This document shows positions 1 through 64,000 of a DNA stretch of 64,000 nt, piece after piece. How positions within the stretch are numbered: position 1 is the first letter of the stretch; each line of letters opens with the position of its first letter. The stretch covers positions 802,843 through 866,842 of the forward strand of contig JACRPO010000007.1 in the NCBI GenBank assembly GCA_016223165.1. Direction: 5' to 3'. A program made the translations under genes and the position numbers. Source of the stretch: Burkholderiales bacterium. GTDB taxonomy: Bacteria; Pseudomonadota; Gammaproteobacteria; Burkholderiales; Burkholderiaceae_C. The notes beneath the pieces are model-generated. The model searched no databases. It was not told the DNA's origin and worked only from the letters and a program-made list of their open reading frames with translations.

Positions 1-4
1 CCTC

Positions 5-886
5 GTGCTGACCCGGCCCGATGTCGTGCGGCAGATCCACGAGCAGTACCTCGCCGCCGGCGCCGACCTGATCGAGACCAACACGTTCGGCGCCACCTCG
101 ATCGCGCAGGAGGACTACGGCCTCGCGCACCTGGCGCGCGAAATGAACCGCGCCGCAGCGCAGCTGGCCAGGTCGGCGGCCGACCGCCACATGGCCGCCG
201 AGGGGCCCGGCGCGCGGCAGCGCTTCGTCGCCGGCGCGCTCGGCCCGACTCCGAAGACGGCGAGCATCAGCCCCGACGTCAACGACCCCGGCGCGCGCAA
301 CGTCAGCTTCGACCAGCTGCGCGACGCCTACCGCGAGCAGGCCGAAGGGCTGCTCGAAGGCGGCTGCGACCTCTTTCTCGTCGAGACGATCTTCGACACC
401 CTGAACGCCAAGGCGGCCATCTTCGCGCTCGACGAGTTGATGGAGCAAAGCGGCGAGCACGTGCCGGTGATCATCTCCGGCACCGTCACCGACGCCTCGG
501 GTCGCATCCTCTCGGGGCAGACCGTGCCGGCCTTCTGGCACTCGGTGCGGCACGCGCGCCCGCTCGCCGTGGGCCTGAACTGCGCCCTCGGCGCCGCCGT
601 CATGCGGCCCTACATCGAGGAGCTCTCCAAGGTCGCCGCCGACACCTTCGTCAGCTGCTACCCCAATGCCGGCCTGCCCAACCCGATGAGCGAGACCGGC
701 TTCGACGAGACGCCGCAGGTGACGGGCACGCTGCTCGAGGATTTCGCGAAGAGCGGCTTCCTCAACATCGCCGGCGGCTGCTGCGGCACCACCCCCGAGC
801 ACATCGCCGAGATCGCGCGGCGCCTCAAGACCTACCGCCCGCGCGCCCGCCACGACCCGCTCTTCTCGAACCTGATGGCGGCGTAG
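5..886 (+). CDS. Homocysteine S-methyltransferase family protein (MetH N-terminal-type), 5' end cut by window edge
   Basis: ORF with [29 protein letters not shown] and [11 protein letters not shown] zinc/homocysteine-binding motifs; starts at the window edge. Confidence 0.9.
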
Positions 887-937
887 CAGCGCGCCGACCT
901 ACCCAGCCCAGCCGGCGTGCGCGGATCCGGCTCTGCC

Positions 938-985
938 GGTCCGCTGCGCGAGCCCCCTCGGGGGGCAGCGACCAGCGGGAGCGTG
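938..985. terminator. GC-rich hairpin between convergent genes (GCCCCC-TC-GGGGGGC)
   Basis: CGCTGCGCGAGCCCCCTCGGGGGGCAGCG inverted repeat between the 886 stop (+) and the 991 stop (-). Confidence 0.5.
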
Positions 986-990
986 GGGGC

Positions 991-2883
991 CTAGATTTCC
1001 ACCTTTGTCCCCAGCTCGACGATGCGGTTCGTCGGCAGGTTCAGGAAGTCGGCCGCGGCGGCGGCGTTGCGGTGCATGCTGGCGAAGAGCTTCTCGCGCC
1101 ACAGCGCCATGCCGCCGCCGAAGGTCGGCACCACGGTGTCGCGGCTGAGGAAGTAGCTCGTCTCCATCTCGTCGAGGTGCACGCCACGCCCCTCGAGCAG
1201 AGTCAGCGCCTCGGGCACGTCGGGGTCGTTCTTGAAGCCGAAGTGCAGAGTCACCTGCCAGCAGTCGTGCCCGAGCGACTCGACCTCGACGCGCTTGTCG
1301 AAGCCGATCCACGGCACCTCGTGCTGCATGACGGTGACGAACAGGTTCTGCTCGTGCAGCACCTTGTTGTGCTTGAGGTTGTGCAGCAGCGCGAACGGCG
1401 TCGCCCCCTTCTCGGCGTTGAGGAAGACGGCGGTGCCGGCCACGCGCAGCGGCGCGCCGAGGAAGATGCTCTCGATGAAGGCCGGCAGCTCGATCGCCTC
1501 GTCGCGCAGCTTGGCGGCCATGAGGGCGCGGCCCTGCTTCCAGGTCATCATGAGCGCGAACATCGCGCCGCCGATGACGAGCGGGAACCAGCCGCCCTCG
1601 AACACCTTCACGATGTTGGCCGCGAAGAAGATGATGTCGACGATGAAGAACGTGCCCGTGGCCACCAGGCACAGCGCCAGCGGCAGCCGCCACGCGAAGC
1701 GCACGACGAAGAAGGTCATCACCGTCGTGATGGTCATGTCGATCGTCACCGCGATGCCGTAGGCCGAGGCGAGCGCGCTGCTCGAGCCGAACACGACGAC
1801 GGCGAAGACGACGCAGGCGAAGAGCGCCCAGTTGACGAAGGGCACGTAGATCTGGCCGGTGTCGCGGATCGACGTGTGCGCGATGCGCAGGCGCGGCAGG
1901 TAGCCGAGCTGGATGGCCTGCTTGGCCACCGAGAACGCCGCCGTGATGAGGGCCTGCGAGGCGATCACCGTGGCCAGCGTCGCGAGCACGATGAGCGGGA
2001 ACAGCGCCCACGACGGCGCCATCTCGTAGAAGGGGTTCTTCACCTTCTCGGGGTGCTGCAGCAGCATCGCACCCTGGCCGAAGTAGTTGATCACGAGCGC
2101 GGGCATGACGACGAGGAACCAGGCCCAGCGGATGGGCGGCCGGCCGAAGTGGCCGAGGTCGGCGTAGAGGGCCTCGGCGCCGGTGACGCACAGCACCACC
2201 GCGCCGAGGGCGATGAACGCGATGCCCGGGTGCGCAACCAGGAAGCCGAACGCATGGTGCGGCGACAGCGCGGCCAGCACCTGCGGGTTGTCGGCGATGT
2301 GCGGCAGGCCGAGCGCGGCCATGGCGAGGAACCACAGCAGCGTGACCGGCCCGAAGAAGCGGCCGACCGCCGCGGTGCCGAAGCGCTGCGCCGCGAACAG
2401 CGCCGTCAGCACCACGAGCGTCACGGGAACGATGTAGCGATGCAGCGCCGGCGCCGCCACTTCCAGGCCCTCGACGGCCGAGAGCACCGAGATCGCTGGC
2501 GTGATGACGCCGTCACCGAAGAAGATGGCGGTGCCGAAGATGCCCACCCCCAGCAGGCGCGCGCGCAGCACCGGCCGCTCGCGCACCGCGTTGCTGGCCA
2601 GCGCCAGCATCGCGATGAGGCCGCCCTCGCCGTTGTTGTCGGCGCGCAGGATCAGCACGACGTACTTCAGGGACACGACGACCGTGAGCGTCCAGAAGAC
2701 GAGCGAGAGCACGCCGAAGATGTTTTCTTCCGTGAGCGGCACGCGACCTTCGGCGAAGACCTCCTTCAGGGCATAGAGCGGGCTGGTGCCGATGTCGCCG
2801 TAGACGACGCCGAGCGCGGCGAGGCTCAGCAGGGCCACGGCCGCGGGCGACATGGCGCGGCGCGTTTCGGAAGGAGGGCGCAT
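991..2883 (-). CDS. kup: Kup-family potassium transporter
   Basis: [43 protein letters not shown]...; [14 protein letters not shown] is the Kup signature; the listed ORF extends 5' of the likely start. Confidence 0.95.
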
Positions 2884-2924
2884 CTGTGGGGTCCCGTGGC
2901 GGGCCGGCTGGCCGGTGTGCCGCC

Positions 2925-4232
2925 TCAGGCTTCTTCGAGTTCGGTCGCGGGGTCGGTGGCTTCGAGTTCGTAGGAGGCGCCGAGCATCGCCAAGCGGCCG
3001 ATCACGCCGTACATGTAGAACCGGTTGGGCGCGCTGGCGCCCGGCTTGGCGCCCCGGCGAGGCAGCTGGTGGCTCTCGGCGAAGGCGAGCGGCACGTAAG
3101 CCGAGCCCGGCGCATCGAGGCTCTCGTCGGTGCCGCGCGCCGCGTGCACGCGGTAGAAACCGCCGACCACGTAGCGGTCGACCATGTAGACCACGGGCTC
3201 GGCGACGGCGTCGTTGATGCGCTCGTAGGTCGGCACGCCCTCCTGCACGATGACGTCGGGCATCGCCGCCCCCGCGGCCCGCGCCGGCATGCTGCGCGCC
3301 AGGCGCGCGCGCCGCTCGGGGTCGTCGAGGTCCTTCGCGTCGCGCACGGTGAGCACGTCCGAGCCGCCGGGGCCGTCGGACTTGACGACGACGAAGGCGC
3401 GCTCGGCGATGCCGTACTCCTTGTGCTTGCGCCGCACCTTGGTGAGCAGGGCGTCGACGTGCGAGCGCACGCAGTCGAGGCCGGCCTCGCTGCCGAAGTC
3501 GACCTGCCCGCATTGCCCGTGCATCGTGTGCAGAAGCCACGGGTCCATGCCGAGCAGCTTGGCGAAGCGCTTGGCCACCTCCTCGTAGCTGTGCAGGTGG
3601 CGCGACTTGCGCCGCGACGTCGAGCTGGCGTGCAATGGCGGCAGCAGGTACTGCTCGTGCAGATCCTCCAGCAAGCCGGGCACGCCGGCGGCGAGGTCGT
3701 CATTGAGCAGGATCGTGCAGGGGTCGAAATCGGGCAGGCCGAGGCGCCGCGCGCCGCGCACGAGGGGCTCGAGGGTCAGTTCGCCGCCGTCGGGCAGCGC
3801 CAGCTTGCGCGGCTTGTCCAGGCCGCGCGCCAGACTGCCCAGGCGTACGTTCAAGCCGGCCATGGTGAACACCTCCATCAGCCGCTGCAGGTGCGTGAGA
3901 TAGAAGGGGTTGCCGTCCAGCACCTGTGGCCCGGGCACGAGCAGCAGGTTCTTCGCCTCCGGGCAGATCTTCTCGATCGCCGCCATCGCCGCCTGCACGG
4001 CCAGCGGCAGCATCTGCGGCGTGAGGTTGTTGAAGCCGGTGGGGAAGAGCTCGGTGTCCACCGGCGCGAGCTTGTAGCCCGCGTTGCGCAGGTCGACCGA
4101 CGTGTAGAACGGCGGCGTGTGCTCCATCCACTCGAGGCGGAACCAGCGCTCGATCGCCGGCATCGACTCCAGGATGCGTGCTTCCAGCTCGTTGATGGGC
4201 CCGGTGAGCGCGGTGATCAGGTGCGGAACCAT
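2925..4232 (-). CDS. gshA: Glutamate--cysteine ligase (Thiobacillus ferrooxidans-type GshA)
   Basis: [32 protein letters not shown]...[14 protein letters not shown]; full-length ORF. Confidence 0.9.
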
Positions 4233-4339
4233 GGGGACATTCTAGGGAGCACGTCCCGCGCCGGGTTGTCGGAGACGTCCGACGCCGGCGACCCAGCAAA
4301 TGTTCGGCGGCTTCCTGTACCAGCGGTGGGCTGGCGGCG

Positions 4340-5311
4340 CTAGCGCGTGAACTCGGCGAACCAGGCGAGCAGCGGCACGTTGTAGGCGTCCTGCCAGTAG
4401 TGCACGTCAACGCTGCGGTTGCCGCCGCTGAGCGTGAGCGGCGCCGTCTCGGCATAGCCGCGCGCGACGAGCTGGCGGCGCTGCTTCTCGACACAGCTGC
4501 GGTCGAGGATGCCGTCCTCGGCATGGTGGAAGGCGCGGAAAGGCGGCTTGGGGCTCGACGTCACGCCGTCCCAGGCTTTCTCGTTGGGGTACGCCGCGGC
4601 CTCGCAGGCGCCCGGCTCGACGATCTGCCGGCGCGTCTCGCTGTCCAAGCCGACGCCGGCCACGTTGGCGCGGTCGCCGGCGCGGCGCGTGCAATCGCGG
4701 AACCAGCCGTACGGGTCGCCGCCGGCCACCGGCGCGAAGGCCGTGACCAGCGCCCCGAATCGCGTCGCCGCGCGCACGGTCATGAAGCCACCCGACGAGA
4801 GACCGGTGAGAAAGACGGCCCGCGCGCTGCCGGCTGGCCGCCGCGCCGGGATCTCATGGGCCAGCACCTGCTCGATGAACGGCAGGTCGAGGTTGGCACG
4901 GCCACGCACCTCGTCGTCCCAGACCTTGCCGCAAACCCGCCCCGCCTCGTCGCTGACCTGGTCGGACGAGTCGAGCAGGAAGACCGCGAATCCCTGTGCC
5001 AGCGCCGCCTCCGTGAAGCGCACCTGTGGCGCGATGAGCGAGACGTTGGCGACGCAGAAGTTCGTATGCGAGCCGCCGCCACCGTGCATGACGACGATGG
5101 CCCCGCGCGTCCACGCGGCGGGTGGCGCCTTCCACAACAGCAGCCGCGGCAGCCCCTCGGCACGCACAACGACCCGTTGCCAGCCGACGGCGCGGCACTG
5201 TTCCTCCTGCGCCGTGGCCACCGGTTCGGCCAGCGCCGCGTCACCGCCCCCACCCCCGCAGGCACCCAGCAACGCAGCCATCGAAATGCCCGCAAGCTTC
5301 GACAAACGCAT
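4340..5311 (-). CDS. Putative lipoprotein/secreted alpha/beta hydrolase (PHB depolymerase/LpqC-like)
   Basis: MRLSKLAGISMAALLGACGGGGG lipobox-like N-terminus, VVMHGGGGSHTNF and GLSSGGFMT nucleophile elbow. Confidence 0.7.
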   Translation of the reverse strand: MRLSKLAGISMAALLGACGGGGGDAALAEPVATAQEEQCRAVGWQRVVVRAEGLPRLLLWKAPPAAWTRGAIVVMHGGGGSHTNFCVANVSLIAPQVRFTEAALAQGFAVFLLDSSDQVSDEAGRVCGKVWDDEVRGRANLDLPFIEQVLAHEIPARRPAGSARAVFLTGLSSGGFMTVRAATRFGALVTAFAPVAGGDPYGWFRDCTRRAGDRANVAGVGLDSETRRQIVEPGACEAAAYPNEKAWDGVTSSPKPPFRAFHHAEDGILDRSCVEKQRRQLVARGYAETAPLTLSGGNRSVDVHYWQDAYNVPLLAWFAEFTR

Positions 5312-5372
5312 GCAGCGATTCTCACCCGCCCACAAGGCGCCGAGGGCCGAGCGTCCCCGCCCGGCCCACCCC

Positions 5373-5417
5373 GCCGGGCTGACTCGCGCGCCGCAGGCGC
5401 GTCGAGTCCAGCCCGGC
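5373..5417. terminator. Long imperfect hairpin downstream of amtB
   Basis: GCCGGGCTGACTCGCGCGCC-GCA-GGCGCGTCGAGTCCAGCCCGGC. Confidence 0.45.
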
Positions 5418-5421
5418 GAGA

Positions 5422-5453
5422 TATTCCGGCCGGCCGAAGGCCGGTCCGGAATA
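5422..5453. terminator. Hairpin immediately downstream of amtB
   Basis: TATTCCGGCCGGCC-GAA-GGCCGGTCCGGAATA, 3 bp from the amtB stop; no T-tract. Confidence 0.5.
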
Positions 5454-5456
5454 CCG

Positions 5457-6965
5457 TTAGTTGTACGCGGTCTCGCCGTGCGCCGTGATGTCCAGCCCCT
5501 CGCGCTCCTCGTCCTCGGCGACGCGCAGCCCGATCGTCAGGTCGACGATCTTGTAGGCGACGAAGGCGACCACGCCCGACCAGACGATGGTCACGAGCAC
5601 GGCCTTGAGCTGGATCCAGGCCTGCGCCCAGACGCCGTTGCTCGTCACCGCGGCGGTGACCCAATCGCCGACCAGGCCCGGGCCGCCCAACGCCTGGTTG
5701 TTGAACACCCCGGTCAGCAGGGCACCGACGATGCCGCCGACACCGTGCACGCCGAACACGTCGAGCGAGTCGTCGGCACCGAGCAGCTTCTTCAGGCCGT
5801 TCACGCCCCACAGGCAGGCCACGCCGGCCACCGCGCCGATGACCAGCGCACCGACGATGCCCACGTTGCCCGCCGCCGGCGTGATGGCCACGAGGCCGGC
5901 TACGGCACCGGAGGCCGCCCCCAGCATCGAGGCCTTGCCGCGCAGCAGCGCTTCGGCCGCGCACCAGGCGAGCACCGCCATCGCGGTGGCTGAGAAGGTG
6001 TTCATGAAGGCGAGCGCGGCGCTGTTGCCGGCTTCGAGTGCCGAGCCGGCATTGAAGCCGAACCAGCCTACCCACAGCAATGACGCGCCGACCATCGTCA
6101 GCGGCAGGCTGTGCGGCGTGAGCGACTCCTTGCCGTAGCCGACGCGCTTGCCGACCAGGAAGGCGCCGACGAGGCCGGCCATGGCGGCATTGATGTGCAC
6201 CACCGTGCCGCCCGCGAAGTCGAGCGCGCCCCATTGCCAGAGCATGCCGGCCTTGGCATTCGTGGCATCGACCACCTCCTTGGCCGTGTAGGCGTCGGGG
6301 CCGGACCAGAACCACACCATGTGCGCGATCGGCAGGTAGGAGAAGGTGAACCACAGCACCATGAAGAAGAGCACGGCGCTGAACTTCATGCGCTCGGCGA
6401 AGGCACCGACGATGAGGCCGCAGGTGATGGCTGCGAACGTCGCCTGGAAGGCCACGAACACGATCTCGGGAATCACCACGCCCTTGCTGAAGGTGGCGGC
6501 CATCGCGAACTCACCCTTCATCGGGTCGAACACGCCCTTCAGGAACAGCCGGTCGAAGCCGCCGATGAAGGCATTGCCTTCGGTGAAGGCGAGGCTGTAG
6601 CCGTAGACCACCCACAACACGCTGATGAGCGAGAAGGTGACGAACACCTGCATCAGCACCGAGAGGATGTTCTTGCTGCGCACCAGGCCGCCGTAGAAGA
6701 GCGCGAGGCCGGGGATGGCCATCATCAGGACGAGCAGCGTCGACACCAGCATCCAGCTCACGTCGCCCTTGTTGGGCACCGGAGCCGGTGCGGCGGCCGG
6801 GGCTGCCGACGCAGCAGCGGCCGGCGCGGCGGCAGCGGCGGCCGCGGGCGCAGCCGATGCCGCCGCTTCGGGAGCCGACGCTGCCGTGGCGGCCTGCGCC
6901 AGCACCTCAGGCCCGGTGCTCAGCAGCACCAGGCCGAGGGCCAGGATGGAAAGCAGTCTTTTCAT
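5457..6965 (-). CDS. amtB: Ammonium transporter
   Basis: Signal peptide, then GLALFYGGLVRSKN, LPIAHMVW, DFAGGTVVHINAA, DVFGVHGVGGIVGALLTG. Confidence 0.97.
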   Translation of the reverse strand: MKRLLSILALGLVLLSTGPEVLAQAATAASAPEAAASAAPAAAAAAAPAAAASAAPAAAPAPVPNKGDVSWMLVSTLLVLMMAIPGLALFYGGLVRSKNILSVLMQVFVTFSLISVLWVVYGYSLAFTEGNAFIGGFDRLFLKGVFDPMKGEFAMAATFSKGVVIPEIVFVAFQATFAAITCGLIVGAFAERMKFSAVLFFMVLWFTFSYLPIAHMVWFWSGPDAYTAKEVVDATNAKAGMLWQWGALDFAGGTVVHINAAMAGLVGAFLVGKRVGYGKESLTPHSLPLTMVGASLLWVGWFGFNAGSALEAGNSAALAFMNTFSATAMAVLAWCAAEALLRGKASMLGAASGAVAGLVAITPAAGNVGIVGALVIGAVAGVACLWGVNGLKKLLGADDSLDVFGVHGVGGIVGALLTGVFNNQALGGPGLVGDWVTAAVTSNGVWAQAWIQLKAVLVTIVWSGVVAFVAYKIVDLTIGLRVAEDEEREGLDITAHGETAYN

Positions 6966-7034
6966 GGTGGATGTCTCGTGGTGGAAGGGCCGCCCTCCGG
7001 CGGCATCACGCGATGGTTCTTTCGAGCGGGGGCG

Positions 7035-8172
<1,138 letters not shown>

Positions 8173-8227
8173 GGCGTGCTCACTCCGGAGGTCTAGTGAT
8201 GGGAAGTCGGAAAGGCGATGCACCGGT

Positions 8228-8244
8228 TAGCAGCTTCCATGCCA
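8228..8244 (-). promoter_or_regulatory. Candidate sigma54 (-24/-12) promoter upstream of torF-glnK-amtB
   Basis: Minus strand TGGCATGGAAGCTGCTA, compared with TGGCACGNNNNTTGCW; about 55 bp upstream of the torF ATG. Confidence 0.6.
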
Positions 8245-8367
8245 CTGACCAGCCAGGCCCAGGTGCGCCGGAAGAGCGCTCGCACCCCGGAATCCGGCGC
8301 GCCGGCTCGGCCAATCGGTGGGGTCATCACCCATTTGGGTGCGCCCAGGAGCGGGCGCACCTTGATG

Positions 8368-8384
8368 TGCACTCGTATGGTGCG
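8368..8384. promoter_or_regulatory. Candidate NtrC binding site
   Basis: TGCACTCGTATGGTGCG, compared with TGCAC-N5-TGGTGCA-type sites; about 124 bp upstream of the sigma54-like element. Confidence 0.55.
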
Positions 8385-8516
8385 ATCTGTGACCGAAAGC
8401 GCGCCACAAAATGGTTCGCGACGCTCGCATGCACCTGCATCGCTGCCCCGGCCGCCGCGTACTCCAGTTCCACCCTTCGCCCTCGCCTGCCCCCACAAGC
8501 CCACGTGCAAGCCGCC

Positions 8517-10073
8517 ATGTCCCTGGCCATCGTCTACAGCCGCGCCCTCCTGGGCATGGAAGCCCCGGAGGTGCGCGTGGAGGTGCAACTCGCCAACGGC
8601 CTGCCTTCCTTCACGCTCGTCGGCCTGGCCGAGACCGAGGTCAAGGAGTCGCGCGAGCGCGTGCGCGCGGCCCTGCTGCAAAGCGGCTTCGCCTTTCCGC
8701 ACAACAAGCGGGTCACCGTCAACCTGGCGCCGGCCGACCTGCCGAAGGACTCCGGTCGCTTCGACCTGCCGATCGCTCTCGGCATCCTCGCCGCCGGCGG
8801 CGCGCTCGATGCGGCCCGCCTCGCCACCTGCGAGTTCGCGGGCGAGCTTTCGCTGGCCGGCGCCTTGCGCAGCGTGCGCGGGGCGCTGGCCCTGGCGCTC
8901 GGGGCCCGCCGCGCCGCCAGCGGCCGCTGTCTCGTGTTGCCGCGCGCCGACGCCGAGACGGCAGCGCGCGTGCCCGGGCTCGAGGTGCGCGGCGCCGAGA
9001 CGCTGGCCGAGGTGGCCGCGGCCCTGCTGCCCGGCGACGCCGCCGTGCCGCTGGCCGGCGCGAAGCCGGCGGGCCCCAACGGCGCGGCCGCCTCGCGCGG
9101 CGGCCACCCCGGCGAGCGTCTCGGCGCCGCCCGCCTCGACCTCGCCGACGTCAAGGGCCAGGCCGGCGCCAAGCGGGCGCTCGAAGTGGCCGCCGCCGGT
9201 GCGCACAGCCTGCTGCTCGTCGGGCCACCCGGCACCGGCAAGTCGATGCTGGCGCAGCGGCTGCCCGCGCTGCTGCCGCCGATGCGCGACGACGAGGCCC
9301 TCGACAGCGCCGCGTTGCTCGGGCTCGCCGGCGACGACACGGTGCCGTTCGGCGAACGCGCCATGCGCTCGCCGCACCACACCGCCAGCGCCGTGGCCTT
9401 GGTCGGCGGCGGCACGCCGCCACGGCCGGGCGAGATCTCGCTCGCCCATGGCGGGGTGCTCTTCCTCGACGAAACCCCGGAGTTCCCGCGCTCGGCGCTG
9501 GAGGCACTGCGCGAGCCGCTCGAGACCGGCTCGATCTGCATCGCCCGCGCCGCGCGGCGGGCGCGCTTTCCGGCGCGCTTCCAGTTCATCGCGGCGATGA
9601 ACCCCTGCCCTTGCGGCTGGCTCGGCGCGCTTGCCGGCAGCGGGCGCAGCTGCCGCTGCACGCCCGATGCGATCGCGCGCTACCAGGGCCGGCTCTCCGG
9701 GCCCCTGCTCGACCGCATCGACCTGCAGGTGGAAGTGCTGGCCGCGCGGCCCGAGGAGATGCTCGCCGCGCCCGCCGGCGAGGCAAGCGCCGAGGTCGCG
9801 CGCCGCGTCGCGGCCGCACACGAGCGACAGATCGCGCGCCAGGGCTGCCCCAACGCTCTGCTCGATGCGGCCGGTGTCGATCGCCACATCAGGCTCGACG
9901 AACGCGCCGCCGCCTTCCTCGAAGGCGCGGCGCGGCGCCTCGCGTGGTCGGGCCGGCGGCTGCATCGCGTGCTCAAGGTGGCGCGCAGCGCGGCCGACCT
10001 CGCCGGCAGCGAAGCCGTGCAGGTGGCGCACCTGGCCGAGGCGCTGCAGTACCAGCGCGTGCTGGGGGCATAG
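8517..10073 (+). CDS. comM: YifB/ComM family Mg chelatase-like AAA ATPase
   Basis: MSLAIVYSRALLGMEAPEVRVEVQLANGLPSFTLVGL; Walker A GPPGTGKSMLA; FLDETPEF. Confidence 0.92.
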   Translation: MSLAIVYSRALLGMEAPEVRVEVQLANGLPSFTLVGLAETEVKESRERVRAALLQSGFAFPHNKRVTVNLAPADLPKDSGRFDLPIALGILAAGGALDAARLATCEFAGELSLAGALRSVRGALALALGARRAASGRCLVLPRADAETAARVPGLEVRGAETLAEVAAALLPGDAAVPLAGAKPAGPNGAAASRGGHPGERLGAARLDLADVKGQAGAKRALEVAAAGAHSLLLVGPPGTGKSMLAQRLPALLPPMRDDEALDSAALLGLAGDDTVPFGERAMRSPHHTASAVALVGGGTPPRPGEISLAHGGVLFLDETPEFPRSALEALREPLETGSICIARAARRARFPARFQFIAAMNPCPCGWLGALAGSGRSCRCTPDAIARYQGRLSGPLLDRIDLQVEVLAARPEEMLAAPAGEASAEVARRVAAAHERQIARQGCPNALLDAAGVDRHIRLDERAAAFLEGAARRLAWSGRRLHRVLKVARSAADLAGSEAVQVAHLAEALQYQRVLGA

Positions 10074-10205
10074 CCGGTTCGGCGAGCGGCTTCGCACGCC
10101 GCCCCAGACACCAGCCGTGCGCCTGAGCGCCTGAGCGCCTGTGCGCCTGTGCGGCCGCGCGTCATGCGGCCGCGTGCCACGCCTGCGGCGGTCTCGGCTC
10201 GCTCC

Positions 10206-12431
10206 TCAGATCGCCAGCGGATCCACGTCCACCGCCCAACGGATCACACCGCGGTGGTGCGCGCGCAGCGCCACCAGCCCGGGCAGCCAGGCAGCCAGCG
10301 CGCGCTGCAGCAGCGGCCGTGAGCGCGACTCGACGAGCATCTGCACGCGCTCGACATCGGCCACGCGCGCCAGCGCCGGCGGCACCGGCGGATAGGCGCG
10401 GAGGTCCGCGGCCCCGGCCAGCGCCTGCAGTTGCACCGCGGCGTCGCGCAGGAAGGCGGTGGCCGCGGCCGCCTCGCGCGCCTCGGCGCGCACGAGCGCC
10501 AGGTGCGTGAAGGGGGGCAGGCCCGCGGCACGCCGCTCGTCGAGCTGCGCCTGCGCGAAAGCCTCGTAGTCGTGGCGCACCAGCGCCGCGTAGAGCGCAT
10601 GCCCCGGGCTCGTCGTCTGGATCCACATCTCGCTGCCGGCCGACTGCGCCGCGTCGCGGCCGGCGCGGCCGGCGGCCTGCATCAGGAGCGCGAACAGCCG
10701 CTCGGGGGCGCGGAAGTCGCTCGTGAAGAGGGCGCCGTCGGGGTTCACCGCCGCCACCAGCGTGACGCGACGGAAGTCGTGCCCCTTGGCGAGGATCTGC
10801 GTGCCCACGAGCACGTCGACCTCGCCGTCGTGCACGGCGGCGAGCTGGCGCGCGAGCTCGCCGACGCCGCGCGTGCTGTCGGCGTCGATGCGGGCGATGC
10901 GCGCACCGGGCAGCACGGCGGCGAGCTGCTCCTCGAGCTTCTCGGTGCCGCGGCCGATGGGCGCGATGTCGAGGTTGCCACACTCGGGGCAAGCACGCGG
11001 CACGCGCTCGGTGAGGCCGCAGTGGTGGCAGCGCAGCGTGCGGTCGGCCTTGTGGAAGACGCGCCAGGCGCTGCAATGCGGGCAGCCGCTCTTCCAACCG
11101 CAGGCCGGGCAGTGCAGCACCGGCGCATAGCCGCGCCGGTTGAGCAGCAGCAGGCTCTGCTCGCCGCGCTCGACGCGCTCGCGAAGGGCGGCGAGCAGGG
11201 GCGGCGCCAGCGGCGTCGCATCGCCGCTGCCGGCCCCCGGGCCGCTGGCCGGCAAGCGGCGCATGTCGACGAGGCGCACGCGCGGCAGCTCGCCGCCGCC
11301 GATGCGCTGCGGCAGCGCCAGCCGCCGGTAGCGCCCCTGCAGCACGCGCTGCCAGGTCTCCAGCGACGGCGTTGCCGAGCCCAGCAGCACCGGCACGCCG
11401 AGCTGGCGGGCGCGCCACACAGCGAGGTCGCGCGCCGAGTAGCGCGCCCCTTCCTGCTGCTTGAACGAGGCGTCGTGTTCCTCGTCGACGACGATGAGCC
11501 CCAGGCGCGGCAGGGAGGCGAAGACCGCCAGCCGCGTGCCGAGCACGAGATCGGCGCGGCCCTCGTGCGCGAGCAGCCAGTGGCGCAGGCGCTGCGCCGG
11601 TGTGAGCGCGCTGTGCAGGCTGGCCAGCGTGTGGGCCGGAAAGCGCGTGGCGAAGCGCGCCTCCAGTTGCGGCGTGAGGTTGATCTCGGGCACCAGCACG
11701 AGCACCTGCCGCCCCGCCTGCAGCGCACGCGCCGCCGCGCGCAGGTAGACCTCGGTCTTGCCGCTGCCGGTGACGCCGTGCAGCAGGGCCGGCGTCGCAT
11801 CGAGCGCGAAGGCTTCGAGCGCCGCGTCCTGGTCGGCCGTCAACGCCACCTGGGCGGCGGCACCGGCTGCCCCGGTGGGAGGCGCACCTGCGGCTGTCGG
11901 CTCGGGTTCCGGCGGCGCGGGCGACGTGGACGGCGCAGCCACCGCGGGCGGCGCGGGCGGCGCCGGCCGCTCCAGCCGCCGGAGGCGGCGCGCCAACTGC
12001 GTGTCGTCGATCTGGCGCAGCTGCGGCGGCAGCACCGCCAGCGCCAGCTCGCCAACGCCACGCTGGTAGTAGCCGGCCGCGAAGTCGATCAACGCGCGCC
12101 AGGAGGCGGAGAGCGGCGGCATCGCATCGAGCGCGGCCTTCACCGGCTTCAATGTTGGCGTCGGCGTCTGCGTGGCGGGCGATGCCGCCGCCTGCGCGGG
12201 CGTTGCGTCGGCTGCCGCAACCTCCGCGCCGGCACCGGCAAGCGCTGGCGGCCGGTCCCAGACGATGCCCGCCACCTCGCGGCGGCCCAGGGGCACGCGC
12301 ACCAGCGTTCCCGGCGCGAGTGTCCGCTCGCTCGTGTAGTCGAGCAGGCCCGTGGCGGCGGCCAGCGCCGCATGCCGTGGCGCTTCGACAGCCACCGTGA
12401 CGCGTACCGGCGGGCTCGTTTCGCCGCTCAT
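10206..12431 (-). CDS. priA: Primosomal protein N' (replication restart helicase)
   Basis: LLHGVTGSGKTEVYL, VDEEHDASFKQ, zinc-binding CPACGWKSGCPHC...CHHCG, GRGTEKLEEQL. Confidence 0.96.
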   Translation of the reverse strand: MSGETSPPVRVTVAVEAPRHAALAAATGLLDYTSERTLAPGTLVRVPLGRREVAGIVWDRPPALAGAGAEVAAADATPAQAAASPATQTPTPTLKPVKAALDAMPPLSASWRALIDFAAGYYQRGVGELALAVLPPQLRQIDDTQLARRLRRLERPAPPAPPAVAAPSTSPAPPEPEPTAAGAPPTGAAGAAAQVALTADQDAALEAFALDATPALLHGVTGSGKTEVYLRAAARALQAGRQVLVLVPEINLTPQLEARFATRFPAHTLASLHSALTPAQRLRHWLLAHEGRADLVLGTRLAVFASLPRLGLIVVDEEHDASFKQQEGARYSARDLAVWRARQLGVPVLLGSATPSLETWQRVLQGRYRRLALPQRIGGGELPRVRLVDMRRLPASGPGAGSGDATPLAPPLLAALRERVERGEQSLLLLNRRGYAPVLHCPACGWKSGCPHCSAWRVFHKADRTLRCHHCGLTERVPRACPECGNLDIAPIGRGTEKLEEQLAAVLPGARIARIDADSTRGVGELARQLAAVHDGEVDVLVGTQILAKGHDFRRVTLVAAVNPDGALFTSDFRAPERLFALLMQAAGRAGRDAAQSAGSEMWIQTTSPGHALYAALVRHDYEAFAQAQLDERRAAGLPPFTHLALVRAEAREAAAATAFLRDAAVQLQALAGAADLRAYPPVPPALARVADVERVQMLVESRSRPLLQRALAAWLPGLVALRAHHRGVIRWAVDVDPLAI

Positions 12432-12531
12432 GTAACAGCTCGCCGCCGAAGCGGCTCGAGCCGAGGCTGCGCCTGAAGACCTCCACCCAAGTTCATGATT
12501 CCCAAGGACTTTTCGAGCTATCCAGAGAAAC

Positions 12532-12540
12532 TGTGGATAA
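12532..12540. promoter_or_regulatory. Consensus DnaA box (TGTGGATAA = TTATCCACA)
   Basis: Exact 9-mer in the priA-hemE intergenic region. Confidence 0.45.
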
Positions 12541-12570
12541 CAATGTGATCAAGCTGCGCCCAGACGCCGC

Positions 12571-12663
12571 AAGTGATTGATTTTTCGGCCCGCGGGTTGG
12601 CTTGCTCGCCGATGAGGCAAGACGCGCATTCTCGAAAAATCAACGACTTAGCACACAAGTCGT
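12571..12663. repeat. Overlapping inverted repeats in AT-enriched priA-hemE intergenic DNA
   Basis: AAGTGATTGATTTTTCG (12571-12587) versus CGAAAAATCAACGACTT (12633-12649), 15/17 complementary; the second arm can also pair with AAGTCGT (12657-12663). Confidence 0.7.
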
Positions 12664-12798
12664 GCGTTTCCCGCGGCTTGCCGCCCCACTCGAATACGGG
12701 GGGGCCCTAAACCATGGGTCGTGGGGATAAGTCAAGCCCTGAGCACTCACTTACCCGCAGCGCGCGTTGCGGCGCCGCCGACCCGCACACGCCGGCCG

Positions 12799-13911
12799 TT
12801 ACGTCGCGTTGCGCGAGCGGCGTGAGTGGCCATGCACGGCCTCGACGAGCGCGGCCACGTGCTCGGGCGGGGTGAACTGGCTGATGCCGTGGCCGAGGTT
12901 GAAGACGTGCCCGCCGTGGCGCCCGTCGGGCCGCTTGGCCGCCCCGAAGCTGTCGAGCACGGCACGCGCCTCGGCGGCCACCACCGCGGGCGGCGCGAAG
13001 AGCACGGTCGGATCGAGGTTGCCCTGCAGCGCCACGCGGTCGTCGATGCGCTTGCGCGCCCTGCCGAGGTCGGTGGTCCAGTCCAGGCCGATCACATCGG
13101 CGCCGCCGCCCTCGGCCGGCTCGGCGATCTCCTCCAGCCAGCCACCGCCGCCCTTGGTGAAGACGATGCACGGCACGCGCCGCCCCTCGGCCTCGCGCTT
13201 GAGCTGGCGCACCACGGCGCGCGTGTAGCGCAGGCTGAAGGTGCGGAAGGCCGCGTCGGCGAGCACGCCGCCCCAGGAGTCGAACACCATCACCGCCTGC
13301 GCGCCGGCGTCGATCTGCGCATTGAGGTAGGCGGCCACCGCCTGAGCGTTGATGTCGAGGATGCGGTGCAGCAGGTCGGGCCGCGCGTAGAGCATCGTCT
13401 TGACGGTGCGGTAGTCGTCGGAGCCGGCCCCTTCGACCATGTAGCAGGCGAGCGTCCACGGGCTGCCCGAGAAGCCGATGAGCGGCACGCGCCCGGCCAG
13501 CGCCTTGCGGATGGAGCGCACGGCGTCGAAGACGTAGCGCAGCCGCGCCAGGTCGGGCACGGCCAGGCGCGCCACGGCCGCTTCGTCGCGCACCGGGTGC
13601 GCGAAGCGGGGGCCCTCGCCGGCAGCGAAGCTGAGGCCGAGGCCCATCGCGTCGGGCACGGTGAGGATGTCGGAGAAGAGAATGGCGGCGTCCAGCGGCC
13701 AGCGTTCCAGCGGCTGCAGCGTCACCTCGGTGGCGAAGTCGGGGTTCGTCGCCAGGCCCATGAAGCTGCCGGCGCGCGCGCGCGTGGCGTTGTACTCGGG
13801 CAGGTAGCGGCCGGCCTGGCGCATCAGCCACAACGGCGTGTAGGCGGTGGGCTCGCGCAGGCAGGCGCGCAGGAAGGTGTCGTTCCTCAGCGCAGTGGCG
13901 GGCTCGCTCAT
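12799..13911 (-). CDS. hemE: Uroporphyrinogen decarboxylase
   Basis: [56 protein letters not shown]. Confidence 0.97.
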
Positions 13912-13962
13912 CGGGCGGACTCCGCGCTGCGCGCCGCGCCGGGCCCGATGCGGCCGGTGCTT

Positions 13963-14016
13963 CTTCTCATGCCTCTCGTGCCTCTCGTGCTTCTCGTGCG
14001 GCTCATCAGGCTCATT
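13963..14016. repeat. 9-bp tandem repeat (about 6 units) between hemE and its upstream gene
   Basis: CTTCTCATG CCTCTCGTG CCTCTCGTG CTTCTCGTG CGGCTCATC AGGCTCATT. Confidence 0.85.
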
Positions 14017-14836
14017 ATCCGGGCGCCGCCCGGGCGGCCGGCCCGCGCCCAGCCAGCCACGCGTGCCAGCGCGCCTCGCCGCCGTCGGCGTCCCGGGCCA
14101 ACTGCCAGAGCAGCGACTGCGGCACGACGTAGGTGCCGCCGGCGGCACGCGCCAGGCCACGGGCCAGCGTCACCGCCAGCCGCGCCAGGACCACGGCGCG
14201 CAGCGGCTGCTCGCGCTGCGGAATCATCCAGCGCAGCTGCGAGAGCCACCACTGCGCGAAGCGTTCGAGCCAGCCGCCGGCGCGTGCCGCCGCGATGTCC
14301 TGCGAAGGCTTGAGCAGCACCAGGTGCTCGAAGCCGAGCGCGGCCACCGCCGCCTCGTCGTGCGTGGCAAGGCCGGCGGTCAGGGCCTGCGGCAGCATCG
14401 AGCTCGCATGCGGCAAGGCGACCACGAGGCGCTGCACGCCGCCTTCGCGCAGCCGGCGTGCGAGCGCGGGCAGCGCCTGCGGCTGCGGCATGGCGAAGGC
14501 TTCGTCGCGGCCGTTGCTGAAGCGCTCGCGCTCGAAGACGATGAAGGCGATGCTGGCCTGCAACGGCCCCGGTGCGGCGAGGCGCGCTTCCGGCAGCGCC
14601 GTGAGGCCGCGCATCGTGCTCATGAACGACGCCACCGCAGGCGCCGCCACCCAGGCCTGCACCGACGCGAAGCGCCCGGCCGCCAGCGCCTCGGCCAGCA
14701 GGGCCGAGCCGAGGCGACCGCCGGCGCCGAGCACGAGGGCGTGCTCGAGCGGCAGCAGCGCCGGCGAAGTCGGCGCAGCGGCGCCGGGCGCCGCTGCGCC
14801 ACTGGCTGCGCGCAAGGCATTGCCGAGGGGGTCCAT
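14015..14836 (-). CDS. NAD(P)-binding Rossmann-fold-like protein of unknown function
   Basis: [25 protein letters not shown] dinucleotide-binding motif. Confidence 0.6.
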
Positions 14837-14947
14837 GCATCTCCCGCTTGAACTCACATTGTCCCGCCCCATCGCGCCGCCGGGTACGATGCGCGCCGCC
14901 GCAAGGGTGGCACGAGATCGCCGGACCGGGTTGCCAGGAGGAAGAAC

Positions 14948-15673
14948 ATGACGATCATTCACGCAGCAGGCCACGCAGCGGCGCTGTCCGGGCGCCCAGC
15001 CGCACGCACCGGCCGCCGCGGCCGGACGACGGTGCTGTCGCTCGTCTTCATGTTGGCGCTGGGCCCGCTGATGGGCTCGCTGAGCGGCTGCGGCTACAAC
15101 GACTTCCAGCGGCTGGACGAGCAGGTCAAGGCTGCGTGGTCGGAGGTGCTCAACCAGTACCAGCGGCGCGCCGACCTCATCCCGAACATCGTCAACACGG
15201 TGCGCGGCGAGGCCAACTTCGAGCAGGAGACGCTCACGCGCGTGGTGCAGGCGCGCGCCCGCGCCACGGGCATCCAGGCCACGCCCGAGCTCGTCAACGA
15301 CCCCGAGGCGTTCGCGAAGTTCCAGGCCGCGCAGGGCGAGCTGACGAGCGCGCTGTCGCGCCTGATGGTCGTCGTCGAGCAGTACCCGAACCTGAAGGCC
15401 AACCAGGGCTTCCAGGACCTGCGCGTGCAGCTCGAAGGCACCGAGAACCGCATCACCGTGGCGCGCAACCGCTACATCAAGACGGTGGCCGACTACAACG
15501 TGCTGGCGCGCCAGTTCCCGACCAACCTCACAGCGATGGCTTTCGGCTACACCGTGAAGCCGAGCTTCACGGTGCAGAACGAGGCGCAGATCTCGGCGCC
15601 GCCGGTGGTGAACTTCGACAAGCCCGGCAGCGCGCCCGCGCCTGCGCCGGCGGCGCCCCCGGCCTCCAGGTAG
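14948..15673 (+). CDS. LemA family protein
   Basis: GCGYNDFQRLDEQVKAAWSEVLNQYQRRADLIPNIVNTVRGEANFEQETLTRVVQARA. Confidence 0.95.
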   Translation: MTIIHAAGHAAALSGRPAARTGRRGRTTVLSLVFMLALGPLMGSLSGCGYNDFQRLDEQVKAAWSEVLNQYQRRADLIPNIVNTVRGEANFEQETLTRVVQARARATGIQATPELVNDPEAFAKFQAAQGELTSALSRLMVVVEQYPNLKANQGFQDLRVQLEGTENRITVARNRYIKTVADYNVLARQFPTNLTAMAFGYTVKPSFTVQNEAQISAPPVVNFDKPGSAPAPAPAAPPASR

Positions 15674-15691
15674 GCCGTCGGCAGGCTCGCG

Positions 15692-16690
15692 GTGCGCTGG
15701 CGAACGCCGTGGCCTGGCCCGGCGGCAGCGTCGGGCCGCCGGCAATGGCTCGCGTCGCTGGGGCTGCTGCGCGCCCTGGGCTCGCTGCGGCTGCTCGGCC
15801 TGCTGGTGGCCGCCCTGTGCTGCGCCGTCGCATCGGCCCGGGCGCAACTGCCGGTGCCGGCGCTCTCGGCCCGCGTGATCGACGAGACCGGCACGCTGAG
15901 CGCGCCGCAGCGCAGCGCGCTCGAAGCCAAGCTCGCCGCCTTCGAGGCGCAGGCGGGGCCGCAGATCGTCGTGCTGCTCGTGCCGGCCACGGCGCCGGAG
16001 GACATCGCCGCCTATGCGCAGCGCGTCGCCGACAGCTGGAAGATCGGCCGCCGCGACCAGGGCGATGGCGTGCTCGTCGTGGTGGCGAAGAACGAACGGC
16101 GCGTGCGCATCGAGGTGGCCAAGGCGCTCGAGGGCGCTATTCCCGACCTCGCGGCGCGGCAGATCATCGACAACGCGATCCGCCCCGCCTTCCGCGCCGA
16201 CGACTACGCCGGCGGGCTGAATGCCGCGATCGACCAGCTCATGGGGCGCATCCGCGGCGAGGGGCTGCCCGCGCCGGCGCCAGTGCCGGCACGCGAGCTG
16301 CCGGGGCTGCAGCTCGAGGAACTGGCGATGTTCCTCTTCGTCGCCGTGCCGATCATCGCCACGGTGCTGACGCGCCTGTTCGGCCGCAAGCTCGGCTCGC
16401 TCTTCGCCGCCGGCGGCGCCGGCTACGCAGGCTGGTGGTTCAGCGCCAGCGCCTGGGTGGCCGCCGGCGTCGGCCTGGCCGCGCTGGTGCTCGTGGGCAT
16501 CATCGGCTTCGGCGCCACGGCCAGCCGCGCCATGCGTCGCGCCGGCGGCCGCACGCTGCCGCACGTGGGTGGCTGGGACGGCGGCGGCTGGGGCGGGGGC
16601 TGGAGCGGCGGCGGCTCGGGCGGCGGCGGTGGCTTCTCCTCCGGCGGTGGTGGCGACTTCGGCGGCGGCGGCGCCTCCGGAGACTGGTGA
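15692..16690 (+). CDS. TPM domain-containing (YgcG-like) membrane protein with Gly/Ser-rich tail
   Basis: ARVIDETGTLSAPQRSALEAKLAAFEAQAGPQIVVLLVP; C-terminal GGGGGFSSGGGGDFGGGGASGDW; adjacent to lemA. Confidence 0.9.
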   Translation: MRWRTPWPGPAAASGRRQWLASLGLLRALGSLRLLGLLVAALCCAVASARAQLPVPALSARVIDETGTLSAPQRSALEAKLAAFEAQAGPQIVVLLVPATAPEDIAAYAQRVADSWKIGRRDQGDGVLVVVAKNERRVRIEVAKALEGAIPDLAARQIIDNAIRPAFRADDYAGGLNAAIDQLMGRIRGEGLPAPAPVPARELPGLQLEELAMFLFVAVPIIATVLTRLFGRKLGSLFAAGGAGYAGWWFSASAWVAAGVGLAALVLVGIIGFGATASRAMRRAGGRTLPHVGGWDGGGWGGGWSGGGSGGGGGFSSGGGGDFGGGGASGDW

Positions 16691-16701
16691 GGCCGAGGGA
16701 A

Positions 16702-17256
16702 ATGGGCAGCAGCAACGCGGGCAGTGCAGGGCGGGTCGCGCCGCAGGCGGGCAACCGCCTCGTGCGCATCCTGCGCCACCGCTGGTTCGACGAGGGCGAC
16801 ACGGCGCGCGCGCTCGACGCGGCGGCACTGGCGCGGCTCGAGCAGCAGGTGGCGGCGAGCGAGCGGCGGCACAGCGGCGAGATCCGCCTGTGCGTGGAGG
16901 CCGGCCTGCCGCTTTCGTACCTGTGGCGGCGGGCGGCGGCGCGCGAACGCGCCGTCGCGCTCTTCGGCAAGCTGCGCGTCTGGGACACCGAGCACAACAA
17001 CGGCGTTCTCGTCTACCTGCTGCTGGCCGAGCACGCCATCGAGATCGTCGCCGACCGGGGCCTCGCGCGGCACGTGCCGCCCGCCCACTGGACCGAGGTG
17101 CTGGCCGGCATGCGCGAGGCCTTCCGCGCCGGGCGCTTCGAGGCCGGGCTGCAGGAGGCGGTCAAGGCCGTCGATGCGATGCTGGCCGCGCACTTCCCGC
17201 TTGCCGCGGGCGCGGCCAATCCGAACGAACTGCCCGACGCCGCTGACCTGCGCTGA
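16702..17256 (+). CDS. TPM domain-containing protein
   Basis: ERRHSGEIRLCVEAGLPLSYLWR...GVLVYLLLAEHAIEIVADRGLARHVP; third gene of the LemA cluster. Confidence 0.88.
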   Translation: MGSSNAGSAGRVAPQAGNRLVRILRHRWFDEGDTARALDAAALARLEQQVAASERRHSGEIRLCVEAGLPLSYLWRRAAARERAVALFGKLRVWDTEHNNGVLVYLLLAEHAIEIVADRGLARHVPPAHWTEVLAGMREAFRAGRFEAGLQEAVKAVDAMLAAHFPLAAGAANPNELPDAADLR

Positions 17257-17609
17257 AGCGCGGCCGCTCGTCGCCGCAGCGGCACGCACCGCCTCAGGGC
17301 GGTTGGAGCGGCCGGGGGCGGCTCGGGCCGCGGCAGCGCAGCCGTGCGCGGAGGGCGCCCGGGCACGTGCAGCGCCGGCCCGTACGAAGGGCAGGAAGGG
17401 CACTCCCGCCACTCCATGCGTGCGGCGCATCGTCGGATGCTACGTAGAAGCGCGGGGGCTCCCGCGAGGGGGCGACTCCTATACTGCCGCCCGCTTTTGG
17501 GGCTTAAGTTGCACCTCGACAGAGGCTGGTCGGCATCTTGCTTTGTCGTGCGACCACAGCCCCGCGGGGCCCCGAAACAACCGCCATCACCATCTCAGGA
17601 GCGCATTCG

Positions 17610-18644
17610 ATGTCCACAAAACTCTTCGTCACACTGGGCGCCTTCGCCGCCGCCCTCGGCATGGCGAGCACGCCGGCGATGGCCGGCAAGGACCTCGATG
17701 CGATCAAGGCGCGCGGCGCGCTCGTGTGCGGCGTCAACACCGGCCTTGCCGGCTTCTCGGCCGCCGACAGCCAGGGCAAGTGGACCGGCCTGGACGTCGA
17801 CTACTGCCGTGCGCTCGCCGCGGCCATCCTCGGCGACGCCAACAAGGTGCGCTTCAATCCGCTGACGGCGCAGCAGCGCTTCACCGCGTTGCAGTCGGGC
17901 GAGATCGACGTGCTGTCGCGCAACACCACCTGGACGCTGACGCGCGACGCGTCGCTCGGCATGCACTTCGTCGGCGTCACGTTCTACGACGGCCAGGGCT
18001 TCATGGTCCCGAAGAAGCTCAACATCAAGAGTGCCAAGCAGCTCAAGGGCGCCACCGTCTGCGTGCAGTCGGGCACCACCACCGAACTCAACCTCACCGA
18101 CTTCTCGCGCGCCAACGCCCTCAACCTGAAGCCGGTGGTGTTCGAGAAGCAGGAGGCCTCCACCGGCGCCTACTTCTCCGGCCGCTGCCAGGTCTTCACC
18201 ACCGACGCCTCGGGCCTCGCCTCCATCCGCAGCAAGGAGGCGCAGAAGCCCGAAGACCACGTCATCCTGCCCGAGCTGATCTCCAAGGAACCTCTCGGCC
18301 CCTCGGTGCGTCGCGGCGACGACGACTTCTTCGCCATCGCCAAGTGGGTGCTCAATGCGCTGCTCGAGGCCGAGGAACACGGCATCACGCAGGCCAACGT
18401 CGACGAGATGAAGAAGGACAGCAAGAACCCCGGGGTGATGCGCATGCTCGGCGCCGGCACCGAGGACACGGGCAAGCTGCTCGGCCTGGACAAGGAATGG
18501 GCCTACCGCGCCATCAAGGCGGTTGGCAACTACGGCGAGATCTTCGAGCGCCATGTCGGCCCGAAGACCTCCCTCAACCTGCCGCGCGGCACCAACAACC
18601 TGTGGAACAAGGGCGGCGTGATGTACGCGCCGCCGGTGCGCTAG
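17610..18644 (+). CDS. aapJ: General L-amino acid ABC transporter substrate-binding protein
   Basis: MSTKLFVTLGAF signal peptide; ARGALVCGVNTGLAGFSAADSQGKWTGLDVDYCRALAAAILGD. Confidence 0.92.
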   Translation: MSTKLFVTLGAFAAALGMASTPAMAGKDLDAIKARGALVCGVNTGLAGFSAADSQGKWTGLDVDYCRALAAAILGDANKVRFNPLTAQQRFTALQSGEIDVLSRNTTWTLTRDASLGMHFVGVTFYDGQGFMVPKKLNIKSAKQLKGATVCVQSGTTTELNLTDFSRANALNLKPVVFEKQEASTGAYFSGRCQVFTTDASGLASIRSKEAQKPEDHVILPELISKEPLGPSVRRGDDDFFAIAKWVLNALLEAEEHGITQANVDEMKKDSKNPGVMRMLGAGTEDTGKLLGLDKEWAYRAIKAVGNYGEIFERHVGPKTSLNLPRGTNNLWNKGGVMYAPPVR

Positions 18645-18784
18645 GGCGCCGGCACCCCGCCGTACCGTGGCGCCGGGTCGTCGCTGATGACAGCCCGACG
18701 CCCCCACCGACTGCGCCGGCGGGCCCGAGAGATGCGTTCCGGGCCCGCGTCCCTCTCCTCTTCTTCCTCACCGGGAGCCCCGCA

Positions 18785-19963
18785 GTGCAAGCACGTGCCC
18801 CTGTGAAGCCCCGCGCCTGGAACTGGCGCAGCCGTGCCGCGCGCGGCCTCGTCTACCAGCTGGTCGCGCTCACGCTCATCGCCGCCGGCGTGTGGTTCCT
18901 GGCCTCGAACACGCAGCGCAACATGGCCGTGCGCGGCATCCAGAGCGGCTTCGGTTTCCTGCAGCAGGCGGCGGGCTTCGACATCGGCGAGACGCTCATC
19001 GCCTACGACCCGGCGCAGTCGTACGGCCGCGCCATCGTCGTCGGCGTGCTCAACACGCTGCGCGTGGCCGTGGTGGGCATCATCTGCACGACGATCCTCG
19101 GCGTGCTGGTCGGCGTCGGGCGCTTCTCGCGCAACGCGCTCGTGCGCGGGCTGTGTTACGGCTACGTCGAGCTCTTCCGCAACGTGCCGATCCTGCTGCA
19201 GCTCCTGATGTGGTACCTCTTCTTCGTCGAGGTGCTGCCGGCCCCGAACGAGGCCTGGAAACTCCTCGATCTCTTCTACCTCAGCAAGGGCGGCGTCGCC
19301 TTCCCGGTGCCGGTGTGGGCCGACGCGCATCTGCTCACGGCCGGCGGGGCGCTGGCCGGCGTCGCCGTGGGCTGGTGGTGGCGCCGGCGCGTGCAGCGCC
19401 GGTTCGAGCTCACGGGCGAGAACGGCAACCGCTGGCTGGTGCCGCTGGTGGCGATCGTCGGCCTCTCGCTGCTCGGCTGGCTCCTGGGCGGCGCGCCGAC
19501 CGCGTGGTCGGTGCCGCAGCAGGAGGCCTTCCAGGTCGATGGCGGCGCCTCGGCGACGCCCGAGTTCATGGCCGTGCTCGTCGGCCTCACGATGTACACG
19601 GCGTCCTTCGTCGCCGAGGTCGTGCGCGGCGGCATCCAGTCGGTGAGCCACGGCCAGACCGAGGCCGCCGGCGCGCTCGGCCTGTCGCGCCGGCAGACGA
19701 TGAACCTCGTCGTGCTGCCGCAGGCCATGCGCGTCATCATCCCGCCGCTCACCAACCAGTACCTCAACCTGACGAAGAACAGCTCGCTCGCGGTGGCCAT
19801 CGGCTACCCCGACGTGGTGTCGATCGCCAACACCACGCTCAACCAGAGCGGGCGCGCGGTGGAGTGCATCGCGATCATCATGCTCGTGTACCTGACCACT
19901 TCGTTGTCGACATCGGCGTTGATGAACGCCTACAACAAGCGCGTCGCGATCAAGGAACGCTGA
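18785..19963 (+). CDS. aapQ: Amino acid ABC transporter permease (probable GTG start)
   Basis: VQARAPVKPRAWNWRSRAARGLVYQLVALTLIAAGVWFLASNTQRNM; EAAGALGLSRRQTMNLVVLPQAMRVIIPP. Confidence 0.9.
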   Translation: MQARAPVKPRAWNWRSRAARGLVYQLVALTLIAAGVWFLASNTQRNMAVRGIQSGFGFLQQAAGFDIGETLIAYDPAQSYGRAIVVGVLNTLRVAVVGIICTTILGVLVGVGRFSRNALVRGLCYGYVELFRNVPILLQLLMWYLFFVEVLPAPNEAWKLLDLFYLSKGGVAFPVPVWADAHLLTAGGALAGVAVGWWWRRRVQRRFELTGENGNRWLVPLVAIVGLSLLGWLLGGAPTAWSVPQQEAFQVDGGASATPEFMAVLVGLTMYTASFVAEVVRGGIQSVSHGQTEAAGALGLSRRQTMNLVVLPQAMRVIIPPLTNQYLNLTKNSSLAVAIGYPDVVSIANTTLNQSGRAVECIAIIMLVYLTTSLSTSALMNAYNKRVAIKER

Positions 19964-19964
19964 G

Positions 19965-21095
19965 ATGGCCGACGCTGCAACCGCCGCATCCGCCGGCGAC
20001 ACCTTCAAGCCGATCGCCGCGCGCCCGGCGCCGGTGCGCACCGAGGGCTTCGTCCCCTGGGTGAAGAAGAACCTGCTCGCCGACTGGAGGAGCGCCGTCA
20101 CCACCGTGCTGCTCGTCATCGTGGCGCTGTACGTGCTGCCCAGCGTCGCCAACTGGGGCATCGTGCAGGCGGTGTTCGGTGCCGATGCCAAGGCCTGCCA
20201 GGCCGCGCGCGGCAGTGGCGCCTGCTGGGGCGTGGTGACCGAGAAGTTCCGCGTCATCATCTTCGGCCGCTACCCTTTCGACCAGCAATGGCGCCCCGAG
20301 CTCGCCACCGTCGTGATGGTGGCCGCCCTCGTGCTGAGCTGCGTGCGCTGGTTCTGGAAGCCGTGGCTGGCGGCCCTGTGGGTCGGCGTGCTGGCGCTGT
20401 TCTTCGTGCTGATGGGCGGCGGCGTGTTCGGCCTCGAGCCGGTGCGCACCGACCTCTGGGGCGGGCTGCCGCTGACGGTGATGCTGGCGACGCTGTCGAT
20501 CTTCTTCGCCTTCCCGCTCGCGGTGCTGGTGGCGCTCGGCCGGCGCAGCAACCTGCCGGCCATCAAGACGGTGTGCGTGATCTACATCGAGCTCATCCGT
20601 GGCGTGCCGCTCATCAGCGTGCTCTTCATGGCGAGCTTCATGTTCCCGTTGTTCATGCCGCAGGGCATGTCGATCGACGTGCTGGCGCGCGTGCTGGTGG
20701 GCATCACGCTATTCGCCGCCGCCTACATGGCCGAGATCGTGCGCGGCGGCCTGCAGGCCATCCCCAAGGGCCAGCTCGAGGCGGCGGCGACGCTGGGCCT
20801 CGGCTACTGGCAGACGCAGCGCAAGATCGTGCTGCCGCAGGCGCTGGCGATGGTGGTGCCGAGCATGATGAACAACTTCATCAGCATCTTCAAGGACACG
20901 TCGCTCGTGACGATCGTCTCGCTGTACGAGCTCACCGGCTCGCACGGCCTGGCGCTCAACTCCGACGTGAACTGGCGGCCGTTCAAGCTCGAGGCCTACT
21001 TCTTCATCACCGGCATCTACTTCAGCTTCTGCTTCGCGATGAGCCGCTACAGCCTGTGGGTGGAGAAGCAGGTCAGCGTCTCGCGCACGCGCTGA
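19965..21095 (+). CDS. aapM: Amino acid ABC transporter permease
   Basis: Permease EAA motif LEAAATLGLGYWQTQRKIVLPQALAMVVPSMMN; directly after aapQ. Confidence 0.9.
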   Translation: MADAATAASAGDTFKPIAARPAPVRTEGFVPWVKKNLLADWRSAVTTVLLVIVALYVLPSVANWGIVQAVFGADAKACQAARGSGACWGVVTEKFRVIIFGRYPFDQQWRPELATVVMVAALVLSCVRWFWKPWLAALWVGVLALFFVLMGGGVFGLEPVRTDLWGGLPLTVMLATLSIFFAFPLAVLVALGRRSNLPAIKTVCVIYIELIRGVPLISVLFMASFMFPLFMPQGMSIDVLARVLVGITLFAAAYMAEIVRGGLQAIPKGQLEAAATLGLGYWQTQRKIVLPQALAMVVPSMMNNFISIFKDTSLVTIVSLYELTGSHGLALNSDVNWRPFKLEAYFFITGIYFSFCFAMSRYSLWVEKQVSVSRTR

Positions 21096-21176
21096 GCACG
21101 TCTCGAGCGCCCTCGCCGCGAAGCCCTGCCCCCCACGCCCACACGCGCACACGCACCGAACCCGAGACCCTGCACC

Positions 21177-21923
21177 ATGAGCGAGCCGCCGATCGTCGTC
21201 TTCGACAAGGTCAACAAGTGGTACGGCAACAGCTTCCACGTGCTGCGCGACATCGACCTCTCGGTGGCCAAGGGCGAGCGCATCGTCATCTGCGGCCCCT
21301 CGGGCTCGGGCAAGAGCACGTTGATCCGCTGCGTGAATGCGCTCGAGGAGTACCAGGAGGGCCGCATCACCGTCGACGGCACCGCGCTCAGCGACGACGT
21401 GAAGGCGATCGAGGCCGTGCGCAAGCAGGTCGGCATGGTGTTCCAGCAGTTCAACCTCTTCCCGCACCTCACCGTGCTGGAGAACCTGACGCTGGCGCCG
21501 ATGTGGGTGGGCCACATGCCCAAGGCCGAGGCCGAGGAACGCGCAATGACGCAGTTGAAGCGCGTGCGCATCGCCGAGCAGGCCAAGAAATACCCGCTGC
21601 AGCTCTCCGGCGGCCAGCAGCAGCGCGTGGCCATCGCGCGTGCGCTGTGCCTGACGCCGAAGATCATGCTCTTCGACGAGCCCACCTCGGCGCTCGACCC
21701 CGAGATGATCAAGGAGGTGCTCGACGTGATGACCGAGCTTGCCGGCCTCGGCATGACCATGCTGTGCGTGACGCACGAGATGGGCTTCGCCAAGGCGGTG
21801 GCCGACCGCGTGATCTTCATGGACCAGGGCCAGATCGTCGAGGAGAACTCGCCGCACGAGTTCTTCAACAACCCGAAGAGCGAGCGCACGAAGGACTTCC
21901 TGTCGAAGATCCTCGGCCACTGA
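21177..21923 (+). CDS. aapP: Amino acid ABC transporter ATP-binding protein
   Basis: Walker [38 protein letters not shown]. Confidence 0.95.
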
Positions 21924-22009
21924 GTGGTTGCCGAGCGGCCGGAGCGTTCATTGCGCGGCCACTGAACGGCCACCGGGCAGCGCGCTTCGGACCCGACCGA
22001 GTTCGACGC

Positions 22010-22588
22010 ATGACGACCGCGACCATCGCGCGCGAACGGTTCGACACCCCCGGCGACGCACCGCCGCGCCGCCCGCATGCCAACACCTACTGGCTGCTGC
22101 CCGGGCGCCTGCTCGCCGGCGAGCACCCGCACCCGGGGCACGCCGATGGCCTGACGCTGCGCCTGTCGGGGCTGCAGGCCGCCGGTGTCACCTGCTGCAT
22201 CGATCTCACCGGCGACACCGAGGGCACCGGCGTCTACGTGCCGCTGCCGGTGGCCGGGCGCCCGGCACGCCGCCTCGCCTTTGCCGTCACCGACTTCGGC
22301 GTGCCGACGGCCGAGCGCATGCGGCAGGTGCTCGACGTCATCGATGCCGCGCTCGACGGCAACGAGGTGGTGTACCTGCATTGCCGCGCCGGCATCGGCC
22401 GCACCGGCACGGTCGCCGGCTGCCTGCTCGTCGAGCACGGCTTCGCGCCCGACGAGGCGCTGGCGCTGCTGCAGCGCAAGTGGCGCGCGATGGCCAAGAG
22501 CGCCTTCGTGCGCCACACGCCCGAGACGGAATCGCAGCGCGCCTTCATCGTCGCCTGGGCGCCGGGCAAGGGGCGAAGCGGCGCCTGA
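22010..22588 (+). CDS. Dual-specificity/tyrosine protein phosphatase family protein
   Basis: HCRAGIGRTGT matches the CX5R(S/T) signature. Confidence 0.85.
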   Translation: MTTATIARERFDTPGDAPPRRPHANTYWLLPGRLLAGEHPHPGHADGLTLRLSGLQAAGVTCCIDLTGDTEGTGVYVPLPVAGRPARRLAFAVTDFGVPTAERMRQVLDVIDAALDGNEVVYLHCRAGIGRTGTVAGCLLVEHGFAPDEALALLQRKWRAMAKSAFVRHTPETESQRAFIVAWAPGKGRSGA

Positions 22589-22660
22589 GATGAAACGAGC
22601 GATTGCGCGGCCGAAGCCCGCAACGCGCGCGGCCGCACGAGCCGCCTCAGCTCAGTCAGC

Positions 22661-23350
22661 TCAGTCGGCGCGCCTGCCGAAGACGCCCGCCAGCCAGCGC
22701 CGCAGCGCCGCCCACGGGCCGCGCGGGCCCGGCGGGGCGGCGGGCGGCGGGCTCGCACCACTCTTCTCCTGCGCGGCGAAGGCGGCGCCCGGCGCCTGCC
22801 CGGCCTGCACCATCAGCGTGAGCGTGGAGTCGGCGCCGCTCGACGCGAGCGCGCTGCGACGCGCGCTGCCGCCGCGTGCCGCCTGCGGCGCCGGCACCGC
22901 TGCGGCGGCGGCGCGGAAGTTCTCGGCGAACTGCGCCAGCAATCGGTCGCCGACGGTGGCGAGCAGCCGCTTGTCGAGCTGCGCGAGGCGGCCGTCCACC
23001 GACACCGTCACGTGGCCGGCGAGTGCGCTCGAACCCGGCACGTTGCCGGCATCGATGTGCGCCACCCACTCCACCGAGACCGTCGAGCCCGCCGCCTCGT
23101 GGCCCTGGCCGCGCAGCCGCAGCTCGCGCTTCGTCGCGTCCAGACCCAGGAGCTCGATCTCGCCATCCAGGCGCACCGCCTCCGCGCCGACCTGCAGGCC
23201 CACCGTGCCCTGATAGCGGCGCGTGTCCAGCTGCGTGGCCAGCACCCCACCGGGCCAGCAGGCCGCGGTGGCGCGGATGTCGGCGAGCACGGCCCAGGCC
23301 TGCTGCGGCGTCGCGGCGACCGGATAGCGTTTGTCGAAGTCGATCTGCAT
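22661..23350 (-). CDS. SRPBCC/CoxG-like family protein
   Basis: MQIDFDKRYPVAATPQQAWAVLADIRATAACWPGG...LLATVGDRLLAQFAENF. Confidence 0.75.
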   Translation of the reverse strand: MQIDFDKRYPVAATPQQAWAVLADIRATAACWPGGVLATQLDTRRYQGTVGLQVGAEAVRLDGEIELLGLDATKRELRLRGQGHEAAGSTVSVEWVAHIDAGNVPGSSALAGHVTVSVDGRLAQLDKRLLATVGDRLLAQFAENFRAAAAAVPAPQAARGGSARRSALASSGADSTLTLMVQAGQAPGAAFAAQEKSGASPPPAAPPGPRGPWAALRRWLAGVFGRRAD

Positions 23351-23449
23351 GGGCGGCGCCGGAGATTCTCGCGGTGACTCGGTCAGGGACGGGTGGATCG
23401 GTGTGGGCGCGGCCATCGCGGGTGGCCTGGTCTTGGCATCGTGCCACCT

Positions 23450-24265
23450 TCAGATCGGCTTCAGGCCGGCCTTGAAGCGCTCCTTCATCGGCTCGTGGCC
23501 GAGCGGCGGAAATTCGATCAGCGACTCGGGCACCGCATGCTCGGGCAGCGCCTCGATCAGGTGGCGGATCAGCGCCAGGCGCCCGCGCCGCTGGTCGTTG
23601 AAGTCAACGAGCACCCACGGCGCATGCTTGGTGTGCGTGGCCGCGAGCATCGCCTCGCGTGCCTTCGTGTAGTCGCCATACTTCTCGCGCGCCTTCAGGT
23701 CGATCGGCGAGAGCTTCCAGCGCTTGAGCGGGTCTTCGCGGCGCTCGGCGAAGCGCTCCTCCTGCTGCGCCTGGTCGACGGTGAGCCAATACTTGAAGAG
23801 CAGCAGGCCGTCGTCGACGAGCATCCGCTCGAACACCGGCGCCTGCTTCAGGAAGGCACGCGCCTCGTCCTCGGTGCAGAAGCCCATCACCCGCTCGACG
23901 CCGGCGCGGTTGTACCAGCTGCGGTCGAAGAGCGCGATCTCGCCCGCCGCGGGCAGGTGCGCCGCGTAGCGCTGGAAGTACCACTGCGTGCGCTCGCGGT
24001 CGCTCGGCTTGGGCAGGGCGATCACGTGGCATTGGCGCGGGTTGAGCGTGTCGGCGATGGCCGAAATGACGCCGCCCTTGCCGGCGGTGTCGCGCCCTTC
24101 GATCACGACCAGCAGGCGTCGGCCGGTGTGCTGCAACCAGCGCGCCATGTCGTTGAGCTGCAGCTGCAACGGCGCCAGCGCTTCGTAGTACTCGGCTTTC
24201 GACAAGCCGTTGCCGTTGCGCTTGCGTTCGCGCTTGTCCTTGCTCTTGCTCTTGCTCTTGGCCAT
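23450..24265 (-). CDS. ppk2: Polyphosphate kinase 2 family protein
   Basis: VVIEGRDTAGKGGVISAI, LFDRSWYNRAGVERVMGFC, KYWLTVDQAQQEERFAERREDPLKRWKLS. Confidence 0.95.
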   Translation of the reverse strand: MAKSKSKSKDKRERKRNGNGLSKAEYYEALAPLQLQLNDMARWLQHTGRRLLVVIEGRDTAGKGGVISAIADTLNPRQCHVIALPKPSDRERTQWYFQRYAAHLPAAGEIALFDRSWYNRAGVERVMGFCTEDEARAFLKQAPVFERMLVDDGLLLFKYWLTVDQAQQEERFAERREDPLKRWKLSPIDLKAREKYGDYTKAREAMLAATHTKHAPWVLVDFNDQRRGRLALIRHLIEALPEHAVPESLIEFPPLGHEPMKERFKAGLKPI

Positions 24266-24299
24266 CCTGTCTTGCCCTCCCTCGCCTTGCCGGCGCCCA

Positions 24300-24443
24300 T
24301 CAAGCGGCGAAGAGCCGCTCGTGCGCCCGGCGCAGCTCGCGCTTGAGCAGCTTGCCGCTCGGATTCTTCGGCAACGCCTCGACGAACACGACCCGCTTGG
24401 GCGCCTTGAACGGCGCCAGCGGGCCTGAAGGCAGCCAGAGCAT
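24300..24443 (-). pseudogene. C-terminal remnant of an AMP-binding acyl-CoA synthetase/ligase
   Basis: Minus-strand translation MLWLPSGPLAPFKAPKRVVFVEALPKNPSGKLLKRELRRAHERLFAA*; (Y/F)K.P..V.FV..LP(K/R)(N/T).SGK..(K/R)..LR is the C-terminal signature of this family; no N-terminal part nearby. Confidence 0.8.
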
Positions 24444-24464
24444 GCCGCGAGGGTAACGGCGCGC

Positions 24465-24484
24465 CCCCGGGCTGCCGCCCGGGG
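24465..24484. terminator. Perfect GC hairpin downstream of atpC
   Basis: CCCCGGGC-TGCC-GCCCGGGG. Confidence 0.45.
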
Positions 24485-24547
24485 AAAGCCCGTGCCTGGC
24501 CGAGCGGCCGGCCGCCTGCGAACGGCGAACGGCGGCCCGGCCGGCGC

Positions 24548-24976
24548 CTACTTCCGGCGCAGCTTCTGGATGGCGGCGATCTGCGCCGCCATCGCGGCGA
24601 ACTCGCCCTGCGCCTTGGCGAGGTCGATGTCGTTCTTGGCGTTGCGCATCGCCTCTTCGGCGAGCTTTTTCGCCTCGCTCGCCTTGGCCTCGTCGAGGTC
24701 GTGGCCGCGGATGGCGGTGTCGGCGAGCACGGTCACCGTGCCCGGCTGCACCTCGAGGATGCCGCCGGCGACGAAGATGAACTCCTCCTCGCCGCTGCTG
24801 CCGTCGGCGTTGGCGCGCTCGATGCGCACGGCGCCGGGCTTGATGCGCGTGATGAGCGGCGTGTGGCGCGGCAGGATGCCGAGCTCACCGTTCTCGCCCG
24901 GCAGGGCGACGAACTTCGCCTCGCCCGAGAAGATGCTCTCCTCGGCGCTGACGACGTCGACGTGGATGGTGGCCAT
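24548..24976 (-). CDS. atpC: F1Fo ATP synthase subunit epsilon
   Basis: [43 protein letters not shown]. Confidence 0.97.
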
Positions 24977-25016
24977 GAGAGCGCTCCTTGTGGCGCCGAT
25001 GCGCGCCGAATACAGC

Positions 25017-27354
<2,338 letters not shown>

Positions 27355-27392
27355 GGTCCAGCTCCTTTACAGGTGTGTCGCTGGAGGGGCGA

Positions 27393-28946
<1,554 letters not shown>

Positions 28947-28959
28947 GTGTCTCTCCGGC

Positions 28960-29499
28960 TTACGCAACCAGCGCAAGCTGCATCTGTTCCAGACGGGCCC
29001 GGACGGAGGTGTCCAGCACCTCGTCGCCGACGATGACGCGGATGCCGCCGATCAGCTCGGGCTTCAATTCGACCTTGGCGTTGAGCTTGCGCTTGAAGCG
29101 CTTCTCGAGCGTGGCCACCACATTGGCGAGCTGTGCGCCCTCGATCGGGAAGGCGCTCTCGACGACGGCGTCGGAGACGCCGCTTTGCGCATTGACGAGC
29201 GAGACGAACTGCGCGGCGATCTCGGGCAGCGCCGCGAGGCGGCCGTTGTCGAGCACGGCGCGCAGCAGGTTGCCGACCTTCGCATCGAGCGCGAGGCCCT
29301 GGTGCTTCGCCACGCCGGCGACGAGGTCGAACACCTGCGTCGCGGCCACCTTCGGGTTGTCGGAGAACTGGCGCAGGCCGGCATCGCCGGCGAGCGCGGC
29401 CAGCGCCGACATCTGCTCCTTCAGTTTCGTCCCGTCGGCCGCGGCGGCCTTGAACAAGGCCTCCGCGTAGGGGCGGGCGATCGTCGCGAGCTCGGCCAT
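28960..29499 (-). CDS. atpH: F1Fo ATP synthase subunit delta
   Basis: [19 protein letters not shown]...[20 protein letters not shown]. Confidence 0.97.
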
Positions 29500-29500
29500 T

Positions 29501-29971
29501 TCAGAGCTCCGCCTTCAGGCGGCCCAGCAGCTCGGCGTGCACCGACGCATTCACTTCGCGCTTCAGGATCTGCTCGGCGCCCTTGACGGCGAGGCCGGCG
29601 ACCTGCGAGCGCAACGCCTCGCGTGCCTTCGCGGCCTCCTGCTCGGCCTCGGCCTTGGCGGCGGCGATGATCTTGGCGCCTTCTTCGGCGGCGCGGCCCT
29701 TGGCTTCCTCGACCAGCTGCTGCGCCAGGCGCTCGGCGTCGGCCAGCCGCTTGGCGGCATCGTCGCGCGCGGCGGAGAGCTGGGCCTCGACGCGCTTGTT
29801 GGCGGCGGCCAGGTCGGCCTTGGCCTTGTCGGCGGCCGACAGGCCCTCGGCGATCTTCTTGGCGCGCTCGTCCAGCGCCGCGGTGATCGGCGGCCAGACA
29901 AAACGCATCGTGAACCAGACCAGGATCGCGAAGACGATCATCTGGACGATGAGGGTGGCGTTGATGCTCAC
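29501..29971 (-). CDS. atpF: F1Fo ATP synthase subunit b
   Basis: [44 protein letters not shown]. Confidence 0.97.
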
Positions 29972-30049
29972 TTCTCTTACCTCGTCATGGGGTGACCACG
30001 GCCGCGGGAAACGAAAGACCCGCGGACCCGGCGATCCAGCCGCGAAGGA

Positions 30050-30403
<354 letters not shown>

Positions 30404-31234
30404 TCAATGGGCGTCGTGCGCCTGACCGACATAGACCAGCGCGAGCATCATGAACACGAAGGCCTGCAGGGTGATGATCAGGATGTGGAAGATGGCCCAG
30501 GCGGTGCCGGCGATGACATGGCCGACGGCGAGCGGCAGGCCGATCGCGGTGAAGAAAGCGCCGCCCATCAGCGCGATGAGCATGAAGATCAGCTCGCCGG
30601 CGTACATGTTGCCGAACAACCGCATGCCGTGGCTCACGGTCTTGGCCACGAACTCGATGAGCTGGAAGACGAAATTGAACGGGTACAGGAAGATCTTGTC
30701 GCCGAACGGCGCCGAGACCATCTCGTGCAGCCAGCCGCCGGCGCCCTTGATCTTGACGTTGTAGAAGATGCAGATGAGCAGCACGGTGATCGAAAGCGCC
30801 ATCGTCACCGAGAGGTCGGCGGTGGGCACCACGCGCATGTAGTCGGCGCCCTGGGGCGCGACGCCGTGCCAGATGGCAGGGATCAGGTCCACCGGCAGCA
30901 GGTCCATCGCATTCATCAGGAAGATCCAGATGAAGACCGTGAGCGCGAGCGGCGCCACCATCTTGCGGCTCTGCGCGTTGTGCACGATGCCCTTGGCCTG
31001 CGTGTCGACCATCTCGACGAGGAACTCGACGGCCGCCTGCAGCCGCCCCGGCACGCCGGAGGTCACGGCACGGGCCACGCGCCACAGCACGTAGCAGCCG
31101 AGCGCGCCCATCAGCAGTGACCAGAAGATCGAATCGAGATTGAGGGTCCAGAAGCCCTTGCCGGCCTGCAGGTGATGCAGGTGGTGAATGATGTATTCAC
31201 CGGCGGTCGGCGCGTTGCCCGTTGCTGCTGCCAT
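30404..31234 (-). CDS. atpB: F1Fo ATP synthase subunit a
   Basis: GEYIIHHLHHLQ...HGMRLFGNMYAGELIFMLIAL. Confidence 0.97.
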   Translation of the reverse strand: MAAATGNAPTAGEYIIHHLHHLQAGKGFWTLNLDSIFWSLLMGALGCYVLWRVARAVTSGVPGRLQAAVEFLVEMVDTQAKGIVHNAQSRKMVAPLALTVFIWIFLMNAMDLLPVDLIPAIWHGVAPQGADYMRVVPTADLSVTMALSITVLLICIFYNVKIKGAGGWLHEMVSAPFGDKIFLYPFNFVFQLIEFVAKTVSHGMRLFGNMYAGELIFMLIALMGGAFFTAIGLPLAVGHVIAGTAWAIFHILIITLQAFVFMMLALVYVGQAHDAH

Positions 31235-31285
31235 CTCGATTGCTCGTTCGTGATCGTTGTTCGACGGGTTCTTTGACGTCGTTCG

Positions 31286-31825
31286 TCATGCCCGCCCGCG
31301 CCACAGCAGCGCGAGCCAGTACACCTTCATGCACAGCACCAGGCCCACCAGCAACGCCGGCCAGCTCAAGCCCTGCACGAGTTTCGGTGCCAGCATCAGC
31401 ATGGCGACCGAAACCGCTATCTTGACCATCTCCCACAACATGAAGCTGACGGCGCTTGCGCCGGCAGACATGCTGCTGAGTCGGCTGGTCATGCCGCGCG
31501 CCATCAGCGCGCCCGGCAACACCACGCAAGCGGCGCCGTACAGCGCCGACCACCCCACCTCCACCCTGCCCGTGACGAGCGCCGCAAGCAGCGCCACCAC
31601 CACACCCACCCCGCCCTGCACGGCGACCACGCGCCACGGGTTGAGTGGCGGCTCCTTCGCACGCAAGGCCGACGCTTCTTCCCGGGTCAGCGTCTTGAAG
31701 GCGGGCCATCCGGCCCCATCCTCATGCTCATCCCATGCCCATTCACGCCGGCCGCGACTGTCGTGGCGGATGGCTCCGGCGGTTGCGGTGCGTGCGGCGA
31801 TGCTTGAGTTCGTTGGATTCGCCAT
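31286..31825 (-). CDS. atpI: ATP synthase subunit I
   Basis: Small 4-TM protein upstream of atpB; VVLPGALMARGMTSRLSSMSAG...KIAVSVAMLMLAPKLV; start codon lies in repetitive ATGGCGA sequence. Confidence 0.85.
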   Translation of the reverse strand: MANPTNSSIAARTATAGAIRHDSRGRREWAWDEHEDGAGWPAFKTLTREEASALRAKEPPLNPWRVVAVQGGVGVVVALLAALVTGRVEVGWSALYGAACVVLPGALMARGMTSRLSSMSAGASAVSFMLWEMVKIAVSVAMLMLAPKLVQGLSWPALLVGLVLCMKVYWLALLWRGRA

Positions 31826-32072
31826 CGGTTCGCCGTCGCCATCGCATTCGCCATCGCCATCACATGCACCTCGGCCGCAGGTTCCAGCCGGGGCGGGCAA
31901 AGCCGCGGGATTATACGAACAAACCCGCAGCTTCCCGCCCTCTGCAACCCTGGGTCCGCCGGGTCCGGCGGACCGGGTCGCCGCTTCGACATGCCGCGTC
32001 ACTGGTCTCTGAAATACACGCCCGACACGCCCTATTACCCGCGCCATCCACATTGGTCCATCATCACGCCCC

Positions 32073-34313
32073 ATGGTCCCCGGCCCTTCCATCCTGAATC
32101 CGCGGCGTGCGCCGGCAGCCTCGCTGGCGGCCGTGGCGCGGGCCGCATGGGCCGCCTGGGCCGTATGTGCGGCCGTCTTCGCGCTGCCGGCCGTGGCGGC
32201 CACCTCCGCAGTCGTCAGCACGCCGCAGGTACGCGCGGAACTCGTCGCGCACGCACCTGAAGGCGTCGCGCCCGGCAAGCCGCTGCGCCTGGGCCTGCAG
32301 ATCGATCACCAGCGGCACTGGCATACCTACTGGAAGAACCCGGGCGATTCGGGCCTGCCGACCACGCTGGCCTTCACGCTGCCCGCGGGCTTCGTGGCCG
32401 GCGACATCCGCTGGCCGGCGCCGGTGCGCCTGCCGATCGGCCCGCTGATGAATTTCGGCTACGAGGGCACGCTCCTCCTGCCGGTGCCCGTGCAGGTGCC
32501 GGCCGGCTTCAGCGGCGACTCGCTCACCGTCAAGCTGCGCGCCGACTGGCTCGTGTGCAAGGACGTCTGCATCCCCGAAGGCGGCGACTTCACGCTGCAG
32601 GTGCCGGCGCGCGCGGCCACCGCCGGCCACGCGGCCGCCTTCGCCGCCGCCGATGCGGCGACGCCCGTGCCCGCCGCCGGCGCCGAAGCCCGCGCCGAGC
32701 TGAAGGACGGCGCCCTGCAGGTCCGCATCAGCGGCCTGCCCGCCGCCTGGCACGGTCTCGCGCTGCAGTTCTTCCCGGAGACCGCCGGGGTGCTGAACAA
32801 CGCGGCGCCGATCGCCGGCCGTTGGGATGCCGGCGTGTGGAGCGCCGCCCTGGCGATCGACCCGCAGCGCAGCGCCGGCCCCGCGGTGTTGCCGGCCGTG
32901 CTCACGGCGGCCGGGAAGGCGAGCGGGCTCGAGGTCGGCGTGCAGGTGACGAGCGCGTGGCCGCCGCTCGCGCAGGCGGCGCCGGCGCCGCTGCCCTCGC
33001 TGGGCAACGCCACGGTGAGCAGCGACGCGACGGCGGCACCGGCCGCACCCACGGCGACCCTGGGGCTCGCGATGGCGATGCTTCTGGCGCTGGCCGGCGG
33101 TGTCCTGCTCAACCTCATGCCCTGCGTCTTCCCGGTCCTCTCGCTCAAGGTGGTGGGCTTCGCCCGCCATGCCGAAGACCGCCGCAAGGTGCTCGCCGCA
33201 GGCCTGGCCTACACGGTCGGCGTCGTGGTCTCGTTCGTGGCGCTGGCCGCCCTGCTGCTGGCGCTGCGCGCCGGCGGCGAGCAGATCGGCTGGGGCTTCC
33301 AGCTGCAGTCGCCGGCGGTGGTGGCCACGCTCGCCGTGCTGTTCACGCTCATCGGCCTGAACCTGGCCGGCGTCTTCGAGTTCGGCTCGGTGCTGCCCAG
33401 CAGCGTCGCGGCGGCGCGGGCGCGCCACCCGCTCGTCGACTCCGCCCTCACCGGCGTGCTGGCGGTGGCCGTCGCCTCGCCCTGCACGGCGCCCTTCATG
33501 GCCGCATCGCTCGGCCTCGCCCTGACGCTGCCGGCGCACGAGGCGCTCGCCATCTTCGCCGCGCTCGGCCTCGGCATGGCGCTGCCCTATCTCGCGGCGA
33601 GTGCCTGGCCGCGGCTGGCGCAGGCCCTGCCGCGCCCGGGGCCGTGGATGGCGAGCTTCAAGGCCCTGATGGCTTTCCCGATGTTCGCCACGGTGGTGTG
33701 GCTGACCTGGGTGCTGGGTCACCAGACTTCGATCGACGGCGCGGCGGCGCTGCTCGGCCTGCTCGTGGCCGTCGCTTTCGGTGCCTGGGCCTTGGGCTCG
33801 CCGACGCTCGGCCGCGGCGCACGCCGCGGCTTTGCCGCCGCAGCCATGGTGCTGCTGGCCGCCGCGCTGATGTGGGCCGTGCCTTCGTGGCGGCAGGATG
33901 CGGTGGCGGCCACGCCCGGTGCAGCCGCGGCGGGCACGCCCGGCGCCGGCGGCAAGGAGGGCCGGGAGGCCTGGCAGCCCTGGTCGGCCGAGCGCGTGGC
34001 GCAGGCGCAGGCCGAGGGGCGGCCGGTCTTCGTCGACTTCACCGCGGCCTGGTGCGTCACCTGCCAGTTCAACAAGCGCGCAACGCTCAACCACGCCGAT
34101 GTGCTGAGCGCGTTCGAGCGCAAGCGCGTCGTGCTCCTGCGTGCCGACTGGACGCGGCGCGATGCCACCATCGCCGCCGAGCTGGCGCGCCTGCAGCGCA
34201 GCGGCGTGCCGGTCTACGCGCTCTATTCCCCAGGCTCGGCAGGGCCTCGGCTGCTGAGCGAAATTCTGACCGTCGGCGAACTCACTGCGGCGCTGGCACA
34301 GTTGCCGGGTTAG
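32073..34313 (+). CDS. dsbD: DsbD-type protein-disulfide reductase (ScsB-like N-terminal domain)
   Basis: DHQRHWHTYWKNPGDSGLPTTL, DWLVCKDVCIPEGG, NLMPCVFPVLSLKVVGF, FTAAWCVTCQFNK. Confidence 0.9.
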   Translation: MVPGPSILNPRRAPAASLAAVARAAWAAWAVCAAVFALPAVAATSAVVSTPQVRAELVAHAPEGVAPGKPLRLGLQIDHQRHWHTYWKNPGDSGLPTTLAFTLPAGFVAGDIRWPAPVRLPIGPLMNFGYEGTLLLPVPVQVPAGFSGDSLTVKLRADWLVCKDVCIPEGGDFTLQVPARAATAGHAAAFAAADAATPVPAAGAEARAELKDGALQVRISGLPAAWHGLALQFFPETAGVLNNAAPIAGRWDAGVWSAALAIDPQRSAGPAVLPAVLTAAGKASGLEVGVQVTSAWPPLAQAAPAPLPSLGNATVSSDATAAPAAPTATLGLAMAMLLALAGGVLLNLMPCVFPVLSLKVVGFARHAEDRRKVLAAGLAYTVGVVVSFVALAALLLALRAGGEQIGWGFQLQSPAVVATLAVLFTLIGLNLAGVFEFGSVLPSSVAAARARHPLVDSALTGVLAVAVASPCTAPFMAASLGLALTLPAHEALAIFAALGLGMALPYLAASAWPRLAQALPRPGPWMASFKALMAFPMFATVVWLTWVLGHQTSIDGAAALLGLLVAVAFGAWALGSPTLGRGARRGFAAAAMVLLAAALMWAVPSWRQDAVAATPGAAAAGTPGAGGKEGREAWQPWSAERVAQAQAEGRPVFVDFTAAWCVTCQFNKRATLNHADVLSAFERKRVVLLRADWTRRDATIAAELARLQRSGVPVYALYSPGSAGPRLLSEILTVGELTAALAQLPG

Positions 34314-34360
34314 CCTCGCCCGGCCGGGCCGGCGCGCAGGCCCCAAGACGGAGCTCGAAG

Positions 34361-35002
34361 ATGAAGAACCTGTTCCTCGCTTCCACCTTCTCGCTGGCCG
34401 CGTTGATGGTCGGCGTGGGCGTCAGCTGCTCGGTGCACGCGAGCCCCGCCGTGGCCACCGTGGGCCAGGCGGCACCGCCCTTCAGCGCACGCGATACCGC
34501 CGGACGCACCGTGTCGCTGGCCGACTTCAAGGGCAGGACCGTCGTGCTCGAGTGGGTCAACCCCGGCTGCCCCTACGTGCAGAAGCACTACCGCAGCGCC
34601 AACATGCAAGGCACGCAGCGCGAGGCCGCCGGCAAGGGCGTGGTGTGGCTGAGCATCAACTCCACGGCCAGCGAGCACTCCGACTACCTGGCCCCCGCGG
34701 CGCTCGCCGACTGGATGAAGAGCCAGCAGGCCGCCGCCAGCGCGACGCTGATGGACGCCGACGGCAAGATCGGCCGCGCCTACGGCGCGCGCACGACACC
34801 GCACATGTACGTCATCGACGCCCGCGGCACGCTGGTCTATGCCGGCGCCATCGACAGCAGGGCCACCGCCAGCACCTCCGACATCGCCGGCGCCACGAAC
34901 CACGTCAAGGTGGCGCTCGGCGAAACGCTCGCCGGCAAGCCGGTGAGCGTGGCGCAGACGCGCGCCTACGGCTGCTCGGTCAAGTACCCCTCGGGGGCCT
35001 GA
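34361..35002 (+). CDS. Exported thioredoxin-like/redoxin domain protein
   Basis: Signal peptide; GQAAPPFSARDTAGRTVSLADFKGRTVVLEWVNPGCPYVQKHY. Confidence 0.85.
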   Translation: MKNLFLASTFSLAALMVGVGVSCSVHASPAVATVGQAAPPFSARDTAGRTVSLADFKGRTVVLEWVNPGCPYVQKHYRSANMQGTQREAAGKGVVWLSINSTASEHSDYLAPAALADWMKSQQAAASATLMDADGKIGRAYGARTTPHMYVIDARGTLVYAGAIDSRATASTSDIAGATNHVKVALGETLAGKPVSVAQTRAYGCSVKYPSGA

Positions 35003-35023
35003 GAGGCTGGGGCGCGGCCGCTC

Positions 35024-35184
35024 AGAGCCTGTGAATGAGTCAGCCGCGCCCGAGCGGCGCGCCAGAAGGCGTCGGATCCAGGCGCAAAGCGCAGCCATAT
35101 CGGCTGATATGGCGAGCATTTGCAACGACGAGCCGGCGCCTTCTGGCGTGGCGAGCGGGTGTGGATGACTCGTTCACAGGCTCT
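35024..35184. repeat. 161-bp near-palindromic dispersed repeat, copy 1
   Basis: Terminal inverted repeats AGAGCCTGTGAATGAGTCA / TGACTCGTTCACAGGCTCT (18/19) and central hairpin CCATATC-GGCT-GATATGG; second copy at 50794-50954. Confidence 0.95.
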
Positions 35185-36797
35185 TAGGGCACCGTCGCGT
35201 AGCGCGCCGCGAGCTCGACGAACGCTTCCGCGCCGACCGTCTGCCCGAGTTCTTCCGACAGCAGCGCCGCCACCGGCGCCGCCTGCCGCGCCGCTTCGCG
35301 CGCGTCGAGAAAGAGCAGGCGGCAGCGCCGCGCCAGCACGTCCTCGACCGTGCGCGCCATCTCGTGCCGCGCCGCGAAGCGCACCATCGCCTCGCTGAGC
35401 CCGCCCCGGCCTGTTTCGGCGTCGCGCCACAGCCAGTGCGTGGCGCCGGGCAGGCTGCGCAGCAGATCCGCCTCGCTGCCGTAGCCATGTTCGCCTGGCG
35501 GCTCGCCGAGCGGCCGCCCGGGTGCCGCGCCGAGCAGGGGCAGCCGGGTCGTCGCACCCGCGGGCCGGCGCGCCAGCAGGCCGCGCTCCATGGCGCGGTC
35601 GAGCACGTCCTCGGCCATCGCGCGGTAGGTCGTCCACTTGCCGCCGGTCACGGTGACGAGGCCCGAACGGCCGACCACCACCGTGTGTTCGCGCGACAGC
35701 GACTTGGTGTGAGCCCTGCCCTCGCCGCCTTCGGCGTCGTTGCCTTCGTCGCCCGGGGGCTTGACCAGCGGCCGCAGCCCCACCCACACCGAGCGCACGT
35801 CGGTGCGCGTCGGCGCGCGCACCAGGTAACGCGCCGCCTCGCCGAGGATGAAGTCGACCTCGGCGGTGAAGGGCGCGGGCTCCAGCGCGAGGTCGCCACG
35901 CGGCGTGTCGGTGGTGCCGAGGAGCGTCTTGCCGAGCCACGGCACCGCGAAGAGCACGCGGCCGTCGCTCGTCTTGGGCACCATGAGCGCATGCGTGCCG
36001 GGCAGGAAGGCGCGGTCGACGACGAGGTGCACACCCTGGCTCGGCGCCACCATCGGCGCGCGCGCGGGCATGCCGGCGTCGCGGTCCATGTCGCGCACCG
36101 CGTCCACCCAGACGCCGGTGGCGTTGATGACGCAGCGCGCGCCGACATCGAAACGGCGCCCGCTCTCGCCGTCCTGCGCGGCCAGGCCGGTGACCCTGCC
36201 CGCCTCGCGGCGCAGGCCCACGACCGGCATGTGGTTGAGCAGCAGCGCACCGCGCGCGGCGGCGGTGCGCGCCAGGGCCACGGCGAGGCGGGCATCGTCG
36301 AACTGGCCGTCCCAGTAGCGCACGCCGCCGGCGAGGCCTTGCCGCATCACCGTGGGCAGCAACTCGGCGGTGCGGCGCGCCGAGAGCCACTCCGTCGGGC
36401 CGAGCCCGCGCGCCCCGGCCAGCGCGTCGTAGAGCTTCAGGCCGATGCCGTAGAAGGGCTGCTCCCAGCGGCGGTAGGTCGGCACCACGAACGGCAGCCG
36501 CTGCGCGAGGTGCGGCGCGTTCGCGAGCAGCGTGCTGCGCTCGACGAGTGCCTCGCGCACGAGCGCCACGTTGCCCTGGGCGAGATAGCGCACGCCGCCG
36601 TGCACGAGCTTGGTGGCGCGCGAGCTCGTGCCCTTCGCGAAATCTTCGGCTTCCAGCAGCACCACCGAGAAGCCGCGCGCCACGGCATCGAGGGCCACGC
36701 CGAGGCCGGTGGCGCCGCCGCCGATGATGGCGAGGTCCCAGGTCTGCGGCGCCGCGAGGCGAGCCAGCAGCGATGCACGATCGAGCGGCGCGGTCAT
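35184..36797 (-). CDS. glpD: Glycerol-3-phosphate dehydrogenase
   Basis: DLAIIGGGATGLGVALDAVARGFSVVLLEAEDFAKGTSSRATKLVHGGVRYLAQGN. Confidence 0.95.
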   Translation of the reverse strand: MTAPLDRASLLARLAAPQTWDLAIIGGGATGLGVALDAVARGFSVVLLEAEDFAKGTSSRATKLVHGGVRYLAQGNVALVREALVERSTLLANAPHLAQRLPFVVPTYRRWEQPFYGIGLKLYDALAGARGLGPTEWLSARRTAELLPTVMRQGLAGGVRYWDGQFDDARLAVALARTAAARGALLLNHMPVVGLRREAGRVTGLAAQDGESGRRFDVGARCVINATGVWVDAVRDMDRDAGMPARAPMVAPSQGVHLVVDRAFLPGTHALMVPKTSDGRVLFAVPWLGKTLLGTTDTPRGDLALEPAPFTAEVDFILGEAARYLVRAPTRTDVRSVWVGLRPLVKPPGDEGNDAEGGEGRAHTKSLSREHTVVVGRSGLVTVTGGKWTTYRAMAEDVLDRAMERGLLARRPAGATTRLPLLGAAPGRPLGEPPGEHGYGSEADLLRSLPGATHWLWRDAETGRGGLSEAMVRFAARHEMARTVEDVLARRCRLLFLDAREAARQAAPVAALLSEELGQTVGAEAFVELAARYATVP

Positions 36798-36831
36798 CGT
36801 CGGCGTGGCACGTCGTTCATGGCCGACGCAC

Positions 36832-37764
36832 TCACTCGCGTGCGAAGTTGACCGGCAGCCCCGGCACCTCGACGCGCAGCGAGAGCACGGCGCCGGCGAG
36901 CGGCTGCGCCGCCAGCTCCGCGGCGGGCCGCTTCTCGCGCGAGGTGGTGACGAACAGCGTCTTCAGGTCCGCGCCGCCGAAGCAGGGCATGGTCGGGCAG
37001 CGCACCGGCAGCGGCAACTCCTGCAGCACGCGCCCGTCGGGGGCGAGCCGCACGAGCCGCTGGCCCTCGAACATCGCCACCCAGAGCGCGCCTTCGGCAT
37101 CGACCGCGGCGCCATCGGGGCGGCCGCCGTAGACCGCCAGGTCCTGCCCCGCGGCCTTCAACGCGAACTGCGCGAACGGCCGCCGGTTCGACAGCGCGCC
37201 AGCGGTGAGGTCGAAGTCGAAGGCGTCGATGCGGTGGCTCGTCGTGTCGGCCCAGTACAGCGTGCGCGCGTCCGGGCTGAAGGCGAGGCCGTTGCCCACG
37301 GTGGCGTCGCCGGCCATGCGGTCGATGCGCGCCGCGGCATAGCGGTACAGCGCCGCGCGGGCCGCCGTGCGCGGCTCGAACACCGTGCTCACCCAGAAGC
37401 GCCCGAGCGGGTCGGCCTTGCCGTCGTTGAAGCGCTGCTGCGCCGCGTCGTACGGCGGTTCGACGAGGCGCTTGCGCTCGCCGCGCTCGCCGCGCGATGG
37501 GTCGAAGACGAAGAGGCCGTCGCGCATCGCCAGCAGCAGCGCGCCGCCGGGCAGCGGCGCGCAGCAGGCCGGTTCGCTCTCGAACGACCACTGCCGGTGC
37601 GAGCCCGTGGCCGGAACATGACGATGGAGCCGGCGGCCGGGGATGTCGCACCAGTACAGCGCCGCTTCGTCGGGATGCCAGAAGGGCGACTCGCCGAGCA
37701 GCGAAGGCGGGACCGGCAAAGCGGCCCAGGCCGCGCCGGCGGTGCCGGCGGTGCCGGCGGTCAT
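36832..37764 (-). CDS. SMP-30/gluconolactonase/LRE family protein
   Basis: LLGESPFWHPDEAALYWCDIPGRRLHRH; VGNGLAFSPDARTLYWADT. Confidence 0.92.
   Translation of the reverse strand: MTAGTAGTAGAAWAALPVPPSLLGESPFWHPDEAALYWCDIPGRRLHRHVPATGSHRQWSFESEPACCAPLPGGALLLAMRDGLFVFDPSRGERGERKRLVEPPYDAAQQRFNDGKADPLGRFWVSTVFEPRTAARAALYRYAAARIDRMAGDATVGNGLAFSPDARTLYWADTTSHRIDAFDFDLTAGALSNRRPFAQFALKAAGQDLAVYGGRPDGAAVDAEGALWVAMFEGQRLVRLAPDGRVLQELPLPVRCPTMPCFGGADLKTLFVTTSREKRPAAELAAQPLAGAVLSLRVEVPGLPVNFARE
37733..37764. repeat. 9-bp tandem repeat overlapping the SMP-30 start codon
   Basis: GCGCCGGCG GTGCCGGCG GTGCCGGCG GTCAT; encodes MTAGTAGTAG. Confidence 0.8.
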
Positions 37765-37819
37765 AGGAGAACCTTCGCGCTGAAGCGCTCCGGTGTTCGC
37801 CTTGGGGCGGCCCGGCGGC

Positions 37820-38677
37820 TCACGCGGCGCCCACCTCCAGCCGCATCCAGGCCTCGAGCGTGCGGCCCGGTTCCACCGCCGCCAAGCCATGCGCGGCCGG
37901 GTCGGCCATGTGCACGGCGTTGCTCACGTGGCTCACCGGTTCGACGCAGTAGTAAGGCTTGCTCTGCGGCGTGAACACCACCAGGTACGGCAGCGACGAG
38001 GTCAGGCGCAGCGAGAGCTTCTCGTCGCGCAGCCGCGCGGCGCCGCGCCAGCCCTCGAAGCAGTTGTCGAACTCGAGATGGGCGACATCGGCGTCGATGC
38101 CCGGCTGCGCCACGCGGCGCACCGGCAGCCCGGTGGCATCGTTGTCCCAGCGCTCGGCGAGCTCGATGTGCAGGCGGCTGCGCGAGCGCTTCGGGAAGTA
38201 CGGATGCCAGCCGAGGCCCACCGGCTGCACCTGCGCCGCCTGGTTGGTGAAGGTCAGGCGCACCTCGAGAGCCGTGGCGTCGAGCGTGAAGCGCTGGTCG
38301 AGCTCGAAGGCGAAGGGCCAGTGCGCGTCGGCGGCGTGGCGGTAGCGCAGCAGTGCACGCTCCGCCGTGGCCTCCACGACCGACCACGGCCGCTGCCAGG
38401 CCACTCCGTGCACGGAGTGCGGGTTGTCGTCGAAGTTGGCTTCGGTGGTGAATTCGCGCCCCTGCCAGCGGAAGCGCCGGTAGCCCAGGCGGTTGCTGTA
38501 CGGCGCGAGCGGGTAGCAGCCCGAGAGGCGCGAACTCGCCAGCGCCGCCGGCTCGGTGCTGCGCAGGATGGGCAGGCCGGCGCGCCAGAACCCGGCCATG
38601 CAGCCACCGAGGTCGGCGCGCAGCGCAAGGTGCAGGTCGCCGGCGCGCAGCTCGACGGTGGAAGAGGGTTGGGTCAT
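37820..38677 (-). CDS. Aldose 1-epimerase family protein
   Basis: MTQPSSTVELRAGDLHLALRADLGG...LAPYSNRLGYRRFRWQGREF, VGLGWHPYF. Confidence 0.9.
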   Translation of the reverse strand: MTQPSSTVELRAGDLHLALRADLGGCMAGFWRAGLPILRSTEPAALASSRLSGCYPLAPYSNRLGYRRFRWQGREFTTEANFDDNPHSVHGVAWQRPWSVVEATAERALLRYRHAADAHWPFAFELDQRFTLDATALEVRLTFTNQAAQVQPVGLGWHPYFPKRSRSRLHIELAERWDNDATGLPVRRVAQPGIDADVAHLEFDNCFEGWRGAARLRDEKLSLRLTSSLPYLVVFTPQSKPYYCVEPVSHVSNAVHMADPAAHGLAAVEPGRTLEAWMRLEVGAA

Positions 38678-38796
38678 CGGGGCGTTTGCAGCATCAGGGG
38701 CGTCGGGCGTGTCTCGGCCCCGATGATGCCGCAGCCGCGGGCACCGCCGTCGCCGGCCGGCACGGCGGATGGCGCCCGCCCTTGCCTCGGCGCGCC

Positions 38797-39315
38797 CTAC
38801 CAGCGCGTACCGGGGCTCTCGAGGTCGACCTTCAGGTAGTGCGCGCCCGGGATCGGGTTGTAGTAGTACGGCGGCACCTCGACGAAGCCGAGCGACTCGT
38901 AGAGCCCGCGCGCGGACTCCATGTCGTCCAGCGTGTCCAGCAGCAGCGTCGAATAGCCGGCACGCGCGGCCTGCTCGAGCACCGCCTGCGTCAGTGCGCG
39001 CCCGAGGCCGAAGCCGCGGAAGGCACGCCGCACGTACAGCCGCTTCATCTCGCAGGCGTTGGGGTAGTCGGCATCGGGCAGCGGGCGCAGCGCGCCGCAG
39101 CCCGCGGGCGCGCCGTCGACGAGGGCCAGCAGCAGCACGCCGCCCGGCTCGGCATAGTCGCCCGGCAGCGAGGCGAGCTCCTCGTCGAAGTGCTGGAAGC
39201 ACAGGTCGATGCCGAGCCCCGCCGCGTATTCGCGGAACAGCTCGCGCACCGCCTCCAGCCCGGCCAGCTCGCCGGCGCCGACCGTCACGATCTCGGTGCG
39301 TATGTCTTCGGACAC
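38797..39315 (-). CDS. GNAT family N-acetyltransferase (GTG start)
   Basis: EMKRLYVRRAFRGFGLGRALTQAVLEQAARAGYSTLLLDTLDDMESARGLYESLGF. Confidence 0.92.
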   Translation of the reverse strand: MSEDIRTEIVTVGAGELAGLEAVRELFREYAAGLGIDLCFQHFDEELASLPGDYAEPGGVLLLALVDGAPAGCGALRPLPDADYPNACEMKRLYVRRAFRGFGLGRALTQAVLEQAARAGYSTLLLDTLDDMESARGLYESLGFVEVPPYYYNPIPGAHYLKVDLESPGTRW

Positions 39316-39339
39316 GGTGCGCTTGCGCGGTAGGTGGCA

Positions 39340-39399
39340 GGCTCGGTGATGGGCTCGGTGATGGGCTCGGTGCCGGGCTCGGTGCTGGCTTCAGTGGCG
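39340..39399. repeat. 12-bp tandem repeat (about 4-5 units) just upstream of the GNAT gene
   Basis: GGCTCGGTGATG x2, GGCTCGGTGCCG, GGCTCGGTGCTG, degenerate GCTTCAGTGGCG. Confidence 0.85.
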
Positions 39400-39443
39400 C
39401 TCGATGAGCTCTCTGGTGGCTCTCGGTGGCGTGCCGGGCGCGC

Positions 39444-40223
39444 TCAGCCGCCCTGGCGCATCACCCACAGCGCCAGGCCGGCGGCCGCCACGGCCAGCAG
39501 GAGCGCGAGCCCGCGCGTGCGCAGGTCGTCGCGGCTCGCGGGCACGTCGGCGGGGCCGTCGGCCGGCAGCGCCTTGTCGCCGCTCAGCATCGGCCCGATC
39601 AGGTCGACCTTGCGGCGCAGGCGGTAGAAGACGATGGCGCCGATATGCAGCACGACGAGCGTGATGATGAGTGCCTTGCCGTAGTTCTTGTGCCAGGCCG
39701 TTGCCGCCAGCCCGGTGGCCGTGGCCACGTACTTGTTGAGCGGCCCGACGTTGGCGATCTCGTCGTCGGCGACGAGCCCGGTGCCCACCTGCACGACGAG
39801 GATGGCCAGCATCGCGAAGACCGACGCCGCGCCGAGCGGCGTGTGGCCGATGTCGAGGTGCTCACCCGGCCGGCGCTCGCCACGCAGGTAGCGCAGCAAC
39901 GTGCCGGGTGCATAGACGAAGCTCGCGAAGCGCGACCAGCGCCCGCCGACGAGGCCCCACACGAGCCTGAAGACGAGCAGGGCCAGGGCCAGATGGCCGA
40001 GGCGGAAGTGCCAGGTCATGGCGCCACCGCCGATGCTGCCCGTCACCACCGAGCCGACGATGCTGAGCGCGAGCACCCAGTGGAAGAGCCGCGTCGGCAG
40101 GTCCCACACGCGCACCGAACGGCGCGGGTGCGAGGCGCTGGTCGCGGGCGGCGCCGTGCTCGCCACGCTCGCCGCGCTCGCGGTAGCGGCAGCGGAGGGG
40201 GGGATGTTCACGGGTGCAACCAT
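39444..40223 (-). CDS. Cytochrome b561/Ni-hydrogenase-type cytochrome b
   Basis: VRVWDLPTRLFHWVLALSIVGSVVTG...MTWHFRLGHLALALLVFRLVWGLVG. Confidence 0.92.
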   Translation of the reverse strand: MVAPVNIPPSAAATASAASVASTAPPATSASHPRRSVRVWDLPTRLFHWVLALSIVGSVVTGSIGGGAMTWHFRLGHLALALLVFRLVWGLVGGRWSRFASFVYAPGTLLRYLRGERRPGEHLDIGHTPLGAASVFAMLAILVVQVGTGLVADDEIANVGPLNKYVATATGLAATAWHKNYGKALIITLVVLHIGAIVFYRLRRKVDLIGPMLSGDKALPADGPADVPASRDDLRTRGLALLLAVAAAGLALWVMRQGG

Positions 40224-40378
40224 ACCGCGGCATCGGATCGCTTCGAACGATTGTGGTTCGGGCTCGGGCTTTCCCCAGGGCGCCGATCGGGAATGGCCCT
40301 GCGACGGGTCACGTACACGATCTCGTGCGGGTAGCATCGCGCCCCGCCAAGTCCTGCCCAACCACCGGAGCCCCCCGC

Positions 40379-40837
40379 ATGATGAACCGTTCGTTCCTTG
40401 CCGCTTTGTCCGTCACCGCTGCCGCGGTGTCCCTGCCCGCTGCAGCGCAGTTCCAGAAGCCCGAGGACGCGGTGAAGTACCGCCAGAGCTCGATGTTCGT
40501 GATGGGCAACCACTTCGGCCGCATCGGCGCGATGGTGCAGGGGCGCGTGCCGTACGACGCGGCGGTAGCGGCGGCCAACGCCGAGGTCGTGTCGACGATG
40601 TCGCGGCTGCCGTTCGCCGGCTTCGTCGAAGGCACGGCCAGCACCGACAAGGGCAAGGCGAAGGCCAGCATCTGGACCGACCGCGCGAAGTTCGACGCCG
40701 GCGCCAAGAAGATGCAGGAAGAAGTGGCGAAGCTGCTCGCCGCCGCGAAGACCAACAACCTCGACAACCTCAAGGCCGCCTTCGGCGAGACCGGCAAGAC
40801 CTGCAAGGGCTGCCACGACGACTATCGCAACCAGTGA
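40379..40837 (+). CDS. Cytochrome c (class II, c'-type)
   Basis: Signal peptide; KPEDAVKYRQSSMFVMGNHFGRIGAMVQG; C-terminal CKGCHDDYRNQ. Confidence 0.93.
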   Translation: MMNRSFLAALSVTAAAVSLPAAAQFQKPEDAVKYRQSSMFVMGNHFGRIGAMVQGRVPYDAAVAAANAEVVSTMSRLPFAGFVEGTASTDKGKAKASIWTDRAKFDAGAKKMQEEVAKLLAAAKTNNLDNLKAAFGETGKTCKGCHDDYRNQ

Positions 40838-40889
40838 TGCCCCGATGACGGGCCGGCGCGCCGCGCCGTCTCGTCCTTCGCATGCCTCG

Positions 40890-41005
40890 TGAATGGCCCG
40901 CTTCGGCGGGCTGTCTTGCTGAATGGCCCGCTTCGGCGGGCTGTTTTGCTGAATGGCCCGCTTCGGCGTGCTGTTTTGCTGAATGGCCCGCTTCGGCGGG
41001 CCGTT
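40890..41005. repeat. Four tandem 30-bp repeats, each a UUCG-loop terminator-like hairpin
   Basis: TGAATGGCCCGCTTCGGCGGGCTGTTTTGC repeated at exact 30-bp period (40890, 40920, 40950, 40980) between convergent genes. Confidence 0.95.
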
Positions 41006-41030
41006 GCATCACGGGCGTGCCACCGTGCGC

Positions 41031-41786
41031 TCATCTCGCCGCGTCAGCCTCCGCCTCGGCGAAGCCGAGCACGACGCGGCGCGTCATCGCGCTCTTCTTC
41101 TCGATCTTCGTCACCACCACGGCCCCCACGTCGCGCGTGTTGGCCACATGCGTGCCGCCGCAGGGCTGCAGGTCCACGCCCTCGATCTCGAGCACGCGCA
41201 CGCGGCCCAGACCGCGCGGGGGCTGCACGCTCATGCTGCGCACGAGCCCGGGGTTGGCGTCGAGCTCGTCCTCGCCGATCCAGCGGTGGCGCACCGGGTG
41301 CGCCTCGGCCACCAGGCGCGCGATGCCCGCCGTCAACGCCTCCTTGTCGAGCGGCTCGTTCATGTGAAAGTCCAGCCGCGCATAGCCGGCGGTGATCGAG
41401 CAGCCGTTCACCGCGTGCGGCACGAGCGCGCACAGCAGGTGCGTCGCGGTGTGGAAGCGCATGTGCGCGCGGCGCCGCGCGGCATCGGCGATGCCCGTGA
41501 CCACCGCGCCCGGCACGAAGCGGGCACGCAGTGCCGCATCGGCGTGGGCGTCGCCTGCCACCGGCACATGAGCGATGGCGCCGGCGCGCTCCGGGTGCTT
41601 GCGCGTGTCGGCGATCGCGAGCACGGTGCCGTCGCCGAGCACGAGGCGGCCGGCATCACCGGCCTGGCCGCCGCCGAGCGGATAGAAGACCGTGCGGTCG
41701 AGCTCGATGCCCGCCGCGTCGACGGCGACGATGCGCGCCGTGCACTCGAGCAGGGTCGCGTCCTCTCGAAAGAGCTCTTCGGTCAT
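41031..41786 (-). CDS. Alanyl-tRNA editing protein (AlaX-like)
   Basis: RTVFYPLGGGQAGDAG, MRFHTATHLLCAL, DLQPCGGTHVANTRDVG. Confidence 0.93.
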   Translation of the reverse strand: MTEELFREDATLLECTARIVAVDAAGIELDRTVFYPLGGGQAGDAGRLVLGDGTVLAIADTRKHPERAGAIAHVPVAGDAHADAALRARFVPGAVVTGIADAARRRAHMRFHTATHLLCALVPHAVNGCSITAGYARLDFHMNEPLDKEALTAGIARLVAEAHPVRHRWIGEDELDANPGLVRSMSVQPPRGLGRVRVLEIEGVDLQPCGGTHVANTRDVGAVVVTKIEKKSAMTRRVVLGFAEAEADAAR

Positions 41787-42568
41787 GCACTCTCCAGGGT
41801 CACCGGGCCGCGTGGCGTGTCGAGGCCGACGCGCAAGGCGCCCAGCGACTGTGCCGGCGGCGCCGACTGTGCCACGAAGCGCACGCCCGAGAGGCCGAGC
41901 GCGGCGACGGCGCGCGGCGGCACGCCGGCGATCGAGACTTCGCGCAGCCGCACCGCCGAGGGCGGCATCGCGAGCGTCGGATGAACGCCCGGCCCTGCAG
42001 GTGATGCCGGCCACTCGATGAGCGTCGGCAGCGCGCCGCCGCACAGCAGGCGGCCGTCGCCGCGCACGGCGATGCGCCACTGCAGCAGCCCGGCGGGCGT
42101 CTGGCGCGAAGCCGCGAGCGCAACGCCGGCATCGAGGCCGGCGGCGGCGAGCGCGGCGAGATGCGCGTCGATCGCCGTCGTGCGCGCGGCGACGTGCCAC
42201 AGCTGCGGCCCGGCCTCGGCCAGGCGCCGCCGCGACAGCTCTTCGTCGAGCCCGAACCAGCGCGGCCGCGGTGGCGCAGGCGCGTCGGGGTCGACGGCGA
42301 TGATCTCCAGGTAGGCCCGCGGGAAGGCCGCGCTCTCGATCTTCAGCAGGCGGTTGTGCGTGCCGAAGAGCGCGTGCTTGCCACCGGGGCCCGGCGCCAC
42401 GCCCAGCGTCGCCTCGCACCAGGCGACGCCCTGCTCGAGCGTCGCGGCGGCAATCACCACGTGGTCGATGGCCGCCACCGGTGGCGCGCTCGGTGCGTCC
42501 GCAGCGCCCGGCATGTCTGGCGCGTTCGGCGCGTTCGGCGCGTTCGGCGCGTTCGGCACGTTCGGCAT
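41783..42568 (-). CDS. VOC/glyoxalase-like domain protein
   Basis: AAIDHVVIAAATLEQGVAWCEATLGVAPGPGGKHALFGTHNRLLKI; overlaps the alaX-like start by 4 bp. Confidence 0.88.
   Translation of the reverse strand: MPNVPNAPNAPNAPNAPDMPGAADAPSAPPVAAIDHVVIAAATLEQGVAWCEATLGVAPGPGGKHALFGTHNRLLKIESAAFPRAYLEIIAVDPDAPAPPRPRWFGLDEELSRRRLAEAGPQLWHVAARTTAIDAHLAALAAAGLDAGVALAASRQTPAGLLQWRIAVRGDGRLLCGGALPTLIEWPASPAGPGVHPTLAMPPSAVRLREVSIAGVPPRAVAALGLSGVRFVAQSAPPAQSLGALRVGLDTPRGPVTLESA
42519..42568. repeat. 9-bp tandem repeat (about 5 units) overlapping the VOC start codon
   Basis: GCGCGTTCG-type 9-mers; encodes MPNVPNAPNAPNAPNAPD. Confidence 0.88.
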
Positions 42569-42576
42569 GTCCGCCG

Positions 42577-43428
42577 TCAAAGACTCAATTCCCCTTGCAC
42601 GCAGCGGACGACATCGCCGCCGACCCAGATGTCTTCGCCTTCGCGACGCAGGAAGACGCGGCCGGCGCGCCGCAGCGCCGCGCCCTGCGCCGCGACGTAC
42701 GCGTCGCGTGCGACGCCGGTGCGCATCAGCCATTGCGCGACGCTGGCGTTGAGGCTGCCCGTCACCGGGTCCTCGTACATGCCGCCGCCGATGAAGGCGC
42801 GTAGCTCGAAGGCCGGTTCGGCGCCCGCCGCATGCGGGCCGACGACGCCGAGCTTGAGATCGCCGAGCGCCGGCCAGTCGGGGTGCAGCGCCAGGACGCG
42901 CTCGGCGCTGTCGAGCAGCACGCCGGCCCAGCCGGGACCGTTGTCGACCCACTGATGGGCGCGCACGGCGCCAGCGGGCAGCCGCAGGGCGCGCACGATG
43001 CGCTCGAGCACCTGCTCCTCGAGCGGCCCGCTGCGCCGCGTCGGCGGTGCCGCGAAAGCCAGGCGCGAAGCGTGTCCCGCGTCGCGGCGCACGCGCACGA
43101 GGCCGACACCGCATTGCTGCACGACCACGCCAGGGTCCGCAGCCGCACGTGGCCGCCCGCCCGCGGCCAGCCAGGCCCAGCAGGTGCCGAGCGTCGGGTG
43201 GCCGGCGAAGGGCAGCTCGCCGCCGGGCGTGAAGATGCGCACGCGGTAATCGGCCGCGGGGTCGGTGGGCGACAGCAGGAAGGTCGTCTCCGAGAGATTG
43301 GTCCAGCGCGCGAACGCCGCCATCGTCTCCTCCGAGAGGCCGTCGGCGCCGTGCACGACGGCGAGCGGGTTGCCCTTCAGCGGCACGGCGCTGAAGACGT
43401 CGACCTGGTCGAACGGGTGCAGGCTCAT
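42577..43428 (-). CDS. PhzF family phenazine biosynthesis-like protein/isomerase
   Basis: FDQVDVFSAVPLKGNPLAVVHGADGLSEETMAAFARWTNLSETTFLL; PGGELPFAGHPTLGTC. Confidence 0.94.
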   Translation of the reverse strand: MSLHPFDQVDVFSAVPLKGNPLAVVHGADGLSEETMAAFARWTNLSETTFLLSPTDPAADYRVRIFTPGGELPFAGHPTLGTCWAWLAAGGRPRAAADPGVVVQQCGVGLVRVRRDAGHASRLAFAAPPTRRSGPLEEQVLERIVRALRLPAGAVRAHQWVDNGPGWAGVLLDSAERVLALHPDWPALGDLKLGVVGPHAAGAEPAFELRAFIGGGMYEDPVTGSLNASVAQWLMRTGVARDAYVAAQGAALRRAGRVFLRREGEDIWVGGDVVRCVQGELSL

Positions 43429-44606
43429 TTCTGCAAGGCCTCCTCGATGACAGCGGCGAGCGCGCGCACGCCTTCCTCGATCTTCGCCGGCGGCACGGTG
43501 ACGAACGAGAGCCGCAGCGTATGCGCGTGTGAACCGGAAGTGAAGAAGGGCGCGCCGGGCACGTAGGCCACGCCGCGCTCGACCGCCTTCGGCAGCAGCG
43601 CCGTGGCGTCGAGCGAGCTCGGCAGCTCGACCCAGAAGAACATGCCGCCCTCGGGCGCGTTGAAGCGGCAGCCTGCCGGCAGGTGCGCCTGCAGCGCCGC
43701 GCGCATAGCGTCGCGCTGCGCCCGGTAGCGGGCGCGGATGGTCGGCACGTGCTCGCGCAGGAAGCCGTTCTTGATGACCTCGTACACCACACGCTGGTTG
43801 AAGCCCGGCGTGTGCAGGTCGGCCGCCTGCTTGGCCTGCAGCATCTTCGGGAACAGTTGCTTGGGCGGCACGACGTAGCCCAGGCGCAGGCCAGGCGCCA
43901 GCACCTTCGAGAACGAGCCGAGGTAGATGGCCCCGTCCCCGAGGCGCGCGGCCAGCGGCGGCGGCGGCGGCGCATCGAACCAGAGGTCGCCGTAGGGGTT
44001 GTCTTCGACGACCGGCAGGCCGATCGACTGTGCCGCCGCAGCCAGCGCATCGCGCCGCGCCGCGCTCAGGCAGCGGCCGCTCGGGTTCTGGAAATTCGGC
44101 AGCAGGTACATGAAGCGCGCCCCGCGCGCCGAGGCGAGCGCCGCCGGGTCGGGGCCTTCGGCGTCGCCCTCGACGGCCACGAACTCCGGCTCGAACGGCG
44201 CGAAGGCCTGCAGCGCGCCAAGGTAGGTGGGCGACTCGACCGCGACCGCACTGCCCGGGTCGATGAGCACCTTGCCGACGAGGTCCAGGCCCTGCTGCGA
44301 ACCGGTGGTGATGAGCACCTGCGCGGCCTCGACCGCGAGGCCCATGCCGCACAGCTCGGCGGCGACCCACTCGCGCAGCGGGCCGTAGCCCTCGCTGGCC
44401 GCGTATTGCAGCGCCTCGCGCGGCTGTTCGCGCAGCACGCGTTCGGTGGCCTCGCGCATCGCCTGCACCGGGAAGGTGTCGGCCGAAGGCAGCCCTCCGG
44501 CAAGCGAGATGATGCCCGGCCGTTCGCTCAGCTTGAGGATCTCGCGGATCGTCGAAGGGTTCAACCGCGCAGCGCGGCGGGCCATCTGCCAGTGTGTGGT
44601 GCTCAT
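43425..44606 (-). CDS. PLP-dependent aminotransferase (2-aminoadipate aminotransferase/LysN-like)
   Basis: PGIISLAGGLPSADTFP, TTGSQQGLDLVGKVLIDPG, YLLPNFQNPSGR, GSFSKVLAPGLRLGY. Confidence 0.93.
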   Translation of the reverse strand: MSTTHWQMARRAARLNPSTIREILKLSERPGIISLAGGLPSADTFPVQAMREATERVLREQPREALQYAASEGYGPLREWVAAELCGMGLAVEAAQVLITTGSQQGLDLVGKVLIDPGSAVAVESPTYLGALQAFAPFEPEFVAVEGDAEGPDPAALASARGARFMYLLPNFQNPSGRCLSAARRDALAAAAQSIGLPVVEDNPYGDLWFDAPPPPPLAARLGDGAIYLGSFSKVLAPGLRLGYVVPPKQLFPKMLQAKQAADLHTPGFNQRVVYEVIKNGFLREHVPTIRARYRAQRDAMRAALQAHLPAGCRFNAPEGGMFFWVELPSSLDATALLPKAVERGVAYVPGAPFFTSGSHAHTLRLSFVTVPPAKIEEGVRALAAVIEEALQK

Positions 44607-45652
44607 GGGTGTGTCGGGTGTGTCCTGCCGGGCTCTTTGCTGTCGGGCTCGTGCTTCGTCACCGGCGCCGCCGGCATCACCGGCGTCACAGGCATGCGCT
44701 TGCCGATGAAGACCACGGCCACCACGGCGAGCGCGAAGCCCACCGTCAGCGGCTCGAGCCGCTCGCCGAGGATGGGCACGGCGGCCAGCAGCGCGAGGAA
44801 GGGCTGCGCCAGCTGAGTCTGGCTGACGCGCAGCACGCCGCCCTGCGCAAGGCCGCGGTACCAGGCGAAGAAGCCGAGCCACATCGAGAACAGCGTGACA
44901 TAGGCGAAGCCGGCCCAGGCGGCGGGCGCTGCCGGGGCTTCGGGCCAGGTGAGCAGCATCGCCGGCAGCGTGAGCGGCAGCGAGATCACGAGCACCCAGC
45001 AGATCGTCTGCTCGGCCGGCAGGTGCATCGAGACGCGCGCGCCGGCCACATAGCCGACGGCCGCACTCGCCACCGCGAGCGCCAGCCAGGCATCGGCCAC
45101 CACGAGCCGCCCGCCGCCAGAGATGAAGGCGAAAGCGATGACCAGGCCGCAGCCGGCCAGCGCGCAAACCCAGAACCCGAGCGAGGCGCGCTGGCGCAGC
45201 GCGAGCGCGGCGCCGACGGCCGTGCCGAGCGGAAGGACGCCGGTCACCACCGACGCGTGCATGGCCGGCACCTCGCGCAGTGCCATGGCCAGGCCGAGCG
45301 GAAAGCCAACCACCGTGCCGGCCGCCGAGAGGGCGAGCAGCGGCCACAGCCGGCGCGCCGGCCACGGTGACCGCCCGCCGGCGGCGAGCCAGAGATAGGC
45401 CAGGCTCAGCAGCCCGGCAAAGGCGGCTCGGCCGGCGGTGACGAAGGCCGGCGGCAGCTGCGGCGCCGCCTGGTCGCCGACGGCCAGGCGGGTCATCGGC
45501 ATCGTCAGCGCGAAGATCAACACGCCGAGCGCGCCCCAGGCGAAGCCGCGCGCGACACGCCGCGCGTCGGCATGCGCGCCGACATGCGCATCGGCAGGCG
45601 CGTCGGCACGCGCGAGGGCTGCCGGCGTCGCCGCGGCCACGACACGGCTCAT
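44603..45652 (-). CDS. DMT superfamily transporter (EamA domains)
   Basis: About 10 hydrophobic segments; internal duplication; LAQPFLALLAAVPILGERLEPLTVGF. Confidence 0.88.
   Translation of the reverse strand: MSRVVAAATPAALARADAPADAHVGAHADARRVARGFAWGALGVLIFALTMPMTRLAVGDQAAPQLPPAFVTAGRAAFAGLLSLAYLWLAAGGRSPWPARRLWPLLALSAAGTVVGFPLGLAMALREVPAMHASVVTGVLPLGTAVGAALALRQRASLGFWVCALAGCGLVIAFAFISGGGRLVVADAWLALAVASAAVGYVAGARVSMHLPAEQTICWVLVISLPLTLPAMLLTWPEAPAAPAAWAGFAYVTLFSMWLGFFAWYRGLAQGGVLRVSQTQLAQPFLALLAAVPILGERLEPLTVGFALAVVAVVFIGKRMPVTPVMPAAPVTKHEPDSKEPGRTHPTHP
45565..45612. repeat. 12-bp near-tandem repeat (4 units) in the EamA N-terminal coding region
   Basis: CGTCGGCATGCG CGCCGACATGCG CATCGGCAGGCG CGTCGGCACGCG. 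Confidence 0.75.
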
Positions 45653-46248
45653 GCGCGCGCCATCCACAGCGCCGTGCCCGCCAGCAGCAGGGCGAGCCCG
45701 CGGTTGAAGGCGAGCAGCCGCCGCCCCTGCGCCAGCCAGCGCCGCAGTGCCGCGCCCACCCAGGCATAGGTGAAGTTGCTCGCGAGCGCGAACACCATCA
45801 GCACCGGCAGCACCTGCAGCAGCCGCCACTCGGGCGCGTCGCCGCGGTTGATCCAGCCGACGCTCACCACGAGGGCCAGGATCCAGGCCTTGATGTTGAC
45901 GAACTGGAGCAGCACGCCATGGCCGAAGCCGACGTCGAAGCGCTCGGGGTCGTCGGCGGCGAGCGCGGCCGACTCGGCCAGCCGCCAGGCCAGCCACAAC
46001 ATGTAGCCGACGCCCGCCCACTTGACGAAGCCCCGCAGCACCGGCGCCGCGTTCAGCAGCGCGCCCAGGCCGAGCGCGCAGGCGACGACGACGACCCCCC
46101 AACCCACGGGCACGCCGAGCACGAAGCGCATCGAGTGGCGCAGGCCACGATTGGCCGCCAAGGCCGCCGCCAGCGTGGTGTTGGGGCCCGGCGTGAAGCT
46201 CATCGCCGTGGCAACGAACAGCAGCGCGGCCCATTCGGAGCCCGTCAT
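45649..46248 (-). CDS. LysE family translocator
   Basis: AMSFTPGPNTTLAAALAANRGLRHSMRFVLGVPVGWG; 4-bp overlap with the EamA gene. Confidence 0.93.
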   Translation of the reverse strand: MTGSEWAALLFVATAMSFTPGPNTTLAAALAANRGLRHSMRFVLGVPVGWGVVVVACALGLGALLNAAPVLRGFVKWAGVGYMLWLAWRLAESAALAADDPERFDVGFGHGVLLQFVNIKAWILALVVSVGWINRGDAPEWRLLQVLPVLMVFALASNFTYAWVGAALRRWLAQGRRLLAFNRGLALLLAGTALWMARA

Positions 46249-46322
46249 GCGCTCAGTCTAGCGGCCACGGGCGACACAGGAGCAATACACTCCCACCGAC
46301 AGTTCCAGCATCTGTACTGCCC

Positions 46323-47840
46323 ATGTCGACGACACAGATCGAAGCCGGCCTGGCTCGTGCCGGCCGCGCCACGCTGAGCGAGCAGCTGGCCGAGCGCTTT
46401 GCCGAGCGCATCCGCCAGCGCCTGCTGAGTCCCGGCACGCGCCTGCCTTCCGTACGTGCTTGCGCGGCGCGCCACGGCGTGAGCCCGAGCACCGTGGTCG
46501 GCGCCTACGACCTGCTGCAGGCGCAGGGGCTCGTGCAGGCACGGCCGCAGCGCGGCTTCTTCGTGCGCGAGGCGGCGACACCGGCGCGTCCGGCCGCCGC
46601 GCTGGGCGCCGCCACCGCAAGCCCGGCGCCTGCGGCCGGGGCCGCTTCGGCCACCGCGCCCGCGGCGGCGAAAGGGATGGCGCCCGTGCCGGCCGAGGCT
46701 GCCGCCCCGCCGCCGCGCCCCGTGGACGCCACTGCGCTCATCCGCGGCATGTTCCGCCCGCGCCGCGGCGCGCCGCCGGCGCCGGCGCAAGGCACGCTGC
46801 CCGAGGCCTGGCTCGATGCCGGCCTGCTGCAGCGCGCGCTGCGCCGCGTCACGGCCGGTGCCGGCGCGCAGGGCTGGCTCTCGTACGGCGACCCGGCCGG
46901 CGACCCGCGCCTGCGCCGCGCGCTCGTGCAGCGGCTGGCCGACATCGGCGTGCCCGCCACCGTCGAGCAGATCGTGACCACGGTGGGCGCGACGCACGCC
47001 CTCGACCTCGTCGCGCGCACGCTGCTGCAGCCCGGCGATGCCGTGCTCGTCGACGAGCCGGGCTGGGCGGTCGAGTACGCGCGCCTCACGCGCATGGGCC
47101 TCAACCTGCTGCCGGTGCCGCGCGGCCCCGAAGGACCCGACCTCGCGGTGCTGCAGGCGCTGGCCGAGGCGCACCGGCCTCGCCTGTACGTCACCGTGTC
47201 GGTGCTGCACAACCCCACCGGCGCCTCGCTGGCGCCGGCGCACGCACACCGCCTGCTGCGCCTGGCCGAGGCGCTGGACTTCATGCTCGTCGAGGACGAC
47301 ACCTACGCCTGGCTGGCGCCGGCACACGCGACGCGCGTCGCCCAGCTCGACGCGCTGCAGCGCACGATCTACGTCTCGGGCTTCTCGAAGATCCTCGTGC
47401 CGCAGTGGCGCGTCGGCTATGTCGCCGCCGCCCCGGCCATGGCCGAGCGGCTGATCGACACCAAGATGCTGGGCACGCTCACGACGCCGGCGCCACTCGA
47501 GCAGGCGGTGGCCTGGTGCCTCGAGCAGGGTGCGCTGCGCCGCCACGCCGAGCGCGTCACCGCGCTGCTGGCGGCGGCGCGCTCGCGCACCGTGCGGCTG
47601 GCGCGCGAGGCCGGCTGCCGCTTCGCCGCGCCGCCCGAGGGGCTGTTCGGCTGGCTCGACGTGGGTGCCGACACCGAACACCTGGCCCACCTGCTGCTGG
47701 ACGAAGGCTGGCTGACGGCGCCGGGCAGCCTTTTCCACGCCACGCCGCGACCGACGACGCTGATGCGGGTGAACTTCGCCACCGCGCAGGACGCCCGCTT
47801 CTGGCACAGGCTGCAGGCCCTCCGGGAGGAGGGTTCCTGA
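46323..47840 (+). CDS. MocR/GntR-family PLP-dependent transcriptional regulator
   Basis: N-terminal GntR wHTH (LAERFAERIRQRLLSPGTRLPSVRACAARHGVSPSTVVGAYDLL) fused to an aminotransferase fold (VSVLHNPTGASLAPAHA, YVSGFSKILVPQWRVGY). Confidence 0.95.
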   Translation: MSTTQIEAGLARAGRATLSEQLAERFAERIRQRLLSPGTRLPSVRACAARHGVSPSTVVGAYDLLQAQGLVQARPQRGFFVREAATPARPAAALGAATASPAPAAGAASATAPAAAKGMAPVPAEAAAPPPRPVDATALIRGMFRPRRGAPPAPAQGTLPEAWLDAGLLQRALRRVTAGAGAQGWLSYGDPAGDPRLRRALVQRLADIGVPATVEQIVTTVGATHALDLVARTLLQPGDAVLVDEPGWAVEYARLTRMGLNLLPVPRGPEGPDLAVLQALAEAHRPRLYVTVSVLHNPTGASLAPAHAHRLLRLAEALDFMLVEDDTYAWLAPAHATRVAQLDALQRTIYVSGFSKILVPQWRVGYVAAAPAMAERLIDTKMLGTLTTPAPLEQAVAWCLEQGALRRHAERVTALLAAARSRTVRLAREAGCRFAAPPEGLFGWLDVGADTEHLAHLLLDEGWLTAPGSLFHATPRPTTLMRVNFATAQDARFWHRLQALREEGS

Positions 47841-47949
47841 ACATTTCGACACAATTGAAACAGCTCTGCCGACCGTGAACTCTGCACGGCAGCTTCCAAT
47901 TCCCCTCGCACGGTCGCCCGCAAGAAAAGAGCGAGCCGGGCGCAGTGCG

Positions 47950-47983
47950 AGTAGAGGGAGCAGAGGAGTAGAGGGAGTAGAGG
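47950..47983. repeat. Purine-rich 8/9-bp repeat in the leader of the 47997 gene
   Basis: GAGTAGAGGGAGCAGAGGAGTAGAGGGAGTAGAGGG, ending about 14 bp before the ATG. Confidence 0.8.
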
Positions 47984-47996
47984 GCGGGACGCAGAC

Positions 47997-48743
47997 ATGC
48001 CTTTCCAATCCACGCAGCCGGCCTCCGGGGTCGGCACACCGCGGTCGGCCGAGTTCATGGCCGGCCGGGCGAGCGAGGAGACCCTCGACTCGGTCGCCGG
48101 CGCGACGCGGCTGAGCTCGCTGTCGCCCTCCCTGATGGCCGACCTGCAGCGCTTCGGCAGCGAGACGGGCAGCGGTGCGCTCGACATGCTGGCGATGCTG
48201 GCCGCTTCGGTGCGGCACGGCCGCTCGCTGCGTGCCACGGTGCTCGTCGATCAGCACCAGGTGCCGCTCACCCTCTTCCCCACGGCACGCGTGGCGCACT
48301 CGCCGCTGCCGATGATCTCGCTGCTGTCGGGACGCGTGCAGGACTGGCGGCTGCTGCAGGTGGCGCCAGCGCAGATGAAGGCGCCGGGCGCGGCCGAGCT
48401 GCAATCGCTGGTGCACAACTACACGCCGCTGCCGCTGCTGCTGTGGGCCGTGGCGCAGCGCGGCTCGCGCGATTCGCTGCTGCCGGAGATCGCCGGCACG
48501 GCGGCCTACCGCGTCACGCCGTCGGCGGACCTGCGCCTGCTCGACCTCACGGGCACCGTGCTGGCCGCGGTGGAGCGGCTGCGGCGCAGCACGACCAACC
48601 TGCGCGACATCGCCGCCTGGCCCGGCTTCGACCGCGTGCGCGCGCAGCGGCTGCTGAACGGGCTGTACCTGCAGGCGGCCCTGCTCGTCAGCCGCACGCA
48701 CCCGGCGGCGACGAACGACGGCTGGGCGCACGCGCACCACTGA
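47997..48743 (+). CDS. Conserved-looking protein of unknown function with possible C-terminal winged helix
   Basis: 248-aa ORF; C-terminal TNLRDIAAWPGFDRVRAQRLLNGLYLQAALLVSRTHP; no family recognised. Confidence 0.7.
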   Translation: MPFQSTQPASGVGTPRSAEFMAGRASEETLDSVAGATRLSSLSPSLMADLQRFGSETGSGALDMLAMLAASVRHGRSLRATVLVDQHQVPLTLFPTARVAHSPLPMISLLSGRVQDWRLLQVAPAQMKAPGAAELQSLVHNYTPLPLLLWAVAQRGSRDSLLPEIAGTAAYRVTPSADLRLLDLTGTVLAAVERLRRSTTNLRDIAAWPGFDRVRAQRLLNGLYLQAALLVSRTHPAATNDGWAHAHH

Positions 48744-48810
48744 ACGCACCACCGAACTGAACACACCGGCGCCGGCCCCACCGGCTGCTGTCCCCACACC
48801 CTGCCGCGGT

Positions 48811-50787
<1,977 letters not shown>

Positions 50788-50793
50788 CGGCGC

Positions 50794-50954
50794 AGAGCCT
50801 GTGAATGAATCAGCCGCGCCCGAGCGACGCGCCAGAAGGCGTCGGATCTAGGCGCAAAGCGCAGCCATATCCGGTGATATGGCGAGCATTTGCAACGACG
50901 GGCCGGCGCCTTCTGGCGTGGCGAGCGGGTGTGGATGATTCGTTCACAGGCTCT
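50794..50954. repeat. 161-bp near-palindromic dispersed repeat, copy 2
   Basis: Same length as copy 1 (35024-35184), 7 substitutions by eye, no indels. Confidence 0.95.
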
Positions 50955-50963
50955 TCAGTATTC

Positions 50964-51590
50964 TCAGAACGACCAGCGCAGCCCGGCGGTGACCATGCTC
51001 CCCACCGTGGTGCCGGTGTTGCGGCCCTCGCCGGTGATGGCGTCCCAGCCCACTTCGAGCGCCGCACGCGGGCCGAGGTGCAGCAGGAAGGCGAGGCCGA
51101 CGCCGGCGGTGAAGATGTGCTGCGCCGCGATGTCGTCGCTGCGCGAATGCCGCACGTCGGCCACTCCGGCGCGCAGCAGCCCTTCGCTGGCCGGGCCGAA
51201 AGGGATCGAGAACACGATGTTGACGCCCAGCGCCTGCATGCGCAGCGAGTCGCGCGGCGTGCGGCCGTTGTCGATGCGGGCGCGGCCGTAGTCGGTCCAG
51301 GTGCCCTCGACGCCGATGCGGCCGAAGCGGTAGCCCAGCCCCACCTTGCCCGCGCCGGCGCGGCCGTAGTCGCAGTCGTCGTAGTAGTAGTAGTCGCTGC
51401 GGCAGTCGAGCTCGTACTGGCTGCCGCCGGCCGCGAACAGCAGATAAGGCCCCGGGCGCTCCGAGTACCAGGTGGAGGGGTCCTGCGCCGCGGCGGCGCC
51501 GGCCGACAGGGCCATCGCCAGGCTGACCGCGCCACACAGGAGCGCTTGCCGAAGGCCAGCCGGCGGCCGTTGCGGAAGGTGTTGCGACAT
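50964..51590 (-). CDS. Putative outer-membrane beta-barrel protein
   Basis: Signal peptide MSQHLPQRPPAGLRQALLCGAVSLAMALSAGAAAAQ; alternating strands; C-terminal VTAGLRWSF. Confidence 0.75.
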   Translation of the reverse strand: MSQHLPQRPPAGLRQALLCGAVSLAMALSAGAAAAQDPSTWYSERPGPYLLFAAGGSQYELDCRSDYYYYDDCDYGRAGAGKVGLGYRFGRIGVEGTWTDYGRARIDNGRTPRDSLRMQALGVNIVFSIPFGPASEGLLRAGVADVRHSRSDDIAAQHIFTAGVGLAFLLHLGPRAALEVGWDAITGEGRNTGTTVGSMVTAGLRWSF

Positions 51591-51695
51591 GGATGAATGC
51601 CTCGCTCGTGAGGGCAGGCACGCTAGCACAGCGATGCCGGCGCTTCGCTGCGCCCTCTCGACGCCGGCCCGAGCGCGCTGCCGCCCGCGCGAAAC

Positions 51696-52757
51696 TCAGG
51701 TCGCCGCCATCACTGCCCGCGACGCGGCGCGCTGCCAGTCCTCGCCGCCGTAGTGCCGCGTTTCCTCGCGCGCCGCATCGACGAGCTTGATCAGGTGCTC
51801 GTCCGGCGATCGCAGCGCGGCCGCGATCAGCGCGGGCCACGCTCGCAGCACGAGCGGCGCCCGTGCCGGCGCGAGCCTGGCCGCCACCACGCCGTGCGCG
51901 TAGGCCGGCCAGAACGAGCGCCAGGCCGCGTGGCGTGCGCCGGGCTCATCAGCGACGAACGGCGCGAGCACACGCATCGCATGCGTGCCGGTGACGAGGT
52001 GCAGCGCGGTGAAGTTGCCGGTCTCGGCGTAGGCAAGGGCGGCGGCGCGGGCCAGGCGCGCGGGCGTGTGATCGTCGATCAGCAGTCGCGCCGCGACGGC
52101 ACTGACGGCGCCATCGGCCGCGGCGTCACGCATGCGTGCGGCGATGAGCCCGGCGCTCGACGTGCCTGCCGGCAGTTCGCGCAGCAAGGCGGCAGGATCA
52201 TCGGTGCGGTCCGGCGGGCCCGCATCCGGCCGCGCTCGGGCCCGTGGCCGCGCGCTTGCCGCCGCCTCCGTAGCCGCGGGTGGCCCGGGCGGCCCATGCG
52301 GCCCCAGCGGCATGTACCACGCCGCCCAGTGCGCCAGCCCCTGGGCAACCTCGCCGCCGTGCCCCGCCTGCACGCCGGCGGCGGTGCGGATGAGTCCGTG
52401 GAAAGCGGCCGCCGCGACGCCCGGCAGCAGCACCGGCAGGGCCTGCGCCAGCACGACCGCCACGCCCTCGCGGGCGATCCAGTGTTCGAAGAAGTCGAGA
52501 TGACGAGGCCAGGCTTCGCGCTCGCCGAGGCTCCCGGTCCAGCTCTCGGGGCCGAGCCCGGGTTCGCGTGGCCGCGCCGGGCGCAGGCGCTTGCCGGCGA
52601 TGTAGTCGGTGCCGAACTCGCGCAGCCGCGCCTCGCCGGCGCCCAGCCGCGCCAGCGCGAGCCAGGCCATCGGCAGGTGGTTCGAGAGGCCGTTGCCGTA
52701 CTCGGGGTCGTGCGCGCCCGCGTCGTCGAGCAGGCGCTGCAGAAGCGTGTTGTCCAT
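51696..52757 (-). CDS. Questin oxidase-like family protein (DUF4243-like)
   Basis: DPEYGNGLSNHLPMAWLALARLGAG...YIAGKRLRPARPREPG; HLVTGTHAMR. Confidence 0.75.
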   Translation of the reverse strand: MDNTLLQRLLDDAGAHDPEYGNGLSNHLPMAWLALARLGAGEARLREFGTDYIAGKRLRPARPREPGLGPESWTGSLGEREAWPRHLDFFEHWIAREGVAVVLAQALPVLLPGVAAAAFHGLIRTAAGVQAGHGGEVAQGLAHWAAWYMPLGPHGPPGPPAATEAAASARPRARARPDAGPPDRTDDPAALLRELPAGTSSAGLIAARMRDAAADGAVSAVAARLLIDDHTPARLARAAALAYAETGNFTALHLVTGTHAMRVLAPFVADEPGARHAAWRSFWPAYAHGVVAARLAPARAPLVLRAWPALIAAALRSPDEHLIKLVDAAREETRHYGGEDWQRAASRAVMAAT

Positions 52758-52792
52758 GTCAGCCGCGCCGGGCACGCGTGGCGCTCAGCCGT

Positions 52793-53278
52793 TCAGAGCG
52801 CCAGGCGCAGCACGCGCTCGCCGTCGACGTACTGATCGGTGAGCTCGAACCCGGCGTGGCCGTAGAAGGCCACCAGCTGCGGGGCCGGCTCGACGATGCT
52901 CGTGAACATCTCGCCCGGATGCGGTCGCGACTGCACGTGTTCGATGACGAGGCGCAGCGCCGCGAGGCCGATGCCCATGCCTTGCCACTCGCGGTCGACC
53001 ATCAGGCGCCAGAGGAAGAACTCCGGGTCTTCGGGGTCGACGACGCGGCTCGGGTCGTAGAGCATGACGAAGCCCACCGGCTCGTCGCCGGCATAGATGG
53101 CGCGCGGCCAGGCCTCGCCGTACACCGCGGCCTGCGCCATGCTCTTGGCGTTGGGTGCCACCTGGCGGCCGCCGTCGCCGGCATCGAGGCTCATCACCGC
53201 CTGGATGTTGTGCCGCGTCACCTCGCGCAGGGTGACCGCGAGCGCGCGGCCGTGGGCACGGGCGTAGGCGATTCCCAT
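52793..53278 (-). CDS. GNAT family N-acetyltransferase (diamine acetyltransferase-like)
   Basis: PVGFVMLYDPSRVVDPEDPEFFLWRLMVDREWQGMGIGLAALRLVIEHV. Confidence 0.9.
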   Translation of the reverse strand: MGIAYARAHGRALAVTLREVTRHNIQAVMSLDAGDGGRQVAPNAKSMAQAAVYGEAWPRAIYAGDEPVGFVMLYDPSRVVDPEDPEFFLWRLMVDREWQGMGIGLAALRLVIEHVQSRPHPGEMFTSIVEPAPQLVAFYGHAGFELTDQYVDGERVLRLAL

Positions 53279-53294
53279 GGCCGGTGGTCCGCGT

Positions 53295-54248
53295 TCAGCG
53301 CAGCGCCGCCTCGAGCTTGTCGAGGAACATCCTCGCCACGTCGAAGCCGCTTTGCTGCGTGATCTCCTGGAAACAGGTCGGGCTCGTGACGTTGATCTCG
53401 GTGAGGCACTCGCCGATGATGTCCAGGCCCACGAGCAGCAGGCCGCGCGCGGCGAGCACGGGGCCGATCGCCTCGGCGATCTCGCGGTCGCGCCGGGAGA
53501 TCGGTTGCGCCACGCCCTTGCCGCCGGCGGCGAGGTTGCCGCGCACCTCGCTGCCCTGCGGGATGCGGGCCAGCACGTGCGGCACCGGCTCGCCGCCGAT
53601 GACGAGCACGCGCTTGTCGCCCTCGCGGATGGCGGGCAGGAACTTCTGCACCATCACCGTCTGCGCACCGTCGCGGTTGAGCGTCTCGACGATGCTGCCG
53701 AGGTTGAGGCCGTCGGCGCCGACGCGGAAGATGCCCATGCCGCCCATGCCGTCGAGCGGCTTCAGGATGATGTCGTGGTGCTCGGCGTGGAAGCGCCGCA
53801 CCTCGGCGGCGTCGCGCGTGACGAGCGTGGGCGCGATGAACTGCGGAAACTCCAGGATCGCGAGCTTCTCCGGGTGGTCGCGCAGCGCAGCGGGCTTGTT
53901 GAACACGCGCGCGCCTTCGCGCTCGGCCTGGCCGAGCAGGTGCGTGGCGTAGAAATACTCGCTGTCGAAGGGTGGGTCCTTGCGCATGAGCACGGCGCCG
54001 GTGTCGGCGAGTGCCGTTTCGCGCTCGGCGCGCACCTCGAACCAGTCGTGCTCCTGCGGCGCCGCCGGCCTGAGCGTGATCTCGCGCGTCGTCGCGACGA
54101 CGCGTCCGCCCCGCTGCCAGCGCAGATGGCGCGGCTCGCAGGCGAGCAGCACATGGCCGCGCGCCGCAGCCTCGCGCATCATGGCGTAGGTGGTGTCCTT
54201 GTAGGTCTTGAACGACTCGAGCGGGTCGGCGACGAAGAGCAGGTTCAA
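53295..54248 (-). CDS. gshB: Glutathione synthetase
   Basis: MNLLFVADPLESFKTYKDTTYAMMREA; LKPLDGMGGMGIFRV; GLDIIGECLTEINVTSPTC. Confidence 0.97.
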   Translation of the reverse strand: MNLLFVADPLESFKTYKDTTYAMMREAAARGHVLLACEPRHLRWQRGGRVVATTREITLRPAAPQEHDWFEVRAERETALADTGAVLMRKDPPFDSEYFYATHLLGQAEREGARVFNKPAALRDHPEKLAILEFPQFIAPTLVTRDAAEVRRFHAEHHDIILKPLDGMGGMGIFRVGADGLNLGSIVETLNRDGAQTVMVQKFLPAIREGDKRVLVIGGEPVPHVLARIPQGSEVRGNLAAGGKGVAQPISRRDREIAEAIGPVLAARGLLLVGLDIIGECLTEINVTSPTCFQEITQQSGFDVARMFLDKLEAALR

Positions 54249-54418
54249 GCGCGGCTCACGGTGGCTGGCCTATCGCAGGCGGGGGCCGCCACTTTGGCAC
54301 AAACCGGTCGCTCCGGTCGCCCCGGCCTCCCTTGCCTCGGGCCGGCCCGGCGCGGGCCGGCTCGCGAGTGCGCCGCGGCTGCGTCGCGCTCACCGCCCCT
54401 GCGGCGCGGCGCGCCGGC

Positions 54419-54619
54419 TCAGCACGATTGCGCGCCGGGCCGCAGGTAGATCACCCGGTAGGCGAGCGCCACGAGCCCGCTGCCGCCGACGAGGTTGCCG
54501 GCGATCACCGGCACCAGGTTGGCGGCCATGTCCCAGGCCGAGAGCGGCGCGCCGAGCAGCATCGCGAGCGGGAAGAAGTACATGTTGGCGACGCTGTGCT
54601 CGAAGCCCGCGGCGACTCC
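54419..54619 (-). pseudogene. C-terminal remnant of a FocA/NirC (FNT) formate/nitrite transporter
   Basis: Minus-strand translation GVAAGFEHSVANMYFFPLAMLLGAPLSAWDMAANLVPVIAGNLVGGSGLVALAYRVIYLRPGAQSC*; GFEHSVANM and P...GNLVGGS are FNT C-terminal signatures; N-terminal part absent. Confidence 0.88.
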
Positions 54620-55774
54620 CTAGCCCCAGACTTCGCCGGCCACCTCGACCACGCGCTCGAGCTTGCGCCACTGGTCTGCGTGCGACAGCGCGTTGCCGTG
54701 GTGCGTGCTCGAGAAGCCGCACTGCGGCGACAGGCCAAGCTGTTCGAGCGGCACGAAGCGCGCAGCCTCGTCGATGCGCCGCTTCAGCGCGTCCTTCGAC
54801 TCGAGCTCGCCGACCTTCGTGGTGACGAGGCCGAGCACGACCTTCTTCGCCGCCCGCCCGGCCTCGCGCAGCACGGCCAGCGGCTCGAAGCCGCCGGCGC
54901 GCTCGCTGTCGAACTCCATGAACCAGCCGTCGACGTCGGCCGAGAACATCGCTTCCACCACCGGCGCGTAGCCGCCCTCGGCGACCCAGGCGCTCTTGAA
55001 GTTGCCGCGGCAGGTGTGGATGGTGACGCGCATGTCGGCCGGCCGGTCGGCGAGCGCGGCGTTGATGACGCGCGCGTAGGTCTGCGGCAGGCGCGCCGGG
55101 TCGTCGCCGTTGGCGCGGGAGGTGGCCTGCACCTTGGGGTCGCACAGGTAGGCGAAGGCAACGTCGTCCACCTGCAGGTAGCGGCAGCCCGCCGCCGCGA
55201 GGTGCGCGATGGCCTGCCGGTAGGCCGCCGCCACGTCGTCCCAGAAGGCGTCCAGGTCCGGGTAGACGGCGCGCGCGATCGCCGCGCGCCCGCCGCGCAG
55301 ATGCAGCATCGAGGGCGACGGGATCGTCATCTTCGGCGTCACGCCCGGCACCTTGTCGGTGAGCGACTTGAGGAAGGCGAAGTGATCGGCCATCACCGGC
55401 CGACTGCAGCCGATGCGGCCGGTGACGGTGGCTATCGGGGGTTGTTCAGGCGCTTGCCCGGCGGGCTGCGCCTGGCTGGCGACCCGGAACTTCGGCCCTT
55501 CGTTGACGGCCAGCGTCACGCCGTCGAGGCCGCCGAGGAAGTCGAGATGCCACCAGTCGCGCCGGAACTCGCCGTCGGTGATGCTGGCGAGGCCCACGTC
55601 GCACTGCTGGCGCACCGCCTCGGCAACGGCCGCGTCCTCGGCGGCCACGAGCGCGGCCGCGTCAACCTCGCCGGCCTTGTGCCGGGCCCGAACCGCCGAC
55701 AGGGAGACGGGGCGCAGCAGGCTGCCGACATGGTCGGCGCGGAACGGGGCGGTGGCGCTTGCGAGTCCGGTCAC
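54620..55774 (-). CDS. Cobalamin-independent methionine synthase II family protein (MetE C-terminal/YxjG-like)
   Basis: FRADHVGSLLRPVSL...VDDVAFAYLCD, VTIHTCRGNFKSAW, LSPQCGFSSTHHGN; intact EVWG C-terminus. Confidence 0.88.
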   Translation of the reverse strand: MTGLASATAPFRADHVGSLLRPVSLSAVRARHKAGEVDAAALVAAEDAAVAEAVRQQCDVGLASITDGEFRRDWWHLDFLGGLDGVTLAVNEGPKFRVASQAQPAGQAPEQPPIATVTGRIGCSRPVMADHFAFLKSLTDKVPGVTPKMTIPSPSMLHLRGGRAAIARAVYPDLDAFWDDVAAAYRQAIAHLAAAGCRYLQVDDVAFAYLCDPKVQATSRANGDDPARLPQTYARVINAALADRPADMRVTIHTCRGNFKSAWVAEGGYAPVVEAMFSADVDGWFMEFDSERAGGFEPLAVLREAGRAAKKVVLGLVTTKVGELESKDALKRRIDEAARFVPLEQLGLSPQCGFSSTHHGNALSHADQWRKLERVVEVAGEVWG

Positions 55775-55864
55775 GGCGGGCCTCCTGGGCTCCTGGGTCG
55801 GGGCGATTGTGGCGCGCCGGCCGCTGCGCGCAGCCGAGCGACGCGGTCCCTAGAATTGCGCCCC

Positions 55865-56758
55865 ATGCCCAACGTCCCCACCGAGCAGCAGTTCGTCCTC
55901 ACGCTCGCCTGCCGTGACACGAAGGGCATCGTGCACGCCGTCTCGGGCCTGCTGTACCAGGCCGGCTGCAACATCATCGACTCGCAGCAGTTCGGCGACC
56001 TCGACGGCGACGACGCCACCGGGCTGTTCTTCATGCGCGTGCACTTCCAGGCGCCGCCGCAGCTGGCCGACAGCGGCACGCTGGCGACGCTGTTCGAGCA
56101 CACGCGGCAGCGCTTCGGCATGGAGGTGCGCCTGCACGCGCTGGCGCAGCGGCCGCGCCTGCTGCTCATGGTGAGCCAACACGGGCACTGCCTGAACGAC
56201 CTGCTCTTCCGATGGAAGAGCGGCACGCTGGCGGTGGAGATCCCGGCCATCGTCTCGAACCACCGCGACTTCGAGGCGCTGGCGGCGAGCTACGGCATTC
56301 CCTTCCACCACCTCCCGATCGACAAGAGCGGCGGCGAGGACGCGCGCCGCGCACAGGAGCAGCAGCTCGAAGCCCTTGTCGAGCGCGAGCGCGTCGACCT
56401 CGTCGTGCTGGCGCGCTACATGCAGATCCTGAGCCCGGCGCTGTGCGAGCGCCTGGCCGGCCGCGCCATCAACATCCACCACAGCTTCCTGCCCAGCTTC
56501 AAGGGCGCGCGGCCGTACTTCCAGGCGCACGCGCGCGGCGTCAAGCTCATCGGCGCGACGGCGCACTACGTCACCGCCGACCTCGACGAGGGGCCGATCA
56601 TCGAGCAGGACGTCGAGCGCGTCGACCACACGCTGTCGGCCGGGGACTTCACCGCCGTCGGGCGCGACATCGAGTGCGTCGTGCTCGCCCGCGCCGTGCG
56701 CTGGCATGTCGAGCACCGCGTGCTCATCAACGGCCACAAGTGCGTGGTCTTCCGCTGA
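55865..56758 (+). CDS. purU: Formyltetrahydrofolate deformylase
   Basis: N-terminal ACT-like domain; VSNHRDFEALAASYGIPFHHLPI; INIHHSFLPSFKGARPYFQAHARGVKLIGATAHYVT. Confidence 0.97.
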   Translation: MPNVPTEQQFVLTLACRDTKGIVHAVSGLLYQAGCNIIDSQQFGDLDGDDATGLFFMRVHFQAPPQLADSGTLATLFEHTRQRFGMEVRLHALAQRPRLLLMVSQHGHCLNDLLFRWKSGTLAVEIPAIVSNHRDFEALAASYGIPFHHLPIDKSGGEDARRAQEQQLEALVERERVDLVVLARYMQILSPALCERLAGRAINIHHSFLPSFKGARPYFQAHARGVKLIGATAHYVTADLDEGPIIEQDVERVDHTLSAGDFTAVGRDIECVVLARAVRWHVEHRVLINGHKCVVFR

Positions 56759-56774
56759 ACCGAAACCCATCGCC

Positions 56775-57239
56775 ATGCCGCGCACCCCCCCGCGCCCGAG
56801 CGCCGCGCTGGCCGGCAACACGCCCGACGAAGTCGAGGCCCAGTTCTACGAGGCGCTGCAGCGCGCCGACCTCGAACTGCTGATGGCCGTGTGGGCCGAC
56901 GACGACGAGATCGTCTGCGTGCACCCGGGCGGCGGGCGCGTCATCGGCACTGCCGCCATCCGCGCCAGCTTCGAGGCCATCTTCGGCAACGGCGCCGTGC
57001 CGGCGCAGCCCGAGCAGGTGCGCCGCCTGCAATGGCTGGGCGGGGCGCTGCACCATCTCGTCGAGCGCATCGAGGTGCCGGCCGCGGGCGACAGCCCCGG
57101 CCCGCAGACGGCCTGGGTGCTGGCCACCAACGTCTACGTGAAGACGCCGCAGGGCTGGCGCCTGGCCGCGCACCACGCCAGCCCCGGCTCGCTGCAGGAG
57201 ATGCCGGGTCCGGGAGAGGCGCCGGCAACGCTGCATTGA
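56775..57239 (+). CDS. SnoaL/NTF2-like domain protein
   Basis: EAQFYEALQRADLELLMAVWADDDEIVCVHPGGGRVIGTAAIRASFEAIF. Confidence 0.85.
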   Translation: MPRTPPRPSAALAGNTPDEVEAQFYEALQRADLELLMAVWADDDEIVCVHPGGGRVIGTAAIRASFEAIFGNGAVPAQPEQVRRLQWLGGALHHLVERIEVPAAGDSPGPQTAWVLATNVYVKTPQGWRLAAHHASPGSLQEMPGPGEAPATLH

Positions 57240-58327
57240 CGCCATCGGGTTTCAACGCGCCGGCCACGCCGCTGCGCGATCGCACCCCCGACCGGCTGCA
57301 GGCCTATCGAGCCCCGCCCTGGCTGCCGGGAGGCAATGCGCAGACGATCTGGGCCGCCACGGTGGCGCGGCGCTTCGAGGGCGCGCCTCCGCACTGGCGC
57401 CGCGAACGCTGGGACACCCCCGACGGCGATTTCGTCGACGTCGATCATCTCGACGTCGCACAGGGCCCCGCGCACGACGCCGGGCACGGCGCCGCGCCGG
57501 CCGCGAAGCCGGCACGGCATCTCGTGCTCTTCCATGGCCTCGAGGGCAGCAGCGCGAGCCAGTACGCGCAGGCCTTCGCCGCCATGGCGCGTGCGCGAGG
57601 CTGGGCGTACTCGGTGCCGCACTTCCGCGGCTGCTCTGGCGAGCTGAACCTGGCGCCGCGCGCCTACCACTCGGGCGACTTCGAGGAGATCGGCTGGCTG
57701 CTGGCGCGCCTGCGTGCCATGCACCCGGCACCGCTGCTCGTGGTGGGCATCTCGCTCGGCGGCAATGCCTTGCTGCGCTGGGCCGAGGAGGCCGGCGAGA
57801 GCGCCGCGCCCATCGCGTCGGCCGTCGCGGCGGTGTGCTCGCCGATCGACCTCGCGGCCTCCGGCCAGGCCATCGACCGCGGCTTCAACCGGCTCGTCTA
57901 CGCGCGCATGTTCCTCGCCACGATGAAGCCGAAGGCGCTCGCGAAGCTGGCGCGCCACCCCGGCCTCTTCGACGAGGAGCGCCTGCGTGCGGCGCGCACG
58001 CTGTACGAGTTCGACGATATCTTCACGGCGCCGCTGCACGGCTTTCGCGATACGCAGGACTACTGGGCGCGTGCGTCGGCCAAGCCGCGCCTGGCCGACA
58101 TCCGCATCCCGGCACTCGTGCTCAACGCGCGCAACGACCCCTTCGTGCCCGTGGCCTCGCTGCCGCCGGTCGACCCGGCGACGCGCAGCGGACGCATCGG
58201 CCGCGTCACGCTGTGGCGGCCGGACCAGGGCGGCCACGTGGGCTTTCCCGCCGGCCGCTATCCGGCGCAGGTGACGGCCATGCCCGCGACCGTGTGCGAC
58301 TGGCTCGTGAACCCGTCGTTGGTGTAA
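57236..58327 (+). CDS. YheT family alpha/beta hydrolase (probable TTG start overlapping the upstream stop)
   Basis: YRAPPWLPGGNAQTIWAATVARRF; LFHGLEGSSASQYAQAF; VGISLGGNALLRW. Confidence 0.88.
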   Translation: MTPSGFNAPATPLRDRTPDRLQAYRAPPWLPGGNAQTIWAATVARRFEGAPPHWRRERWDTPDGDFVDVDHLDVAQGPAHDAGHGAAPAAKPARHLVLFHGLEGSSASQYAQAFAAMARARGWAYSVPHFRGCSGELNLAPRAYHSGDFEEIGWLLARLRAMHPAPLLVVGISLGGNALLRWAEEAGESAAPIASAVAAVCSPIDLAASGQAIDRGFNRLVYARMFLATMKPKALAKLARHPGLFDEERLRAARTLYEFDDIFTAPLHGFRDTQDYWARASAKPRLADIRIPALVLNARNDPFVPVASLPPVDPATRSGRIGRVTLWRPDQGGHVGFPAGRYPAQVTAMPATVCDWLVNPSLV

Positions 58328-58336
58328 GTTCGCGGC

Positions 58337-58879
58337 GTGGACGAGATCGTCAAGGCAGCGCTGAAGAAGTGGCCGAACGTGCCGCACTGCTACGGCTGGC
58401 TGGCGCTCGACGCGCGAGGCCAGTGGTACATGCGCGACGAGCGCATCCAGGCCGCCGGGCCCTTCCCGCGCGTCAAGGGCAGCCGCATCCAGCACGACAA
58501 GCTGCTCGCCTTCATCGAGCGCAACTACCTGCACGACGACGCGGGCTGCTGGTTCTTCCAGAACGGCCCGCAGCGCGTGTACGTGCAGCTCGAGGCGGCG
58601 CCGTACGTGTGGCGCATCGGCGCCTCGCCGCCCTGGCCGGTGACGGCGCACACCGGCGACGAGGCGCACACCGAGAGCGCCTGGCTCGACGAACACGGCC
58701 GCCTGTTCCTGCACACCGAGCTCGGCTTCGGCATCGTGCACACGCTGGACATGGCGAGCGCTGCCGACGCCGTCGAGCAGGGCCATTGGCGGCCCGAGGC
58801 GATCGCCTTCGGCGAATTGCCTAGGCGCTTCGGCTACCAACTCGCGCCCGCGCAGGGCGCGGCTTCGGCAAGGGTATGA
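58337..58879 (+). CDS. DUF2946-like conserved protein (GTG start)
   Basis: MDEIVKAALKKWPNVPHCYGWLALDARGQWYMRDERIQAAGPFP; family assignment from memory. Confidence 0.65.
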   Translation: MDEIVKAALKKWPNVPHCYGWLALDARGQWYMRDERIQAAGPFPRVKGSRIQHDKLLAFIERNYLHDDAGCWFFQNGPQRVYVQLEAAPYVWRIGASPPWPVTAHTGDEAHTESAWLDEHGRLFLHTELGFGIVHTLDMASAADAVEQGHWRPEAIAFGELPRRFGYQLAPAQGAASARV

Positions 58880-58901
58880 AAGAGCCGCCCCGGAGGGCGG
58901 C

Positions 58902-59495
58902 TCACTTCGGCGCGCTGGCGGCAGCCGCCGGTGCTGCAGGCTCGGCGAACTTGCCGCCGCCCTGGTTGGCCAGATAGACCACGGCGCGTGCGATCTCGTA
59001 GTCGGTGGCGTCGCCACCGGCCTGCGGCGCCATCGCACCCTTGCCCTTCATCGCCGAATTGAGCAGGCTCGCGAAGCCGGTGGCGACGCGGGGGGCCCAC
59101 GCCGCGGCATCACCCAACTTCGGCGCGTTGGCGGCGCCGGTGGCGTGGCAGGCGGCGCACTGCGCCTGGTAGACCTGCTCTCCGGTGCGCATGGCCGCCG
59201 GGCTGCTGACGTCCCGCAGCTCGACCGTGCCTACCGGCTGCAGCCGCTTGGCCACCGCCTCGGGCGACATGCCGTCGCTGCCGGCGCCTTCCTTGCCGCC
59301 GAAGGCGACGAAGTTGACCAGCAGGATGATGATGACCACCGGCAGCACGAACGAGGCGATGATCACCGTGATCAGTTGCTTGGGCGTGCGGATCGGGCTC
59401 GCGTGGTCGTCGTGCGGATCGGGCGAGTGCCCATGCCCCCCGCCCATCAGGCCGTCTCTTGTGCCGCTGTTCTCGCTCGTCGTCGTGTGGCTCAT
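58902..59495 (-). CDS. Membrane-anchored c-type cytochrome (c5-like)
   Basis: N-terminal TM (LITVIIASFVLPVVIIILLVNFVAF) then AQCAACHATGAANAPKLGD and a distal Met ligand region. Confidence 0.9.
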   Translation of the reverse strand: MSHTTTSENSGTRDGLMGGGHGHSPDPHDDHASPIRTPKQLITVIIASFVLPVVIIILLVNFVAFGGKEGAGSDGMSPEAVAKRLQPVGTVELRDVSSPAAMRTGEQVYQAQCAACHATGAANAPKLGDAAAWAPRVATGFASLLNSAMKGKGAMAPQAGGDATDYEIARAVVYLANQGGGKFAEPAAPAAAASAPK

Positions 59496-59640
59496 TCTTG
59501 TCCTCGGCGCCGGGTGCCGTGTGGGCCTCATCGGCCAAAGCGGTCAATTATAGAAGTGGCCCCTGTCGCCACTTCCCGCCCTCGGTGCGATCGGGTGCGC
59601 GTGCCGACCCCGGCGCTAGAATGCCTCGGCCGAAAGCGCG

Positions 59641-59715
59641 GCGACCGTGGTGAAGTGGATATCATGCGGCCCTCCGAAGGCCGCGTCGCAAGTTCGATTC
59701 TTGCCGGTCGCGCCA
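59641..59715 (+). tRNA. tRNA-Arg (anticodon CCG), CCA encoded
   Basis: Acceptor GCGACCG/CGGTCGC, anticodon arm CGGCC-CTCCGAA-GGCCG, T-arm GCAAG-TTCGATT-CTTGC, discriminator G then CCA; 75 nt. Confidence 0.93.
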
Positions 59716-59734
59716 AGCGCTCGAGCCGCCCGGC

Positions 59735-60127
59735 TCAGCCACCCGCCCGCTTCGCGGCGTACCCCTTTGCCAGCAGCCACGCCAGCACGCGCTCGACGTG
59801 GTCGCCCTGCACCTCGAGCACACCGTCCTTCGCCGTGCCGCCGCTGCCGCAGTGCGTGCGCAGTTGCTTGCCCAGCGCCTCCAGCTCGGCCGCGGACAGG
59901 GGCAGGCCGCGCACCAGCGTCACGGTCTTGCCGCCGCGGCCCTTGGACTCGCGGCTGACGCGGATGGGGCCGGCGTCCACGGGTGCCGCCGCACGTTGCG
60001 CGGCGCAGCTGCATTCCTGCATCGGGCGGAGGCATTGCGGGCACATGCGCCCGCCCTCGGTGGAGTAGACGAGCCGCGTCGCGCCGGAAGCACGCTGCGG
60101 TTTCGGCGGGGGCTTCATCGCAGGCAT
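59735..60127 (-). CDS. yciH: SUI1/YciH family translation initiation factor-like protein
   Basis: RESKGRGGKTVTLVRGLPLSAAELEALGKQLRTHCGSGGTAKDGVLEVQGDHVERVLAWLLAKGY. Confidence 0.93.
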   Translation of the reverse strand: MPAMKPPPKPQRASGATRLVYSTEGGRMCPQCLRPMQECSCAAQRAAAPVDAGPIRVSRESKGRGGKTVTLVRGLPLSAAELEALGKQLRTHCGSGGTAKDGVLEVQGDHVERVLAWLLAKGYAAKRAGG

Positions 60128-60161
60128 GGCTCACGCACCGAAGCACACCGGCAACCTGCGC

Positions 60162-61814
<1,653 letters not shown>

Positions 61815-61939
61815 CGGTGGGGGCAGGGAGCAGGCCCGTACAGGATGCGGGCGCGGGGCAATCGGTGATTATCGGGCGCCCTTCCGGCAACGCGACCGGC
61901 CGCATGAATCGCCCGCTCGGACACCGACACAATGCCGGC

Positions 61940-62698
61940 ATGAGCATCGCAGCGCGCTTCTTTCGCTGGCACCGCTGGCTGGCCTGGCTCGTGGCGCTGC
62001 AGGTGCTGGCCTGGGTGGCCGGCGGCCTCGTCTTCACCTGGCTGCCGTTCAAACCCTGGGTCAAGGCCGAAGACTCGGTATCGCGCCCCGTGCAGCCGCT
62101 GCCCGCCGGCTGGGCCGAGGCGGTGGCCCGCCACCTCGCCGCGCAGGCCGCGCCGGAGGCGGTGCTCGCCGTCGCGAGCGTCGCCACGGCCACCGGCCCC
62201 GCCCTGCGCCTGCGCCACGCGCGTGGCGAGAGCTGGATCGCCGCCGGCGGCGGCGCGCACGCGCCGCCCGACGAAGCCGCGGTGGCCCGCTTCGCGCGCG
62301 GCCTCTACAAGGGCACCGGCGCGCTGGCCGAAGTGCGCCTGCTCGACGAAGTGCCCGCGCGCGCGCTCATCGTGCGCGAGGCCGGCATGCGCCGGAACGT
62401 CTGGCGCGCCAGCTTTGCCGACGGCCTCGGCACGCGCCTGTACATCGACGGCAAGAGCGGCGAGCTGGTCGCCGTGCGCAACGATGCCTGGGTGCTGTAC
62501 GACTTCTTCTGGCGCCTGCACCTGATGGACTACGCCGAGGGCGAGGACTTCAGCCACCCGCTCGTGAAGGCGGCCTCGCTGGCCGGCTTCGCGCTCGTGC
62601 TCACCGGCGCCGTGCTGGCGGTGCTCGCGCTGCGCCGCACCTGGCGGCATGCGCGCCGGCGGCCGCCGGCTGCGGCGCCCCCCGCACGCGATGCCTGA
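61940..62698 (+). CDS. PepSY domain-containing membrane protein
   Basis: RFFRWHRWLAWLVALQVLAWVAGGLVFTWLPF; LYIDGKSGELVAVRNDAWVLYDFFWRLHLMDY. Confidence 0.85.
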   Translation: MSIAARFFRWHRWLAWLVALQVLAWVAGGLVFTWLPFKPWVKAEDSVSRPVQPLPAGWAEAVARHLAAQAAPEAVLAVASVATATGPALRLRHARGESWIAAGGGAHAPPDEAAVARFARGLYKGTGALAEVRLLDEVPARALIVREAGMRRNVWRASFADGLGTRLYIDGKSGELVAVRNDAWVLYDFFWRLHLMDYAEGEDFSHPLVKAASLAGFALVLTGAVLAVLALRRTWRHARRRPPAAAPPARDA

Positions 62699-63569
62699 GC
62701 TGCCCGACGTCGCCGTCTATGTCGAGCGCGCCGGCGAGCGGCTCGTCGGGCAGGTGTTGCGGCGCGTTCGTTTGCTCAGCCCCTTCGTGCTGCGCACCGC
62801 CGTGCCGCCGATCGCCGAGACCGAAGGCCGCAAGGTGATCGGCGTCGAGCGCCTGGGCAAGCGCATCGTGCTCGCGCTGGAAGGCGAGCGCTGGCTCGTC
62901 ATTCACCTGATGATCGCCGGGCGCCTGCGCTGGCTGGCGCCGGGCGGCAAGCCGCCGGGGCGCATCAGCCTGGCCGCCTTCGAGTTCGACAGCGGCACTC
63001 TCGTGCTCACCGAGGCGGGCAGCAAGCGGCGCGCGGCGCTCCATTGCGTGGGCACGCGCGAGGCGCTGGCCGCGTTCGATGCCGGCGGCATCGACGTGAT
63101 GGCGGCCGACAGCGCGACCTTCGCCGAGCGCCTGCGCCTGGAGAACCACACGCTCAAGCGCGCGCTCACCGACCCGCGCCTCTTCAGCGGCATCGGCAAC
63201 GCCTATTCCGACGAGATCCTGCACCGCGCACGCTTGTCGCCGGTGACGTTGACGCGCGCGCTGCCCGACGCCGACATCGCGCGCCTGCACGCCGCCACGC
63301 GCGAGGTGCTGGCCGAGTGGACGGCGCGCCTGCGCGCCGAATCGCCCGCCTGGCCCGAGAAGGTGACGGCCTTCCACCCGCAGATGGCGGTGCACGGCCG
63401 CTTCGGCCAGCCATGCCCGGTGTGCGGCGCGCCGGTGCAGCGCATCGTGCACGCCGACAACGAGAGCAACTACTGCGCACGCTGCCAGACCGGCGGCAAG
63501 CTGCTCGCCGACCGCGCGCTCAGCCGGCTGCTGAAAGCGAGCTGGCCCAAGTCGATCGACGACCTGTAG
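62691..63569 (+). CDS. Fpg/Nei family DNA glycosylase
   Basis: MPELPDVAVYVERAGERLVG (catalytic PELPD variant); H2TH region DPRLFSGIGNAYSDEIL; zinc finger CPVCGAPVQRIVHADNESNYCARCQ. Confidence 0.93.
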   Translation: MPELPDVAVYVERAGERLVGQVLRRVRLLSPFVLRTAVPPIAETEGRKVIGVERLGKRIVLALEGERWLVIHLMIAGRLRWLAPGGKPPGRISLAAFEFDSGTLVLTEAGSKRRAALHCVGTREALAAFDAGGIDVMAADSATFAERLRLENHTLKRALTDPRLFSGIGNAYSDEILHRARLSPVTLTRALPDADIARLHAATREVLAEWTARLRAESPAWPEKVTAFHPQMAVHGRFGQPCPVCGAPVQRIVHADNESNYCARCQTGGKLLADRALSRLLKASWPKSIDDL

Positions 63570-63624
63570 GCAGATCGTGCCGCCGCGGGCTCGATCGACC
63601 AGAGTCCGGTCTGATGATCGAAGG

Positions 63625-63702
63625 GCATTGCGATGCCGATCGCATTGCGATGCCAAGCGCGCTGCGATGCCCAGCGCGCTGCGATGCCGAGCGCGCTGCG
63701 AC
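63625..63702. repeat. 17-bp tandem repeat (about 4.5 units)
   Basis: GCATTGCGATGCCGATC GCATTGCGATGCCAAGC GCGCTGCGATGCCCAGC GCGCTGCGATGCCGAGC GCGCTGCGA. Confidence 0.88.
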
Positions 63703-63713
63703 GTGCGGTGGCG

Positions 63714-63956
63714 GGATCGGGCCGACGGCGCGCCCTGCGCTGCTCGTGTCCTCTTCCGGCGGCCCGGCTCGCAAGCTCGCAGGGCCCCCGGATGCCCCCT
63801 TTACCTCGCTGCGCAGGGCGCCCCATCGGCCCGATCCGGCACCAGCAGCGGCACGCGCTCGTCGAATGCCAACGCTGGTGCCCGCCGAGGACGCCGGGTG
63901 GTCGGCTCAGCGAGGTAAAGGGGGCATCCGGGGGCCCTGCGAGCTTGCGAGCCGGG
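63714..63956. repeat. Nested inverted-repeat element A-B-A'-C-C'-B'
   Basis: A 63714-63740 / A' 63811-63837 (25/27); B 63763-63811 / B' 63908-63956 (49-bp perfect inverted repeat); C 63838-63846 / C' 63874-63882 (GGCACCAGC/GCTGGTGCC). Confidence 0.93.
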
Positions 63957-64000
63957 CGGCCGAAAGAGCAACTGTGTTCGTTGTCAAGCGTGTTTAGGGG

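Follow-up and report, generated by a model that had tools for sequence, protein, structure and literature searches.

The two 161-bp palindromes in the 64,000-nucleotide stretch of Burkholderiales DNA analysed here (the window) belong to a very large family of small mobile elements in Burkholderiales and related bacteria. The family and its spread, the TCA repeat at its insertion sites, its biases in orientation and towards stop codons, its strand-specific structure and four matches to the ends of insertion sequences (ISs) were all observed directly. We infer from these observations, in the absence of transposition data, that the element is probably a non-autonomous, MITE-like mobile hairpin that is mobilised in trans by several DDE transposases.

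Two copies of a hairpin element in the window

An earlier note, made from the sequence alone, had described two copies of equal length that differ by seven substitutions, and its coordinates and differences matched base for base, with both copies on the same strand. The 19-bp inverted-repeat ends do pair at 18 of 19 positions, the shared inner-arm CGCCAGAAGGCG and the centre CCATATC-N4-GATATGG were both found, two of the substitutions fall in the loop, and the change from GAGTCA/TGACTC to GAATCA/TGATTC was confirmed as compensatory. The copies and their surroundings are as follows; the strand of an element or core is the orientation of the fold-conserved strand.

35024..35184, + strand: 161-bp hairpin element, copy 1
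35024..35042, + strand: left terminal inverted repeat of copy 1, AGAGCCTGTGAATGAGTCA, 18/19 complementary with the right end (from sequence)
35166..35184, - strand: right terminal inverted repeat of copy 1 (from sequence)
35071..35137, + strand: conserved core hairpin of copy 1 (AGGCG-helix-hairpin-helix-CAACG; covariance model R1, 82.3 bits)
35022..35024, no strand: left TCA of the 3-bp target duplication of copy 1 (sequence and flank counts in 131 copies)
35184..35186, - strand: right duplication partner of copy 1, now TTA, the TAA stop codon of the right-hand gene
35184..36797, - strand: right-hand gene, FAD-dependent glycerol-3-phosphate dehydrogenase-like (DAO, DAO_C), its stop codon overlapping the end of copy 1
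50794..50954, + strand: 161-bp hairpin element, copy 2, oriented as copy 1
50794..50812, + strand: left terminal inverted repeat of copy 2 (from sequence)
50936..50954, - strand: right terminal inverted repeat of copy 2 (from sequence)
50841..50907, + strand: conserved core hairpin of copy 2 (covariance model R1, 81.8 bits)
48811..50787, - strand: ABC-F type ATPase gene, starting 6 bp from the left end of copy 2
50964..51629, - strand: gene upstream of copy 2, on the same strand, with a weak outer-membrane beta-barrel match and its stop 9 bp from copy 2

The element has no coding capacity and no transposase gene. It folds into a hairpin nearly from end to end, with an MFE of -123.7 kcal/mol on the + strand and -99.8 on the - strand under RNA parameters (-71.1 and -53, respectively, under DNA parameters); the z scores are -13.4 for RNA and -11.5 for DNA, and none of 200 dinucleotide shuffles equalled the native fold. 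Rfam 15 at the gathering score left the element unmatched in the window and at seven other loci, and membership of an Rfam family was rejected on this basis. The only match at that score in the window is a tRNA gene at positions 59641-59712.

A family found across the class

Searching the 161-mer against its own genome (7.31 Mb, 21 contigs) and other Burkholderiales revealed a large multi-copy family rather than a two-copy curiosity. The own genome holds at least 37 full-length copies with 82-100% identity, a lower bound since 40 candidates were scored, and further divergent members were recovered with a covariance model. Three own-genome copies (L038-L040) keep the centre unchanged and bear a second type of end (AGAGGCTGAGAG...) that is common in Massilia; two end types therefore coexist in a single genome. 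Shorter derivatives of 29-59 bp, which retain both ends and have lost the middle of the hairpin, were also seen in the own genome (L198-L202) and in Massilia glaciei (L259, L265, L277). In three of those from the own genome the deletion junction lies at a repeated CACA, as expected for slippage across a palindrome.

Hosts include Variovorax, Acidovorax, Rhizobacter, Rubrivivax, Roseateles, Massilia and Cupriavidus, a list limited to Burkholderiales by the search pattern used. The conserved part of the element is its core, in which AGGCG...CAACG surrounds a helix followed by a hairpin, and which also covaries. A 66-nt covariance model of this core, built from 23 cores, was run on a class-wide sample of 369 genomes. 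Matches came from 72 of them, representing 58 of the 271 genera, and often numbered at least 10 per genome; no more than 14 candidates were scored per genome and the E-values are rough. From 29 class-wide loci we obtained 33 core matches with strong covariation, in an alignment that was fitted to the model. Most of the class-wide cores sit in end-to-end hairpins with unrelated arm sequence. Four loci (L302, L356, L363 and L365) each hold two cores that face opposite ways at a distance of about 105 bp and may be a double-core version of the element.

Outside chromosomes the element was found in 5 of 72,556 plasmid records at an E-value of 1e-5. Phage records gave no match, and IMG/VR yielded two contigs with the core (L196 and L197, the latter with two copies), which may be either prophages or mis-binned chromosome. 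A search of E. coli with a class-wide member gave no match. A literature search by sequence and topic, with partial journal coverage, found no description of this hairpin family, which is apparently undescribed so far.

Insertion beside TCA and at stop codons

In most of 131 copies the flanks read CTC/A...T/CAG, that is C-TCA-(GAG...CTC)-TCA-G, with TCA on both sides as a target-site duplication. The earlier note had reported that no duplication was apparent, which was incorrect; the 3-bp repeat was overlooked because it is degenerate in both window copies (TCA/TTA in copy 1 and GCA/TTCA in copy 2). The elements of Massilia glaciei follow the CTCAG/TCA rule throughout. Comparison of filled and empty orthologous sites for a Variovorax copy is consistent with the duplication: two species carry a single CTCAG at the empty site, although the left flank has diverged there. 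In Massilia glaciei, three elements also form a direct tandem array that repeats every 160 bp, with a TCA shared between neighbours (L258, 2400-3700 of contig C228), and at L260 an element is nested within another copy of its own family.

The insertions are concentrated at the ends of genes: 91 of 124 copies end exactly at a stop codon, the right-hand TCA being the stop of the right-hand gene, compared with about 29% of CTCAG sites lying at stops among stop and intergenic sites. This background is crude, with the elements themselves still included, and the gene calls near the copies were heuristic (length and third-position GC). The orientation is nearly always one way, remaining about 20:2 away from stop codons, and the conserved strand is antisense to the gene whose stop adjoins the element. 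A symmetric DDE transposase does not explain this fixed orientation rule.

The fold is kept on one strand

The earlier note had proposed, from differences between the two window copies, that the fold itself is maintained. Two copies alone are thin evidence for this; the wider family bears the claim out through compensation in the arms, covariation in the core and a strong excess of G.U pairs. The 115 copies of 161 bp in which pairing was counted come from many Burkholderiales; position i was compared with position 162-i over the outer 52 positions. On the + strand of the window the outer arms form 4691 Watson-Crick, 621 G.U and 28 A.C pairs, a G.U to A.C ratio of 22:1, and the other mismatches are mostly purine-purine. 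Because an A.C mismatch on this strand is a G.U pair on the opposite one, it is on the + strand that pairing matters. Relatedness among the counted copies does not account for the excess: the 14 representatives that share less than 80% identity have 73 G.U and 3 A.C pairs, and the bias is present in each representative at cut-offs of <90, <85 and <80% identity.

These 14 representatives also show double compensatory changes in 30 of 45 arm stem columns, and covariation in the core lies far above both shuffled and slid controls, in Burkholderiales and class-wide. The + strand forms the more stable fold in all 136 copies of the CTCAG class, in 39 of 42 others (which include some CTCAG-like copies missed by the end filter) and at 22 of 25 class-wide loci. 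Core and arms both show the covariation for which the earlier note had proposed a check, and neither outcome that it had named as refuting, namely many copies without covariation or a fragment of an ordinary IS, was met. Structural selection is real, and the fold is kept on one strand only. The pairing spectrum fits RNA or folded single-stranded DNA, and our analysis does not separate these.

Compensatory changes and near-perfect arms would also result from upkeep at the DNA level alone, that is from hairpin-templated correction or conversion between the arms without selection on a folded strand, and the 29-59 bp derivatives with their middle deleted attest to the instability of the palindrome. 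However, hairpin-templated correction restores Watson-Crick pairs and is strand-symmetric, and it cannot account for a 22-fold excess of G.U over A.C, or for purine-purine internal loops, on the same strand. Since both arm conversion and palindrome correction are symmetric, the strand-biased spectrum does not come from such upkeep, which we consider very unlikely as the whole explanation.

Selection appears to act during spread

In 28 sequences from the own genome, variants common to several copies keep the pairing: columns 16/146, 72/89, 74/87, 76/85 and 77/84 mostly change together, and the shared variants at columns 13, 15 and 47 are wobbles. Rare private variants often break pairs and fall in paired columns no less frequently than in unpaired ones, with a mild excess of G.U over A.C remaining (20 versus 9). 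That shared variants preserve pairs and private ones break them suggests that selection acts at spreading and not on the resident copy, and we infer that resident copies decay roughly neutrally while the structure is needed for copying or spread.

This pattern bears on the possibility that the element is a resident regulatory RNA, such as a 3'-UTR stabiliser, a processing site or an insulator, each copy of which is kept after insertion. Strand-specific pairing with tolerance of G.U is typical of RNA, and the stop codon found exactly at the element edge in 91 of 124 copies would suit such a role. Nonetheless, private variants are free to disrupt pairing, the gene ending at the element is antisense to the conserved strand, and class-wide copies occur in every gene orientation, including between divergent genes. 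There is also no U-tract terminator and no promoter pattern at the element, and we judge a regulatory role unlikely. An intrinsic terminator in particular was rejected, as no site with a hairpin and T run was found.

Ends resembling those of insertion sequences

Four arm classes end like the terminal repeats of IS5- or IS630-family elements and likewise share a CTA(G) target context. An IS630-family element from Variovorax paradoxus matches the Cupriavidus elements at both of its ends. The other three classes match IS5-family elements: those on plasmids of Pseudomonas aeruginosa and Enterobacter cloacae match the Aquabacterium and Rhizobacter elements at both ends, one from Acidovorax matches L167 and L196 at both ends, and one from Comamonas aquatica, whose other end was not located, matches the Roseateles elements at a single end. 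The single terminal matches are of 17-23 bp with weak E-values and rely on their position at IS ends; the evidence for three of the four ISs consists of both ends together with the shared target context.

The matching ends could mean that the element is merely a fragment or end of an ordinary IS. Yet the similarity is confined to the terminal repeat, the core is absent from those IS loci, the length is fixed at about 161 bp in dozens of copies, and the arms covary rather than vary independently. We rejected the ordinary IS fragment on these grounds and give it almost no credence. An IS5-family insertion sequence as such was rejected as well, there being no transposase gene within the element and no core in IS5 loci. 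No autonomous IS containing the core and arms was found.

The search for a transposase sharing the 19-bp ends, proposed in the earlier note, failed for the window's own class: plasmid and genome end searches found no IS carrying the ends of the CTCAG class, and the plasmid results were unconvincing. Queries of the own genome with PF13586 and with an IS5 transposase yielded at most one weak match, which lacked matching ends, and in a complete genome of another class every end match belonged to a hairpin pair, none of them lying at an IS. Recurrent neighbouring genes, examined as possible linked machinery by reading the clusters without domain scanning, belonged to generic families only. The GTTRRRY core of integron attC sites, judged by the consensus alone, was not recognised at the element ends.

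The strand-specific fold and the fixed orientation to TCA would both be accounted for if a Y1 (HUH) transposase recognised the folded + strand and inserted it beside TCA, in the manner of IS200/IS605 or REP-RAYT systems, the likeness to IS ends being secondary. Y1_Tnp genes are present in 12 of 15 other genomes tested, but the domain (PF01797) occurs neither in the own genome nor in three other carriers, and no examined Y1 gene is flanked by the element or its ends. Moreover, there is no bias towards the leading or lagging strand (18/32, GC skew being weak in the own genome), and other arm classes bear DDE-type ends. Mobilisation by RAYT/Y1 was rejected because the own genome lacks Y1_Tnp and Y1 genes elsewhere are unflanked, and we leave it only a slim chance. 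Of the earlier label REP/MITE-like, the MITE part fits and the REP part is not supported. A Massilia RAYT-like Y1 gene (L281) has its own short palindromes (CCGGGGTCTGACCCC) nearby, which are unrelated to the element.

Discussion

The element meets the description of a MITE in its length (161 bp, within 50-500 bp), its lack of a transposase gene, its terminal inverted repeats in all lineages and its short duplication; ends shared with an autonomous IS are seen in four other arm classes, and for the CTCAG class no such IS was found. If it is indeed a MITE-like hairpin moved by DDE transposases, its terminal inverted repeats would let IS-borne enzymes move it in trans. Different lineages carry the ends of different ISs, several of IS5-family type and one of IS630-family type. 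The window's class targets CTCAG and duplicates TCA, and its copies survive mainly where the duplicated TCA/TGA leaves the stop codon intact. Common to the lineages are the core hairpin and a need for the + strand to fold end to end, which seems to act at copying or spread and not on the resident copy. We infer that the window's class has a DDE transposase of its own, as yet unidentified, and that it is the folded + strand, whether single-stranded DNA or RNA, that is active while the element spreads. The core may have gained its several sets of ends by recombination or by hairpin-primed copying of an IS end.

Against the DDE explanation, no IS with window-class ends was found, and a DDE transposase acting on near-identical ends would not be expected to set the orientation relative to the central C of CTCAG. 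In addition, we know of no step in DDE transposition that requires a folded single strand. A broader reading, in which the core is a selfish structured module that has repeatedly gained the ends of unrelated transposons across the class, and whose one-strand fold (RNA or single-stranded DNA) is active in copying by several DDE transposases, is tentative and on the doubtful side.

Among known systems, IS-derived MITEs such as RUP of pneumococcus (with IS630-Spn1 ends), Correia/NEMIS, ERIC and RPE (PMC2229807) and QMITE2 of Coxiella (PMC10969869) are likewise non-coding, intergenic and 100-200 bp long, with terminal inverted repeats, a short duplication, a long stem-loop and IS-like ends; unlike them, the present family has a single core behind several IS-type ends, is class-wide and conserves its pairing on one strand only. 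YPAL/RU-2, a Yersinia palindrome of 168 bp (De Gregorio et al. 2006), is covered in a review (PMC2229807). It is similar in length, forms a long hairpin, is intergenic and is cotranscribed with upstream genes, whereas its repeats are internal and its duplications range from 3 to 26 bp, in contrast to the terminal repeats and constant TCA found here (the sequences were not compared). REP, BIME and REPIN elements with RAYT (PMC2817692, PMC3116915) are also many-copy extragenic palindromes with strand-specific hairpins, but our element is much longer and has terminal repeats, a TCA duplication and no Y1_Tnp in its genome or beside its copies. TIMEs, which come from different Tn3-family progenitors, resemble it in being non-autonomous, in folding into long stem-loops and in being mobilised in trans; their sequences diverge by progenitor and they stay within the Tn3 family, whereas here the core is common to IS5 and IS630 ends.

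MITEs are usually seen as worn-down copies of one insertion sequence. The family described here inverts this relation: its conserved part is the interior, and the ends differ according to the IS. DDE transposition as it is understood uses double-stranded DNA and reads no fold, yet a one-strand fold is kept. Either there is a hidden single-stranded or RNA step in the spread of the element, or the core helps its spread in some other way. The hairpin family is abundant, being present in about a fifth of the class genomes sampled, and this question is directly testable.

Follow-up and report, generated by a model that had tools for sequence, protein, structure and literature searches.

Why do many bacteria keep a stand-alone alanyl-tRNA editing protein (AlaX) beside an alanyl-tRNA synthetase (AlaRS) that already edits? 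The locus described here touches on this question. In the window (the whole stretch of Burkholderiales DNA that was analysed, 64,000 nucleotides), an AlaX gene is the last of six genes on the minus strand, in the order LysE, EamA, aminotransferase (AAT), PhzF, VOC and AlaX, with a MocR regulator gene divergent on the plus strand, and the host's own AlaRS retains its editing motifs. Read from the sequence, the LysE/EamA, EamA/AAT, AAT/PhzF and VOC/AlaX junctions are 4-bp ATGA overlaps and the PhzF/VOC junction is an 8-bp gap with the VOC start ATG at 42568, which bears out the gene positions, strand and junctions given in the initial annotation. Taking an alternative in-frame TTG at 42580 as the VOC start would produce a fifth 4-bp overlap, with phzF (TTGA). 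We infer that the six genes are co-transcribed as one overlapping transcript.

The first gene, lysE (45649..46248, minus strand), encodes a LysE/RhtB-type exporter (Pfam LysE, E 6.9e-17) whose best named NCBIfam match is a cysteine/O-acetylserine transporter model, at a score far under that model's cut-off. It is followed by an EamA/DMT-family exporter gene (44603..45652, minus strand; Pfam EamA in two stretches) and by the gene for a fold type I PLP aminotransferase (43425..44606, minus strand; Pfam Aminotran_1_2), which is LysN/KAT-II like and has as its nearest solved structure the 2-aminoadipate aminotransferase of T. thermophilus (2egy, E 8e-101). The next product (42577..43428, minus strand; Pfam PhzC-PhzF, E 9e-46) carries SETTF, the motif of the catalytic Glu, in an alignment with PhzF 1u1v, and by sequence it qualifies as a PhzF-family isomerase. 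A phenazine biosynthesis cluster was considered and rejected, since phzA-G are otherwise absent among the operon genes and their neighbours. The VOC-fold protein (41783..42568, minus strand; Pfam Glyoxalase_3, E 2.4e-37) gave no match in a sequence search against solved structures; its AlphaFold model (pLDDT 90.5) matches VOC folds such as methylmalonyl-CoA epimerase, 3p8a and HPPD, a fold search that places it to superfamily level only. The AlaX gene itself (41031..41786, minus strand; Pfam tRNA_SAD) encodes an AlaX-M type protein. The NCBIfam AlaXM equivalog is its best model by far, at a score of 166 bits (cut-off 300) and with an alignment spanning residues 2-240; the Gly-rich motif GGGQxGDxG and the zinc motif HxxxH and CxxxH are intact and kept in ~150 relatives. 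A plasmid collection contained no AlaX at >60% identity.

The divergent gene (46323..47840, plus strand) has the MocR architecture, an N-terminal GntR winged helix (Pfam GntR, residues 18-81) fused to a fold-type I aminotransferase domain (Aminotran_1_2, 180-491), and by inspection its translation retains the PLP-binding lysine in an SGFSK motif. The interval 46249-46322, named earlier as the one to examine for MocR binding, contains a conserved predicted operator. Its main part is a tandem direct repeat, TGTATTG-CTC-CTGTGTCG (46272..46289, minus strand), and a predicted upstream box, CAGTACAG (46312..46319, minus strand), lies in inverted orientation. The compound motif was found in 32 of 61 relatives and in 0 shuffles, and CRRYACAG, the conserved form of the upstream box, in 54/61 intergenic regions against a mean of 0.5 in shuffles. 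Within the host genome TGTAYYGNNNCTGTRYYG has a single exact match, but a reversed control pattern also matches once, so its uniqueness there is weak evidence. A sigma-70 scan returned no consensus promoter. A predicted -10 element, TAGACT (46255..46260, minus strand), lies 6 nt upstream of the lysE ATG, the lysE transcript is predicted to be leaderless, and the distance from the -10 to the start of the tandem box is 28 or 29 bp in 20 relatives. The divergent promoter holds, as predicted from these conserved elements, a phased operator of CTGTAYYG direct repeats plus the upstream box, with the -10 at a fixed distance; direct repeats of this kind near the promoter of a divergent target are a feature of MocR operators, and at the sequence level this locus has them.

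The MocR-exporter-AAT-PhzF-VOC block is conserved in ~60 named Burkholderiales loci, and of the 105 family genomes for which both PhzF and AAT are listed, 100 have them <=3.5 kb apart, which is above chance. The genes flanking the operon are syntenic in the family too, so linkage alone proves little inside it. MocR, the exporters, AAT, PhzF and VOC make up an operon that is conserved family-wide, a single unit linked to MocR in which exporters are combined with enzymes of amino-acid metabolism. Without AlaX, this core set is already known: it resembles the MocR, or 'PdxQ-type', regulons of Suvorova and Rodionov 2016, which as described there combine MocR with DMT/LysE exporters, PLP aminotransferases, PhzF (COG384) and GloA/VOC proteins (PMC5320631). 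The main text of the 2016 paper makes no mention of AlaX. The resemblance raises the possibility that the operon is a PdxQ-type regulon of vitamin B6 (PLP) homeostasis, its genes serving PLP or PLP-damage metabolism and not an amino acid; a role of PdxQ in PLP metabolism is suggested in the same source, which also places RidA in some MocR regulons (PMC5320631). Against this, no gene like the PLP-metabolic pdxO/pdxH is recognised among the operon genes of the window, PLP gives no need for a tRNA editing enzyme, and the genes that join the operon in relatives are amino-acid ones (racemase, Ser/Thr dehydratase, Liv ABC transporter). We consider PLP homeostasis very unlikely.

Those joining genes bear on another explanation, that the operon is a route to degrade or to synthesise an unusual or D-amino acid, AlaX then giving self-protection against the compound or its D-form. 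In many relatives a broad-specificity racemase of the Asp/Glu type is encoded between EamA and AAT, Liv-type ABC importer genes occur in Roseateles puraquae and at two related loci, and AlaRS misactivates and edits D-Ala (PMC6765224). The racemase is, however, missing from the window operon and from many relatives, AlaX action on D-aminoacyl-tRNA is without support, and no scaffold-forming biosynthetic genes adjoin the operon, which together make such a route distinctly improbable. Elsewhere a GST or RidA-family protein joins the operon in some relatives, and PRK06110, a Ser/Thr-dehydratase-like protein, in many. The window operon is without dehydratase, racemase or RidA. Its genome does encode threonine-dehydratase homologues, but these are distant and none exceeds 36% identity, so a dehydratase simply encoded at another site does not account for the absence.

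Whether AlaX belongs to the unit is a separate matter. The initial annotation treated it as an integral member, and this did not stand: nine same-genus genomes retain the operon without AlaX, and in the genus its presence correlates neither with PhzF (22/26 against 9/11, Fisher p = 1) nor with AAT. AlaX persists at two loci where MocR, AAT and PhzF were lost (L091, L092), and close relatives of the same clade stand alone in Rhizobacter and Accumulibacter. In a Comamonadaceae-like branch unrelated genes intervene and put AlaX at least 4-5 kb downstream; only 2 of 26 genomes have it <=3.5 kb from PhzF. We therefore discounted AlaX-operon synteny within the family as support, given the syntenic flanks and the AlaX-less operons. 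The AlaX-less operons, the missing correlation, the solitary copies and the distant placement in the Comamonadaceae-like branch fit AlaX as a passenger placed by local gene order, the working unit being a MocR-controlled amino-acid overflow or deamination operon. The ATGA coupling of VOC and AlaX speaks against a passenger, as do arrangements found in other lineages. In another Burkholderiales family, MocR<->[VOC]-AlaX-[LysE]-EamA-RidA-AAT occurs at 12/12 loci of two genera; that MocR operon carries the same tandem operator, and its AlaX is of a different lineage (100/99 support; a single clade is rejected, AU p = 0.021). On these phylogenetic grounds, AlaX joined this kind of MocR operon independently at least twice, which suggests that the link is functional. 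A Ser/Thr-dehydratase-AlaX-PhzF arrangement (L252), a MocR-like<->AlaX-LysE arrangement (L264) and an AlaX adjoining a DMT exporter in Agrobacterium show that the association with exporter and amino-acid genes, claimed earlier from one locus, recurs independently. We regard a passenger AlaX as unlikely.

Outside the window's class, CysK (cysteine synthase) is upstream of AlaX in 30/34 loci, 12 of which read CysK-AlaX-SseA, SseA being a mercaptopyruvate sulfurtransferase, and one locus pairs a PatB C-S lyase with AlaX (L132). A literature search on AlaX with cysteine synthase, or on AlaX gene neighbourhoods, found no prior report. The CysK-AlaX-SseA cassette of Sinorhizobium meliloti likewise sets AlaX beside C3 amino-acid PLP chemistry; it differs in having no MocR, exporter or PhzF, and its AlaX is ~41% identical. 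The CysK-AlaX loci, the S. meliloti case, the PatB-AlaX pair and the PRK06110 operons hint at a C3 substrate.

On balance we lean towards a MocR-induced defence against a small, perhaps serine-like (C3) amino acid, which would be exported, deaminated and removed from mischarged tRNA-Ala. MocR with PLP would sense a small amino compound and, on the predicted CTGTAYYG repeats over the promoter, would turn on the single overlapping transcript. EamA, together with LysE, whose gene is optional in relatives, would then export the amino acid, the aminotransferase would deaminate it, and PhzF and the VOC protein may process the deamination product. AlaX would free tRNA-Ala of the mischarged amino acid by hydrolysis, as a second line behind the AlaRS editing site. 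That this general scheme includes AlaX as a working part seems to us reasonably probable; serine or another beta-substituted C3 amino acid as substrate is a more tentative assignment. We infer as candidates serine, cysteine, O-acetylserine, 2,3-diaminopropionate or an analogue. Counted against the model are the AAT, which resembles 2-aminoadipate/kynurenine enzymes rather than serine enzymes, the dispensability of AlaX in the genus, the intact editing motifs of the host AlaRS, and the 16 loci in which AlaX is paired with an MscS-type channel. The system for sensing, converting, exporting and proofreading first proposed for this locus is upheld in part, by the conserved MocR-linked unit, the predicted operator and the recurrent AlaX, and fails in making AlaX obligate. 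Independent entry of AlaX into inducible export operons, and into CysK cassettes elsewhere, suggests that it protects, on induction, against specific amino acids; the predicted operator and the candidate substrates, now offered for a widespread MocR/PhzF/EamA gene set, make this idea testable.

Two known systems show parts of this scheme. The EamA exporter AexA of B. subtilis protects against serine, alanine and 2,3-diaminopropionate (PMC11005379), and the AexA/AerA 'sleeping beauty' pair is alike in placing an EamA-family exporter under a local regulator; as described, that regulator is AraC-type and the system is without enzymes or an editing protein. The canavanine operon with CtdA (PMC10018355) also has a stand-alone tRNA deacylase, encoded beside the genes that degrade the very amino acid whose mischarging it corrects. 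CtdA is, in contrast, a B3/4-domain protein acting on tRNA-Arg (PMC10018355), whereas a tRNA_SAD/AlaX protein is expected on tRNA-Ala; a CtdA-type canavanine system was rejected for this operon, whose editing domain is of the tRNA_SAD type and whose six products include no canavanine enzyme. A tRNA-Ala counterpart of the canavanine/CtdA system would follow if this were a 'detoxify and proofread' MocR regulon with an AlaX repeatedly recruited for a specificity beyond Ser/Gly, a reading that we hold to be doubtful; just as speculative is the example given for it, mischarging of tRNA-Ala with a beta-substituted amino acid or one that forms dehydroalanine. Finally, a 30-bp tandem repeat of 3.9 copies (40890..41005, no strand) separates AlaX from the convergent cytochrome c' gene and is a possible terminator, with terminator-like matches on the plus strand only.

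The six operon genes (LysE, EamA, a PLP aminotransferase (AAT), PhzF, a VOC protein and AlaX, 5' to 3' on the minus strand, 41031-46248) and the divergent MocR gene (46323-47840, plus strand) lie where the initial annotation had placed them, and the four ATGA overlaps and the 8-bp gap that it described can be read from the sequence; the gap is at PhzF/VOC, and this junction would be a TTGA overlap if VOC begins at the in-frame TTG 42580. The products belong to the Pfam families LysE, EamA, Aminotran_1_2 (AAT), PhzC-PhzF, Glyoxalase_3 (VOC) and tRNA_SAD (AlaX), and MocR carries GntR and Aminotran_1_2 domains. The genome measures 7.3 Mb and its closest named relatives are Rubrivivax. A hairpin-capable 30-bp tandem repeat (40890-41005, 3.9 copies, 95% match), which may be a terminator, separates AlaX from a convergent cytochrome c' gene. 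Beside MocR, a 248-aa ORF (47997-48743) is conserved in many relatives (43-83% identity) and has no match in Pfam or NCBIfam.

The operon had tentatively been read as one system against an unusual or toxic amino acid. Its MocR-linked core does recur in Burkholderiales, but AlaX proved optional in the genus. Same-genus loci and those of Rubrivivax, Roseateles, Paucibacter, Ideonella, Aquabacterium and Rivibacter share the order MocR <-> [LysE]-EamA-[racemase]-AAT-PhzF-VOC-[dehydratase]-AlaX, in which LysE, the racemase (an amino-acid racemase of the Asp/Glu type, located between EamA and AAT) and the dehydratase (a threonine-dehydratase-like PRK06110 enzyme close to VOC or AAT) are variable. 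Roseateles puraquae and two related loci contain an inserted Liv-type ABC transporter and a GNAT. A Comamonadaceae-like branch has MocR <-> LysE-EamA-AAT-PhzF-VOC-dehydratase, joined in at least one case by a GST, and its AlaX is found farther downstream, beyond unrelated genes; three loci of this branch (L227, L229, L230) carry two neighbouring copies of phzF. Among the matches listed for 301 family genomes, 105 genomes have both PhzF and AAT, and in 100 of these the two genes are no more than 3.5 kb apart; AlaX and PhzF are this close in 44/80, made up of 42/54 where AlaX identity is at least 69% and 2/26 in the remainder. Two relatives have operon genes separated from AlaX or its neighbours by large insertions, one an oligopeptide-type ABC transporter (L098, 2351-7577) and one of ~7 kb of other genes (L067, 1861-8876).

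AlaX was found in 26 of 37 same-genus genomes. Nine of those lacking it retain PhzF, VOC and AAT, together with MocR and the exporters where the contig extends far enough, and cytochrome c' directly follows VOC where the contig reaches it. Presence of AlaX showed no association with PhzF (22/26 AlaX-positive vs 9/11 AlaX-negative genomes, p = 1) or with AAT (p = 0.39), and two loci (L091, L092) kept AlaX although MocR, AAT and PhzF were lost. Since synteny extends to the flanks (ABC-F, the 248-aa ORF, cytochrome c', b561, GNAT, aldose epimerase), linkage of AlaX within the family is weak functional evidence. One relative (L051) lacks AAT, PhzF and VOC and has, by eye, an ornithine-cyclodeaminase-like ORF on the opposite strand between EamA and AlaX (~10095-11030).

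The link recurs in other lineages. All 12 examined loci of two genera from another Burkholderiales family have MocR <-> [VOC]-AlaX-[LysE]-EamA-RidA-family-AAT. Their AlaX forms a clade apart from that of the window (support 100/99), and a single clade for both was rejected (p-AU 0.021); with a p value that is moderate, this points to AlaX having been recruited twice separately, or replaced, within the same regulon type. Their MocR promoters carry the same direct repeat with 11-bp spacing, CTGTAYCG-GTA-CTGTACCG, plus an extra box upstream, and by inspection one genus has the variant CTGTACAG. Further arrangements are dehydratase(PRK06110)-AlaX-PhzF (L252), AlaX-LysE with a divergent MocR-like regulator (L264) and, in Agrobacterium, AlaX-DMT transporter-dehydrogenase.

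Outside the window's class the association of AlaX with cysteine synthase is strong: a PRK10717 enzyme (CysK) lies just upstream on the same strand in 30 of 34 sampled loci, as on pSymB of Sinorhizobium meliloti. These comprise 12 CysK-AlaX-SseA loci (L246-L249, L254, L270-L273, L276, L282, L283), two with an additional gene between, and 16 CysK-MscS channel-AlaX loci (L253, L255, L258 and 13 more); SseA is 3-mercaptopyruvate sulfurtransferase. In L132 a PatB C-S lyase lies upstream of AlaX. With the Ser/Thr-dehydratases, the RidA-family proteins, the EamA/LysE exporters and the activity of AlaX on Ser/Gly-tRNA-Ala, established as quoted in PMC10018355, these neighbours favour serine or another beta-substituted three-carbon amino acid as the substrate, as we infer. 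The nearest match of AAT is a 2-aminoadipate aminotransferase, and the top-scoring model for LysE is a cysteine/O-acetylserine exporter, far under its cut-off.

In the model we propose, MocR would sense an amino compound and switch on the operon, the exporters would reduce its level, AAT and accessory enzymes would eliminate it, and AlaX would remove the mischarged amino acid from tRNA. Precedents exist part by part: the EamA-type exporter, in AexA, which protects B. subtilis from serine, alanine and diaminopropionate (PMC11005379); the stand-alone editing enzyme beside amino-acid enzymes, in CtdA, which adjoins a canavanine-degradation operon (PMC10018355); and DMT/LysE, aminotransferase, GloA and PhzF, in described MocR regulons, some with RidA (PMC5320631). 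The regulon without AlaX is already known in outline. In the open-access main text covered, we found no report of a tRNA proofreader having joined such a regulon more than once, or of the AlaX-cysteine synthase association, and both are provisionally regarded as not reported.

The predicted MocR operator consists of a tandem box (46289-46272, minus strand) and an upstream inverted CRRYACAG box (46319-46312, minus strand). Across 61 distinct MocR-operon intergenic regions, with 50 shuffles as control, the tandem box occurs in 36 (shuffle mean 0.04), the upstream box in 54 (0.52) and both at the right spacing in 32 (0). The pattern has a single match in its own genome, at this locus; the reversed control pattern also has one. 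A TA(G)ACT element starts 28 or 29 bp from the tandem-box start in 20 relatives, and because the -10-like TAGACT of the window (46249-46260 region) is 6 nt ahead of the lysE ATG, a leaderless operon mRNA is predicted in this genus.

The AlaX motifs GGGQxGDxG, HxxxH and CxxxH are intact and near-invariant among 150 relatives; the genome's own AlaRS retains its editing motifs as well, which would make AlaX a reserve sieve. In VOC, H36 and E88 are invariant and H125 is conserved to at least 93%; its predicted model (pLDDT 90.5) matches VOC folds including methylmalonyl-CoA epimerase and HPPD, likenesses that name no specific function. A 9-bp tandem repeat (42519-42566, 5.3 copies) encodes a Pro-Asn-Ala-rich N-terminal extension of VOC, absent from the aligned relatives.
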